From Pseudoalteromonas piscicida (GTDB lineage Bacteria > Pseudomonadota > Gammaproteobacteria > Enterobacterales > Alteromonadaceae): DNA of 64,000 nucleotides. The first letter of the stretch is position 1, and each line of letters starts with the position of its first letter. Both the position numbers and the translations under genes were made by a program. Of the stretch, positions 1 to 64,000 are shown piece by piece. The notes beneath the pieces were generated by a model that did not search any database, was not told the origin of the DNA, and saw nothing but the letters and a program-made list of their open reading frames with translations. The stretch lies in the NCBI RefSeq assembly GCF_000238315.3, contig NZ_CP011924.1, positions 3,245,001-3,309,000 on the forward strand, written 5' to 3'.

Positions 1-405
1 CTGCGCTTGCAATGTGACATCATGAGCAAAGCATTCATTGATCTTATCAATTTCAGAGGCAATAGTAAGCGCAACTTTTGCGTTGCAACTCTGAGCAACT
101 TTTGTAATTCGATCTACTTTGCTGCTTTTGCTTGGCTGGTATAGCGGTACCGCAATCACCCCAGCTGCCAAACAAGCGTAAAATGTCACAACATAGTCTA
201 AACCTGATGGGAAAAGTAGCAGTACACACTCACCAGGTGTTGCCTGTTGACGCACTTGTTCCGCTCTCACCTGCACAGCATGCCAAAGCTGAGAGTGTGT
301 CAAACTAACCGGAGATAGATCTTTATCATTCAAAAAACGAAATGCAACTTCGTTTGGTTTGGTTTGGCTATTTTTTTCTAAAAAATCAATAATCGTATAC
401 TTCAT
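1..405 (-). CDS. Fatty acyl-AMP ligase (FAAL) / NRPS-PKS loading domain, N-terminal part
   Basis: The ATG at 405 follows an AGAGG ribosome site, and 135 codons run off the left edge with no stop. The protein begins like the adenylate-forming FAAL family: an early FRFLND segment, then LLLFPSGLDYVVTFYACL and GVIAVPLYQP near residues 65-95, matching the N-terminal subdomain that in FAALs reads roughly LLLYPPGLDF...GVVAVPAYPP. FAALs activate a fatty acid as acyl-AMP and hand it to an acyl carrier protein, often as the first domain of a lipopeptide synthetase. It is the last visible gene of an operon with the VOC protein (9 bp gap), TolC and thioesterase genes. The ATP-binding motifs lie outside the window, so a stand-alone ligase and a large NRPS/PKS cannot be told apart. 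Confidence 0.8.
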   Translation of the reverse strand, partial: MKYTIIDFLEKNSQTKPNEVAFRFLNDKDLSPVSLTHSQLWHAVQVRAEQVRQQATPGECVLLLFPSGLDYVVTFYACLAAGVIAVPLYQPSKSSKVDRITKVAQSCNAKVALTIASEIDKINECFAHDVTLQAQ

Positions 406-414
406 GACAACCTC

Positions 415-906
415 TTAATACGCCCCGGCGCGCTCTAACTGTTCAAATAAGTTCTGAATACTGGTTTTTTCAAATTGTGACGTTTGCTGTTTCTTCTCGA
501 TAAATTCAAACATAGTTCCAGAGTTCTTATCTCTTAGTGTAAAGATCTGTTTTAGTTGGTCGCCAAAGATAACATCGGTAGAAAATGCCAGCCCGGCATC
601 AAGCAGGCGATATCGAGTTTCTTCCAGATTTTCCACTTCGATAGCAACATGTTGCACACCTGGGCCGTATTCATTCACAAAGCGTGATACCTGTGAGGCC
701 TCACTAGTTCCTTGCACTAAGACTATATTGAAACCGTTGCCACACAGCTCAGCAGCTAACATGCCAGAAAACTTACCTTCTACTTCGCGACGTTTTAGCA
801 ATTCGAAACCGAGTATCCCACAATAGAAGTCAACGGCTTGATCTAGGTCTCGGACTGCGATAGCAAGATGATCAATACGAGTCGTATGGTCTAATATGTA
901 TTTCAT
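415..906 (-). CDS. VOC (glyoxalase/HPPD-like) family protein
   Basis: 163 residues. The fold of the vicinal-oxygen-chelate superfamily is visible as two beta-alpha-beta-beta-beta modules: DHLAIAVRDLDQAVDFY near residue 12 and VQHVAIEVENLEETRYRL near residue 85. The probable metal ligands are the His in DHLA, the His in VQHV and the Glu in MFEFIEK, the 2-His-1-carboxylate pattern of HPPD-like and epimerase-like members. The closest resemblance by eye is to 4-hydroxyphenylpyruvate dioxygenase-like domains, but at half their length. It sits directly upstream of the FAAL gene with an AAGGA ribosome site, so a tailoring or precursor-supply role in the same pathway is inferred. The substrate cannot be told from sequence. 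Confidence 0.8.
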   Translation of the reverse strand: MKYILDHTTRIDHLAIAVRDLDQAVDFYCGILGFELLKRREVEGKFSGMLAAELCGNGFNIVLVQGTSEASQVSRFVNEYGPGVQHVAIEVENLEETRYRLLDAGLAFSTDVIFGDQLKQIFTLRDKNSGTMFEFIEKKQQTSQFEKTSIQNLFEQLERAGAY

Positions 907-1039
907 TGTTATTTTCCTTTTTCACACATACCGGCGTATAACTAGCTGCCAGTTAAACTAACGTGAGTTTTGATTTTCTTTGTTGAGTATCTTGCTGAAG
1001 TGGTAGATCACTTTAACAAGGGTTAATGTTATTTGTTGC

Positions 1040-2707
1040 CTAGTGGTGGTTATCCCCTAAGCGCTTCCAGCGGTATACCCAGTTAAAATGCACTGGTTCC
1101 TCACCCGTTGTGAAAGGTTCTCCCCAAGCAGTTGCGTTATAGGTTGAAACAAGCTCACTGTTGTCGCTGTGTAAGAAGGTAAACTTTCGGATATGGCCAA
1201 ATTTTAGTTCGTTCTCGCTCGTGCCAATTCGTGACATATGATCCAAACAGCTATCTAGCTCAGTCACTACAGCGCCATCTTTCTTATCACATTCAAAGCT
1301 AACCACATCACCTTCATTGGTAATAACCCAGAATCCACTAAAGCTAATTGGTCCGGCTTTAATATCAATTTCACCGTTATCTTTAAAATCAACATCAACG
1401 AGTGACAAGCCGTCTGTATTTTCTAGCTTAAAGCGTCCCGGCACCAATGAACTCGGCTCGACATAGCTGCTTGTCAAAAAATCATGACCATATGCTTCAT
1501 TTTTCTCATTGTAAAAAATTACACTCGACCCACCGAGTACAGAACCAGTAAAGCCCATACTCCACACTGCTCCAGAGTCTAACTTAACCTCCATTTCTTC
1601 ATCATTCTTATGATTCCAAGTAAAAGGTTGCTCATTATTCAGCGTCATACCACTTGGATCCGTAAAAGCAATTACTCCTGTGTTATCGCTATTAAAGATC
1701 ACCTCACTTCCCGCACCATCCGCTGAGTGCGCAAAACCAGCAGGTAGCTTCGAGTAATAAGTTTGACCAAAGTTAATGTCAATATCATCTCGAAGTGAAA
1801 CCGCTTCTGTAAACAACATAGTGTGGCGTTGCCCTGTAATAAATTCGGATAAATCGACCTGAGCTTCTGTTAAATCAGTAGGTAGGTTCAACTCGCGCTG
1901 CACAAGGTAATCAATAATATAACCAGCGTTAACCCCTTTTCTCAATTTCACATCACTAATGGTGGTTTTCACATCTAACAATCTGTCCGACTCTCCGGGA
2001 ATTTTGAACCACTGAGCTTGAGTGATAGTATCTTGATCCATTACTTGTAAAGAAAGTACGTGCCCTTCGGTTGAGAGGTCGCCAATAAACTTACCGTAGC
2101 GATGGCTCGATTGCGCACTAATTGGTAAGGTCACGATAATTTGATTTTCACTCAATGTTGTAATTAAAGGGTTATCAAAATTTCCTGATTGTTTAAAAAA
2201 GAGTTTGTTCCCTAATGCAGCCAAATCACCGAAGACTGTTCTAATCAGGGAAGTTTTAACCACTTCATCAACAACACCATCCAAATCATTATCTGACTTT
2301 ATTTCCCATTGCGCAGCGCCAAGCAGCTCTCCCGTTAGCGCAATTGATTTGCGCGCCGTTGTAGTACAGTACTCCAAAGGTACAATGGTACAACTACCAT
2401 CTATAATGTTAATAGTAATGATACCACTGTCGTCTAAGCTCCAATGAAACTTTTGACTATAGCCTTCAGACACATACATACCAGTTTTTAGCTGTGATTG
2501 TTGAACCAGTTGATTTGGAAATACACGGTTATAGTGACTCCCATGAAACTCTATTTTGAGATTCTCACTCTCCCATGCCCCAACAAGATCTAGTTCATTT
2601 TGCAAGCTGATTTCTTTTTTCTGTTGCGCGACTTGCTGCTCATCATAGTGCTCATCTGAGCAACCTAATAATGTTGCCAGCGCACACGTTAGCCAGATGT
2701 ATTTCAT
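1040..2707 (-). CDS. Secreted lipoprotein, function unknown
   Basis: 555 residues. It starts MKYIWLTCALATLLGCSDE: a short signal peptide ending in the lipobox LLGC, so Cys16 should be lipidated and the protein anchored to a membrane. The rest is polar, rich in beta-strand-like Gly/Asp/Thr stretches, with repeated phrases of the type DxxGxITI or NxTGVIAF (residues ~95, ~345, ~450) that suggest repeated beta modules. An aspartate-rich DNDLDGVVDE near residue 140 resembles calcium-binding loops. I do not recognise the family. It lies between the TolC and VOC genes in the same orientation, so it may be co-transcribed with the putative lipopeptide operon, but nothing ties its function to it. GGAG lies 10 bp upstream of the ATG. 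Confidence 0.75.
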   Translation of the reverse strand: MKYIWLTCALATLLGCSDEHYDEQQVAQQKKEISLQNELDLVGAWESENLKIEFHGSHYNRVFPNQLVQQSQLKTGMYVSEGYSQKFHWSLDDSGIITINIIDGSCTIVPLEYCTTTARKSIALTGELLGAAQWEIKSDNDLDGVVDEVVKTSLIRTVFGDLAALGNKLFFKQSGNFDNPLITTLSENQIIVTLPISAQSSHRYGKFIGDLSTEGHVLSLQVMDQDTITQAQWFKIPGESDRLLDVKTTISDVKLRKGVNAGYIIDYLVQRELNLPTDLTEAQVDLSEFITGQRHTMLFTEAVSLRDDIDINFGQTYYSKLPAGFAHSADGAGSEVIFNSDNTGVIAFTDPSGMTLNNEQPFTWNHKNDEEMEVKLDSGAVWSMGFTGSVLGGSSVIFYNEKNEAYGHDFLTSSYVEPSSLVPGRFKLENTDGLSLVDVDFKDNGEIDIKAGPISFSGFWVITNEGDVVSFECDKKDGAVVTELDSCLDHMSRIGTSENELKFGHIRKFTFLHSDNSELVSTYNATAWGEPFTTGEEPVHFNWVYRWKRLGDNHH

Positions 2708-2761
2708 TGTAGCGATTCTCCTAGTTATTTACTGCAAAGTTGCAGCTTATTTATTCCGTGA

Positions 2762-4129
2762 TTACTTGATATTGCTTTTATGTGCGATCTCACCGCCGAA
2801 TAAATTGCTAAAGTAACTAACTTCCTCAATAGTTAATTCACCAACAAGCTCCTTCAAAGCGACAAATCGTGCCATATAGTCATATTTATCTTGAATTAAA
2901 CTTAAGTTTTCTGATAACAGCTTTGCTCGGTTATCTAACACTCGCGAGAACGGCCCAACTCCAGTAAAGTACTCATCTTCAGCACTTTTCAAAGCAAGTT
3001 CAGCAGCTTTAACAGCTTCACCATTTGCCATAATTGAACTATGCATAGCATTTAACGTACTAAAGCTTGCAATTATTTGCTGCTTCACTTCATGACCCTT
3101 AAGCTGCTTTAAGTAACGTCTTTGCTCAACTGACAATTTCGCAGCCTCACTCGCAGAACTTGTTGCACCTCCACTATAAAGTGGCATTTCTAGATAAACA
3201 CCTGCGTTCCAGCCACGTCTCTCAAGTGAATCTGTAGCTTTATAGTTATACGTATTGTCATCATCATTGTCTGTGTAGCTCAAACGCCCCGTTACCGTCG
3301 GTAAATGCTTTGACTGTTGCGCTTTCAACTTTCGAGCTGCGACACTTTGATCCAACACAGCTAACTTATAATCAAGGTTTTTCTCGTACTTATTTTGTAA
3401 AGAAGCTAATTTTTGTTGAGGCTGATGTAAAACGGGCACTTCAGCTGTTAGTACTTGTATGGCACTTACTTCAGTTTGGGTTAATAGTGACAATTTCTCA
3501 AAGGCAATACTTAAGTCATTCTGTGCCAGTGCTTCCTGCGCTTTAACTTTTAACTGTTGAGATTCAGACTCTTTCACTTCGCTGATCTTAACCAGTCCAA
3601 AAGCATATCGACTGTTTATAATGTTATTCTGATCCGCGTAAGCACCTAACGTTTCCTGAATAAACAATAGCTTTTCTCGTGCTTTTACAACTTCAAAATA
3701 AGCAACCAAATAATCATTTGTGTAGTTAGATACGGCTTTTTGGAACCGAACTTTTGCTTGTATCGTATTGAGCTTACTTGCTTCGAAGTTATGATACGTA
3801 GATAGATCGAATAATAACTGGTCGACACTTAGCTCTACTTGTCGACTATCCGTTGTCGATTTTTGCTCTGCTTGATAACGTAGCAAATTATCACTTGAAG
3901 ACCAACTCTCTTGATCTGTATATCTTACATTAGCTGTTAGTTTTAAATTAGGTAGAAACTGCGCAAAAGATTGCTTTTCCCCCTCGATCCCCGCAAGGTA
4001 AGCTGATTGTTCAGCATTCACAGCTAAATTTTTTTCAGCTCCTTTTTGATAGAGATCGAGCAACAAATCTGCATGTGCCTCACTACACAAAGAAAAAGCA
4101 GTACATAGACATATTATTTTAAGTTTCAA
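2762..4129 (-). CDS. TolC-family outer membrane efflux protein
   Basis: The most likely start is the TTG at 4129, which follows GGAGG at 5 bp and gives a clean 20-residue signal peptide ending SEAHA; an in-frame ATG at 4159 would add ten residues and has no good ribosome site. The mature protein (~435 residues) has the TolC pattern: long amphipathic helices alternating with short beta segments, repeated halves (LPNLKLTANVRYTDQ near residue 55, LPTVTGRLSYTDND near residue 280), and GWNAGVYLEMPLYSGG before the second helical hairpin. TolC proteins form trimeric outer-membrane channels used by tripartite exporters. Possible partners are the exporter of the local operon or the MacAB-like system at 7100-9633. 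Length is typical for the family. Confidence 0.88.
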   Translation of the reverse strand: MKLKIICLCTAFSLCSEAHADLLLDLYQKGAEKNLAVNAEQSAYLAGIEGEKQSFAQFLPNLKLTANVRYTDQESWSSSDNLLRYQAEQKSTTDSRQVELSVDQLLFDLSTYHNFEASKLNTIQAKVRFQKAVSNYTNDYLVAYFEVVKAREKLLFIQETLGAYADQNNIINSRYAFGLVKISEVKESESQQLKVKAQEALAQNDLSIAFEKLSLLTQTEVSAIQVLTAEVPVLHQPQQKLASLQNKYEKNLDYKLAVLDQSVAARKLKAQQSKHLPTVTGRLSYTDNDDDNTYNYKATDSLERRGWNAGVYLEMPLYSGGATSSASEAAKLSVEQRRYLKQLKGHEVKQQIIASFSTLNAMHSSIMANGEAVKAAELALKSAEDEYFTGVGPFSRVLDNRAKLLSENLSLIQDKYDYMARFVALKELVGELTIEEVSYFSNLFGGEIAHKSNIK

Positions 4130-4230
4130 CGAAACCTCCAAAAACACCTTACATCTCACGAGTGAGACATTATTTTGAATTCAAAATGATGGTTAACTAC
4201 TCAGTAATAGCCTGATTGGCTACATTGGAA

Positions 4231-4992
4231 TTAACACACAGCCTCAACTTTTCGAGAGATAAAGGTTTCCTCGAAAAATGTATTTAGCTTATCGATAACT
4301 TGCGTTGAGTGAGTATCGATAAAAAAGTGCCCCCCTTCAAAAGCATGACAATCAAACTCAAGGAATAAATCGGCCCACATTTCAATTTCTTTCGTTGATA
4401 CCGCATCCTTTTTCCCATAAAACACTGTAACCGCAGAGGGAACCGTGGTTTTGCCTTGATATGAGTACTGCCCAGCTACTTTAAAATCGGCACGAAGCAT
4501 GGGTAAATATAGTTCCATAAGTTCACGATGCTCCAATATTTCCTTGGGTGTACCATTCATTTTCTCTAGCTCCAACATAAACTCTGGATCTGCATATTCA
4601 TAAACTCTATCTTTGAAACACTGTCGCTGAGGACCTGCACTACCTGATGCAAAAAAATGTTGTGGCGCTCTCAACCCAAGCGCTAATGCTCTTCGTGCAA
4701 CTTCGAAACCGATACGACTCCCCAAACTATGACCAAAAATCACATAATCATTAGATAACAGATGGCTAATGTTTGGAACAAGCCCATCAATCAACTCATC
4801 CATATTGTCTATTGGAGCCTTATCAAAGTGCGCTCCTCTTCCTGGTAGTTGAATAATATGCACTTCAACATGATCCGGCAATAATTTGGGCCAGGAACTA
4901 AACGAACCAGCGCTTCCTCCTGCGTAAGGAAAACATATTAGTTTAACAGTAGCCTTGGGTCTTGGACTTGGTGTTACATACCACTTATTCAT
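4231..4992 (-). CDS. Type II thioesterase of an NRPS/PKS cluster
   Basis: 253 residues, alpha/beta-hydrolase of the GrsT/SrfD family. The N-terminal VKLICFPYAGGSAGSF, the nucleophile elbow FGHSLGSRIG near residue 87 with the catalytic Ser, the acid in YGKKDAVS near residue 196 and the catalytic His in EGGHFFI near residue 223 form a complete triad. These enzymes remove wrong or stalled acyl groups from carrier-protein phosphopantetheine arms. A stand-alone TEII is strong evidence that the neighbouring operon makes a nonribosomal peptide or polyketide, in line with the FAAL at the left edge. A GGGAG ribosome site lies 7 bp before the ATG. Confidence 0.9.
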   Translation of the reverse strand: MNKWYVTPSPRPKATVKLICFPYAGGSAGSFSSWPKLLPDHVEVHIIQLPGRGAHFDKAPIDNMDELIDGLVPNISHLLSNDYVIFGHSLGSRIGFEVARRALALGLRAPQHFFASGSAGPQRQCFKDRVYEYADPEFMLELEKMNGTPKEILEHRELMELYLPMLRADFKVAGQYSYQGKTTVPSAVTVFYGKKDAVSTKEIEMWADLFLEFDCHAFEGGHFFIDTHSTQVIDKLNTFFEETFISRKVEAVC

Positions 4993-5022
4993 CTATATAC
5001 TCCCTAGAAACACCTTAAGCAT

Positions 5023-5259
5023 TTAATTAAGTTGCTGACTCAATTGCTCTAAATCCATCTCCAGTTGAAGGCTCACAGCTTGAGATTGTAAAAAGACGCC
5101 ATCTAAACCATCAACTTTGCCGCGAGAATAACCTTGCTCATATGCCCATTTAATAAGTTGTAATTCTTTGCTTGATAACGATTTCGCAATTGGCATGCTG
5201 CGCCCCTTAGTTTTGTTGTAGAGTTTTACGTATTGTTTTTCTTCTGCTTTATCGAACAT
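5023..5259 (-). CDS. Small hypothetical protein, first gene of the lipopeptide-like operon
   Basis: 78 residues. An AGAGGTG ribosome site and a gap of only 30 bp to the thioesterase start support translation and co-transcription. The protein is charged and probably helical: a Lys/Tyr-rich N-terminus (KAEEKQYVKLYNKTKGR), a middle with SSKELQLIKWAYEQGYSRGK, and a C-terminal helix rich in Gln/Leu. No signal peptide, no Cys. It is not an MbtH-like protein, since the conserved Trp/Asn pattern of that family is missing. I do not recognise it. Confidence 0.6.
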   Translation of the reverse strand: MFDKAEEKQYVKLYNKTKGRSMPIAKSLSSKELQLIKWAYEQGYSRGKVDGLDGVFLQSQAVSLQLEMDLEQLSQQLN

Positions 5260-5973
5260 TTCAGCTACACCTCTGCTTCATTACACAAATATAGTGAAGC
5301 TGTTAATTGAAATGCCTCACCGTTTCGACAACACAAACATTACAGCTAATTCAGCACTTTTGGTAATTATGAAATGTTATTAAATCTCGTAGAAGAAAAA
5401 ACATAAGATTTTGAATGTTATAGATATTTTTTGTTTTCTAAGAATCTAATGAAATAATAATTGCTGTAAAAGTGCTAGCTTTTGTACTAAAAACCTGTCC
5501 AAAGCCACGAATAGCGCGACTTTACGCTGAATTATGATAATTTATTCAATATTAGGCGTATTTATAAGCACCAAAAAATAGTGAGTAGTCATAGTTCAAA
5601 AAACCAAAAGAAATAAAAATATATCAATAAAATTCAAACGATTAGACTTAATACTTATTGGGAAATCAATTCTTATCACAAGCACCCAAGCAAAATGTCT
5701 AGCCAATTTTTGCTTTCAATTTTCAAAAAAAAATAATAATGGAAACTAAAAAAAGATGCTTTACACCAGTGAATAAATTTAGGTAGTAGCCTAACTAAAT
5801 CGGCTCTGCTACAATGAATCAAAATATTGGAGTCCTCATTCTTAGGTCCAAAGCAGATACGTAATACGCAATGCATACCAAGCTTGGTCTTGCAGTTGTC
5901 TTTTATGCGCTCAGTCTATCGCTACCAGACCTGTTGTATTCCACTTTTAATTACTTAATTGAGCATAATTTCA
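5260..5973. other. AT-rich intergenic region between divergent genes
   Basis: About 700 bp of very AT-rich DNA between the minus-strand operon ending upstream at 5259 and the plus-strand ParB-like gene. It should hold the promoters of both. I see no RNA gene, no clear operator and no convincing coding sequence; a 66-codon minus-strand frame at 5676-5876 has no ribosome site and a composition like the surrounding non-coding DNA. Confidence 0.5.
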
Positions 5974-7053
5974 ATGTCTGAAAAACTAGAACAACTTATT
6001 TTATCCAACGTGAACAATAAAGAGCTGTTTCACTCAGAGACATACGAATATCAATCGTTATTTCTCAGTTCAATCACCCCTGATGCGTCAAATGCTAGAT
6101 TTCTGCCATGTATTTTTTTGGAGGATGAACACGCCAAACAGTTTGTGACACGTAATATATCTAAAAATCAACTAAGTAAGATATATCAAGCTGAAGATCA
6201 TGTCTTGATAGGAAAATCCTGCATCATTAACTGCCTAAAATATGGTAGTCCAGAATGGAAGAAAGCGAACTCAACTATAGAATCAATTGTAGAGTTAGGT
6301 GAAAACATCGCAGTATCAGAAATGATCCAGGCGCCCACTGTATATCCAGTAGCAGACGGCAGATACCAAATTCTAACAGGCCACCGGCGATTCTTTGCTC
6401 TTGTTTTCGCATATGGTTTTGGCCATGTTGCACAATTTAAAGTCTACGAGAGGAAACCCCTACTAGCCAAGGTAAAACAGTTTCAAGAAAATGCCAGCCG
6501 AGAAGATCTGCCTCAATATGGAAAGCTTCAGGCATTTCTATCTGCGATGATGGAAATAGATACACTTGATCAAGCACGGCTGAAAGTAGGTGAAAAGAAG
6601 CTAACTGTAAGAGACAAAGCTAAAAACTTGGGTATCTCGATGGGTGCTTTTGATAATTACAATGTTCTTACAAGATACCCTGAAGTTATCAATGCTTACG
6701 AAAAAGGCTTATCTCACTCTTTCGTCAGTACAAAGAAAACCGTACTAAGCATCGAAAATGATTACAAAGAAAAACACCAAAAAACCCAATTAAATCTCAC
6801 AGATAGAAAGAGTATCGGTGAAGTAATAAAACAAAAGCTCACGGGGCAGAAACCGAGTTCAACCAAACCAAAAGCGTTCAACATTAAAGGAATTTCTTCT
6901 CCAGATGTGCTTAAAGCCCTATTGTTCACTGATGTTTCGACACTAGATACCCAGATAGATTGGGAACAATTGAACTGGCAAGACAGCCAAAGTGTCAATG
7001 ATGCCATCACGCAATTAATTAAGTGTATAAATTCACGAGAGATAAAAGAGTAA
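5974..7053 (+). CDS. ParB/RepB/Spo0J-family protein, orphan (no adjacent parA)
   Basis: 359 residues from the ATG at 5974; an in-frame TTG at 5959 lacks a ribosome site. The ParB N-terminal domain is recognisable: DGRYQILTGHRRFFALVFAYG at ~128-148 corresponds to the RYEIIAGERRWRAA box 2 of ParB, with GHRR in place of GERR, and FQENASREDLP at ~170-180 to IENIQREDLN. A helix-turn-helix-like stretch (VRDKAKNLGISMGAFDNYNV) follows at ~212-231. It lacks an obvious ParB dimerisation tail. It is clearly different from the chromosomal parB at 20994-21932. ParB proteins bind parS-like DNA and use CTP; orphan members can be regulators or plasmid/element remnants. No ParA gene is nearby, so a regulatory role or mobile-element origin is inferred. 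Confidence 0.75.
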   Translation: MSEKLEQLILSNVNNKELFHSETYEYQSLFLSSITPDASNARFLPCIFLEDEHAKQFVTRNISKNQLSKIYQAEDHVLIGKSCIINCLKYGSPEWKKANSTIESIVELGENIAVSEMIQAPTVYPVADGRYQILTGHRRFFALVFAYGFGHVAQFKVYERKPLLAKVKQFQENASREDLPQYGKLQAFLSAMMEIDTLDQARLKVGEKKLTVRDKAKNLGISMGAFDNYNVLTRYPEVINAYEKGLSHSFVSTKKTVLSIENDYKEKHQKTQLNLTDRKSIGEVIKQKLTGQKPSSTKPKAFNIKGISSPDVLKALLFTDVSTLDTQIDWEQLNWQDSQSVNDAITQLIKCINSREIKE

Positions 7054-7099
7054 GTAATACGCCCAGTGAAGTAAGGCTTGATAAGGATTGTACGAGCCT

Positions 7100-8239
7100 T
7101 CAAAACTCTCGCTTTTGGTAGTAACCATAGCAACAAAAGGCAACAATACAGAGCCAAGCTAATGCAATGAAGCTTAGTATTGCAAAAATACTAAAGAGTA
7201 ACCAGCGACCATAATGTAGATCCAGCCCGAATAGTAATGTTATCAGTAACCAGCATATAATTAGGAAGTATATTCCCCAACGGGGATGGCAAGTTTTAAA
7301 AAAGTTTCTTACTGTCAAGTTTACAATTTTTTGGCACGAAGCCCCAGCCAACTTATGTGCAGCTACCTCAACCTTTTTATGAGCGATTAAGCTTAGTAAC
7401 ATATTCAAAATAGAAGCATAAGCTATCACCATTAACAATAATATACTCGGCTTTATTAAGTGCTCAAAAGTCTTTAGTTGGACATTTTTAGCTATATATT
7501 CCCAACCGTAGACCATTATTACCGCTATGCAACTCACGGTCACACTTTGTATTAGAAATACAATGTTAGCTATGCGGTTTTGCAGCACGGGATATGAATA
7601 CTTGGTAGCAAGTACACGAGAGTAATCAACAGACGCAGCAAGGATAGCTGGATAAGTGTTAGATATAAAAACAACTGAAAACATGATAAATAGTAAACAA
7701 CATATCGTTGAAACGGAGTAAGTTTGAATGGTCAGACCTAATGTAAAGACGCTAAAGTACAAAGCAAAGCATTCAATGAACACCAAAGAAACTAAACCAG
7801 CAAGAAATGTGAAAGGCACGCTCTCAAGTAAAAGCAAGCTAATGAAATCTACTTGACTCGCTCCCAAGATTTTTCGGATGGTCATTTCTCTAGCTCTTGA
7901 CTTAACGTACACCAAATTTGTACAGAGAGAGTTTAACAATATAACTATCAATACTACACCACTGAAGCCTACGCCTAATAGTTGAAATATAAAAACTTCT
8001 GTAGACTGAGTAATCAAAATTGAAAGTGTAATTACTGTAAAGCCCATAACGAGACATACGAAGTTAAATATAAAATAGCCAATCGTAAACGGCTTGAAGA
8101 TACGTGAGGTGATCGATGCACTTTCCAACTTACTGCTTCCTATTGCCATGCTTAAGTTAAGGCATAATTCTTTGCTTTCCTGAGCATTGACAACGGTTCC
8201 TTGTGCCATGAAAAATGTGTTTATCGAAGAACGAAACAC
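7100..8239 (-). CDS. Compact FtsX/MacB-like ABC transporter permease
   Basis: 379 residues from a GTG start 10 bp after the ATPase stop codon. Two FtsX-type halves are visible. The first has a membrane segment at ~50-75, another at ~90-110 and the cytoplasmic signature SRAREMTIRKILGAS. The second has IANIVFLIQSVTVSCIAVIM, a further segment and HKKVEVAAHKLAGAS, then two C-terminal segments. The large periplasmic MacB_PCD domains usually lying after the first helix of each half (total near 800 residues in related permeases) are missing. It should pair with the ATPase at 8250 and the adaptor at 9064 to export a peptide, probably the products of 9724-10400. Very hydrophobic with little soluble domain. 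Confidence 0.82.
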   Translation of the reverse strand: MFRSSINTFFMAQGTVVNAQESKELCLNLSMAIGSSKLESASITSRIFKPFTIGYFIFNFVCLVMGFTVITLSILITQSTEVFIFQLLGVGFSGVVLIVILLNSLCTNLVYVKSRAREMTIRKILGASQVDFISLLLLESVPFTFLAGLVSLVFIECFALYFSVFTLGLTIQTYSVSTICCLLFIMFSVVFISNTYPAILAASVDYSRVLATKYSYPVLQNRIANIVFLIQSVTVSCIAVIMVYGWEYIAKNVQLKTFEHLIKPSILLLMVIAYASILNMLLSLIAHKKVEVAAHKLAGASCQKIVNLTVRNFFKTCHPRWGIYFLIICWLLITLLFGLDLHYGRWLLFSIFAILSFIALAWLCIVAFCCYGYYQKREF

Positions 8240-8249
8240 AAACTACGTG

Positions 8250-8951
8250 TTATGCGACTCCTGGTAATGTATTTACATTATTGATATCTAACATAACTTG
8301 GCCATCGAGCAATCGTATTTTCCGACTAGCAAAATCACTTTCACTTTCAGAATGAGTGACCATGATAATAGTTGCACCTGCACGATTGCATGCTTGCAAC
8401 ATCTGCAAAATTTCTGTGCTATTGTTAGAATCTAAATTCCCTGTGGGCTCATCGGCTAAGATCACTTTAGGTTCAGTAACTAGTGCCCTTGCAATCGCAA
8501 CCCTTTGTTGTTGTCCACCGGATAACTGGGTAGGTAAATGCCCAGCTCGATGGTTCATACCAACACGCTTTAGTACTGCTTCAACTTTTTCTTTTCTTAG
8601 TGCAACAGGAGTGTTTTGATAAAGTAGCGGCAGTTCTACATTTTCATATACGCTTAACTCGTCAATCAAATTGAAACTCTGGAAAATAAAACCAACTGAA
8701 CCTCTTCTTAATTCAGCTAACTGCCTTTCATTGTATTCAATGATATTATGGCCAAAGAAGCGTATCTTCCCAGAAGTTGGTTTATCAAGCATCCCCAAAA
8801 TAGACAATAGGGTTGATTTGCCGCATCCAGATGGCCCCATTATGGCTAGAAACTCTCCTTGATTGATGTGTAAGCTCACCTCGTGTAGCGCCGTTGTTTC
8901 AAGCAATCCAGATTGAAACTTCCGACCTAAATTCTCAAGTTCAATCGTCAC
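8250..8951 (-). CDS. ABC transporter ATP-binding protein (MacB/LolD-like)
   Basis: 233 residues from the GTG at 8951, which follows GGAGG at 7 bp; a longer frame to 9023 lacks a ribosome site and adds residues not found in the family. All motifs are present: Walker A GPSGCGKST at ~39-47, Q-loop IFQSFNLIDEL at ~89-99, signature LSGGQQQRVAIARAL at ~143-157, Walker B VILADEPTGNLDS at ~163-175 and the switch His in MVTHSE. This is the ATPase class that powers FtsX-type permeases in MacAB-like mechanotransmission exporters and Lol-type systems. It lies in one operon with the permease (downstream) and adaptor (upstream). No C39 peptidase domain is fused to it. Confidence 0.93.
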   Translation of the reverse strand: MTIELENLGRKFQSGLLETTALHEVSLHINQGEFLAIMGPSGCGKSTLLSILGMLDKPTSGKIRFFGHNIIEYNERQLAELRRGSVGFIFQSFNLIDELSVYENVELPLLYQNTPVALRKEKVEAVLKRVGMNHRAGHLPTQLSGGQQQRVAIARALVTEPKVILADEPTGNLDSNNSTEILQMLQACNRAGATIIMVTHSESESDFASRKIRLLDGQVMLDINNVNTLPGVA

Positions 8952-9063
8952 TTTTTTGCCTCCATTTTGTCGTTTCAAATTGTAAGCGATGTGCTCATAA
9001 CAATGTAAAAACATGGTTGACACCTACTGCACCTAACAAGTAACTTTATAGATTACTGTAAAT

Positions 9064-9633
9064 TCACTTACGTTCCGCAATATTGATTCCACGAGATTTT
9101 ATGCAATCCGCTTTATCAAAATAAAAATTAACTTCTTGCTGAGGATCGAGCCCAAGCAACTGGCTATTATAAGAGGGCAGTTCAAATGTCGTGAGCAAAT
9201 GCTCTCCTGTAAACTTAGTCACAGTGAGTTCAACTTCTTCATTATTCAAGCAAAGCCAAAATGATCCATCAATCTGTGTTTGATTATACTGTGCCATATG
9301 AAGATCGACGACTGCCAATACTTTAGAACTAGAGATAATTGAAACCAAAGATCCTACTTTTACCTCTTTATTCAATTCATCATTCCCCATGATAAATTTT
9401 ACAAACCCATCTTCTTGCGCTCTCACATCCTTAGTTTGCGCTCCATGACCTGATTGATATTTTAATAATGTTTGCCCCTCTTCCACACGCTCTCCTGGCT
9501 TCACAGGAAACTCAACAACTAAAGCGTCTTCTTGAAAGTAATAAAATACCTCCGCTGGTTTTGTGACTTGAATATTCCCTATCAAATGTGATGCTGTAAG
9601 CATCAATAGCGGTGCCAAACTAATGGAACTCAA
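9064..9633 (-). CDS. Truncated-looking HlyD/MacA-like periplasmic adaptor
   Basis: 189 residues from a TTG start with AAGGAG at 6 bp. An N-terminal hydrophobic stretch (ISLAPLLMLTASHLIG) is a signal or anchor. Residues ~40-100 look like the biotinyl-lipoyl half-motifs of membrane fusion proteins (VEFPVKPGERVEEGQTLLKY, then RAQEDGFVKFIMGN and VKVGSLVSIIS), followed by a beta-barrel-like C-terminus. The long alpha-helical hairpin that contacts TolC in MacA/HlyD is missing, since the two lipoyl halves are almost adjacent. The gene lies between the precursor peptides and the ATPase in the same orientation, so it is probably the periplasmic part of this exporter. Adaptors of normal length have 350-400 residues. 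Confidence 0.7.
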   Translation of the reverse strand: MSSISLAPLLMLTASHLIGNIQVTKPAEVFYYFQEDALVVEFPVKPGERVEEGQTLLKYQSGHGAQTKDVRAQEDGFVKFIMGNDELNKEVKVGSLVSIISSSKVLAVVDLHMAQYNQTQIDGSFWLCLNNEEVELTVTKFTGEHLLTTFELPSYNSQLLGLDPQQEVNFYFDKADCIKSRGINIAERK

Positions 9634-9723
9634 TACGTTCTCCTTGATGTTAAGATAAAATAGTGACTTACTTTTCCTACCTGTTCAGGTTCCAGTTCCT
9701 TTGTGTTGCTGAATAACTGATGG

Positions 9724-9906
9724 TTAACCTGTTGTGTAGCTTGTAAAATCATGTGTAATTGCTTCATTCGTGCCTTCTTCAGCACCGTTATTTTCCTGAG
9801 GTGGATAAAGTTCAGCCCCACCTGCAATCTTACGGGTGTGAAGAAGTTCAATACCTTTGGCATTTGAAAGCTTTTTTAGTTGTTTCTTTTTTAGTGTTAG
9901 CAACAT
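9724..9906 (-). CDS. Gly-Gly-leader precursor peptide, copy 3 (RiPP/bacteriocin-like)
   Basis: 60 residues with AGGA 8 bp before the ATG. The Lys/Leu-rich leader MLLTLKKKQLKKLSNAKGIE runs to IAGG at residues 27-30, a typical double-glycine processing site. The putative core (31-60) is acidic and Thr-rich: AELYPPQENNGAEEGTNEAI then THDFTSYTTG. No Cys is present. It differs from the other two copies only at residue 16 (Ala for Thr) and residue 54 (Phe for Tyr). The leader style resembles natural-product precursors of Pseudoalteromonas and Bacteroidetes. It precedes the exporter genes in the same orientation and is probably their cargo. Confidence 0.82.
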   Translation of the reverse strand: MLLTLKKKQLKKLSNAKGIELLHTRKIAGGAELYPPQENNGAEEGTNEAITHDFTSYTTG

Positions 9907-9970
9907 GATGTTATTCCTGCGTTTTATTTCGTTATTATGTTTTTATACTTTTTATTCTGTTGCTCGATTA

Positions 9971-10153
9971 TCAGCCTGTTGTGTAGCTTGTATAATCATG
10001 GGTAATTGCTTCATTCGTGCCTTCTTCAGCACCGTTATTTTCCTGGGGTGGATAAAGTTCAGCCCCGCCTGCAATCTTACGAGTGTGAAGAAGTTCAATA
10101 CCTTTGGTATTTGAAAGCTTTTTTAGTTGTTTCTTTTTTAGTGTTAGCAACAT
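9971..10153 (-). CDS. Gly-Gly-leader precursor peptide, copy 2
   Basis: 60 residues, identical in protein sequence to copy 1 (10218-10400). It has the same ribosome site and a 64-bp spacer to the next copy. Leader residues 1-30 end in KIAGG; core residues 31-60 contain Tyr34-Pro-Pro, a Glu cluster (38, 43, 44, 48), Asp53 and six Thr/Ser. DNA differences from copy 1 are few and at least one is synonymous (GCA against GCT at Ala49), showing that the protein, not just the DNA, is kept. Confidence 0.85.
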   Translation of the reverse strand: MLLTLKKKQLKKLSNTKGIELLHTRKIAGGAELYPPQENNGAEEGTNEAITHDYTSYTTG

Positions 10154-10217
10154 GATGTTATTCCTGCGTTTTATTTTGTTATTATGTTTTTATACTTTTT
10201 ATTCTGTTGCTCGATTA

Positions 10218-10400
10218 TCAGCCTGTTGTGTAGCTTGTATAATCATGGGTAATAGCTTCATTCGTGCCTTCTTCAGCACCGTTATTTTCCTGGGGTGGAT
10301 AAAGTTCAGCCCCGCCTGCAATCTTACGAGTGTGAAGAAGTTCAATACCTTTGGTATTTGAAAGCTTTTTAAGTTGTTTCTTTTTTAGTGTTAACAGCAT
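10218..10400 (-). CDS. Gly-Gly-leader precursor peptide, copy 1 (promoter-proximal)
   Basis: 60 residues. Two in-frame ATGs exist (10406 and 10400); AAGGA is 2 bp from the first and 8 bp from the second, so 10400 is chosen, which also matches the start of the other two copies. Same leader (KIAGG at 26-30) and 30-residue core as copy 2. The upstream region differs from the spacers between copies and so should hold the promoter of the whole peptide-exporter operon. No maturation enzyme or leader peptidase is encoded nearby, so the final product is unknown: it could be a graspetide-like ester peptide, another RiPP, or an unmodified cleaved peptide. Confidence 0.85.
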   Translation of the reverse strand: MLLTLKKKQLKKLSNTKGIELLHTRKIAGGAELYPPQENNGAEEGTNEAITHDYTSYTTG

Positions 10401-10707
10401 CGTCATTTTCCTTAGCTTCTTGTTGTATTTATTTTTTAGTTTTTATGTTTACACCTGTAATGACTGAATCATCTGGGTGCCTAATTACAATAGCTAAGAG
10501 GCATGAAAATTAGTAATTATCAAAGCTTATTTTTGACATAAGATTCCTCTGTAATACTTTGAATTTAAAGGTTTTAAAAAACATTCGGAACAGATATCAT
10601 ACTGGTAATGTTTAAAACCGCGGTTAATTGATAAAATGACCTAAAAGTGGAGCCAAAACCTATAAAAATTGCTGCCTATTTAGCTATTTGATCTGAAGTC
10701 CAGCAGA

Positions 10708-10836
10708 TTAGTTAGCTCCGCTCATTGTAAATGTGGAAGTAGACTGAGCTTTGGTGACGGATTCCTCACATGCTAACGATGTTAAAGCCGTTTCTAATCG
10801 CTCGTCATTAAGTACAAAAATTCGCCATTCCGACAA
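10708..10836 (-). CDS. Possible small ORF or gene remnant, 42 codons
   Basis: A frame from a TTG at 10836 (AGGAAG about 9 bp upstream) to a TAA at 10708. The product begins MSEWRIFVLNDERLETALTS and ends TFTMSGAN, with a natural-looking amino-acid composition and one Cys. The frame stays open upstream for about ten more codons without an ATG. It may be a small protein, a further diverged peptide gene or the tail of a lost gene; I do not recognise it. Confidence 0.2.
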   Translation of the reverse strand: MSEWRIFVLNDERLETALTSLACEESVTKAQSTSTFTMSGAN

Positions 10837-11033
10837 GAAGTAAATACTTCCTTTCAGAGAAAGTAGAAGAGAGCGTGAAGTTATTTACAACTGATGGGCT
10901 TAACGGAGAAAAGTATAGGTTTAACTGAAGCTATATATATTATGCTTATGGTATTAGGTAACCTGAGCTTCAGATATTAATACCTTTCAAGCGACCAGTT
11001 TCAGTGCTAATTGCGTTGAATTCACTCCCAATA

Positions 11034-11137
11034 ATAGCCAGAGATTGGTGCGTAGATTCGCCTTATCTATGAGGGAGTAGGTAGTAGAATGGTGACAGAG
11101 CTCGAGCGTGGATATATCCCCAACACTCTCTGGCTAT
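11034..11137. repeat. Perfect 11-bp inverted repeat bounding ~104 bp
   Basis: ATAGCCAGAGA at 11034-11044 and its exact complement TCTCTGGCTAT at 11127-11137, with weaker matching continuing inwards. No flanking target-site duplication is obvious. It could be a small non-autonomous element, a remnant of one, or a long hairpin. Confidence 0.35.
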
Positions 11138-11320
11138 CCAAAGAAGTTTTTAAAACAATGGGTTAGTTAACCCCTTATCCAAACTTCAGCTTTATTAGGC
11201 TACAACCGATAAAAGTTCTAGAGGGCTAAATTTTATTAATGGCAACATCCCGCATACTATGCACATAAAGGTATTTTACTGAATTGCCAATACCCGCTTA
11301 ATTAATCAAGATTATTGCCA

Positions 11321-13447
11321 CTAGTGCTCTGCAGGCTCTTCATATTTAAGTTGAAATAAGTGGTTATTGATCGGTTTAATTACGTCAACGAGCAGCTTCC
11401 CTTCATGAAACTCTATTCCTTTAATCGTGCCTTGGCTTGGCAAGGTAAATATCAATTTGGTACTTTGTTTGGACTGGTAATCGATTTGGTAAATATTGTA
11501 TCCATCTGTGTGATATATCATATTCCCCGCAACGGTTAATTTGTGTTTACTAAATGCCTTTGATAGCGGGATTTTAGCAATTGACTCACCAATATTACGA
11601 TCAAAAACTTCCACTTTGTCTTTAGTTGATAAAGAAACATATAGATCTTTGCTAATAGATGATAACCATAAAGCATCTTGAACGGGCAATGTCGAAACGA
11701 GGTCGCTTGCCTTTGAGTAAATAAACGCTTTATTTTTTGACTTATTCTCCGTTACATACGCAATATCACCATTATGTAAAAATTCCGCCGATATAACTCT
11801 CCCTGAAGTTTGAATACTTTCTTCTAACTTCCAACTTTGAGTATTATAGACTTCTAGGCGATCTTGAAACTTCAACAATATTTCATCAAAGCCTTTTCGA
11901 GTTTCCACATCAAATGGCTCTTCGACAGAAAGGCGGCTCGCAACAACTGCGCCTTCAAGATCCAACTCAAACAATGTTGACTTACCATTCTCCACAGCAA
12001 CAGCGAAATATCCATTTTCTTTCGGTGAAGAAGATCTGTGGTAGGCTATTTCTTTTTTCAGCTCCGTAAAAGTTAAGCTTTCAATATCAAGTTCGTTTAA
12101 TTGGTGTAAATATGGATAACCCACCACAAGCATATTTTTCCAGTCAATAGATTGATAGCTGGAGTAGCGACTTTCCCCTAAAACTTGGATCGTATTAACC
12201 AGCTGTTTCGAGGTCAAAGAGTATTCATAAATCTTCTTTTCAAAAGGCTGCATCCAAATTAATGTATTTCTGGAACTATCATAATTTGCAGACCAAATTC
12301 GGCTCTTTGATTCATACAGCTTTACAAGGTTTCCACCTTCGGCGCCTGTCATATACAATTCAGAGTACCCTAATTGACGACGTTCAAAAAATACGCTATC
12401 GAGTGCCTCAGAGTAATGTAAAAAATGGTCACCATGTGAATTGATATTTGGAGAAGTTATTTGAAATTCTTCGCCGGTGAGTAAATTTCGGTTTACCAAT
12501 GCCGATAGCTCGTCCCTATTTCGATAGTTGCTTTTTGTGTAAATAAATGAGTTTTCTCCAACACCTGTACCGAATGTAATACGCAATTCGCAATCAAATA
12601 ACGGACTATTACTTGAACTAAAATCTCGACTTATTCTCCATACTTTACAACTTTTATTGGCAACATCGATTACTCGATAAAACAAGGAAGAGCTATCTGA
12701 TGCCCATCCCATTGGAAAGTAATGAAACTTCGCTTCTCCAACGCGCTGCTCTTTACCATCTCTTAAATCTTTAACAACCAAGTAACTTTTATCTTGTCCT
12801 TCAGGAATAAAAGAAAACGCTGCATAATTTTTATCTGGAGATAAAAGTAAAATATTGTACTGACCATCCATCCAGGATAAAGCCTGTTCTTCATAGTGCT
12901 TATTGTTAAACTCAGGTATGGCCTGTTGCTTATTCTCTTCTGATGCTGAATAAAAATATCCGAACCCCACAAGGCAGATCAAGACAAAACTAAAAATCGA
13001 TGCGAAAGCAAACTTTGAGTTTTTAGGCTTAAGCGGATCAGTTTCTATAACTAATGGAACTTCGGTCTTAGTAGCTGATGCCTCATAAACATCACTTTCT
13101 TCATGATAAATAACAATGGGCTCAACAAAGAAGCTGTAACCCTTACGATAGTGAGTTTTAACTATAGTTCCTTTTTGCCTATCTGACTTGAGTACTTTAC
13201 GAAGCTCAGACATTGCTCTGTTAATAGCATTATCGTCAACGTAATTCTGTCTCCAAACATCATCAATTAAATCCTGCCGAGTGATGATCTGATCGCAGTT
13301 AATTGCCAAGTAACAAAGGATATTGAATAAAAGAGGTTCTAATTCACGCTCGACTTCCCCATCGGATATGCATTGACGTCGCGGATCTAGTGTCCACTCG
13401 CCAAACTTCACTTCTTTTACCTTTCTGGGAAAATTTACTTCATTCAT
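11321..13447 (-). CDS. CadC-like membrane-anchored winged-helix regulator with beta-propeller-like sensor
   Basis: 708 residues. Residues ~10-108 form an OmpR/CadC-type DNA-binding domain: KFGEWTLDPRRQCI, then ELEPLLFNILCYLAINCDQI, VDDNAINRAMSELRKVL and the wing IVKTHYRKGYSFFV. A single membrane segment lies at ~145-167. The periplasmic part (170-708) is made of repeating beta segments with TolB/WD-like phrases (LSPDKNYAAFSF, GWASDSSSLFYRV, WSANYDSSRNTLIWM), which suggests a beta-propeller. Such one-component regulators sense a periplasmic signal and bind promoters directly. Lying just upstream of the peptide/exporter operon in the same orientation, it is a candidate controller of this region; that is inference. 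Confidence 0.85.
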   Translation of the reverse strand: MNEVNFPRKVKEVKFGEWTLDPRRQCISDGEVERELEPLLFNILCYLAINCDQIITRQDLIDDVWRQNYVDDNAINRAMSELRKVLKSDRQKGTIVKTHYRKGYSFFVEPIVIYHEESDVYEASATKTEVPLVIETDPLKPKNSKFAFASIFSFVLICLVGFGYFYSASEENKQQAIPEFNNKHYEEQALSWMDGQYNILLLSPDKNYAAFSFIPEGQDKSYLVVKDLRDGKEQRVGEAKFHYFPMGWASDSSSLFYRVIDVANKSCKVWRISRDFSSSNSPLFDCELRITFGTGVGENSFIYTKSNYRNRDELSALVNRNLLTGEEFQITSPNINSHGDHFLHYSEALDSVFFERRQLGYSELYMTGAEGGNLVKLYESKSRIWSANYDSSRNTLIWMQPFEKKIYEYSLTSKQLVNTIQVLGESRYSSYQSIDWKNMLVVGYPYLHQLNELDIESLTFTELKKEIAYHRSSSPKENGYFAVAVENGKSTLFELDLEGAVVASRLSVEEPFDVETRKGFDEILLKFQDRLEVYNTQSWKLEESIQTSGRVISAEFLHNGDIAYVTENKSKNKAFIYSKASDLVSTLPVQDALWLSSISKDLYVSLSTKDKVEVFDRNIGESIAKIPLSKAFSKHKLTVAGNMIYHTDGYNIYQIDYQSKQSTKLIFTLPSQGTIKGIEFHEGKLLVDVIKPINNHLFQLKYEEPAEH

Positions 13448-13701
13448 GATGAGCGCAATGTAATTATTATTAATTCCTTAATTTTATATAATGACACATT
13501 GAAAACAACTACTTATTACAAACAGATAAAAAAAGAACAAAAAAAACATCAACTTTACAAATTGGACAAATAACAACCAAGTACTTTAATACCAAAATAC
13601 AAAATAAAACCAATAAAAAAGAACTAGAAATAGAACCGTTAGTAAACAAAACAAACGATAATTTAAATTTAAGTTAATTTCATATGTTTACAGTGAAGTA
13701 T

Positions 13702-13730
13702 AAAAAAACCCACGCGATGCGTGGGTTTTT
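13702..13730 (-). terminator. Rho-independent terminator of the atp operon
   Basis: Stem CCCACGC / GCGTGGG with a GAT loop, flanked by A and T runs, 21 bp beyond the atpC stop. On the minus strand it ends in seven T. The mirrored T run means it could also stop plus-strand transcription. Confidence 0.9.
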
Positions 13731-13751
13731 GATAACCAGATAGGTGGTTGC

Positions 13752-14168
13752 TTATTTGCGCAGCTGGCGAATAACGCGTAGTTGAGCAAGGGCTTCTTCT
13801 AGTTGTACTGCAGCTTGTTGGTAATCCAACTCACCAGTAGTACCAGAAGCCATTTGCGCTTGCGCTTCACGTTTAGCTTCTTCAGCAGCTTGCTCATCAA
13901 GCTCTTCCGCACGAATAGCAACGTCCGCTAGAACAGTTACTGTTTGTGGTTGAACTTCAAGCGTACCGCCTGCAACGTAGATAACTTCTTCTGAGCTATC
14001 TGCTTTAACCAAACGTACCATACCAGGTTTTAGGCCAGTCAGTAGTGGCGCGTGACCTGGATGAATACCAAGCTCACCTTCACTACCTGTCACTTGGATA
14101 GTAGTCACAGCGCCAGAGAACAAGCTCTGCTCTGCACTTACTACATCAAGGTGTACTGTCATTGCCAT
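13752..14168 (-). CDS. atpC: F1Fo ATP synthase subunit epsilon
   Basis: 138 residues. The N-terminal beta-sandwich ([39 protein letters not shown]) and the C-terminal helical hairpin ([15 protein letters not shown]...LRVIRQLRK) are as in E. coli AtpC. The subunit joins gamma to the c-ring and inhibits ATP hydrolysis by C-terminal rearrangement. Last gene of the atp operon, 13 bp after atpD, before a strong terminator. Confidence 0.97.
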
Positions 14169-14181
14169 AACAACCTCCTAA

Positions 14182-16460
<2,279 letters not shown>

Positions 16461-16512
16461 GACTCTCTCTCCGAATCTCGGTGAGTAGTTACCTACTCAC
16501 CTTAATAACACA

Positions 16513-18054
16513 TTACCAAGTTTGCGTAGACTTGAACTTCTCAAGAAGCTCTTTAAGCTGCGCTTCGATCTCGGCGTTGTAGTTACCAGTTTCATTGATT
16601 TGAGCCATTAGCTCTGCGTACTCGCTCTTAGCAAATGCGATTAGGCTTGCTTCGAAATCAAGGATCTTGTTGATTTCGATATCTTTTAGGAAGCCTTTCT
16701 CTACTGCAAATAGCGATAATGACATATCAGCAACAGACATCGGTGCGTACTGTTTCTGCTTCATTAGCTCTGTTACACGCTCACCGTGTTCAAGCTGTGC
16801 ACGTGTTGCATCATCAAGGTCAGAAGCGAACTGAGAGAACGCCGCTAGTTCACGGTACTGAGCTAGCGCTAGACGGATACCACCACCTAGTTTCTTAACA
16901 ATCTTAGTTTGAGCTGCACCACCTACACGAGATACCGAGATACCAGCGTTAACCGCTGGACGGATACCTGCGTTGAACAAGTCAGTTTCTAAGAAGATCT
17001 GACCGTCAGTGATTGAGATAACGTTGGTAGGTACGAATGCAGAAACGTCACCACCTTGAGTTTCAATGATTGGCAATGCCGTCAATGAACCTGTTTTACC
17101 TTTTACTTCACCATTTGTGAACTTCTCAACGTAGTCAGCGTTTACACGTGACGCACGTTCTAGAAGACGTGAGTGAAGATAGAATACGTCACCTGGGTAT
17201 GCTTCACGGCCTGGTGGACGCTTAAGTAGTAGTGAGATTTGACGGTAAGCAACAGCTTGCTTAGACAAATCATCATATACGATTAGTGCATCTTCACCGC
17301 GGTCACGGAAGTATTCACCCATAGTACAACCAGAGAACGGCGCTAGGAATTGTAGCGCTGCAGATTCTGATGCAGAAGCAACTACTACGATAGTGTTTGC
17401 AAGTGCACCGTGCTCTTCTAGTTTACGTACTACGTTAGCAATTGTTGACGCTTTTTGACCAACCGCTACGTACACACACTTAACGCCTGTGTCTTTTTGG
17501 TTGATGATAGCATCGATTGCTAATGCTGTTTTACCAGTCTGACGGTCACCGATCACAAGCTCACGCTGACCACGACCAACTGGGATCATCGCATCGATAG
17601 ACTTATAACCAGTTTGTACTGGCTCATCTACTGATTGACGCTCGATTACGCCAGGTGCGATTTTTTCAACTGGTTCAAAACCATCGTTATCAACAGCGCC
17701 TTTACCGTCGATTGGCTCACCTAGCGTGTTAACAACACGACCTAGTAGACCACGGCCTACTGGTACTTCAAGGATACGACCCGTTGATTTAACTTTTACG
17801 CCTTCTTTAAGGTCAGCGTATGGACCCATTACTACAGCACCTACTGAGTCACGCTCAAGGTTTAGTGCGATAGCATAACGGTTGCCAGGAAGCTCGATCA
17901 TCTCACCCTGCATACAGTCAGCAAGACCGTGGATGCGGATGATACCGTCGGTAACAGATACGATAGTACCTTCGTTACGCGCTTCACTTACAACTTCAAA
18001 CTGCTCAATGCGTTGCTTGATCAGTGCAGAAATTTCTGTGGAATTAAGTTGCAT
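16513..18054 (-). CDS. atpA: F1Fo ATP synthase subunit alpha
   Basis: 513 residues, the same length as E. coli AtpA. Nucleotide-binding P-loop [13 protein letters not shown] near residue 169, the [12 protein letters not shown] segment and the conserved [20 protein letters not shown] stretch are visible. It forms the non-catalytic nucleotide sites of the F1 hexamer. Codon use is strongly biased, as in highly expressed genes. Confidence 0.98.
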
Positions 18055-18068
18055 GCTCTTTTTCCCAA

Positions 18069-18602
18069 TTACGATTGTAGCGACGTCGCAAGACGATCTA
18101 ACTTGCCGCGAACAGAACCGTCGATTACGGTGTCACCGGCTTTAATCACTAGGCCACTTACAATGGCTTCGTCGATGCTACAATTCAGCTTAACTTTGCG
18201 TGCGAAACGTTTCTCAAGTGCCGCGACCAATTTTGCTTGCGTATCATCTGCAAGCACTGTTGCTGAAACCACATCTACTTCGATTTCTTTGTCATAGTCT
18301 GCTTTAAATTCAGCAAACAATTCTGCAACAGCTGGAATGGCGGCTAAACGCTCATTTTCGGCCATCAGCTTGATAAGATTTTGACCTTGTTCGTTGAGTT
18401 GCTCAGCACATAACTTGATAATGATTTCAGACTGCTGTGATTCAGTAGCGATGCTACCAAGTAGCGTCTGAACCTGTTCGTCGCTGGTAACTTGACCAGC
18501 GAAGAACAGCATTTCATTCCAAGCTTCAACAGTGCCTTTTTCAACGGCAAGTTCAAAAGCCGCTTTAGCATATGGGCGAGCGATAGTAGTCAATTCAGAC
18601 AT
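18069..18602 (-). CDS. atpH: F1Fo ATP synthase subunit delta
   Basis: 177 residues from the ATG at 18602, which is 8 bp after GGAGG; a second ATG at 18608 is only 2 bp from it and unlikely to be used. The N-terminal helical domain ([20 protein letters not shown]) and the C-terminal [19 protein letters not shown] are typical. Delta holds the peripheral stalk to the top of F1. Confidence 0.96.
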
Positions 18603-18618
18603 GCTCATACCCTCCTAC

Positions 18619-19089
18619 TTAAAGCTCAGCGACAAGTTTTTCAACGATGTCACTGTGTGTGGCTTGATTGATTTCACGCTCTAAAATCTTCTCAGCGCCT
18701 GCGATAGAAAGTGCAGCGACTTGCGAACGCAGCTCTTCTTTCACACGGTTGCGCTCAGACTCAATTTCAGAGTGTCCCTGAGCAATGATTTTTTCACGCT
18801 CTTGCTGACCACGAGTAGTCTCTTCGTCAACAATCAGCGCAGCACGCTTCTTAGCTTGTTCGATGATTTCAGCCGCTTGTGCTTTCGCTTCTTTCAGCTG
18901 TTCAGCACCTTGTGCACGTACGCGCTCAAGTTCTTTCTCAGCTTCATCAGATGCCGCTAAACCATCTTCGATTTTCTTCTGGCGAGCTTCAATCGCACCA
19001 TTTAGTGGTGGCCATACGAACTTCATACAGAACCATACGAAGACCACAAATGCGATTAATTCACCTATTAGAGTGGCGTTTAAGTTCAC
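18619..19089 (-). CDS. atpF: F1Fo ATP synthase subunit b
   Basis: 156 residues, as in E. coli. One N-terminal membrane helix ([20 protein letters not shown]) precedes a long charged coiled coil rich in Ala/Glu/Lys that forms the peripheral stalk dimer. Directly upstream of atpH. Confidence 0.97.
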
Positions 19090-19138
19090 GACCGCTCCTC
19101 CTTACTTGACAGTTGTTCGTTTCAGGTATTTTGCAATA

Positions 19139-19399
<261 letters not shown>

Positions 19400-19450
19400 T
19401 TAAAGTTTAAGTTTAAATTTAAGTTGTAAAAATCTTTATTATTCAGCTGA

Positions 19451-20311
<861 letters not shown>

Positions 20312-20323
20312 TTATCCCAAAAG

Positions 20324-20704
20324 TTAATGATTAAAAAAAATCAGGACCAACCATTGTGTCAGCATCACGAGCATATACGCGCCAAAGAAAGGCAGCATCA
20401 TTACTGAAAAATGCTTAAAAATCAGTGCAAAGAGCACAACAGTTAGCAAAAATTTTAATCCATTTCCTCGTTTTATCGAGGAATATACTTGATTTGCTTT
20501 GCTTGCACCCATAAATCGAAAGGCGTAAACAGCAAATACAAAATTAGGGAGTACCAACACAGCGCCGCCAGCTAATGCTGAAACTCCGGCTTGTACTCCC
20601 CAACCTATAAAAACGATTACTGCAGCGACTAATGCTACGATACCCTGAATCAAAACACCTTTTAATGCGGCTCGCCGATATGGGCGGGCTAACGAATGAG
20701 TCAC
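20324..20704 (-). CDS. atpI: ATP synthase assembly protein I
   Basis: 126 residues, four hydrophobic segments (for example GIVALVAAVIVFIGWGVQAG and ALAGGAVLVLPNFVFAVYAF). The AtpI family helps c-ring assembly and is the least conserved gene of the operon. First gene, with a promoter about 55 bp upstream. Confidence 0.9.
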   Translation of the reverse strand: MTHSLARPYRRAALKGVLIQGIVALVAAVIVFIGWGVQAGVSALAGGAVLVLPNFVFAVYAFRFMGASKANQVYSSIKRGNGLKFLLTVVLFALIFKHFSVMMLPFFGAYMLVMLTQWLVLIFFNH

Positions 20705-20757
20705 TTTATATTAACCTTAATGACGTTAAATTTTATCAGGGTATGAAAACTGGCGAA

Positions 20758-20785
20758 ATTATACTTGTTTCTGCTTAATTTGCAA
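20758..20785 (-). promoter_or_regulatory. Sigma-70-type promoter of the atp operon
   Basis: On the minus strand TTGCAA, a 16-bp spacer, then a perfect TATAAT, ending 54 bp before the atpI start. The rest of the 20705-20993 gap shows no gene. Confidence 0.7.
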
Positions 20786-20993
20786 CTTGACGAGACGAAA
20801 TGTGACGCTTTTTGGACGCCAAATAGGTCAAAATTTGTTAGGGAGGAAGGCTTAAATTAAAGCCTGTACAAGAGTGGCTATTTTTCCATCAAAGTTCTTC
20901 GTGTTCTCGCTATTTCGCAGCATATCGGAGAGGAAATAGCGGCGCAAAATAAAGCACCGCATTCACGTATTAGGCAATTAGTTAAGTCTACCG

Positions 20994-21932
20994 TTAGTCA
21001 GCTTCATTCATTTCAGGGTTAATCCGCCCCAAAATACCATCAAGCTCATCCAAACTAGCATAGGAAATAACCAGTTTACCTTTGCCTTTTTGGTTGTAGT
21101 TGATCTCAACTTTTGCGCCTAAGTTTTCCTGTAATTGCTGTTCAAGCAGCTTGACATCAGGATCTTTTTGCTTCGCTTCTTTTTTCTCAACAGGCTCTAA
21201 AATGGTGCGAACCAGTTTTTCGGTTTCTCTTACGGTTAATCCTTTGGCCACAGCAGTTCTTGCTGCTTCAGATTGCGCTTCACCAGTTAGGGCAAGTAAA
21301 CAACGAGCATGGCCCATTTCTATGTCGCCATGTTCCAACAAGATTTTTACATCATCATTGAGATTGTTGAGACGAAGTAAATTGGTAACCGTCGTACGCG
21401 ATTTACCAACCGCATCGGCAACTTGCTGATGCGTGAGTTCAAATTCATTTAGCAATCGATCTAGAGCAATTGCTTCTTCCATCGCATTGAGGTCTTCACG
21501 CTGAATGTTTTCAATAAGCGCAATCGCAACAGCCGCTTCATCCGGCACATCTTTGATTAAACAAGGAACGGTATCTTGCTTTGCCAGTTGTGCCGCACGC
21601 CAACGTCTCTCACCGGCAATAATTTCAAAGCTTTGCGTGGTAACTTTACGCACCACAATAGGCTGTAAAATCCCCTGTGAACGGATCGAACTCGCCAGTT
21701 CCTCAAGTGCCTGTTCAGACATATCTTTACGCGGTTGGTATTTACCCGGCTTTAGCCACTCAATAGGTAATCGTTGTAACTCTTGTTCAACCGCCGATTC
21801 GGCAGGTGCTTCACTGACTGTCACAACCGCTTCTTGTTGATTAGGCACTGGTGCCGCAGCACTTGGATTAGGTTTAGCTGAGCTGAGTAGGGCATCCAAC
21901 CCTCGGCCTAAACCACGTTTTTTAACCGACAT
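20994..21932 (-). CDS. parB: Chromosome partition protein ParB
   Basis: 312 residues. N-terminal KKRGLGRGLDALLS (the ParA-interacting tip), the CTP-binding IIAGERRWRAAQLA and IENIQREDLNAMEEA boxes, a helix-turn-helix (LTHQQVADAVGKSRTTVTNL) and a C-terminal dimerisation segment ending ISYASLDELDGILGRIN. It binds parS and spreads or slides as a CTP clamp, loading SMC/MukB-type complexes. Two perfect parS-like sites are found in recF of this window. Downstream of parA by 15 bp. Confidence 0.97.
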   Translation of the reverse strand: MSVKKRGLGRGLDALLSSAKPNPSAAAPVPNQQEAVVTVSEAPAESAVEQELQRLPIEWLKPGKYQPRKDMSEQALEELASSIRSQGILQPIVVRKVTTQSFEIIAGERRWRAAQLAKQDTVPCLIKDVPDEAAVAIALIENIQREDLNAMEEAIALDRLLNEFELTHQQVADAVGKSRTTVTNLLRLNNLNDDVKILLEHGDIEMGHARCLLALTGEAQSEAARTAVAKGLTVRETEKLVRTILEPVEKKEAKQKDPDVKLLEQQLQENLGAKVEINYNQKGKGKLVISYASLDELDGILGRINPEMNEAD

Positions 21933-21947
21933 GTTCTTTTTATCCTC

Positions 21948-22733
21948 TTAGGCAACCGCAGCCGCTTGCTTTTCTTTGCGTCTTAGCATTTCACCCGCTA
22001 GCGCTAGATAAGCTTTCGCACCGCTTGATGCTCTATCATAATACATCGCAGGCGCTCCAAAACTTGGCGCCTCCGCTAATCGCACATTACGAGGGATCAC
22101 AGTCCGGTACACTTTATCGCCAAAGTGTTGTTTTAACTGCTCAGATACGTCGTTAGCTAGACGATTACGCGGGTCGTACATAGTGCGCAAAATGCCTTCA
22201 ATTTGCAATCCTGGATTCACCAACTTGCCGAGTTGGGTAATGGTGTCCATTAAAGCTGTTAATCCCTCCAGTGCATAATATTCACACTGCATCGGAACTA
22301 AAACCGCATCGGCGGCAGCCATGGCATTTACCGTTAGCATATTTAATGAAGGTGGACAGTCGATGAATATATACTCATATTTATCTTTTATTGTCTCAAG
22401 GGCGTTGCGTAGTCTCACTTCGCGCGCAAACAACTCCATCAGTTTGACTTCTGCCGCGGTTACATCTCCATTGGCTGCGATCAAATGATACTCACCACTG
22501 GTTTCCGTGGTGATCACTTGATCCATTGGCGCTTCTTCGATCAACAGATCATAAACCGTAGCGACATCGGCGTATTTATCAACGCCACTGCCCATGGTTG
22601 CATTGCCTTGGGGATCGAGATCGATCAACAGAACTTTACGTTTAGTCGCCGCCATGGACGCGGCTAAATTCACCGCAGTGGTTGTTTTACCAACACCACC
22701 TTTTTGGTTTGCTATTGCAATGACTCTTGCCAC
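21948..22733 (-). CDS. parA: Chromosome partition ATPase ParA
   Basis: 261 residues. The deviant Walker A QKGGVGKTTTAVNLA at ~10-24, DLDPQGNATMGSG and IDCPPSLNMLTVNA Walker B identify a ParA/Soj ATPase. It is the short chromosomal type, without an N-terminal helix-turn-helix. It works with ParB on origin segregation. Lies 15 bp after rsmG in the mnmG-rsmG-parA-parB operon. Confidence 0.97.
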   Translation of the reverse strand: MARVIAIANQKGGVGKTTTAVNLAASMAATKRKVLLIDLDPQGNATMGSGVDKYADVATVYDLLIEEAPMDQVITTETSGEYHLIAANGDVTAAEVKLMELFAREVRLRNALETIKDKYEYIFIDCPPSLNMLTVNAMAAADAVLVPMQCEYYALEGLTALMDTITQLGKLVNPGLQIEGILRTMYDPRNRLANDVSEQLKQHFGDKVYRTVIPRNVRLAEAPSFGAPAMYYDRASSGAKAYLALAGEMLRRKEKQAAAVA

Positions 22734-22747
22734 ATTGTCCTCGACAA

Positions 22748-23368
22748 TTAATCTTTAGAAAGAATGATTAAATGGCGCTCACCTTCAAGCTTGGGCACCA
22801 CTAAACTAATATCTTGCGATAAACTCACGCCGTTTGGTAGTTGTTCTAGCTCATCCGCAGGGTATTGGCCCTTTAGTGCTAAGAATACACCTTGGTTATC
22901 GATTAAATGTGAACACCACTGGATCATATCTTGTAGTGATGCAAAAGCACGGCTGAGTACACCGTCTAATTTAACACTTGGCTGATATTCTTCAACTCGA
23001 GACTGCACTGGGGTAACATTCTCAATGCCAAGCCCATGTTTTACCTGCATTAAAAATCGAACTCTTTTACCAAGGCTATCAAGAAGAACAAAATTGATGT
23101 CCGGTCTAGCTATCGCTAAAACCATACCCGGTAAACCCGGTCCAGTACCAACATCAATATAGTTACTGCCCGTTAGGTGTGGCGCAACAACCAAAGAATC
23201 CATGATGTGTTTAACCATCATTTCTTTTGGGTCACGAACGGAAGTGAGGTTGTAGGCTTTGTTCCATTTATCCAGCAGCTGGACATATTCGACCAACTGC
23301 TGCTTTTGTTGTTCGCTGAGCTCGATTGAGGTATCAGCGAGTAATTCATTCAATTGTTCTAATAACAC
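22748..23368 (-). CDS. rsmG: 16S rRNA m7G527 methyltransferase
   Basis: 206 residues. SAM-binding motif [20 protein letters not shown] near residue 70 and the N-terminal [14 protein letters not shown] are diagnostic of RsmG (GidB). It methylates G527 of 16S rRNA. Follows mnmG by 15 bp. Confidence 0.97.
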
Positions 23369-23383
23369 AGTGTTCCACTGCTA

Positions 23384-25273
23384 TTACGCCGACTTACGTA
23401 ATAGCCCTTGCTTTTTCAGATACACTAATAATAGCGAAATAGCAGCAGGGGTGATACCAGAAATACGTGAAGCTTGGCCAATCGTTTGTGGACGAGCATC
23501 ACTTAGCTTTGCAACAACCTCATTTGACAAGCCGCTTACCTGGCTATAATTAAACTCAGCAGGCAGTAATGTCTCTTCATGACGAAGTTGCTTATTAATC
23601 TCATCTTGTTGACGGGCAATGTAACCGGCATACTTAGTTTGGATCTCAACTTGTTCAAGGGCTGGAATATTATCAAACTCAGATCCTAATCCTTCAATTG
23701 CCATCAGGTCGTGATAATTAACCTCTGGACGGCGGATCAGATCTTCAAGACTGGCTTCACGTACCAGTGGTTTTTTCAATAATCCATTTACCGCTTCAAG
23801 TGCAGGGTGATCTTTATGGATCCAAGTATTACGTAGACGCTGTGCTTCTTGTTCCATAACTTCAAGCTTGTCGTTGTATGCAGCCCAGCGTTCATCGTCA
23901 ACTAAACCTAATTCGCGACCTTTTTCCGTTAGACGTAAATCCGCATTGTCCTCACGCAGTAACAAACGGTATTCAGCACGCGAGGTAAACATACGATAAG
24001 GTTCTTTTGTACCAAGCGTTGCTAAGTCGTCAATCAACACACCGGCATAAGCTTCATCACGGCGCGGTGTCCATGCTTCACGGCCTTGAACTTGAAGGGC
24101 TGCGTTCATACCCGCAATCAACCCTTGGGCACCAGCTTCTTCATAACCGGTTGTACCGTTTATTTGACCTGCAAAGAATAAGCCATTGATAAACTTAGTC
24201 TCTAATGATTGTTTAAGGTCACGAGGATCGAAGAAGTCGTACTCAATTGCATAACCTGGACGACAAATATGCGCATTCTCAAAGCCTTTAATAGAACGCA
24301 CGATCTCCAGTTGGATATCAAATGGTAAGCTGGTGGAGATACCATTTGGATACAGCTCGTATGACGTTAAGCCTTCAGGTTCTACGAAGATCTGATGCTT
24401 TTCTTTATCAGCAAAACGCACAATTTTATCTTCGATAGAAGGGCAGTAACGTGGACCAATTCCCTCAATCACGCCAGCATACATCGGCGAACGATGTAAG
24501 TTATTGCGGATCACATCATGGGTTTTTTCATTGGTATAGGTGATATAACAAGGGATCTGCTTTGGATGATCAGACACTTTGCCCATAAACGAGAAAACCG
24601 GAGTAGGGGTATCACCTGGTTGCTCTTGCATCACTGAAAAATCAACCGTTCTTGCATCGATACGTGGTGGCGTACCCGTTTTTAGACGATCAACTCGAAA
24701 AGGCATTTCACGTAAACGCTCAGCCAAGGCAATAGAAGGAGGATCGCCAGCACGGCCGCCTTTAAAGTTTTCTAAACCAATATGGATCTGGCCACCCAAG
24801 AAAGTACCAACCGTTAGCACTACTGAAGAAGCACTAAAGCGTAAACCCATTTGAGTTACGACACCTTTGACCTGATCGCCTTCAACAATCAGATCATCAC
24901 AAGATTGTTGGAAGATCTTTAAGTTTTCTTGATGTTGCAAAATGTCTTGGATCGCAGCTTTATACAATGCGCGATCTGCTTGGGCACGAGTCGCTCGTAC
25001 CGCAGGGCCTTTCGATGAATTAAGCGTTCTAAATTGGATCCCACCTTTGTCGATTGCTTTGGCTATTGCACCACCAAGCGCATCGATCTCTTTAACCAAA
25101 TGACCTTTACCAATCCCACCAATAGCTGGGTTACACGACATTTGGCCTAAGGTATCCATATTGTGTGTTAACAATAAGGTATTCATACCCATACGTGCAG
25201 CTGCAAGTGCAGCTTCAGTGCCTGCGTGTCCACCACCAACAACGATGACATCAAAATGTTCATGATAAATCAT
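23384..25273 (-). CDS. mnmG: tRNA uridine 5-carboxymethylaminomethyl modification enzyme MnmG
   Basis: 629 residues, as in E. coli GidA. FAD site [19 protein letters not shown] at the N-terminus, then [20 protein letters not shown] with a catalytic Cys region, and a C-terminal helical domain that binds MnmE. With MnmE (31651-33015) it modifies U34 of certain tRNAs. It borders oriC; its promoter must lie in the origin region. Confidence 0.98.
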
Positions 25274-25377
25274 TTACGGGATCCTACTTAAAACAACCGA
25301 GCAAATTTAGAAAGGATGCGTATTCTACCTAGAATTAACCAGAAGTGAAATGGTTAAACTTTGCACAACGCAAAAAA

Positions 25378-25690
25378 GAGATCACTTAAAATATATAAGG
25401 ATCTTTTTAAAGATCTTTATTGATCTTACTACTACTGATCCTTTGATCTGTGAATAGTTTTGTATTCCTGTTTAGATCCAACTACTTAACTAAGATCAAT
25501 TGGTGTGAATTAGATCGGATCAATGGGCTTAAAACCTTTGATCAACTAGCCACTTTATTCACAGGGCTAGATCTGAATTATTTTATCCAATGGATAAGTA
25601 AGCGTAGATCAGCAGTTAGATCATAGGTTATCCACAATACGATCTAAAATAGTCTGAATTTGTGAATAACTTCTGTGTATTTCAATATCG
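25378..25690. other. oriC: Putative chromosomal replication origin oriC
   Basis: The mnmG-mioC gap has the same setting as E. coli and Vibrio oriC. At the left are AT-rich repeats starting with GATC (25400, 25412, 25422), like the three 13-mers of the unwinding element. DnaA boxes follow: TGTGAATAG 25449-25457 (one mismatch), TTATTCACA 25555-25563, TTATCCACA 25628-25636, and TGTGAATAA 25661-25669 (reverse); a weaker TGTGAATTA lies at 25504-25512. About 15 GATC sites occur in 280 bp, far above chance, implying Dam/SeqA control. The remainder of 25274-25377 is AT-rich and holds no gene. Confidence 0.9.
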
Positions 25691-25695
25691 CGCTG

Positions 25696-26133
25696 TTAAG
25701 CGACACATTCAACAAACTTAGGTAACCAAGCAATAGCGGTATCTTCTGGTAGATCTGGGTGTAAAACATCGATCTTTTCTATGTCTAACAGCTGTATTGC
25801 ACCTTTTTCTTTAAGTAGATCAGCAAGATTAATAGCTGCATGATTAAAGGTGTCGTAACTTGAATCACCAATTCCCACTACCGCAAAGCGTAACTGGCTT
25901 AGATCCGAGCTCGCTTTTAGTGCTGATATAAAAGGTAATAAGTTTTCTGGATAGTCACCGGCCCCATAGGTTGATGTCACCACCAGCCAAAGTGCTTGCT
26001 GACAAGCTTCAAGCTCGGGTTTTTCATGCAAATTCACGGTATAACCTTGAGATTCAAGCGATTCCATTAGCTGTTCAGCAACGTATTCTGCTGATCCCAT
26101 TTGGCTGCCTACAATAAGATCTAAAGTTTGCAT
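25696..26133 (-). CDS. mioC: Flavodoxin-like protein MioC
   Basis: 145 residues, FMN-binding flavodoxin fold. VGSQMGSAEYVAEQL is the phosphate loop, TSTYGAGDYPEN and GIGDSSYDTF the isoalloxazine loops. Position next to oriC is conserved in gammaproteobacteria. In E. coli the protein is an electron carrier. Transcription runs towards oriC. Confidence 0.94.
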   Translation of the reverse strand: MQTLDLIVGSQMGSAEYVAEQLMESLESQGYTVNLHEKPELEACQQALWLVVTSTYGAGDYPENLLPFISALKASSDLSQLRFAVVGIGDSSYDTFNHAAINLADLLKEKGAIQLLDIEKIDVLHPDLPEDTAIAWLPKFVECVA

Positions 26134-26542
26134 TGTTACCCTTACCTAAGTCGTATTGCGCGCCATCTTAGCGTTTAACGTGAATATGTAAAGAGGGCTT
26201 TGAAGTAATTGGATAAAAATATTTGCACAAATAGTGTGTGATTTTTAATTTTTTTATTTATCCACATGAAATAAAAAGGAAAAATAAAATATTCCTAAGC
26301 TTAACTCGGTGATTTATTTGTGGATAATCTATGGGATAGCTGAGCCTAAAAATACTTTTATAAGCCAACGCTCATGCTTGAAACGGTAAGAACTCCGCTG
26401 TTTTTGAACAAATTTTGAGGTTGTGGATGAGATGTTGTGGATAACGATCTAAAAGCTGGAAGTCGATCCAGACTTTTAGATCTATATAGTTAGTTCCATA
26501 TAATAAAAGAATCTAAAAAAACGGTCAGATCTTGTGAATTAT
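26134..26542. other. Second DnaA-box cluster upstream of mioC
   Basis: 409 bp with no gene. It contains three perfect TTATCCACA boxes (26258-26266 forward; 26320-26328 and 26436-26444 reverse) and a near match TGTGGATGA at 26422-26430. A long inverted repeat follows at 26446-26482: GATCTAAAAGCTGGA, a 6-nt loop, and its complement with one extra base. The mioC promoter should lie here, so DnaA control of mioC, as in E. coli, is likely; the cluster may also belong to the origin. Confidence 0.75.
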
Positions 26543-27340
26543 TTAGTTTGACAGCCAAGTTGCGCGGACTGATTGCTCAAATAAGAAGTCTACAGTATGT
26601 TCTTCGAGCAGCCTTCTGGTGGCTGATTCTTGTAGTGCTATCACATGATCGCTGAGAGCGTTACCCGATGAGATACGTTTGACTCCTAACTCTGCTAACG
26701 CCTGTTTATCACTAAATCCGGGCAACAGCATTATATTGACTGGAATTGAAAGCAGGGCTGTTAGGCGTTTTATCATGGTGGTGTCGGTTAAAGCAGGAAT
26801 AAAAAAGCCATCGCAACCAGCTGCTTGATAGGCGAGTGCACGCTCATGCAGCGCCGCTTCCGTCCATTGTGGTTGTAAGCAAAGATCACAACGGGCATTA
26901 ATAAAGAAATGATCGAAACCATTATGACGTAAAGCTTGTTTGATTGCCTGCAATAATGCTTGGTGTGCCTTTATATCGCGTAAGCTGCTCTGGTGACTGG
27001 GTTTGTCTTCAATATTGATACCTGCAACGCCAAGGTCGGCCAATTGGATAATATGTTTGATGATCTGATTTTGATCCGCGCTGTAGCCTGCCTCAATATC
27101 AACACTTAATGGAATAGTGATCACCTTAAGGATGGCACTTACTGTTTGTAGTACACGGTCAAATGTGAGTTGTTCTCCATCTTTGTAGCCCTGATGATTA
27201 GACATACCCCAGCTTGTTGTCGCAACGGCCTGACCACCAGCCTGTTCGATGATAAGCGCTGATGATGGATCCCAGCAGTTAGCTAGAAAAAGCGGGGCTG
27301 ATTGTTGGTGTAGTGCATTGAAAGTTGTAGATAGAGCCAT
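26543..27340 (-). CDS. Isocitrate lyase/PEP mutase family enzyme
   Basis: 265 residues, TIM-barrel of the ICL/PEP mutase superfamily. LFLANCWDPSSALIIEQAGG at ~17-36, VDIEAGYS near 99 (Mg2+-binding acids), GINIEDK near 133 and FFINARCD near 164 are the family landmarks. The KKCGH catalytic motif of true isocitrate lyase is absent, so the reaction is more likely C-C or P-C lysis of a small 2-oxo acid, as in oxaloacetate or carboxyvinyl-phosphonate enzymes. A monocistronic gene with an AGGAG ribosome site. Confidence 0.85.
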   Translation of the reverse strand: MALSTTFNALHQQSAPLFLANCWDPSSALIIEQAGGQAVATTSWGMSNHQGYKDGEQLTFDRVLQTVSAILKVITIPLSVDIEAGYSADQNQIIKHIIQLADLGVAGINIEDKPSHQSSLRDIKAHQALLQAIKQALRHNGFDHFFINARCDLCLQPQWTEAALHERALAYQAAGCDGFFIPALTDTTMIKRLTALLSIPVNIMLLPGFSDKQALAELGVKRISSGNALSDHVIALQESATRRLLEEHTVDFLFEQSVRATWLSN

Positions 27341-27579
27341 TTTATTTCTCCTAAGTTGAAGTGCTTAGGATACGCAGTGTAGGGATGTTGGACTGGCCAG
27401 ATTTAGCACTTAACGTGAATGGGTAGATTTGTGGTTATCGCTCAGATCCTGCTTGTAGGCTTGCTAATATTTACTTTTTATTAATATTTATCAAAAGCTT
27501 AACGATGAGTTTGATATTGACCTAGTTACATGGATTCGAAATAATAGTGTCGATATTAAGGAACTACAAAAGGTAAAAC

Positions 27580-27885
27580 ATGGATAAGGATCTGCACATT
27601 AGTGCTGCTGAAAATTGGTACTCATTTCGTATTAATGCATCTGGAGAGTTGGAATTTAAACGCGTTGCACTGTGGGCTGCTGATAAACAGGGTTCAGTAA
27701 GAGGGCTAGTCTCTGGTACTGCCAACAAAAAATTCGCCAACTATTTATACAATGCGCCATACGCACACGGTGGTTATATTCATTGGGATGATATGACACC
27801 CGATCAACAGAAAAAAGCAAAGCAGGACTCTCAAATAGATATCGACAGGTTAAAGGAGCTGCAAGCTGAGGATGCTAACGCGTAG
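27580..27885 (+). CDS. Hypothetical protein, 101 residues
   Basis: AAGG lies 6 bp before the ATG. The protein is soluble, aromatic-rich in its first two thirds (NWYSFRINASGELEFKRVAL, YLYNAPYAHGGYIHWDDM) with a charged C-terminal helix. No signal peptide or Cys. Not recognised. It stands 127 bp before the large unknown gene in the same orientation. Confidence 0.65.
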   Translation: MDKDLHISAAENWYSFRINASGELEFKRVALWAADKQGSVRGLVSGTANKKFANYLYNAPYAHGGYIHWDDMTPDQQKKAKQDSQIDIDRLKELQAEDANA

Positions 27886-28012
27886 CTGCCACTCGCTGTG
27901 TTTAGCATTTACTTGAAATTGCCGCAGTTCTCAAAGCTGCGCTTCATTATCTTTTTCTACTCTATAGCCCGATTGGTGCGGCTATACGTCAAATTCAATT
28001 AGAAATAACGAC

Positions 28013-31000
28013 ATGAACCAATTCGATAAAAACCAGATAATCACGCTGGATATCCAAAACCCGCAACAAATAGAATTAGCATTAGCTCAGTATAAGGCTT
28101 TGTTGGACAGCGATAAGGCCTGTTTTAATAGCCAGTTTGATGTTGAGTTTAAGCAACTTGACGAAGAGGGGATACGCCGTTTGCAACCGCAAGATAGTGG
28201 CAACAACCTAAAGTTGCTTCAATCTGCATTAGATTTAGGCCAAGAAGGCGGTGCTCACCACTATGACCACATCATACTTGATGACACCGAAAGCTATATT
28301 TCTGAGGTCATTTTATTTGCAGCAGCGCTGCAATACCCTGAGATCAAACAAGCCGTTGTAGAAACAGCCAAGGCAATAGTGGCCTATAGTCGACGCCAAA
28401 ATGACACCGATGAAATGTGGCTTGATGATATACGGGTATTTGGCGTTGAAGCTTTGTATATGCTTGCAAAGACGGATATACAGTGCGCCTATTTGCTAGC
28501 ACAATACTTTGTGCCTTATTGGGATGATGAACATGCCTGCGGCTATGAAAGCTATTTAAGTTCGTTGCTACACGAGCATGGTTGGCATCGTGAAATGATC
28601 AAAGCGTTTATCTGGTGTGACAACGATAACTTTAGATCTGGCATGTTCAAAAATGATCAATACAGTGAAGAATGTGACTACCAGCCGCTTGGGGAATATT
28701 TACGCGAAAATCCTGAGAGTTATGAGCAGTTTAAAGCATTAGTCATTGCACGTTTTCAAGCTGAACCGGTATTACTTGCCCATGTCGATACCATGTGTGA
28801 TGAGGATGAAGAAGAAGACCTTAGTGGTCATCAGCCTGTGATCTCTTTGTATCAATCGCTATTCCCCCATAGCTGTTTTTATGACGATGAAGAGGCCAAA
28901 GACAGCTTTATGGCAATGTCATTTTTTGGCAGTACTCTCGAAAATGAAGCATATGATTTACAGCAAAAAGTCCAATCAGAGGTTGCAGGCCCATTAGTTA
29001 AAATTGCACAGAGTGCCACTGCTGCTCGTGCAAGCTATCGCGCTTATCTTGCTAGAGATGAGCGTAAATATGAGCTTAACTATGGTACTAATTTGTTGAA
29101 ACCTTTAGTGCTGGCTATGCCCCAGGGCCAATTATTATGGCGCTATATTGAAACTGGGGAACCACAAACCGTATTAGAAACAGTCTGTGAAGTAGATGTG
29201 CTTGAATTAGCGAAACTGCATGCCAGTGACATGGCAGAGCACCTTATTGATCAATTGAATAGTTTTGAGCGTAATAATCAAGGCATATCTGGGGAGCTGG
29301 AGTCGGTGCTCAGCCTTGTGCGAGGCGACCTACTTACTGATCATTTCAGTGAAGAAGCTGAATATACACAACCCAATGGCATGGTGTTGACGCTTGCGGT
29401 ACGCAAAGATGCAGAAAACAACTTACTACAAGCTCGTGCTGAGCAGTACCTTCGCGTGATTGATGTATTTTACCATGCCCTAGGCAAGCGTGAGTTTAGC
29501 AAATATATGATGGCATCACTTACCGAAGGGGATGAAGCACTACTCTCCAGAGAAGCCTACTATCAGCGCTACACTCAACTCTCCGTGTCTGATATCAAGA
29601 GCGCGGCTGAAAGTGCCAACGCCAAAAATATCCAGTCGATATTTCGTCACTTTACTAACCCAGATGAATTACTTTGTCGCAAGCATCTTAAGTTGGTAGA
29701 TGAGCACTTTCGCTCATCGCGTGCGCTATGCCACCCAGAGCAATGGCCGCAATTGGATATGGGATTAATTACACTGGCCAGCTATCACCTGCACAGTGAT
29801 TATAATCAGCATATTGGCGACGATATTACTGAGGCACTAGCAAATTATCTTAACGACAATCATATTTGGCAACTCGCTGCCCAACACATAATTCAGAAAT
29901 GTCATAAAAAGTCCGACCATTATAACCCTGATAATTTAGGATTGTCCGAGGCACAAATAACTCGGATCTGTGATTACTTTACTGCAGACACGCCGCAAGA
30001 AGATTTAAGCAGTTTATTGGCATTAGTGCAGCCGCAGTTATATCGAGATGAATGTTGTCGCGGCGATCTTTACCTAAACAAGTTTAGTGAAAAGCAACCG
30101 AGCTATCAGCTTTTTAAAGATCATGATGATGATTTCCAACGCTTTACCCTAACGGCATTTTGGTTGCGACAGCTACCTTTCCCCCAGCAAAATAAAGCAG
30201 ATCGTTTGTGGCAATTTATTATTGCACTTGCGCCAGTTAGGGCTGCACGCAACGTGCTTCGTGCTTATTCTGATGATCATTGGAGCATAGAGTTTGACAC
30301 TATACTCGATGAAATTGAGGTCTACGAACAGTTAAGTAAAGCTGGAATAGATGGCGGTATACTGAATGCCTATGAAATGAGCAACCAACGTTATAACTCC
30401 GAACGCTACTTGAATTGGATAGAGATTTACAGCGAAATAGCCAGTGATGATAACAGCATGTTTGGCAGCACGGGACGTAACAAAGCCAAGGCCATGGAGC
30501 AGGGACTCGCGTATATCAATGAGCGCACGAAAGTTGACTTTTTACATCATGTATCGCTTAAACACCCGGAAGTTGAGCTTGATTTCAGCCATGATTTGCA
30601 GCGCGCGATTGATATTTTTGTGCAATTAAACCTGCACTCTTGGGAGCATGCGTTAGCACAGGAATTAGGTAGGGATTGTCTATATTTCGGTGAAGGTGAA
30701 AAGTTACCAAAGAAGCTGCATAAAGCCATTGTAGCGGATAGCCTCTCAATACACGATAAGCCTTGCCATGTTGATGGTCGAAGTTGGGAAGCGTGCACTG
30801 TATTACAACAGCAAGGAGACAATTACGTTATTGTGATGGCCGATCATGAGGTGTCGTTTGCTTGGTATGAAGAAAGGCTGCCATCGGGGCCATTACTGAT
30901 ATTTTCAGAACAGCTTGAGCGTGCGGCTATTATAAAACGCGTGGCTGAACTGCAAGTGCAATCCAATCGCATTAAAGCGATTGTTGAGCAAACGATGGCT

Positions 31001-31600
31001 TATCTACATAACGAAGTCGAGTTTGATGTCATGGCTGCGCTGTTTAAAGGGCAAATCTCCACCGAGTTTATGCGTATCGATACCGATGAATATCAAATGT
31101 ATAGTCTCCGTCAGTTTGTGTGGATGTTAGATGCTAAGCGTCGCAACAAATTGGTACGTCTGCTTCTTAATCATGACTATCGGGGCTTTAAATTAATTGA
31201 AGCGCAAATGGAACAACCTTGGCTGTTACATCAACTGGCACACAATGAGATAGATTTTGAAACTTACCTATCAAAAAGTGGGGAATATGAAGGCGAAGCG
31301 TCCGAAACCGGGATGGCATTTTTGCTCACCTGGTTATTTGATATCGGCGTTAAACCCGAACATTTGGTGCTGTTTTGTATTAAGCGCAGTCACTTTGACG
31401 TATGTCGTGAATTTATCGTGGCACATGCCCGTGGCCAATATGGCTGTTTTAAACAGAGTTTGAGCTATTTATATGCTGATCGCCGCGCTGAACTTCCCGA
31501 AATATTCAGCCAAGCAGCAGACGCTGAAGCATTGCTAGCCCCATTAAGAAAAGACAAATCTCGCAAGGTAAAAGAAGCGGTAAACCAATACGCTGGTTAG
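28013..31600 (+). CDS. Large hypothetical protein, 1195 residues
   Basis: One uninterrupted frame of normal codon use. The product is cytoplasmic by appearance (no signal peptide or membrane helix), acidic, with a run DEDEEEDL at ~263-270, and built mostly of Leu/Ala/Glu helices in HEAT- or TPR-like spacing. The C-terminal region (~1050-1190) has many Asp/Arg/Phe-rich helices. I see no nucleotide-binding or catalytic motif and do not recognise the family; DUF4132/MolR-like giants of similar length were considered without a shared motif. It ends at a 13-bp perfect hairpin shared with mnmE. Confidence 0.75.
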   Translation: MNQFDKNQIITLDIQNPQQIELALAQYKALLDSDKACFNSQFDVEFKQLDEEGIRRLQPQDSGNNLKLLQSALDLGQEGGAHHYDHIILDDTESYISEVILFAAALQYPEIKQAVVETAKAIVAYSRRQNDTDEMWLDDIRVFGVEALYMLAKTDIQCAYLLAQYFVPYWDDEHACGYESYLSSLLHEHGWHREMIKAFIWCDNDNFRSGMFKNDQYSEECDYQPLGEYLRENPESYEQFKALVIARFQAEPVLLAHVDTMCDEDEEEDLSGHQPVISLYQSLFPHSCFYDDEEAKDSFMAMSFFGSTLENEAYDLQQKVQSEVAGPLVKIAQSATAARASYRAYLARDERKYELNYGTNLLKPLVLAMPQGQLLWRYIETGEPQTVLETVCEVDVLELAKLHASDMAEHLIDQLNSFERNNQGISGELESVLSLVRGDLLTDHFSEEAEYTQPNGMVLTLAVRKDAENNLLQARAEQYLRVIDVFYHALGKREFSKYMMASLTEGDEALLSREAYYQRYTQLSVSDIKSAAESANAKNIQSIFRHFTNPDELLCRKHLKLVDEHFRSSRALCHPEQWPQLDMGLITLASYHLHSDYNQHIGDDITEALANYLNDNHIWQLAAQHIIQKCHKKSDHYNPDNLGLSEAQITRICDYFTADTPQEDLSSLLALVQPQLYRDECCRGDLYLNKFSEKQPSYQLFKDHDDDFQRFTLTAFWLRQLPFPQQNKADRLWQFIIALAPVRAARNVLRAYSDDHWSIEFDTILDEIEVYEQLSKAGIDGGILNAYEMSNQRYNSERYLNWIEIYSEIASDDNSMFGSTGRNKAKAMEQGLAYINERTKVDFLHHVSLKHPEVELDFSHDLQRAIDIFVQLNLHSWEHALAQELGRDCLYFGEGEKLPKKLHKAIVADSLSIHDKPCHVDGRSWEACTVLQQQGDNYVIVMADHEVSFAWYEERLPSGPLLIFSEQLERAAIIKRVAELQVQSNRIKAIVEQTMAYLHNEVEFDVMAALFKGQISTEFMRIDTDEYQMYSLRQFVWMLDAKRRNKLVRLLLNHDYRGFKLIEAQMEQPWLLHQLAHNEIDFETYLSKSGEYEGEASETGMAFLLTWLFDIGVKPEHLVLFCIKRSHFDVCREFIVAHARGQYGCFKQSLSYLYADRRAELPEIFSQAADAEALLAPLRKDKSRKVKEAVNQYAG

Positions 31601-31604
31601 TGTG

Positions 31605-31636
31605 TAGTCATACGCCCAAAAAAGGGCGTATGACTA
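31605..31636. terminator. Hairpin between convergent genes
   Basis: A perfect 13-bp inverted repeat, TAGTCATACGCCC / GGGCGTATGACTA, with a six-A loop, starting 5 bp after the large gene and ending 15 bp after mnmE. No T run follows on either strand, so it is an atypical terminator or an mRNA 3' stabiliser. Confidence 0.6.
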
Positions 31637-31650
31637 CTCAGATATTTGGG

Positions 31651-33015
31651 TTATTTACCGATACAAAATGAGCTAAAGATTTTGCCAAGCAAGTCGTCGG
31701 AGGTGAATTCACCGGTGATCTCATTGAGGTATTGCTGGGTAAGGCGTAGCTCTTCTGCCAAAATTTCACCGGCAATATGCATTTCTAGCTGAGTTTGACC
31801 TATTTCTAGGTGCTCAGCAGCGTGCTCTAGGGCGTCTAAGTGACGACGGCGAGCCATAAAGCCACCTTCAGTTGCACCAGTAAATCCAATACAGGCTTTT
31901 AGGTGTTCCCTCAATAAATCAATGCCTTGAATGTCTTTAGCACTTAGACGGATAAGGGTATGGCCATCACTCGTTGTTGCGCCAACGGCTTCACCGCTTA
32001 AATCGACTTTATTGCGGATCACGGTAATTTCCATGCCTTGTGGTAACTGCTCGATAAAATCAGGCCAGATCTTCGCAGGATCGGTTTCTTGGGTTTCGGT
32101 GCCATCCACCATAAATAGTACGTGATCGGCACCGAGGATCTCTTCCCAAGCACGCTCAATACCTATTTGTTCTACTTTGTCTGGACTATCACGAAGTCCT
32201 GCCGTGTCGATAATATGAAGCGGCATGCCATCAATATGAATATGCTCACGTAGTACGTCTCGTGTGGTACCTGCGATGTCTGTAACAATCGCGGCTTCAC
32301 GGCCCGCTAAGGCGTTAAGTAGCGACGATTTACCTGCGTTAGGGCGGCCAGCAATCACCACGCGCATGCCTTCACGCATGATGCTGCCTTGTTTGGCTTG
32401 TTTACGCACTTCTGCGAGTTGCTGAATAATGGCTTCTAGGTCACCCGAGACTTTACCATCGGAAAGAAAGTCGATTTCTTCATCGGGGAAATCTATTGCG
32501 GCTTCTACGTACATGCGCAGATGAATTACTTTCTCAACCAAAGTATTGATATGTTTAGAAAAGTCACCTTGTAGTGAATGTAGCGCACTTTTTGCAGCTT
32601 GCTCGCTGGTGGCGTTGATCAAGTCTGCGATAGCTTCTGCTTGCGTTAAGTCTAGCTTGTCGTTCATAAAAGCACGTTCTGAGAACTCCCCAGGCTTTGC
32701 CAAGCGCACTTGTTCAATTTGGCTGATTTCCTTTAACAGCATATCAAGTACCACGGGGCCACCGTGGCCTTGTAACTCAAGGACATCTTCACCAGTGAAT
32801 GAGTTTGGCCCTTGGAAGAACAATGCGATACCTTGATCTAGCTGTTCACCTGCTAGGGTATTAAATGGCAGGTATTCGGCATAGCGAGTTTTTGGGCATT
32901 TACCTAAGATTAGCTCTGCGACCTCTCGGGCTTTACTGCCTGAAACTCGAATGATACCAACGCCACCGCGACCCGGTGCGGTAGCCTGTGCTGCTATGGT
33001 GTCTTGTGCGATCAT
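31651..33015 (-). CDS. mnmE: tRNA modification GTPase MnmE
   Basis: 454 residues. N-terminal formyl-THF-binding domain ([20 protein letters not shown]), a central G domain with [28 protein letters not shown] and RNKVDLS, and the C-terminal CIGK whose Cys is essential. It works with MnmG at U34 of tRNA. Normally it follows yidC directly; here about 4.8 kb of other genes lie between them. Confidence 0.98.
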
Positions 33016-33226
33016 GATGACTCTTTAGACTGTCTGGTTAATAGCCATAATTGTACAGCAATTGATATATCTCAGGTATAGCTGGTGGGTAATATCTAAG
33101 TCTGCTCATTGCGTTTTGGGTGGTTGATGACCTTAATGATACGGTTATGCGCTTTTGTCAGGTATAATTATGGTCACAGTTTTTACTGTTCTTACTAGCA
33201 AAGGTTGTATAAGGGAAACTAACGCT

Positions 33227-35407
33227 GTGCTGCACTTTCTTCAATACCGCTTCGATCCAAATGTCTCGTGTTTATATCGTGATGCTGAGCAAGTGCCACT
33301 TAGGCCGAGAGTCGCGCAGCTGTTGGCTTATTTTTTAGCCCATCCAAATCAAATTGTTACACGTGAAACATTGCTCAGCACATTGTGGCAACACGGTGAG
33401 TTTAGAGAAGCTGCACTAACACAAAGTATCACTGAGCTAAGACAAGCCCTCAAAGATAACGCCCAGCAACCCACATTTATTAAAACCATACCGCAGCAAG
33501 GTTATCAGTGGATTTGTCCTGTTGAGAGCCGCACATTTAGCACATTCAAACTCACTACAACAATGAAAGCGATGTTTGTCGTTGGCGCTGTCGCGTTAAG
33601 TGGAGTAGCCGCGAGTGTTTACCTCGTTTCTAGCTCAGCACCCGTTGTCACTCGTGTTAAAGCTGAACAAGACTCGTTAATCATTGTGCCTATGGTGAAT
33701 GAGACGGGTGTGCAAGCCAATGCGTGGTGGGGTTATGCGCTTGAAGCGGCATTGAGACAACATTTACAGTCTCATTATCAATTAGTACCGCGAAGCCAAT
33801 ATCCTGAGCTTGCAGAGAATAGTGCGATTAAACAGCTCACGCTTTCACTAAAGCCGATACAACAGCGTTTTTTACTCAGTGTTACTTATGGAGATACGCA
33901 AAGCGAGATAATTGTTGAACAGTTAGATGAGAGCTTTGAAGCGATTGCAACAGAGGTTATTGCGCAGTTAGCGCTAGGTGTTGACACTAAAACCGCCAAA
34001 AAATCATCCTTAAATCTAGCAATGAATGACTATTACCGCGGTGTACAAGCATTAAATGAACAGGGACCTCAACTGGCAAAGGCATATTTTGAGGCGGCTG
34101 TGGCACAAATGCCAGAACATCTAGAAAGTCAGTTGGAGCTTGCGCAAATTTGTTGGCAGCTCGGTGATATTGATTCTGCCACACGTCGATTCGAACAGAT
34201 TTCACTAAGTTCAGCTTCAACCGCAACTCGTGCTCGCTACCACCTCTATTACGGAGAGTTTTTCAAGGCACAAGGCTTACATCAGCAAGCGTTGCAGCAA
34301 GCTCAGCTTGCCCTCGATGCTGCTGAGCAAAGCCAGCAAGTTGAATTGATTGCGATGGCATATCAACTCAAAGCGGATGCTTTTTGGGTGTTACAACGTT
34401 GGGATGAATACCAGCAAGCGATGAGCTCAGCGCATGTTTTGATAGGCAGTCGCTCGTTTGCCTATAGCGAAGCACAGCGGAGTTTCTATCTTGCCAATCC
34501 ACCAGCGGCTGGTCCCGCTGAGAAAACGTTACTAAACTTAGAGAAGAGTAAACCTGTGCTCGCGCAAGCCATTGCCTATTATGAGCAAACAGAGCAGACC
34601 ATGAATCTAATAAAAGCTTTGTTTGCTTATGGTCAAAATTACTTAGTGCCAGTGGTTGAAAGTGAGCCTAGTTTATTAAAAGCCCTCGCTTTAGCTCAGA
34701 AAAATGGTTATCACTATTTAGAAAAGCAAATACTCACTTACCTAGGATTCTACTATATTCAGCTACATCAGGGAGAAAAGGCGCTACGGTATTTAAATGA
34801 GATTAACGGCGAGCCGCGTTTTATTCCAAGTTATGAGCAACAGCAATTACTGATTGGCATGGCGCATATGGATATCGCATTGCAAACGGGTGATGCGGAT
34901 GCAATGCAAAGTGCAATTACGCAATATCGAATGCTGTTAGAAAGCGATTATATTTCTTCGGTGACGCGTGCCAACGTTAAATTGTTACTGGGTTGGACCT
35001 GGATCAAAGCGGGCAAGCTCGAATTTGCAGAGCAGTTGACGATTGATGCAATGCACGATTATCAAATGTTACAGCTACAAGAAGTTGAGACCTATGCGCT
35101 CTATACGCAAATGTATATCCACCTTTTGAGAAACGAGCCTCAACAAGCGCTTGAGATCATTACTGCACATCAACATACCAATTCATATCTTTTGTTGCTT
35201 TACGGTGTTGTTGCGGCTGATATGTTAAAAGAAGAAGCGTTGCAAAAACGCTTTTCAGATAAATTGGCCGGGCTTGAAAATAGCCAATTATTACAGCAAC
35301 AGTTGCTGCAAATACGCCAGCAAAGCAACATCGATAAGCGCTTTATTGCTGAGCTTATCGATGCCCCTTACAGCGTCTATTGTCAGAGTAAATGGACGAT
35401 AAATTAG
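33227..35407 (+). CDS. CadC-like winged-helix regulator with TPR-type periplasmic domain
   Basis: 726 residues from the GTG at 33227. An upstream TTG/ATG frame (33155/33170) overlaps a good promoter -10 (TATAAT within 33162-33168), so it is probably untranslated. Residues ~1-100 are the DNA-binding domain (EQVPLRPRVAQLLAYFLAHP, LTQSITELRQALKD, TIPQQGYQWIC). A membrane helix lies at ~112-134. The periplasmic part has helical repeats of TPR style (AYFEAAVAQMPEHLESQLEL, ARYHLYYGEFFKAQGLHQQA). Divergent from mnmE; convergent with the thiol-redox operon that ends 3 bp beyond it, which it may control. Confidence 0.82.
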   Translation: MLHFLQYRFDPNVSCLYRDAEQVPLRPRVAQLLAYFLAHPNQIVTRETLLSTLWQHGEFREAALTQSITELRQALKDNAQQPTFIKTIPQQGYQWICPVESRTFSTFKLTTTMKAMFVVGAVALSGVAASVYLVSSSAPVVTRVKAEQDSLIIVPMVNETGVQANAWWGYALEAALRQHLQSHYQLVPRSQYPELAENSAIKQLTLSLKPIQQRFLLSVTYGDTQSEIIVEQLDESFEAIATEVIAQLALGVDTKTAKKSSLNLAMNDYYRGVQALNEQGPQLAKAYFEAAVAQMPEHLESQLELAQICWQLGDIDSATRRFEQISLSSASTATRARYHLYYGEFFKAQGLHQQALQQAQLALDAAEQSQQVELIAMAYQLKADAFWVLQRWDEYQQAMSSAHVLIGSRSFAYSEAQRSFYLANPPAAGPAEKTLLNLEKSKPVLAQAIAYYEQTEQTMNLIKALFAYGQNYLVPVVESEPSLLKALALAQKNGYHYLEKQILTYLGFYYIQLHQGEKALRYLNEINGEPRFIPSYEQQQLLIGMAHMDIALQTGDADAMQSAITQYRMLLESDYISSVTRANVKLLLGWTWIKAGKLEFAEQLTIDAMHDYQMLQLQEVETYALYTQMYIHLLRNEPQQALEIITAHQHTNSYLLLLYGVVAADMLKEEALQKRFSDKLAGLENSQLLQQQLLQIRQQSNIDKRFIAELIDAPYSVYCQSKWTIN

Positions 35408-35410
35408 GCT

Positions 35411-36148
35411 CTAGTCTACGTTGGGTGGTTGATTACCGCGATAAACGACTTCACCGTGTTTATCTTGTACCACCCAGTAAGGTAGCTCTCTAATCTCAAA
35501 CTGGCTAAATACTTCGTTGTGGTGATCGAACACAATATCGTGTTTGATCTCAAAGCGTTGTTGGTAGTCTAGAGCACTTTGTTCTTCCACATAAAAGGGC
35601 TTAATCACAGTAACGACCGGATACGCACTCGAGTCAGCGAGTTGATTGTTTTGTTTTATTCTCATTTCACAGGCAGGAATATGTTGAAACGGACACAAAC
35701 TATCGCTGAAAAATAACACTCTGTATTGGCTGTTTATAGTCGCTATCGAAAATGGCGTACCTGTGAGTGTTTGCAATGGGATCCGTGTTTCTTTCTCTGT
35801 GCTTGGTGCATTGTTAGTCGTCAACAACTCTTGTTTGATAACTTTGTCGTCTTTAACGATAACACGAACAGGCGTTTGCCTTATTGCAAAGCGTTGCAGC
35901 AACTGGTTTTGCTTATCAATGGCTAACTCAGCATAGCTTGGATAGGCCTTTTTAAATTGCGCTAAGCTTGCCTCATCAATATTAATATCGGGCTGTAGCA
36001 ATTTCCTTGGTGCTAGTGGCGTTGGTAGAGTCGTGGGCTGTACATACTCATCCCAAATATTAATAAACACATACTCTTGCGTGTTGGCGTGCGCAAACAA
36101 GCTGAGACACACAGCGGCGAACATAAGTAGGGCTTTAATTGATGACAT
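35411..36148 (-). CDS. Periplasmic thioredoxin-fold protein
   Basis: 245 residues with a signal peptide (SIKALLMFAAVCLSLFAHA). The second half has a thioredoxin-like core: YRVLFFSDSLCPFQHIPACE near residue 143 with Cys at the expected strand end but no CXXC (spacing of eight residues), a cis-Pro-like RELPYWVVQ near 219 and a final strand GEVVYRG. The first half includes RQTPVRVIVKDDKV. The start codon overlaps the stop of the upstream TlpA-like gene (TAATG), so they are translationally coupled. Role in periplasmic thiol chemistry is inferred. Confidence 0.75.
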   Translation of the reverse strand: MSSIKALLMFAAVCLSLFAHANTQEYVFINIWDEYVQPTTLPTPLAPRKLLQPDINIDEASLAQFKKAYPSYAELAIDKQNQLLQRFAIRQTPVRVIVKDDKVIKQELLTTNNAPSTEKETRIPLQTLTGTPFSIATINSQYRVLFFSDSLCPFQHIPACEMRIKQNNQLADSSAYPVVTVIKPFYVEEQSALDYQQRFEIKHDIVFDHHNEVFSQFEIRELPYWVVQDKHGEVVYRGNQPPNVD

Positions 36149-36606
36149 TAGTTTGCTCCTTGGAGTGTGCTCAGATGTTGTTGCAGCTCATCTGTAAACA
36201 ATGCGCTGCGATAGATTTCTTTGCCGTTTTCATCAATGAGGATATGTTGTGGCGTGCCTAACACTTGAAACTGCTGAGTTATCTTGCCATTACCATCAAA
36301 TACCGTTGGAAACTGGTAATTATGTTTATCAAGGTAAGCTTGCACGCCTTTTTTCGACTGATTGAAGCCAATATTGATGGCGATAACCTGATAGTGGTTA
36401 TTGGCTTGCTGAAAGCTTTGCTCAAGCAGTGGCATTTCTTCCACACAGTAGGTGCACCACGTTGCCCAAAACTTCAAGTAAGTGACTTTGCCTTGACTGG
36501 TTACGGTATTGTTTGCAAGCGTATTGGCGGTAAGTACGGGATAGTCCTTTGCTGCAGACATTGTGCTGAGTAACATAAAGAGTGAATAAAAAATGATTTT
36601 TTTCAT
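36148..36606 (-). CDS. TlpA-like periplasmic thioredoxin
   Basis: 152 residues from the ATG at 36606, preceded by AAGGA; a longer frame to 36714 overlaps the upstream gene and adds a non-signal leader. Signal peptide KKIIFYSLFMLLSTMSAA, then the redox motif FWATWCTYCVEEMPLLEQ near residue 48 (WCTYC) and the cis-Pro segment VLGTPQHILIDENG. TlpA/ResA-type proteins reduce disulfides outside the inner membrane, fed by a CcdA or DsbD-type membrane protein, which is the next gene upstream. Confidence 0.9.
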   Translation of the reverse strand: MKKIIFYSLFMLLSTMSAAKDYPVLTANTLANNTVTSQGKVTYLKFWATWCTYCVEEMPLLEQSFQQANNHYQVIAINIGFNQSKKGVQAYLDKHNYQFPTVFDGNGKITQQFQVLGTPQHILIDENGKEIYRSALFTDELQQHLSTLQGAN

Positions 36607-36623
36607 GGTGGTTCCTTTGCGTT

Positions 36624-37295
36624 TTATAGCCAACTTTTGCCAGCTTGAATAAGAAAATATTGCGCCATTGCGACTAAGATAAGTGCGGTTGCTGTAGTGA
36701 TTTGATTTAGCCAAGCTCCAGATCTTGGTAATGTATGCAAAAAGCGTGTGCTTAGCCCTGCTAGCAGTAATAAGGTGCTCATACCGAGCGCAAAACTAAA
36801 CAGCAGTGCGCCTCCTAATAGAGGTTGCTGGGCATTAGCAACGAAGAGCAATAAGCCACCTAGTATTGGAGATGTACAAGGAGCCGCAACAAGAGCGCTG
36901 GCCATGCCCATTAGAAGAGGTGCTGGTGAACTTGTTGAAATAGCATTTGGCAAGCGTGGCAGAGAGATTAAGCCTTTTGATACCGCAGCAAAGTAGAGTA
37001 ATAGATTGGCAAAAATAAGCAGCACCCAAGGGTTTGTTGCTACCTGGCCAAAGAAGCTACCGGTTAATGCTGCAATAAATCCAAGTGCGGCGTACACCGC
37101 TGCAAAGCCTAGTGCATACCAGATTGGAGCAAGGCGAATATGGCGTTGTTGGCTAAGGGTTGCAACTGTTATGGGAAGTATGGGATATACGCAGGGCGTA
37201 AAGCTGGTGAGTACACCTACTAAGAGTGCAATAGGCACTAACCACCAATCAGTTTCGGCACTGGAGAGTGCCTGTAGTAATGTAGATTCAAGCAT
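36624..37295 (-). CDS. CcdA/DsbD-like thiol-disulfide transmembrane reductase
   Basis: 223 residues from the ATG at 37295; a longer frame to 37346 adds a Cys/Lys-rich leader unlike the family. Six or more membrane helices. The two functional Cys are in TSFTPCVYPILPITVATL near residue 34 and VAAPCTSPILGGLLL near 140, the pattern of the DsbD/CcdA transporter of reducing equivalents across the inner membrane. First gene of the operon that continues with the TlpA-like and thioredoxin-fold genes. Confidence 0.9.
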   Translation of the reverse strand: MLESTLLQALSSAETDWWLVPIALLVGVLTSFTPCVYPILPITVATLSQQRHIRLAPIWYALGFAAVYAALGFIAALTGSFFGQVATNPWVLLIFANLLLYFAAVSKGLISLPRLPNAISTSSPAPLLMGMASALVAAPCTSPILGGLLLFVANAQQPLLGGALLFSFALGMSTLLLLAGLSTRFLHTLPRSGAWLNQITTATALILVAMAQYFLIQAGKSWL

Positions 37296-37472
37296 CGTCT
37301 TCTCTTTGCATTTTTTAACTGCAAAAGAGCATGACGGGTAGCACAAGTTTGACCTATCAAATCGTTATAAAATCGCTATCAAATTTTATCAAGTATTTGA
37401 TTTTATATTTTAATTGTTATGAGTTTAAAAGAAAAAGTGCTTTTGCTTGATGTGTTCATAAGATAAGGTAAG

Positions 37473-37489
37473 TTACCTAGTTTAGGTAA
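37473..37489. promoter_or_regulatory. Palindrome upstream of the DUF1496 gene
   Basis: TTACCTA-GTT-TAGGTAA, a perfect 7-bp dyad 25 bp before the start codon of 37514. The size and position suit a repressor operator; the binding protein is unknown. Confidence 0.4.
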
Positions 37490-37513
37490 ATTTATACGTT
37501 AAAGGGAGATATT

Positions 37514-37729
37514 ATGAATAGACTAACACTAGCGGTTGTATCTGCAGCATTTGCGGTATCTGGTTCTGCACTAAGCGGTGAGAATGTAAAACCAGACTAC
37601 GACCCTACAAAGTATTGTTATTATGCTGATCAGGCATATTCTAAGGGAGCGGTAGAAAAGCAAAATAACAAATGGAAAGTCTGTGTTGACGGCGGTCCAA
37701 ATGGTGAGCTCCAGTGGATTGATCAGTAA
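37514..37729 (+). CDS. DUF1496-like small secreted protein
   Basis: 71 residues. Signal peptide RLTLAVVSAAFAVSGSALSG, then YCYYADQAYSKGAVEKQNN and a second Cys in WKVCVDGG, the Cys-Tyr-Tyr...YS-G-A pattern of DUF1496 proteins. The function is unknown. Strong ribosome site (GGGAG, 7 bp). It ends before a shared bidirectional terminator. Confidence 0.85.
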   Translation: MNRLTLAVVSAAFAVSGSALSGENVKPDYDPTKYCYYADQAYSKGAVEKQNNKWKVCVDGGPNGELQWIDQ

Positions 37730-37754
37730 CGACAACTTTATATGATACGCAAAT

Positions 37755-37786
37755 AAAAAACGCCAGCTGTGAAGCTGGCGTTTTTT
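37755..37786. terminator. Bidirectional terminator
   Basis: Stem CGCCAGCT / AGCTGGCG with A6 before and T6 after, between the convergent DUF1496 gene and yidC. Confidence 0.92.
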
Positions 37787-37804
37787 ATTCAAGGTGTACG
37801 AGCG

Positions 37805-39439
37805 TTAACCGCGTACTTTCATGCCTTTTTTCTCCATGCCACGGTAGATGATAAGCATCTGAGCGATAGAGATAAGGTTTGAAACCAACCAGTAAAGTAC
37901 CAGACCTGATGGGAACCAAATAAAGAAGATTGAGAACACGACTGGCATGTAAGTCATCATCTTTTGTTGCATTGGGTCTGTAACTGTCATTGGCTGTAGT
38001 TTTTGGGTTAGGAACATACTTGCGCCAAATAGCACTGGTAGTACGTAGTACGGGTCCATTGATGATAGATCCGTTAGCCACAACATAAACTCAGCATGAC
38101 GTAGTTCCGTTGATTCAAGGAATACGTAGAACAAGGCTAGGAAGATTGGCATTTGTAGTAGTAGTGGGAAACAGCCACCCATTGGGTTCACTTTTTCCTT
38201 ACGGTACATTTCCATCATCGCTTGGCCGAACTTCTGGCGGTCATCGCCATAACGCTCTTTTAGTGCCTGCATCTTAGGCTGTAGCATGCGCATTTTAGCC
38301 ATTGAGGTGTATTGCGCTTTAGTTAGTGGGTATAACGCCGTTTTCACAATCAAAGTGATAGCAATAATCGCCAGACCCCAGTTACCTAAAATACCGTAAA
38401 GGAACTTAAGCAGAGTCAGTAAAGGTTGTGAAATAAACCATAACCAGCCGTAGTCTACAGTGAGATCTAGGTCTTCTTGAATTGCTTCAAGCGCTTCTGT
38501 GTCTTTAGGACCCATGTAGTACACGGCATGGATAGTTGCCGTGCTATTTGCTTGCACATTGGTTGGCTCGCTCTTCATACCAACAATACCATTACCATTT
38601 CTAAGCGCGGTATAAATCGTATTATTGGTTTGCTGATCTGGCACCCATGCACTGACGAAGTAGTGCTGTAGGAAAGCAACATAGCCGCCTTGGGTATTTT
38701 TATTCAGGTTCGCATCCGCCATATCAGAGAAGCTGTATTTCTCATAAGGTTCTTCAGCGGTACCATAGGCTGCACCTAAGTAGGTCTGATCAACCATGCT
38801 GCCTTTATCTTGGCGTGTACGTTTGATTTGTGTGTACAGTTGTACTTGAACAGGTGATGAGGTGGTGTTGTTAACTTGGTATTCTAAGTCAACGTCATAT
38901 TTACCTGCTTTAAATACGTAAGTTTTTGTGTACTGTACGCCTTTCTCATCAGTAAAAGTCAGTGGTACACGTAATGTATCGCCATTAAGCTCATATTGCT
39001 GTTGTGCAGACTCATAGACTGGGCGACCAGCCTTGTTCGCGTCAGGGCCGTTTAAACCAATTAAACCACTCTGTGAAACATACTGTTTGCCTTCAAATTC
39101 ACCAAGTAACATGAAAGGCGTGTCGCTGCCATGGGTTTCTGCGTGTTGTAGTAAATTAGCTTCAATGATGTCACCGCCTTTAGTATCAATTTTTACCGAA
39201 AGTACATCGGTAGTGATACTAATGACAGAACGCGTTGCCTGAGTTGCTACAACTGGGACATCGGATTGGCTTGATGCTGGTACATCAGCTTGCTCTTCTG
39301 TTGGGGTTGAGTTCGCCACTTGTTGTGTGACGGCACTGGTATCAGCTTGCGGTTGGTTTTGTTCTTGTGTCCACTCTTGGAACAGTAGGAACGAAACCAG
39401 CAACAAACCGATAAATAAAAACGTGCGTTGCGATTCCAT
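37805..39439 (-). CDS. yidC: Membrane protein insertase YidC
   Basis: 544 residues. N-terminal membrane anchor (TFLFIGLLLVSFLLFQEW), a large periplasmic beta domain (~60-340) and the C-terminal five-helix insertase core with LLKFLYGILGNWGLAI, PLTKAQYTSMAKMRMLQPKM and the hydrophilic-groove Arg region. It inserts inner-membrane proteins with or without Sec; subunits a and c of the local ATP synthase are classical substrates. Lies 8 bp after yidD. Confidence 0.98.
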   Translation of the reverse strand: MESQRTFLFIGLLLVSFLLFQEWTQEQNQPQADTSAVTQQVANSTPTEEQADVPASSQSDVPVVATQATRSVISITTDVLSVKIDTKGGDIIEANLLQHAETHGSDTPFMLLGEFEGKQYVSQSGLIGLNGPDANKAGRPVYESAQQQYELNGDTLRVPLTFTDEKGVQYTKTYVFKAGKYDVDLEYQVNNTTSSPVQVQLYTQIKRTRQDKGSMVDQTYLGAAYGTAEEPYEKYSFSDMADANLNKNTQGGYVAFLQHYFVSAWVPDQQTNNTIYTALRNGNGIVGMKSEPTNVQANSTATIHAVYYMGPKDTEALEAIQEDLDLTVDYGWLWFISQPLLTLLKFLYGILGNWGLAIIAITLIVKTALYPLTKAQYTSMAKMRMLQPKMQALKERYGDDRQKFGQAMMEMYRKEKVNPMGGCFPLLLQMPIFLALFYVFLESTELRHAEFMLWLTDLSSMDPYYVLPVLFGASMFLTQKLQPMTVTDPMQQKMMTYMPVVFSIFFIWFPSGLVLYWLVSNLISIAQMLIIYRGMEKKGMKVRG

Positions 39440-39447
39440 AACAGCTC

Positions 39448-39750
39448 TTATTTCTCGTGTTGTTTAACTTTAGTCGACTTCACAGGTACAGGATCATCTC
39501 CACCTGCGCTCAAAGGGTGACATTTTAATATGCGTTTAACCGCTAACCAACTCCCTTTTGCAATTCCATGTAAATTAATTGCTTGAATTGCATAACTAGA
39601 ACAGGTCGGGTTAAAGCGACAATGAGGCCCGAGTAGGGGGCTAATCCATTGTTGATAACCGTGGATCAGCAATATAAGCAGGCGCTTGGGAAGCGAACAA
39701 ACTGCTTTGAACTGATCTCTGATCTTGCTACGCCCTGAAGTTGAATTCAT
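39448..39750 (-). CDS. yidD: Membrane protein insertion efficiency factor YidD
   Basis: 100 residues. The conserved [20 protein letters not shown], the Cys-containing [16 protein letters not shown] and [18 protein letters not shown] identify YidD. The N-terminus is about 15 residues longer than in E. coli; the real start may be slightly downstream. It is 173 bp from rnpA, whereas the two genes usually overlap or touch. Confidence 0.95.
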
Positions 39751-39923
39751 GGCTTTGTAGATACCAATTTCCTCAATTTACTGCTTAAACCCAAGTAGGC
39801 AAAAACAGACTATTTTTCCATTGATATAGCTGATTAAAAGGTGAGCTAACCTTACCTTAATTGGCGTAAAATTACTATGCTAGCAAGGGTAAATGCGCCG
39901 TAAAAAGGAAAGGCTAAAGCAGA

Positions 39924-40358
39924 TTATTGCTTTTTCGCGTTAGCTTGAGGATTTTTTGAACGCTTGTGTTGAGGCTTTGGCTTAAAAGGTGGTTTAGGTG
40001 CACCAGGCTTACAACGTTCATTTATTTTGCGCCACATCTTAGTGAGCTGTTTAGTTAGCTCTTCATTAGATTGCTCGTCAACACCGGTTTTGACCATCAA
40101 CACAATATCGATGTTATCAAGTTTATGACGATTTAATCGAAAGCTTTCTCTGGCAAGTCGTTTGATACGGTTTCGTTGACATGCTTTTTTGCAGCGTTTT
40201 TTTGCTACAGTTAAACCGAGTCTTGGATGACCAACATCATTTGGTTTTGCAAGTAGAGTAAAATAAGGCGTAGCAGCGCGAGCTGGCTCTTGAAATATGC
40301 GGGAGTAATGCGAGGGAGTTAACAGACGTAACTCCCTGCTAAAGCTAAAGTCTTCCAC
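39924..40358 (-). CDS. rnpA: Ribonuclease P protein component
   Basis: 144 residues. FSRELRLLTPSHYSRIF at the N-terminus and the RNR motif KKACQRNRIKRLARESFR near residue 60 are diagnostic. A Lys/Pro-rich tail (about the last 25 residues) extends beyond the usual ~119. It binds the catalytic RNA that trims tRNA 5' ends. Starts 6 bp after rpmH. Confidence 0.97.
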   Translation of the reverse strand: MEDFSFSRELRLLTPSHYSRIFQEPARAATPYFTLLAKPNDVGHPRLGLTVAKKRCKKACQRNRIKRLARESFRLNRHKLDNIDIVLMVKTGVDEQSNEELTKQLTKMWRKINERCKPGAPKPPFKPKPQHKRSKNPQANAKKQ

Positions 40359-40364
40359 TAAATA

Positions 40365-40499
40365 TTAAGCAGAAAGTACTTTACGGCCTTTAGCACGACG
40401 ACGTGCTAATACTTTACGACCGTTCTTAGTCGCCATGCGAGCACGGAAACCGTGAGTGCGCTTGCGCTTAAGTACGCTAGGTTGAAAAGTTCTTTTCAT
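40365..40499 (-). CDS. rpmH: 50S ribosomal protein L34
   Basis: 44 residues. It reads [20 protein letters not shown] and ends with [13 protein letters not shown], essentially identical to L34 of other gammaproteobacteria. First gene of the rpmH-rnpA-yidD-yidC group, divergent from dnaA. Confidence 0.98.
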
Positions 40500-40580
40500 A
40501 ACAATTCCATCCGATCGGTTAAAAGTTAAAACATCCTATGCAGGTCGCGATCCTGGCACAGGTGCCATTGCGAGCGCGAG

Positions 40581-40609
40581 ATATTAAAGCTGAGCGCGTC
40601 TAAAGTCAA
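40581..40609 (-). promoter_or_regulatory. Promoter of rpmH-rnpA
   Basis: On the minus strand TTGACT, 17-bp spacer, TAATAT, about 80 bp before the rpmH start. Confidence 0.7.
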
Positions 40610-40946
40610 TCAAAATCTGTTCTCTGTGGCTAAATAATCCACAGTAGAATTTCTTTATCCTTATATATAGACAAAACTTGGCAAAGCTATCGAGCAAACA
40701 TAGACGATCTACATAAAGTAGGATCAATACGAAATCGATCTGCATAGATCTGATCCGATGGGCGGCATTATAGCATTTAGTAAGAATAGGAAAAGCTCTG
40801 GAAAACTAAATTTGATCTTAATTTTGGGGTGAGATCGGGAGAGTTTTTTGCTATGATCTTACTTGTGGGTAAAAAATAAAAACCTTTAAATTTCATGTGT
40901 TTATTTTTTTGCTAGGGTGAGATCTTGCTTTTTCTAAATGTCAATA

Positions 40947-40976
40947 TTGAACTTGTGGATAAGATCACTTCATAAT
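40947..40976 (+). promoter_or_regulatory. dnaA promoter with a DnaA box in its spacer
   Basis: TTGAAC, 18-bp spacer, CATAAT. The spacer holds the DnaA box TGTGGATAA and an overlapping GATC, so bound DnaA would block RNA polymerase: an autorepression design. Confidence 0.65.
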
Positions 40977-41106
40977 ACCCCGCTTCCACCAGTGATTTTG
41001 TAATAAAAACTAAGTATTTCCGGCGATCCTTTCATTTAGATCTGACTATTTAGATCTGAATGCTCTATTTTTTATTCCCGGGAATCAAAACCTATTGGAG
41101 TTCAGA

Positions 41107-42507
41107 GTGTATCTGTCGGTTTGGCAAAGTTGTTTATATGTTTTGCAAGATGAATTGCCATCTCAGCAATTTAGCATGTGGGTAAGACCACTACAGGCAG
41201 AAAGTACTGATGATACGCTAACTATCTATGCGCCGAATCGTTTTGTATTGGATTGGGTACGAGAAAAGTATCTCCACCGCATCAATGAACTACTGATTGA
41301 GATCTGTGGTGATGAAGCACCAGAGTTGCACTTTGATGTAGGCAGCAAACCTGTGTTAGCTGCACAACCAAGTGTATCTAACGAAAAAGCCACAAGTGTA
41401 GGTCATGCGACCGATAACACGTCGATGTTGCAGGGCACTCAGCCAAAGATGGTAGAAAAAGTTGAGCCCGCTCCTAAATCTTCGCACAAGGCTAATATTA
41501 AAGAGAATTACACCTTTGATAACTTTGTAGAAGGTAAATCTAACCAGCTGGCAAAAGCCGCTGCAACGCAAGTTGCAGATAATCCAGGTTCTGCATTCAA
41601 TCCCGTATTTATCTATGGTGGAACTGGTTTAGGTAAGACACACTTATTACATGCCGTGGGCAATGGTATTCTTGAACAAAAACCGGATGCAAAAATTGTT
41701 TATATGCATTCAGAGCGTTTTGTTCAGGACATGGTTAAAGCACTACAAAATAATGCCATTGAAGAATTCAAGCGTTACTACCGTAGCGTTGATGCATTGA
41801 TGATTGATGATATCCAATTCTTTGCAAACAAAGAGCGTTCGCAAGAAGAGTTCTTCCATACTTTTAATGCGCTGCTTGAAGGCAACCAACAAATTATTCT
41901 AACTTCTGACCGTTACCCCAAAGAAATAGAAGGGGTCGAGGACCGACTGAAGTCGCGTTTTGGTTGGGGGTTAACTATTGCTATTGAGCCACCAGAATTA
42001 GAGACTCGCGTTGCTATCTTAATGAAGAAAGCGCAGCAAAGTAATATTAACTTGCCACACGAAGTTGCCTTTTTTATTGCGAAGAAATTACGCTCTAATG
42101 TGCGAGAGTTAGAAGGTGCGTTAAACCGCGTGATAGCTAATGCCAACTTCACTGGTCGTCCAATTTCTATCGATTTTGTTAAAGAAGCGCTACGCGATTT
42201 ATTAGCGCTACAAGACAAACTCGTTACCATCGATAATATCCAGCGCACCGTGGCGGAATATTATCGAATTCGTGTTTCTGACTTATTGTCAAAACGTCGT
42301 AGCCGTTCAGTTGCAAGACCAAGACAAGTTGCCATGGCATTGTCTAAAGAACTGACAAACCACAGCTTACCAGAAATAGGTGATGCATTTGGTGGCCGCG
42401 ACCATACCACCGTGTTACATGCGTGTAGAAAAGTAAAAGCACTTCGTGATGAAAGTCATGAGGTAAAAGAAGATTATCAAAACTTAATTAGAACGCTGTC
42501 TTCTTAA
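41107..42507 (+). CDS. dnaA: Chromosomal replication initiator DnaA
   Basis: 466 residues from the GTG at 41107, which follows GGAG at 6 bp; an in-frame TTG at 41095 overlaps that ribosome site. Domain I ([20 protein letters not shown]), a variable linker to ~145, AAA+ domain with [13 protein letters not shown] and [12 protein letters not shown], and domain IV with [14 protein letters not shown] and [15 protein letters not shown] that reads DnaA boxes. It opens oriC. Leads the dnaA-dnaN-recF-gyrB operon. Confidence 0.98.
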
Positions 42508-42517
42508 GGGTTAAATG

Positions 42518-43621
42518 ATGCAAATAACGATTCCAAGAGAACTATTTTTAAAGCCACTGGTACAGGTGTCGGGTGCCATTGAGCGCAAACATACACTGCC
42601 TATTTTGTCTAATGTATTGCTAGAAGTGAAAAATGGCGCGTTACATATGACAGGTACAGATTTAGAGATAGAGCTTGTTGCATCTGTTGCCCTTGAAACC
42701 AATGTGCCAGACGCCAAGATCACTTTACCGGCAAAAAAGCTCCTAGATATTTGTAAGAGCTTGCCTGATAACTCGGATTTAGTGCTGAGTAGCCAAGAGC
42801 ATCAATTGCTACTGACTAGCGGTCAAAGTCGCTTTTCTTTGACAACCTTAGCCGCTGAAGACTTCCCTAATCTTGAAGAGTGGGACGGTGAGGTTGAGTT
42901 TGCCATAACGCGTTTAGAGCTTAGAAAATTGCTAGAAGCAACGCATTTCTCTATGGCTAACCAAGACGTACGTTACTATTTAAATGGTATGTCGTTCGAA
43001 GTAGATAATAATGAAATTAAAACGGTAGCCACTGACGGTCACCGTTTGGCAATTGCGCAGCAAAAATTACCTGAGTCATTGCAAACGCAGCGTCAATTGA
43101 TCATTCCTCGTAAGGGCGTGCAAGAGATCATGCGCTTATTGCCTGCGGATGATGAAACTATCACCATTCAATTTGGCGCTAATCATGTGCGCATCATCGA
43201 CAGCGAATTTACTTTCACGAGTAAGCTGGTGGATGGGCGATTCCCTGATTATCGTCGCGTATTACCTCGTGGCGGGGACAAGTTGGTTACCGCAAATCGC
43301 GAATGGCTACGTAGTGCATTTCAGCGTGTGTCTATTCTTTCTAACGAGAAGTTTCGTGGCGTACGATTGAATCTGAGTAATGGACAATTAAAAATTAGTG
43401 CCAATAACCCAGAGCAGGAGCAAGCTGAAGAAATTGTTGAGGTAGGTTACCAAGGCGATGATCTTGAAGTTGGTTTTAACGTTTCTTACTTATTAGACGT
43501 GTTAAATACAATAAAGTCTGAAGATGTACAATTTACGCTTTCTGATGCGAACAGCAGTGCGCTTATTGAAGCCGCTGGTGACGAACATGCAATGTATGTA
43601 GTTATGCCGATGCGTTTATAG
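42518..43621 (+). CDS. dnaN: DNA polymerase III beta clamp
   Basis: 367 residues from the second of two adjacent ATGs (42515/42518), the better spaced from AAGGG. Starts MQITIPRELFLKPLVQVSGA; three clamp domains; ends YVVMPMRL as in other DnaN. Sliding clamp for replication. Starts 10 bp after dnaA. Confidence 0.97.
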   Translation: MQITIPRELFLKPLVQVSGAIERKHTLPILSNVLLEVKNGALHMTGTDLEIELVASVALETNVPDAKITLPAKKLLDICKSLPDNSDLVLSSQEHQLLLTSGQSRFSLTTLAAEDFPNLEEWDGEVEFAITRLELRKLLEATHFSMANQDVRYYLNGMSFEVDNNEIKTVATDGHRLAIAQQKLPESLQTQRQLIIPRKGVQEIMRLLPADDETITIQFGANHVRIIDSEFTFTSKLVDGRFPDYRRVLPRGGDKLVTANREWLRSAFQRVSILSNEKFRGVRLNLSNGQLKISANNPEQEQAEEIVEVGYQGDDLEVGFNVSYLLDVLNTIKSEDVQFTLSDANSSALIEAAGDEHAMYVVMPMRL

Positions 43622-43625
43622 AGTT

Positions 43626-44714
43626 ATGAGTTTAACTCACCTTAGCCTCAATGCGTTTCGAAACATTGAGGCGATGGCGCTTTCACCTAGCAATGCGGTT
43701 AATGTCATTCTCGGTGAAAATGGTAGCGGTAAAACCAGTCTGCTCGAAGCCATTTACTTTCTCTCCAGTGGTAAATCTTTCCGTACCAATCTGCAAAAAT
43801 TAATGATCAAGCATGAGGCTTCTCATTGCGTTGTTCATGCAAAAAAACAACTACATAACTTGTCTATACCGCTTGGCATTAGTAAATATACCAGTGGCGA
43901 AACTAAGCTTCGAATTCAGGGGCAGGCAAGCCGGAAAGTGGCAGAATTAGCACAGGTTTTACCTGTCCAAGTTATTACACCTGAAAGTTATGAACTGTTT
44001 TTTGGTGGTCCAAAAGAGCGTCGTAAGTTTCTTGATTTAGGTGTGTTCCACGTGGAACATCAGTTTTATTCCACATGGAAAATGTTTAATCAGGTGCTCA
44101 AGCAACGTAACGCTTTATTGAAATCTAAACCGAGAGATCTCCAATCCCAGCTAAGTTATTGGGATAAAGAGTTTGTGCGCCTTGCTGAGCAAATAAATAT
44201 GTTTAGAGAGGCTTATATAGGTAGGTTTCAGACGCATTTTTTTGATAAGATAGGGGATATAAGCCCTATAATTAAAGGCCTTGAAATTCGCTTTCAAGCG
44301 GGCTGGAAGGGGGAACTAGCTGAGGTATTAACAAATCAGTTAGAGCGAGATGTAAAACTTGGCTATACAAGTAAAGGGCCGCATAAGGCTGACTTTAACT
44401 TTTATACTCAAGGAAACAGCGTAGAACATATTTTTTCTCGTGGTCAACTCAAGTTATTACTGTATGCACTTAAAGTAATGCAAAACAGTTTGATTGACCA
44501 AGAGAGTAATAAGCAGTCAATTCTGCTTATTGATGATTTACCTTCGGAGCTCAGTGAAGATACTAAGGTGGCGGTATCGCGTTTGTTGGCGCAATGTCAG
44601 TCACAGCTGTTTATCACGGCTATTACTCCAGAAAGTATTGCCGCCGTTATTGAACCAATGGAACGTGAAATTAAAATGTTCCACGTGGAACATGGCAGCT
44701 TAATAACAAAATAA
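43626..44714 (+). CDS. recF: DNA replication and repair protein RecF
   Basis: 362 residues. Walker A GENGSGKTSLLEAIYF near residue 31, signature FSRGQLKLLLYALKV and Walker B SILLIDDLPSEL define this SMC-like ATPase of the RecFOR gap-repair pathway. The coding sequence carries two parS-like palindromes. It ends at gyrB with a 12-bp gap. Confidence 0.97.
   Translation: MSLTHLSLNAFRNIEAMALSPSNAVNVILGENGSGKTSLLEAIYFLSSGKSFRTNLQKLMIKHEASHCVVHAKKQLHNLSIPLGISKYTSGETKLRIQGQASRKVAELAQVLPVQVITPESYELFFGGPKERRKFLDLGVFHVEHQFYSTWKMFNQVLKQRNALLKSKPRDLQSQLSYWDKEFVRLAEQINMFREAYIGRFQTHFFDKIGDISPIIKGLEIRFQAGWKGELAEVLTNQLERDVKLGYTSKGPHKADFNFYTQGNSVEHIFSRGQLKLLLYALKVMQNSLIDQESNKQSILLIDDLPSELSEDTKVAVSRLLAQCQSQLFITAITPESIAAVIEPMEREIKMFHVEHGSLITK
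44044..44059. promoter_or_regulatory. parS: parS-like centromere site 1
   Basis: TGTTCCACGTGGAACA, a perfect 16-bp palindrome equal to the bacterial parS consensus used by ParB in gammaproteobacteria. Inside recF, about 18.5 kb from oriC. Confidence 0.92.
44677..44692. promoter_or_regulatory. parS: parS-like centromere site 2
   Basis: The same perfect palindrome TGTTCCACGTGGAACA near the 3' end of recF, 633 bp from site 1. Both copies encode FHVEH in recF, in the same reading frame. Confidence 0.92.
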
Positions 44715-47144
<2,430 letters not shown>

Positions 47145-47160
47145 ACTCAAACATCTAGTA

Positions 47161-47187
47161 AAAAGGAGGGATTTTCCCTCCTTTTTT
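47161..47187 (+). terminator. Terminator after gyrB
   Basis: GGAGGG / CCCTCC stem with an ATTTT loop and a T6 run, 17 bp beyond the gyrB stop. Confidence 0.92.
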
Positions 47188-47320
47188 TATGCTTTAAAGC
47201 TTAAAACCCTTCTGCGCTCGCGGTATACTGAGCATAATTTTCAATCATTGAATCTAGCGTGAGCGCCAAATTACTGAAGGCGTTTACATACGATAAGTAC
47301 CAGATAAAAATAAGCCAACT

Positions 47321-48223
47321 ATGCAAAAATACGATATCAAAACCTTCCAAGGTTTGATCCTGGCTTTACAGGATTACTGGGCGCAGCAAGGCTGTGTTGT
47401 AGCTCAACCTTTAGATATGGAAGTTGGTGCGGGTACATTCCACCCGATGACCTTCCTTAAGTCCATTGGTCCTGAGCCAATGTCGAGCGCATACGTACAA
47501 CCTTGTCGCCGCCCGACGGATGGTCGTTATGGTGAAAACCCTAACCGTCTTCAGCATTACTACCAATTCCAAGTTGTATTGAAGCCATCGCCTGAGAATA
47601 TTCAGGAGCTCTACCTAGGCTCTCTAGAAGCGTTGGGCATTGATACATTAACGCACGAAGTGCGCTTTGTTGAAGATAACTGGGAGTCACCAACGCTAGG
47701 TGCTTGGGGATTAGGTTGGGAAGTATGGTTGAATGGCATGGAAGTGACTCAGTTTACTTACTTCCAGCAAGTTGGCGGTATTGAATGCTCACCGGTAACG
47801 GGTGAAATTACGTATGGTTTAGAGCGCCTTGCGATGTATATACAAGGTGTAGATAGCATTTATGATCTCGTTTGGACTGATGGTCCAATGGGGCGCGTAA
47901 CTTACGGTGACGTGTTCATGCAAAACGAGATCGAACAGTCGACATATAACTTTGAATATGCGGATGTAGAGGCATTATTTAAGCAGTTTGACCAGTGTGA
48001 AAAAGAAAGCGAAAAGCTAATCGAAGCAGGGCTTCCTTTACCAGCTTATGAGCAGGTAATGAAGGCATCTCATGCATTTAACCTGTTAGACGCACGTCAT
48101 GCTATCTCAGTAACTGAGCGTCAGCGCTATATATTAAGAGTTCGTGCTTTATCAAAAGCCTGTGCACAGGCTTACTATGACGCACGTGAAGCACTTGGCT
48201 TCCCGCTTTGTAAGGATAAATAA
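47321..48223 (+). CDS. glyQ: Glycyl-tRNA synthetase alpha chain
   Basis: 300 residues. Class II motifs: [39 protein letters not shown] and [16 protein letters not shown] [15 protein letters not shown]. The alpha subunit makes glycyl-adenylate. Its stop overlaps the glyS start (TAATG). Confidence 0.98.
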
Positions 48224-50292
48224 TGTCGACTGAAAACTTACTCGTAGAAATTGGTACTGAAGAGCTACCACCAAAGGCGTTACGCAACCTTGCTGAGTCA
48301 TTCGCAGAAAATACTAGGCAAGAACTTGAAGCATTAGAGCTTAGCCATGAAGGCGTGAGCTGGTATGCATCACCTCGTCGCTTAGGCATTCAAGTTAAAG
48401 CATTACAAACGCAACAAGCCGATAAAGTGGTTGAAAAGCGTGGTCCAGCTATTCAGGCGGCATTTGACGCCGATGGTAACGCGACTAAAGCGGCGCTAGG
48501 TTGGGCTCGTGGTTGTGGTATTGATATTAATGATGCTGAGCGTTTAGAAACTGACAAGGGTACTTGGCTGCTACACAAAGCGAAAGTAGAGGGGCAACAG
48601 ACCTTAGCGTTACTAAGCGATGTGATCAACAAAGCACTGGCTAAGTTACCTATTCCAAAGCCGATGCGCTGGGGTGCGAACAAGACGCAATTTATCCGTC
48701 CTGTGCATACCGTAGCTGCACTACTTGGTAGTCAACAAGTTGAAGGTGAAGTGCTAGGTAAAGCTATTAGCAATGAGCTGCAAGGACATCGTTTCCATCA
48801 CCCAGAGCGTGTTCGTGTTGAACATGCTGATGATAGTCATGCAGTGCTAAAAGGTGCATACGTTATTGCGGATTACGAAGCACGTAAAGCGTTAATTCGT
48901 AGTCAGATTGAAGCTGAAGCTGAAAAGCTCGGCGCGCAAGTAGCGATGGATGAAGATCTTCTTGAAGAGGTTACATCACTAGTCGAGTGGCCAGTAACTT
49001 TAGTTGCTTCGTTTGAAGAAGCTTTCTTGCAAGTGCCTGATGAAGCACTTATCTACACCATGAAAGACGACCAAAAGTACTTTCCACTGTTAGATAAGCA
49101 AGGCAACTTGATCAACAAGTTCCTGTTTGTTTCTAACATTGAAAGTAAAGATCCAAGGGTGGTGATCTCGGGTAACGAGAAAGTGGTTCGCCCGCGTCTG
49201 GCAGATGCTCAGTTCTTCTTTGAAACGGATAAGAAGAAAACGCTCGAAAGCCGTCTTGAGTCACTTGATTCAGTGTTATTTCAGAAGCAGCTTGGCACAC
49301 TAAAAGACAAGTCAGAGCGTATCTCGGCACTCGCTGGTTTTATTGCGGAGCAGCTTGGTGCTGATAAGGCACTAGCAGAGCGTGCGGGTTTACTAAGTAA
49401 AACCGATTTAATGACTGAAATGGTCATGGAATTTACTGACGTTCAGGGCGTGATGGGTATGCATTACGCGCGCATTGATGGCGAAGCGGAAGAAGTCGCG
49501 CTAGCACAAAATGAGCAATATATGCCGCGTTTTGCTGGTGATAATCTACCGTCTAACCCAATCAGTTTTGCTGTGGCGCTTGCGGATAAGTTTGATACTT
49601 TGGTTGGCATTTTTGGTATCGGCCAAACACCAAAAGGCGATAAAGACCCGTTTGCACTGCGTCGTGCTGCCATTGGCGCATTGCGTATTATGGTAGAAAA
49701 AGAACTACCATTAGATATTCAGGATATCGTTGCCAAAGCAATGACGTTATTCGGTGATAAGCTAAGCAATGCAAATGTTGCCGATGAAGTGGTTGAGTTT
49801 ATGTTAGGTCGTTTCCGTGCCTGGTACCAAGATGAAGGTATCAGCGTGGATGTGATCCAAGCAGTACTTGCAAGACGTCCAACGAGCCCAGTTGATTTTG
49901 ATCGCCGAGTAAAAGCGGTTAGTCACTTTAGAACGTTGGCGGAAGCTGAAGCGTTAGCTGCTGCCAATAAGCGTGTAAACAACATTTTAGCGAAGAATAA
50001 CGTCGCGTCAGAAGCTGCGGTGGAGAGCTCACTCCTTCAAGAGGAAGCTGAACAAACATTGGCTGCACAAGTTGCTGCGTTAACTGCTGAGCTTGCACCT
50101 GTTTACGCTGAAGGTGATTATCAAACTGCACTGACGTGTTTAGCAAGTTTACGTGAAGCAGTAGATAACTTCTTTGATAATGTTATGGTAATGGCGGACG
50201 ATGAAGCGGTTAAGGCCAATCGTTTAGCACTACTTGGTCAGTTAAGTAAGTTATTCCTTAATACTGCAGATATTTCAGTGTTACAAAATTAA
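48223..50292 (+). CDS. glyS: Glycyl-tRNA synthetase beta chain
   Basis: 689 residues, as in E. coli. Starts [20 protein letters not shown]; contains TKTQFIRP-like [17 protein letters not shown], the HD-like central region and a C-terminal anticodon-binding helical domain. Forms an alpha2beta2 enzyme with GlyQ, translationally coupled. Confidence 0.98.
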
Positions 50293-50302
50293 TTGCTGAT
50301 AC

Positions 50303-50327
50303 AAAAGCCAGCAACTGCTGGCTTTTT
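50303..50327 (+). terminator. Terminator after glyS
   Basis: AAAAGCCAGC-AACT-GCTGGCTTTTT hairpin, 11 bp after the glyS stop. Confidence 0.88.
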
Positions 50328-50363
50328 GCTGATTGGTAAAAGCAAGTAAAAGGCAGTCTAGCT

Positions 50364-50810
50364 ATGATTAAAAAACAAGGGGCAATGGCGATTGCGCTAT
50401 TAGCACTTACCGCTTGTAGTAGTAACTTTCAATTGCCAACGACTTCAACTTCACCGGTTGTTGCCGGTGAGTTGGATAAGACAATGTATCTACGCGGTGA
50501 CTTCACTCTGTGGGATGCCGAACCTCAGTATCGCCTAGAAGAAACACAACCGGGGATCTACGCAACAAAAGCAAGATTCATGAGCCCGGGTAAAGTGTAT
50601 GAATTTAAAATTGCTGATGAGCAGTGGAGTGAAGGCTACAACTGTGGCTATAAGAGTGAAGGGCAGTTAACGCTAGGGCAACCGCTGGTCGCGGATTGTA
50701 ACACGGTGTATAACTACTTTAGCTTCAAGCCAAGTAAAAAAGGCTGGTACGAAATCCGCTTAGATTATCGTAATCCTCGTTCACCAAAGGTGGTGATTGT
50801 AAAATCTTAA
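50364..50810 (+). CDS. Small lipoprotein with a carbohydrate-binding-like beta fold
   Basis: 148 residues. Lipobox LLALTACSS (Cys18) after a short hydrophobic signal. The mature part has MYLRGDFTLWDAEPQYRL, KARFMSPGKVYEFKIADEQW and WYEIRLDYRNPRSPKVVIV, a pattern like starch-binding or pullulanase-associated beta-sandwich modules that begin with a RGxFNxW-type strand. Substrate binding is not shown. It has its own terminator and no operon partner. Confidence 0.75.
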   Translation: MIKKQGAMAIALLALTACSSNFQLPTTSTSPVVAGELDKTMYLRGDFTLWDAEPQYRLEETQPGIYATKARFMSPGKVYEFKIADEQWSEGYNCGYKSEGQLTLGQPLVADCNTVYNYFSFKPSKKGWYEIRLDYRNPRSPKVVIVKS

Positions 50811-50834
50811 AAAAGCGGCAGATGCCGCTTTTTT
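50809..50834 (+). terminator. Terminator after the lipoprotein gene
   Basis: AAAAAAGCGGCA-GA-TGCCGCTTTTTT, a strong hairpin that overlaps the stop codon and also faces tusA on the other strand. Confidence 0.9.
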
Positions 50835-50878
50835 ATTGTCTATGACTCACGAGCTCAAACAGAGTGTTAAAGAGGAGA

Positions 50879-51118
50879 TCACTGACCTTTCTTAATCACA
50901 TACTTGTAGGGAGATTCGGCCACTGCTTTGGCAACCAAAGTGTGATCCATAAATTCACAGAAGCTCGGAATGTCTCTTGTTGTTGATGGATCATCTGCGA
51001 TAACTAACAACGTCTCACCTAAGTTCATCCGTCTTACCATGCCTCTAATCATCATTACTGGCTCCGGACAACGTAAGCCTACTGCATCTAAGGTATGGTC
51101 GGTATTATCAAAACTCAT
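50879..51118 (-). CDS. tusA: Sulfur carrier protein TusA
   Basis: 79 residues. The active Cys lies in [20 protein letters not shown] (CPEP motif), followed by the family's [17 protein letters not shown]. It relays sulfur from IscS towards 2-thiouridine of tRNA and other acceptors. Length as in E. coli TusA. Confidence 0.96.
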
Positions 51119-51247
51119 TGTGGTTGGCCTTGTTAGTTACGTTGCGAGTGACGAAAACGCTATTTTAACCGCATGTTGTAAGTAAGCTCAAGTTTGGATA
51201 ATCATGCCTTAGCCAACCGAGGTGAGGTAAATGCAGGTAATAAAAAA

Positions 51248-51272
51248 GGCAAAACAGCTGTGTTGTTTTGCC
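51248..51272 (-). terminator. Terminator of the fadBA operon
   Basis: GGCAAAACA / TGTTTTGCC arms; on the minus strand a T6 run follows (the AAAAAA just left of it on the plus strand). It lies about 65 bp past the fadA stop. Confidence 0.85.
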
Positions 51273-51338
51273 TTGGTCACCAAGTTGAAGTTGTGTGCTG
51301 GTATTGTCTTATAAAAGCCCAGTACCAGCTGGTTGGAA

Positions 51339-54672
<3,334 letters not shown>

Positions 54673-54692
54673 ACATGTTCTCCCGTGCTTTA

Positions 54693-54709
54693 CACTGGTA
54701 CGATGAGTT
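54693..54709. promoter_or_regulatory. FadR-like operator upstream of fadB
   Basis: CACTGGTACGATGAGTT (written on the plus strand) shares CTGGTACGA and 12 of 17 positions with the known E. coli fadB operator ATCTGGTACGACCAGAT. It is 21 bp before the fadB start, where a bound repressor would block transcription or elongation. The rest of the 54673-54952 gap shows no gene. Confidence 0.5.
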
Positions 54710-54952
54710 GTAATTTCAATCAGTGTGGATCCTTTGGCGGCAAATTGCAATGAAAAATTTACCGCACATTTACTGAAATACCTGAGTCGGTTTGCTATGG
54801 TGGCTTAACGCACCTCGCATTTAGTGTCATTTATGAGCATGCTCGCAAGTGACAAGCCGAGTTTTGGTCTTCAGCGCCATCTTTAGATAAGCATAATTTG
54901 GCTGTATTTCAATTTAGGTGTGTATTCTTTTGGCAGATAAAAAAGGGTTTGC

Positions 54953-56842
54953 ATGACATATTGGTTACCCCGCTTAGCTGCAGGCAGCTTATGTATGGTG
55001 AGCTGGCTCTGTGCAGCCGATAGCACTCACGACGAATTTAAAGAGGCTGAGCGTGTCGCTTGGTCTGGTAATTATAGTAATTTTAAAGCTGCAACAGCGC
55101 AGCTCGATCACCCACTTAAGCCGTACGTTGAAAAGGCGTTTTATGAACGTCATCCTAAGCTCAAGTACCAGCAAGAAATTCAGCACTTTTTAACGGTATA
55201 CGAACACACCCCATTAGAATGGCCAGTACGCTCTGCTTGGCTCGATTATTTAAAGCGTCATGAAAAGAAAGCACGATTCATCGAGTTTTATCGTGAGACC
55301 AGCGATATTGAACTCAAGTGTACGTATTTAGCGTATCAGTTGGACTTAGGCGCGCCAAAAAAAGCCATTCTTGATCAGGTAACCGATATTTGGACGGTGG
55401 GAAAGTCTCAGCCTAAAGCCTGTGATGGCCTTTTTAGCCAATGGCAAAAGGCGGGGTATAGAACGCCTGAACGTGTCTGGCAACGTATTTCCAGTGCCGC
55501 GCAATCAGGTCAAACGTCACTGCTAGATTATCTTGAGAAGCTGTTACCAAAAAATGAGGCGTATCTTGCCGAGCTTTATAAAAAGGTTCGCCAAGATCCG
55601 AGTGCGGCTGCTGGGCTTTATCGGTTTAGTAAACGTACTGAAAAAGAAGCCGAAATTGCGGTATATGGTGTAAGACGCCTAGTTTGGCGCGATCCTGATT
55701 TAGCGCTGCGTGCCTGGCAGAAGATGCAGGATATGTTTACCTTTACCCAGCAGCAAAAGGATAGCGTTGCTTATCGTTTTGCTCTGGCACTTGCGTCTAA
55801 AGGCCATGAAGACGCACGGTTTTGGCTAAATAAAGTGCCCAAATCGCTGCAGGACAAAAAGCTACTCCAGTGGCTGATGAGTAACATGCTGAAAGAGCAA
55901 GATTGGGAAGGGATCTCGGCCTTATTCGTGGGTCACGAGCAGCTTAGCAATGGTCAACAATACTGGCTTGCATATAGCCTCGCGAAGCGTAGCGAATTGG
56001 CGAAGGCTAACGAGATTTGGCAGCAATTAGCACAAGAGCGTGATTACTACGGCTTTTTGGCTGCTGCCCGGTTGGGATTACCTGTCTCACTAAATGAAGA
56101 GCCGTTAAATGTTGACCCCAGCATTGTAGAAAGGGTATCTCATGCGCCTGGTTTTAAGCGAGCAAAGGCTTTATACGAGCTGGAAAGGTATACTCAAGCA
56201 CGCCGAGAGTGGAACTACCTTACTAATACTTCAAGCAAAGAGGAAAAGCTTGCAGCATCCATATTGGCTGCTGAGTTTGATTGGTACGACAGCACTATTT
56301 TTACTCTTGCTCAGATCAAAGCTTGGGATTACGTTGATTTGCGTTTCCCGATGGCGTTTAAAGATCTGTTCACTAAATATAGTGAACGTAATCGAGTCGA
56401 TGTCGCATGGAGCATTGCGATTGCTCGTCGGGAAAGCTCTTTCGCTCCGGATGCTCGCTCGAGTGCGGATGCTCACGGTTTAATGCAGCTGCTGCCAAGC
56501 ACCGCAAAATATGTTAATAACCGCAAGCGCGTGGCAAAAAATCGCCTCTATCATCCGGCCACAAACATTCGCTTGGGGACCAGTTATTTAGAGTATTTGA
56601 AGCGTAAAAATGCCGGAAATGAGATTTTGGCGACAGCATCGTACAACGCGGGTTATCATAGAATTAAGCGTTGGCTGCCGTCAGAGGCCATGCCTGCAGA
56701 GCTTTGGATTGAGCTGATCCCGTATCGAGAAACACGTGACTACGTGAAAAATGTGATGGCATATCGACAGGTTTACCATACCCGTCTTGGTCGTGATGGC
56801 AACATATTGGCAAGTATCTTGGATATGAAAATTGTGAAATAA
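54953..56842 (+). CDS. slt: Soluble lytic murein transglycosylase
   Basis: 629 residues. Signal peptide (LPRLAAGSLCMVSWLCAA), a long ring of helical repeats (~25-460) and the C-terminal goose-lysozyme-like domain with the catalytic Glu in ARRESSFAPDARSSADA and HGLMQLLPSTAKYV, TNIRLGTSYLEYL, TASYNAGYHRIKRW. It cleaves peptidoglycan with 1,6-anhydro ends. Divergent from fadB. Confidence 0.95.
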   Translation: MTYWLPRLAAGSLCMVSWLCAADSTHDEFKEAERVAWSGNYSNFKAATAQLDHPLKPYVEKAFYERHPKLKYQQEIQHFLTVYEHTPLEWPVRSAWLDYLKRHEKKARFIEFYRETSDIELKCTYLAYQLDLGAPKKAILDQVTDIWTVGKSQPKACDGLFSQWQKAGYRTPERVWQRISSAAQSGQTSLLDYLEKLLPKNEAYLAELYKKVRQDPSAAAGLYRFSKRTEKEAEIAVYGVRRLVWRDPDLALRAWQKMQDMFTFTQQQKDSVAYRFALALASKGHEDARFWLNKVPKSLQDKKLLQWLMSNMLKEQDWEGISALFVGHEQLSNGQQYWLAYSLAKRSELAKANEIWQQLAQERDYYGFLAAARLGLPVSLNEEPLNVDPSIVERVSHAPGFKRAKALYELERYTQARREWNYLTNTSSKEEKLAASILAAEFDWYDSTIFTLAQIKAWDYVDLRFPMAFKDLFTKYSERNRVDVAWSIAIARRESSFAPDARSSADAHGLMQLLPSTAKYVNNRKRVAKNRLYHPATNIRLGTSYLEYLKRKNAGNEILATASYNAGYHRIKRWLPSEAMPAELWIELIPYRETRDYVKNVMAYRQVYHTRLGRDGNILASILDMKIVK

Positions 56843-56915
56843 CCGCACATGGCTGGTGCTTAGACTCAGTTCGTCGTTTTTAGGTAGCAGCTATGATAGA
56901 CTCGATAGTATGTGA

Positions 56916-58259
<1,344 letters not shown>

Positions 58260-58326
58260 GCTGACTTCTAGCGCTAAAAGTAAGTATATTTGGGGGCCGA
58301 TTGGCTCCCTTTTAGTTTGGAACATT

Positions 58327-58944
58327 ATGTCTGAATATTTCATTCCGAGTGGATCACTGAGTCATCATGAGGAAATTAAGAAAAGCACGTTTATCGTGCA
58401 TTTGGCCCACACGCCAACCATCGAAGATGCTAAAGCGTTTATTAAACAGATTAATGACGCGTATCCCGATGCAAGACACAATTGTTGGGCACACATCGCT
58501 GGGCCCCCAGGTGGCAGCCATGTATTAGGGTTTTCTGATGATGGAGAGCCTAACGGGACGGCTGGTAAGCCAATGCTCAATGTGCTGATGGGATCAGGGA
58601 TTGGTGAGATCACTGCGGTGACGACGCGTTATTTCGGTGGTATTAAGCTCGGCACTGGGGGATTGGTCAGAGCCTATGGTGGTACGCTTAATAACGCGCT
58701 AGCACAGCTAAGCACGACTAAAAAGGTACCGGCTTCTATTATTGTTGGCCACAGTGATTACCATCTTCAAGGTGTGATAGAGCAGCTATTACAAAGTCAG
58801 TTTACAGTGCTAAATTTAGATAAAGAATACGCTGCTAATATTACCTGGAAAATAGCAGTAGATAGTCGTGAAACACAACAAATCATTGATGCTATTTATG
58901 AATTAACCAATGATGTTGTATTATTTAAGCAACTCAAGGAGTAG
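58327..58944 (+). CDS. yigZ: YigZ/IMPACT family protein
   Basis: 205 residues. The UPF0029 N-terminal domain has KKSTFIVHLAHTPT, ARHNCWAHIAG and FSDDGEPNGTAGKPMLNVL, then TRYFGGIKLGTGGLVRAYGG; a smaller C-terminal domain follows. Molecular function is not settled. 67 bp after pepQ. Confidence 0.95.
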   Translation: MSEYFIPSGSLSHHEEIKKSTFIVHLAHTPTIEDAKAFIKQINDAYPDARHNCWAHIAGPPGGSHVLGFSDDGEPNGTAGKPMLNVLMGSGIGEITAVTTRYFGGIKLGTGGLVRAYGGTLNNALAQLSTTKKVPASIIVGHSDYHLQGVIEQLLQSQFTVLNLDKEYAANITWKIAVDSRETQQIIDAIYELTNDVVLFKQLKE

Positions 58945-59007
58945 GCTCTACTTCTTTACATTCACTAATTAACCTCTGGTTAAATAACAAAAAGCGCAGC
59001 GTACAAA

Positions 59008-60459
59008 ATGCAATTTCGTACCATAATAAAAATACTCGGGCAGTTAGTCGCTCTATTTAGTATCACTATGGTGCCACCAGCCATTGTATCTTTGATATAC
59101 AAAGATGGTGGTGGTGTACCTTTTGTTTTAGCTTTCATTTTTAGTGTGCTAATGGGTCTGTTTGCGTACTACCCAAACCGCAAGGAAAACGGCGATCTTA
59201 AAGCCAGAGAAGGCTTCTTAATCGTTGTCTTATTCTGGTTGGTACTGGGGTCGTTTGCGTCATTGCCGCTTATTTTCTTAGATAAACCGAATCTATCTCT
59301 AGCAGATGCCGTGTTTGAAGCTTTTTCTGGGCTGACAACTACAGGGGCTACGGTCTTGACGGGCATAGAACATTTACCTAAAGCGGTATTATTTTATCGC
59401 CAGCAGTTGCAGTGGCTTGGTGGTATGGGGATCATCGTATTGGCCGTAGCCGTTCTTCCTATGCTTGGGGTTGGTGGCATGCAGTTATATCGTGCCGAAA
59501 CACCCGGTCCAGTTAAAGACTCAAAAATGACACCGCGTATTGCCGATACCGCCAAGCACCTTTGGTATATCTATGTATCTCTAACGGCGGCTTGTACGCT
59601 GGCTTACTGGATAGCAGGAATGAATTGGTTTGATGCTATCTGTCATGCGTTTGCCACGATAGCCATCGGCGGCTTCTCAACCTATGATGCTTCTATGGGT
59701 TACTTCGATAATCCATTTATTAATGTTATTTGTGTCGTCTTCTTGTTGATTGCTGCCATTAACTTCTCGCTACATTATGCTGCGGTATCGAGTCGCAATA
59801 TTAAAGCCTATTTGCGAGATCCTGAGTTTAAAGTCTTTCTGTTTATCCAGTTAGCGTTGGTGGTGATTTGTTTTGCGGTATTGTCGTCAAACAATGTCTA
59901 TGAAACGGGTGATGAGACCTTAGATCAAGCGATGTTTCAGGCTGTGTCAATTAGTACTACCGCGGGCTTTGCGACCGATAGCTTCTCAACCTGGCCGCTG
60001 TTTTTACCTATTCTCTTGATTTTCTCCAGCTTCATTGGAGGCTGTGCTGGCTCTACGGGTGGTGGTATGAAGGTTGTACGTGTCTTCTTGCTCTATTTAC
60101 AGGGGATCCGTGAGCTTAATCGTTTAGTGCATCCGCGTGCTATATACTCGATAAAATTGGGTCGAAAGGCACTACCAGATAAAGTGGTTGAGGCTGTATG
60201 GGGGTTCTTCTCGGCTTATGCACTGGTGTTTGTGATTATTATGATTGCATTGCTGGGGACGGGACTCGATAACATTACTGCATTTTCAGCAACTGCGGCT
60301 TGTCTAAACAATTTGGGACCAGGGTTGGGAGACGTTGCGGCGCATTATGGTGATATTAGTGATACCGCAAAGTGGATCCTTACGCTTGCAATGGTCTTTG
60401 GTCGCTTAGAGATCTTCACACTGTTAGTCTTATTTACTCCTACCTTCTGGCGTGGGTAA
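59008..60459 (+). CDS. trkH: Trk potassium uptake protein TrkH
   Basis: 483 residues with about ten membrane helices. Filter loops include GLTTTGATVLTGIEHLP near residue 110, IAIGGFSTYDAS near 220, ISTTAGFATDSFSTWP near 315 and ATAACLNNLGPGLGDV near 430, the four pore loops of the Trk/Ktr superfamily. It imports K+ with the NAD-binding TrkA encoded at 61970-63346. Confidence 0.97.
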   Translation: MQFRTIIKILGQLVALFSITMVPPAIVSLIYKDGGGVPFVLAFIFSVLMGLFAYYPNRKENGDLKAREGFLIVVLFWLVLGSFASLPLIFLDKPNLSLADAVFEAFSGLTTTGATVLTGIEHLPKAVLFYRQQLQWLGGMGIIVLAVAVLPMLGVGGMQLYRAETPGPVKDSKMTPRIADTAKHLWYIYVSLTAACTLAYWIAGMNWFDAICHAFATIAIGGFSTYDASMGYFDNPFINVICVVFLLIAAINFSLHYAAVSSRNIKAYLRDPEFKVFLFIQLALVVICFAVLSSNNVYETGDETLDQAMFQAVSISTTAGFATDSFSTWPLFLPILLIFSSFIGGCAGSTGGGMKVVRVFLLYLQGIRELNRLVHPRAIYSIKLGRKALPDKVVEAVWGFFSAYALVFVIIMIALLGTGLDNITAFSATAACLNNLGPGLGDVAAHYGDISDTAKWILTLAMVFGRLEIFTLLVLFTPTFWRG

Positions 60460-60617
60460 CTGTGCTTAAGTAGTGGGCTCTTTTGCTGAGAGCCTACAAC
60501 TGACAGTGTCATTACCTCGTTTCTGCCACTCTAGTGACAAGTTGTCATCTTATTTTTGAACTTCGCAAAGAAAAAGTTAATAAAAATTTCAAAAACTCGG
60601 ATTTTCGGGGTTTTCAA

Positions 60618-61151
60618 GTGTCAGTATTTTTACAACGATTTAACTTGGAGGCGACGATATTGCTTGCCACACGCTTTTCAGATAAAGGATTTAAAGTGAT
60701 AAAGGGATTTGCTGCTAGCCATGAGCAGGGTTTAGGTATGCAGCTTATAGAACGAAGCGTAATACAGTTGAATAGCTTAATCGATGAAGTCGGTTACTTG
60801 CAGCTTAATCAGCTTACATTAGGTCGTGCCCAGAGTTATGACTTATTTCATCAAGTTGGCTGTGAGAGCGGTGCGCGTTTCGTTGTTCAAGTGATCTCAG
60901 AAAATGAGCTCTGGCAAAAGCGCCAGATACCAGCAATTGTCGATGATTTTGAGACTGAGGGAGTGGGCTGTTTATTCAAGCGTGATGTCTCGGGTATATT
61001 ATTTGTTGCTAAGCGCAATAGCGAACCTATGATGTTGTTTATTGAAGCTGAAGAGCTCGCATTGCCACAAAGTTCACTCGAAGTACAAAGCAGAATGATG
61101 ACCCTAAGAGATGGCGCATTAATGCTAAAAAGCCACTTTTTAGTAAAGTAA
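60618..61151 (+). CDS. Hypothetical protein
   Basis: 177 residues from a GTG at 60618 preceded by GGGG at 7 bp; the frame is open back to a GTG at 60534, which has no ribosome site. Begins VSVFLQRFNLEATILLATRF; mixed alpha/beta, no signal peptide or membrane helix. One Cys in HQVGCESGARFV and one in GVGCLFKRD. I do not recognise it. It lies between trkH and the PilZ gene in the same orientation. Confidence 0.6.
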   Translation: MSVFLQRFNLEATILLATRFSDKGFKVIKGFAASHEQGLGMQLIERSVIQLNSLIDEVGYLQLNQLTLGRAQSYDLFHQVGCESGARFVVQVISENELWQKRQIPAIVDDFETEGVGCLFKRDVSGILFVAKRNSEPMMLFIEAEELALPQSSLEVQSRMMTLRDGALMLKSHFLVK

Positions 61152-61279
61152 TTGACCCCTTTTTAGGTATTGTTGGTAGTCGAAGAGTTGTAATTAATCT
61201 GAATTCAGTTTTAAATAGCCTTCCGCTAAAACTGCTACAATAAAAAAGTAGTAGAGTGAACTCAGGAAGGGTTGGATCC

Positions 61280-61963
61280 ATGTTAAAAACTCAGGAGGTT
61301 GGGCAGGATACTTTGCTCACCGCTATCAGCGCAGGAAGTATTGTTGACTTAGAAATTTGTTTACCGGCAAATAGCAAAAGAGTAAAAACAGAATACGTCG
61401 GTATGCTCCAAGGGGCGTTTTTAATTCTTAACCATCCCAACCCTAAGCGATTAGGCGCGGCGCTGGACTTTGTGATGGAAGGGACTTCGGTTATCGTCCG
61501 AGCTTTGCTCGAGAATGGCGATGGGCAAGTCATTGCATTCAAATCGCAAATAAAAGCGGTCTCAGTCCATCCCGCGCGGCTTATTTTTCTTTATTTACCC
61601 GAAAAAGTACAAACCTACAAACTCCGCTCGCAAAACCGTGTGCCAACCTTAATCCCCGCAAAATTTCACTGCCATGGCAGTAGAGATGTTGGGGTAATAA
61701 AAGACATTTCACTTGCTGGTTTACAGCTAGACTTAACGTCGATTGATGCCGAGCATATGGAAGAGGGGCTGAAATGTGAGGTTTTCATTGAAGGAAAAGA
61801 AGGGAATCAGATCACGCTAGAGGGCGATATTCGGCGCATAAAGAGCCATGATCAAATCGTCTCTTTAGGTATTCACTTAACCTCAGCTCCGGACATAATC
61901 CGTAGTGTATTAAAAGATTACCTAATCGATTTGTCTATTTTTCAAGATCAACAAGATACCTAG
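61280..61963 (+). CDS. PilZ-domain protein (YcgR-like)
   Basis: 227 residues from the ATG at 61280 (AGGAAGG upstream); a GTG at 61256 overlaps the ribosome site. The N-terminal half resembles the YcgR-type domain (GSIVDLEICLPANSKRVKTE). The C-terminal PilZ domain starts at YKLRSQNRVPTLIPAKF with the RxxxR-type c-di-GMP site, partly altered to RSQNR, and continues VIKDISLAGLQLDL for the D/NxSxxG motif. Such proteins act on motility or surface polysaccharide in response to c-di-GMP. Confidence 0.88.
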   Translation: MLKTQEVGQDTLLTAISAGSIVDLEICLPANSKRVKTEYVGMLQGAFLILNHPNPKRLGAALDFVMEGTSVIVRALLENGDGQVIAFKSQIKAVSVHPARLIFLYLPEKVQTYKLRSQNRVPTLIPAKFHCHGSRDVGVIKDISLAGLQLDLTSIDAEHMEEGLKCEVFIEGKEGNQITLEGDIRRIKSHDQIVSLGIHLTSAPDIIRSVLKDYLIDLSIFQDQQDT

Positions 61964-61964
61964 G

Positions 61965-61986
61965 GCGCTTTAAACGAATAAAGCGC
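61965..61986. terminator. Short hairpin between convergent genes
   Basis: GCGCTTTA-AACGAA-TAAAGCGC, a perfect 8-bp stem that overlaps the trkA stop region. T runs are weak, so a terminator role is uncertain. Confidence 0.35.
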
Positions 61987-63346
61987 TTACTTGGAAGAGT
62001 TTTTCCACAACACCGATTTGTTTTTTGTCAATCAGGAACATGATCACATGGTCACCTGAGAGAATAATGGTATCGTCATGTGCGATCAGTACATCTTCAT
62101 CACGGACAATTGCACCGATAGTCGCGCCCGGTGGTAATTTAATATCTCGAATTGCACGACCGACAACTTTAGAAGTGTTTTCATCACCATGTGCGACAGC
62201 TTCAATGGCCTCTGCTGCACCTTTACGCAATGAATAAACGTTAACGATATCACCACGGCGAACATGGGTGAGTAGTGCTGAGATAGTCGCTTGCTGTGGT
62301 GAGATAGCAATATCAATGTCGCCACCTTGCACGAGATCGACGTAGGCACCACGTTGAATAAGCGCCATAGTCTTTTGTACACCCATACGTTTTGCAAGCA
62401 TCGCAGCCATAATGTTGGCTTCGTCGTCGTTCGTCACCGCGATGAACACGTCTACTTGTTCTATATGTTCTTCTGATAGCAGTTCTTGGTCTGAGGCATC
62501 GCCACAAAAAACCACCGTATTATCGAGCGTTTCAGACAATTGTGTGGCACGAGCTTGATTGCGTTCAATAAGTTTAACGCTATGGTTCTTGTCTAATGAG
62601 CTGGCCAGTCCCGCACCTATGTTACCGCCACCTGCAATCATAATTTTCTTGTAAGAGCGTTCGAGCTTTTGTAGCTCGTTCATGACCGCGCGAATATGCT
62701 TGGTTGCGGCGATAAAGAAGACTTCATCATCGGCTTCAATTATGGTGGTGCCGAGTGGTTTGATGGCTTTGCCTTGACGATAAATAGCGGCAACACGGGT
62801 ATCGACGTTTGGAATATGCTCTTTTAATGCAGAAAGTGCATAGCCAACGAGTAAACCGCCGTAATAAGCCTTAACCGCCACGAGTGACAGCATACCCTCG
62901 GCAAATTGCAGCACCTGCAAAGCGCCTGGATAATCTATTAGCCTGCGGATATATTGCGTTACAAGCTGCTCCGGTGCGATGTAATGGTCGACCGGTAGGT
63001 CGTCATTATGAAACAGCTTCTCTTTGTACTTTAAGTACTGCTCAGAGCGGATCCGCGCAATTTTGGTCGGCGTATTGAAAATACTATAGGCAACCTGACA
63101 CGCAATCATATTGACTTCATCTGAGCTGGTTACGGCGATTATCATGTCGGCGTCTTCAGCACCTGCTTGACGTAAGATCTCAGGGTGAGCACTGTGGCCA
63201 GTGACCCCCTGTAGATCGTATTTGTCTTGCAGCTCTCTTAAGCGCTCGCCATCGATGTCGACAACGGTAATTTCATTTTCTTCACCGACGAGGTTTTCTG
63301 CCAGTGTCCCGCCGACTTGGCCGGCGCCTAAGATGATGATTTTCAT
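61970..63346 (-). CDS. trkA: Trk system potassium transporter regulatory protein TrkA
   Basis: 458 residues. Two RCK halves, each with a Rossmann NAD site: [19 protein letters not shown] at the start and [17 protein letters not shown] near residue 235, each followed by a TrkA-C domain. It gates TrkH. The order rsmB-trkA matches E. coli. Confidence 0.97.
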
Positions 63347-63367
63347 ATTGGTTAGGTCGATTTTCTA

Positions 63368-64000
63368 TTATTGTTTTGTCAACTTTGCGTAGTAAAACCC
63401 ATCGCTCAATCCGGGTAATAGCTGCAAGCCTGGTTGTGTTTGTGTGTCTGCATCATGCAAAGGTATAAGCGTCGCATCAGGGGTCACAGAAAGAAAGCGT
63501 GCGATCTGTTGCTGGTTCTCTTGCGGCAGTACCGAGCAGGTAGCATAAACTAGTGTGCCACCGGGCTTAAGCAATGGCCAGATTTTATCAATAATTTGTG
63601 CCTGTAACGTCACCAAGTTATCAATATCAGAAGCGCGTCTTAGCCATTTGATGTCAGGGTGTCTTCTAATAACGCCAGTTGCAGAGCAAGGTACATCCAA
63701 TAAGATGCGATCATATTGCTCGCCATCCCACCATGCTTCGGGGTCACTTGCATCGCCCTCAAGGCATTTGGCCGACAATCCGATACGCTCAAGGTTTTGC
63801 TCTACGCGTTGCAAGCGATCACTATCAGCGTCAATTGCAGTCACTTTGGCGTCTGCTAACTCCAAAATATGGCAAGTCTTACCGCCTGGGGCGGCACAAG
63901 CATCAAGGATATTTTCACCTGCTTGTGGTGCTAATAATCTCGCTGCTTTTTGGGCGGCTGCATCCTGCACTGAGCAAGCGCCAGCGGCAAATTGTGGTAG
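63368..64000 (-). CDS. rsmB: 16S rRNA m5C967 methyltransferase RsmB, C-terminal part
   Basis: The frame is open to the right edge (first visible residues [17 protein letters not shown]), so the N-terminal NusB-like domain is outside. SAM motif [16 protein letters not shown], the catalytic Cys in [20 protein letters not shown] and the second Cys in [14 protein letters not shown] identify an RNA m5C methyltransferase; next to trkA it is RsmB (Sun/Fmu). Confidence 0.94.

Follow-up and report, generated by a model that had tools for sequence, protein, structure and literature searches.

Tandem cysteine-free peptide genes with a class I lanthipeptide-type leader beside a CadC-like regulator in Pseudoalteromonas piscicida

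Three nearly identical small genes stand in tandem beside a membrane-bound regulator in P. piscicida, and the question is which machinery handles their products and what these products might do. The stretch of 64,000 nucleotides analysed here (the window) had been described in an initial annotation as carrying three tandem 60-codon genes at a 247-bp period, with double-glycine leaders and without a recognisable maturase. The spacing is exactly 247 bp and all three genes are on the minus strand: gene A at 9724..9906 (60 codons; open reading frame, codon comparison, leader homology), gene B at 9971..10153 (60 codons; open reading frame, homologue search, whole-genome search, codon comparison) and gene C at 10218..10406, which starts at 10400 (60 codons) or at 10406 (62 codons; open reading frame, codon comparison). 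An AGGA or AAGGA element was found just 5′ of each gene, in agreement with the proposal that each has its own ribosome site, and the leader ends in IAGG in all three. Gene A encodes the leader MLLTLKKKQLKKLSNAKGIELLHTRKIAGG followed by a Cys-free core. The core AELYPPQENNGAEEGTNEAITHDYTSYTTG contains five Thr, one Ser, five Glu and one Asp and no Cys, Lys or Arg, so that the description of an acidic, Thr-rich core of 30 residues without Cys holds. As reported, residues 16 and 54 set peptide A apart from B and C. B and C are indeed identical in protein, but the single synonymous difference claimed between them is really four silent bases (codons 2, 3, 10 and 49). Between A and B, two replacement and six silent positions were counted, including the stop codon.

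When gene B was compared with the two copies of a related genome (G098), the 30 leader codons showed 14 silent against 2 and 4 replacement codons, and the last 12 codons showed 7 and 5 silent against no replacement codons. These counts show coding constraint on the leader and on the C-terminal ITHDYTSYTTG, with drift in the middle part of the core; the peptide genes are real and under purifying selection. Copy number varies, with three copies in the window's genome (G000), one in G083 and two in G098, and in one species (G080) a transposase-like ORF takes the place of the peptides, as might be expected if the genes were decaying, functionless relics of lanthipeptide genes that have lost their Cys. 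The strong excess of silent changes in leader and C-terminus and the retention of tandem copies in several species speak against decay, which we regard as highly improbable.

The family is poorly visible to standard searches. The peptide alone as homologue query found only two relatives, and a scan of genome contigs one locus; the family surfaced only through whole-genome and alignment searches. NCBIfam gave no match for the three window copies and Pfam none for the two copies searched, and every name listed for 44 relatives was "hypothetical" or "uncharacterized". The claim of an undescribed RiPP-type precursor family with a double-glycine leader is thus borne out as far as database family names go, and homologues with a conserved leader do exist in other species. 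In the titles and abstract openings among the literature matches listed, which cover few subscription journals, a Cys-free subfamily coupled to CadC is not described. Upstream of the peptide genes, a stretch of 914 bp (10407..11320, minus strand) in which no gene was called separates them from the regulator and presumably holds their promoter. Rfam gave no match in 9600-11330 at E 0.1, promoter-like sites in the 914 bp were no commoner than in shuffled sequences, and the terminator scan likewise stayed at chance level.

The leader proved the most informative part. When an HMM was trained on 11 Cys-bearing leaders and nothing else, it matched the window copies at 3e-10 to 1.5e-9. Alignment with hhalign of peptides encoded at CadC loci (CadC-linked) against Cys-bearing ones gave a probability of 98.7 (E 2.7e-16) with only the leader aligned, the inputs being 26 and 22 rows that we selected from 71 and 47 distinct peptides, respectively. 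With the co-occurrence given below, these results place the window leader in a class I LanB-associated leader family. In the window's own genome the leader search gave 23 matches at E ≤1, of which 22 were below 1e-3, so that the three window copies, which are included in these numbers, share their leader with about 20 other precursors. Known leader families were matched only faintly: the Cys-bearing alignment hit Bacteroid_pep (5/22), TIGR04149 (2/22), lant_leader_L1b (2/22) and L1a (1/22), all weakly (best E 0.0012), and the mostly Cys-free CadC-linked alignment hit two weak, unrelated NCBIfam families in 3/26 rows at most. Double-glycine leaders have hydrophobic residues at -4, -7 and -12 before the GG, according to the accessible part of one report (PMC10885120). 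The window leader ends in GG and has Ile at -4 and -12 and Thr at -7, as do most leaders of both alignments at that last position. The strict motif LxLxKx5L is present in the window copies, in 3/26 aligned CadC-linked leaders and in 13/22 Cys-bearing ones. As far as the available text of Walker et al. 2020 goes (PMC7268733), class I LanA leaders in Bacteroidetes combine LxLxKx5L and a GG end with a C39 protease, and the motif, the GG end and a C39 exporter all recur in the window system. Those leaders belong to lanthipeptide precursors of Bacteroidetes, whereas the window system is that of a gammaproteobacterium and its cores are Cys-free.

The initial annotation had proposed searching the leader across Pseudoalteromonas for genes that co-occur with it, and LanB does. 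Among 108 genomes of the genus, LanB was present in 48/50 leader-positive ones (leader match at E of 1 or less) and in 3/58 others. Conversely, a leader match was found in 48/51 LanB-positive and 2/57 LanB-negative genomes (Fisher 1.8e-24, n=108), and the two leader genomes that lack LanB have leader E values of only 0.71 and 0.76. A strong C39 match, for which we set the threshold at more than 100 bits, tracked the leader less sharply (48/50 against 17/58), and LanC exceeded its cut-off in 50/108 genomes. We also sampled 394 genomes of the order, of which 10 matched the CadC-linked alignment, two of them from Pseudoalteromonas. Three genomes outside the genus (G360, G444 and G203) have clear leader matches, each with LanB no more than 2 kb away. 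Five others (G173, G222, G291, G312 and G399) have weak matches (E 0.005-0.007), which we treated as chance; LanB was absent in both genomes tested among these five.

Where, then, is the machinery of the window's genome? That no maturase can be recognised is true of the first 13.5 kb but not of the genome, as a LanB/LanC/C39/HlyD set of class I lanthipeptide type is located about 59-64 kb away, downstream and on the same strand; its position beyond the window edge explains why it went unseen, and the suggestion that the enzymes are encoded elsewhere was correct. The single C39 peptidase match of the genome is at G000:C1:3194077-3194460, on the strand of the peptide genes. It belongs to a block of HlyD, C39-ABC, LanC and LanB that adjoins glmU and has a Cys-bearing precursor on the opposite strand (block coordinates are those of fetched locus L051 plus 3185000). 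Measured from peptide A, HlyD is nearest (58.9 kb), followed by LanC (62.7 kb) and LanB (64.0 kb). In a domain search both the N- and the C-terminal Lant_dehydr domains of LanB were complete. LanC has WCYG and CHG motifs and the C39 domain has the ECG cysteine and a histidine, which we take to be the functional signature residues of these proteins.

In relatives the two parts are directly linked. In six species (G009, G011, G032, G085, G104 and G007), genes for the CadC-like regulator, the peptides, a small lipoyl-like protein (sMFP), GlmU, HlyD, C39, LanC and LanB stand on one strand in a contiguous block of about 13-18 kb (for G104, LanB comes from the genome-wide LanB search and the rest from fetched loci). 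A LuxR-type gene precedes glmU in some of these, and atpC adjoins CadC in four of the six. In G034 and G016, LanB and peptides share one fetched stretch in a different arrangement. It is therefore very likely, on homology, co-occurrence and linkage, that the peptides use this leader and C39 pathway. More than ten fetched loci have a second C39 exporter, accompanied by HlyD, next to the peptides, and the leader could for that reason be shared because of export alone. The peptides might accordingly be unmodified double-glycine peptides that need only a C39 exporter, with LanB and LanC acting on the Cys-bearing precursors alone, which would have the leader in common with them by way of that exporter. 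We give this reading appreciable weight while leaning against it: besides the second exporter pairs, the 60/71 CadC-linked precursors with a Cys-free core fit it well, but the leader follows LanB more sharply than it follows C39, and the high Thr content of the CadC-linked cores described below would not be expected.

The cores indeed fall into two types. Cys is lacking in all three window copies but is present in the core of all 17 precursors extracted from the same genome (out of 20 non-window leader precursors). Genus-wide, 11/71 distinct CadC-linked cores contain Cys compared to 46/47 others (Fisher 5e-21), counts that include one copy in G083 (L022) moved by hand to the CadC-linked group, its locus being outside the CadC set, and that leave out duplicates, peptides without a GG-like site and those with a leader E above 0.5 (among them that of G106). 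Thr makes up 19.6% of residues in CadC-linked cores and 10.0% in the others, as calculated before L022 was re-sorted. At least one Cys-free CadC-linked peptide was found in 33/36 genomes that have peptides at the CadC locus, and in the other three (G042, G045 and G075) all CadC-linked peptides are Cys-bearing. Outside the genus, the one precursor extracted from the three genomes with a clear leader match, that of G203, has Cys, and loss of Cys is thus established for Pseudoalteromonas only. The CadC-linked peptides therefore form a mostly Cys-free, Thr-rich class with a lanthipeptide leader that probably uses the same exporter. Their cores are often short and in tandem, with four copies in G009, five in G010 and six in G031, and in several species they start with NTDTVT or TNTDTIT. 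The window's ITHDYTSYTTG is at best a divergent version of this motif, and we do not claim homology of the cores. Single cores with three NTDTVT motifs, as if three peptides had been fused, were seen in G026, G033 and G104 (L128 at 10321 and 12067, L135 at 925, L138 at 6671). In the window's genome, a Cys-bearing GG precursor has been duplicated together with a neighbouring gene of 153 aa (L026, 8178-9524).

We did not file the window peptides as lanthipeptides, because their core lacks the Cys needed for lanthionine or methyllanthionine. A peptide that has no Cys cannot close a lanthionine ring on itself, and the product would hence be linear. LanB may nevertheless act on the Cys-free cores: the Thr enrichment and the tight association with LanB speak for it, and a shared exporter could explain both. 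The evidence for such action consists of co-occurrence and linkage, and we consider dehydration by LanB about an even chance.

The Thr/Ser- and Glu/Asp-rich core had also led to the suggestion of graspetide-like ester or amide cross-links, which found no support: TIGR04187, the one model with which ATP-grasp proteins of the window's genome were searched, matches nothing there at E 1e-10. Matches to it occur in 27/108 Pseudoalteromonas genomes, every one below the family's own cut-off, including one each, elsewhere in the genome, in G083 and G098, which are the closest relatives to have these peptides. MvdC/MvdD-like ATP-grasp genes do share an island with a second C39-HlyD pair and further GG precursors in G107, G061, G016 and G001 (L054 14032-14955; L134 409-1329; L146 7639-8556; L147 16823 onward; the gene of G107 was scanned, and those of G061, G016 and G001 are 66-72% identical to it). 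The called precursors nearest to these genes in G107 and G061 carry Cys and are not CadC-linked; the nearest one in G016 (L146 4604) lacks Cys and is not CadC-linked either. With no TIGR04187 match in the window's genome, a graspetide or other ester- or amide-cross-linked peptide is highly improbable. It seems that a single genomic island, close to the atp operon in several species, houses several kinds of RiPP chemistry. A class III lanthionine synthetase, LanKC, was also seen near the CadC-peptide unit in G094, G053 and G061 (L133, L136 and L139); NF038151 scored above its cut-off for L133, the one LanKC scanned.

The constant partners of the peptides are a regulator and the small, adaptor-like sMFP, and they bear on function. 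The CadC/ToxR-like membrane regulator of 708 aa (11321..13447, minus strand; PF00486 4.3e-15, PF02897 1.4e-5, hydropathy) has a winged-helix DNA-binding domain (35-106), one hydrophobic segment near 147-165 and a beta-propeller-like C-terminal part; the atp operon lies upstream, beyond the regulator. On the other side of the peptides is sMFP, a lipoyl/barrel-sandwich-like protein of 189 aa with conserved C128 and C177 (9064..9633, minus strand), which is probably periplasmic. A profile of 21 sMFP members matched a lipoyl domain (7b9k, 4e-10) and a membrane-fusion protein (5xu0, 1.2e-4) in the PDB, and at least two Cys were found in sMFP of all 40 units compared. As a homologue query, sMFP found two proteins, one of them the query. 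A structure model of sMFP made from three sequences was discarded (mean pLDDT 42).

CadC matches were found in 64/108 genomes at E 1e-40, and we read the loci of 41 of these 64, choosing mostly strong matches. Peptides were present in 36/37 LanB-positive and 0/4 LanB-negative genomes fetched, so that the cassette pairs the candidate receptor and signal genes across species. The lone exception is G080, where the transposase-like ORF mentioned above (recognised by eye; L122 13180-13569) replaces the peptide genes while CadC, sMFP and LanB are kept. No such peptide was found at the CadC loci of the LanB-negative G017, G067, G090 and G020; G017 is a weak negative since its stretch ends at the contig end just past CadC, and glmU follows CadC as the next large gene in G067, G090 and G020, with CadC of G020 split over two ORFs. 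Distances among sMFPs correlate with those of the periplasmic part of CadC (Spearman 0.75) more than with those of its DNA-binding part (0.38; 40 units), values in which two sMFPs are counted twice and in which the short, conserved DNA-binding domain itself lowers the correlation. The nearest CadC and the nearest sMFP were in one and the same unit in only 26/40 cases. Five genomes have two sMFP-bearing units, with within-genome identities of 36-41% for CadC and 20-23% for sMFP, and for each CadC of these another genome has a counterpart of 60-95% identity. These data support the view that CadC and sMFP work as partners, and gene order together with the distance correlation points to possible sensing of the peptide by CadC.

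The constancy of the CadC-like regulator and sMFP makes a regulatory peptide the most likely role, and the pairing with a membrane-bound regulator suggests exported signals. The main functional rival is a toxin: an antimicrobial peptide, the production of which is controlled by CadC, with self-protection by sMFP and an ABC-FtsX pair. Downstream of sMFP the window has a MacB-type ABC ATPase (8250..9023, minus strand; PF00005) and an FtsX-type permease (7100..8239, minus strand; PF02687 7.7e-10), and an ABC 63-64% identical to this ATPase follows the LanKC-type genes of the three relatives named above, both of which would fit such protection. In the 20 kb fetched from G098 the pair was not seen, and FtsX-like genes were found in only 3/42 fetched loci; the pair is therefore an optional part and not a constant partner. 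Moreover, the acidic core of the window peptides does not resemble cationic bacteriocins. We regard the antimicrobial reading as unlikely and slightly favour a signal over a toxin. The ABC-FtsX pair had also been considered as the exporter, a candidate that was dropped, since the G098 stretch keeps two peptide genes without it.

Taken as a whole, the best explanation, to which we incline somewhat, is a linear regulatory peptide for CadC and sMFP that is addressed by a lanthipeptide leader and exported by C39. In such a scheme the class I lanthipeptide-type double-glycine leader would direct the precursors to the single LanB-LanC-C39-HlyD set of the genome, LanB may dehydrate some Thr or Ser of the core, and the C39 peptidase-exporter would cut after Gly-Gly and export the 30-residue core, which would then be sensed in the periplasm by the CadC/sMFP pair; the tandem copies would raise the peptide dose. 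A more detailed version, a Gram-negative signal system that draws on lanthipeptide machinery and in which the Cys-free, Thr-rich peptides (with NTDTVT-type cores in several species) are dehydrated by LanB, left uncyclised, exported by C39 and sensed by the beta-propeller CadC with its lipoyl co-component, perhaps controlling the roughly 20 scattered precursors, is speculative and rather improbable in full.

Parts of this scheme resemble known systems. According to the accessible portions of the reports (PMC12819058, PMC9993889), class I lanthipeptides of the genus include pseudorosins A-C of P. flavipulchra S16 (dehydratase PsfB) and PciA of P. citrea DSM 8771. They share genus and class I type with the window system; being described as lanthipeptides they need Cys, which the window peptides lack, a comparison made with their description in those portions. 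PciA has been expressed heterologously in E. coli (PMC9993889). For prochlorosins and cyanotins, the parts of the literature at hand (PMC7268733, PMC12328550) describe one LanM with many precursors, many encoded far away and some without Cys, and the window's genome similarly combines a single enzyme set with some 20 scattered precursors that have one leader type and of which a minority is Cys-free. Prochlorosins and cyanotins, as described there, depend on a class II LanM, whereas the window's genome has LanB and LanC, with its Cys-free members in one recurrent locus with a regulator. ToxR/ToxS and VtrA/VtrC, as presented in the available text (PMC9214523), are co-component signal systems, and the window may resemble them in having a membrane-bound regulator next to a gene whose product may act together with the periplasmic domain of that regulator. 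In contrast to what is presented there, the window partner is a lipoyl-type protein and the putatively exported peptides are encoded between the partners.

CadC-linked precursors were found in 36/41 Pseudoalteromonas genomes with a CadC locus read; they have a lanthipeptide leader, and an intra-peptide lanthionine is impossible in the Cys-free cores. Such precursors would probably escape gene-cluster searches in which Cys and a neighbouring synthetase are required. The arrangement of one LanB and about 20 precursors in the window's genome is a class I counterpart of the prochlorosins. Should LanB act on the cores, a full-length class I dehydratase would yield linear dehydrobutyrine peptides; should CadC sense them, a one-component membrane receptor would be responding to an exported RiPP signal.

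Other genes of the neighbourhood were recorded as well. Between the peptides and the lanthipeptide machinery are very large NRPS-like genes (G000:C1 about 3201000-3245000, reaching window positions 1-5259; L043, L044 and L051), together on the minus strand with an AMP-ligase-like gene, a type II thioesterase and TolC; dioxygenase-like genes and an RND-type pump belong to the same region. Most genes of this region were named by eye, those beyond the window from their translations. The arrangement is similar in G098. The TolC-family outer-membrane channel (2762..4159, minus strand; PF02321, TIGR01844 below cut-off) is a possible exit duct for the peptides, or it may be part of the adjoining nonribosomal peptide cluster. 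A ParB-domain-like gene is located at 5959-7053 on the plus strand of the window, and its relatives in G093, G007 and G051, with 58-59% identity, are neighbours of CadC units.
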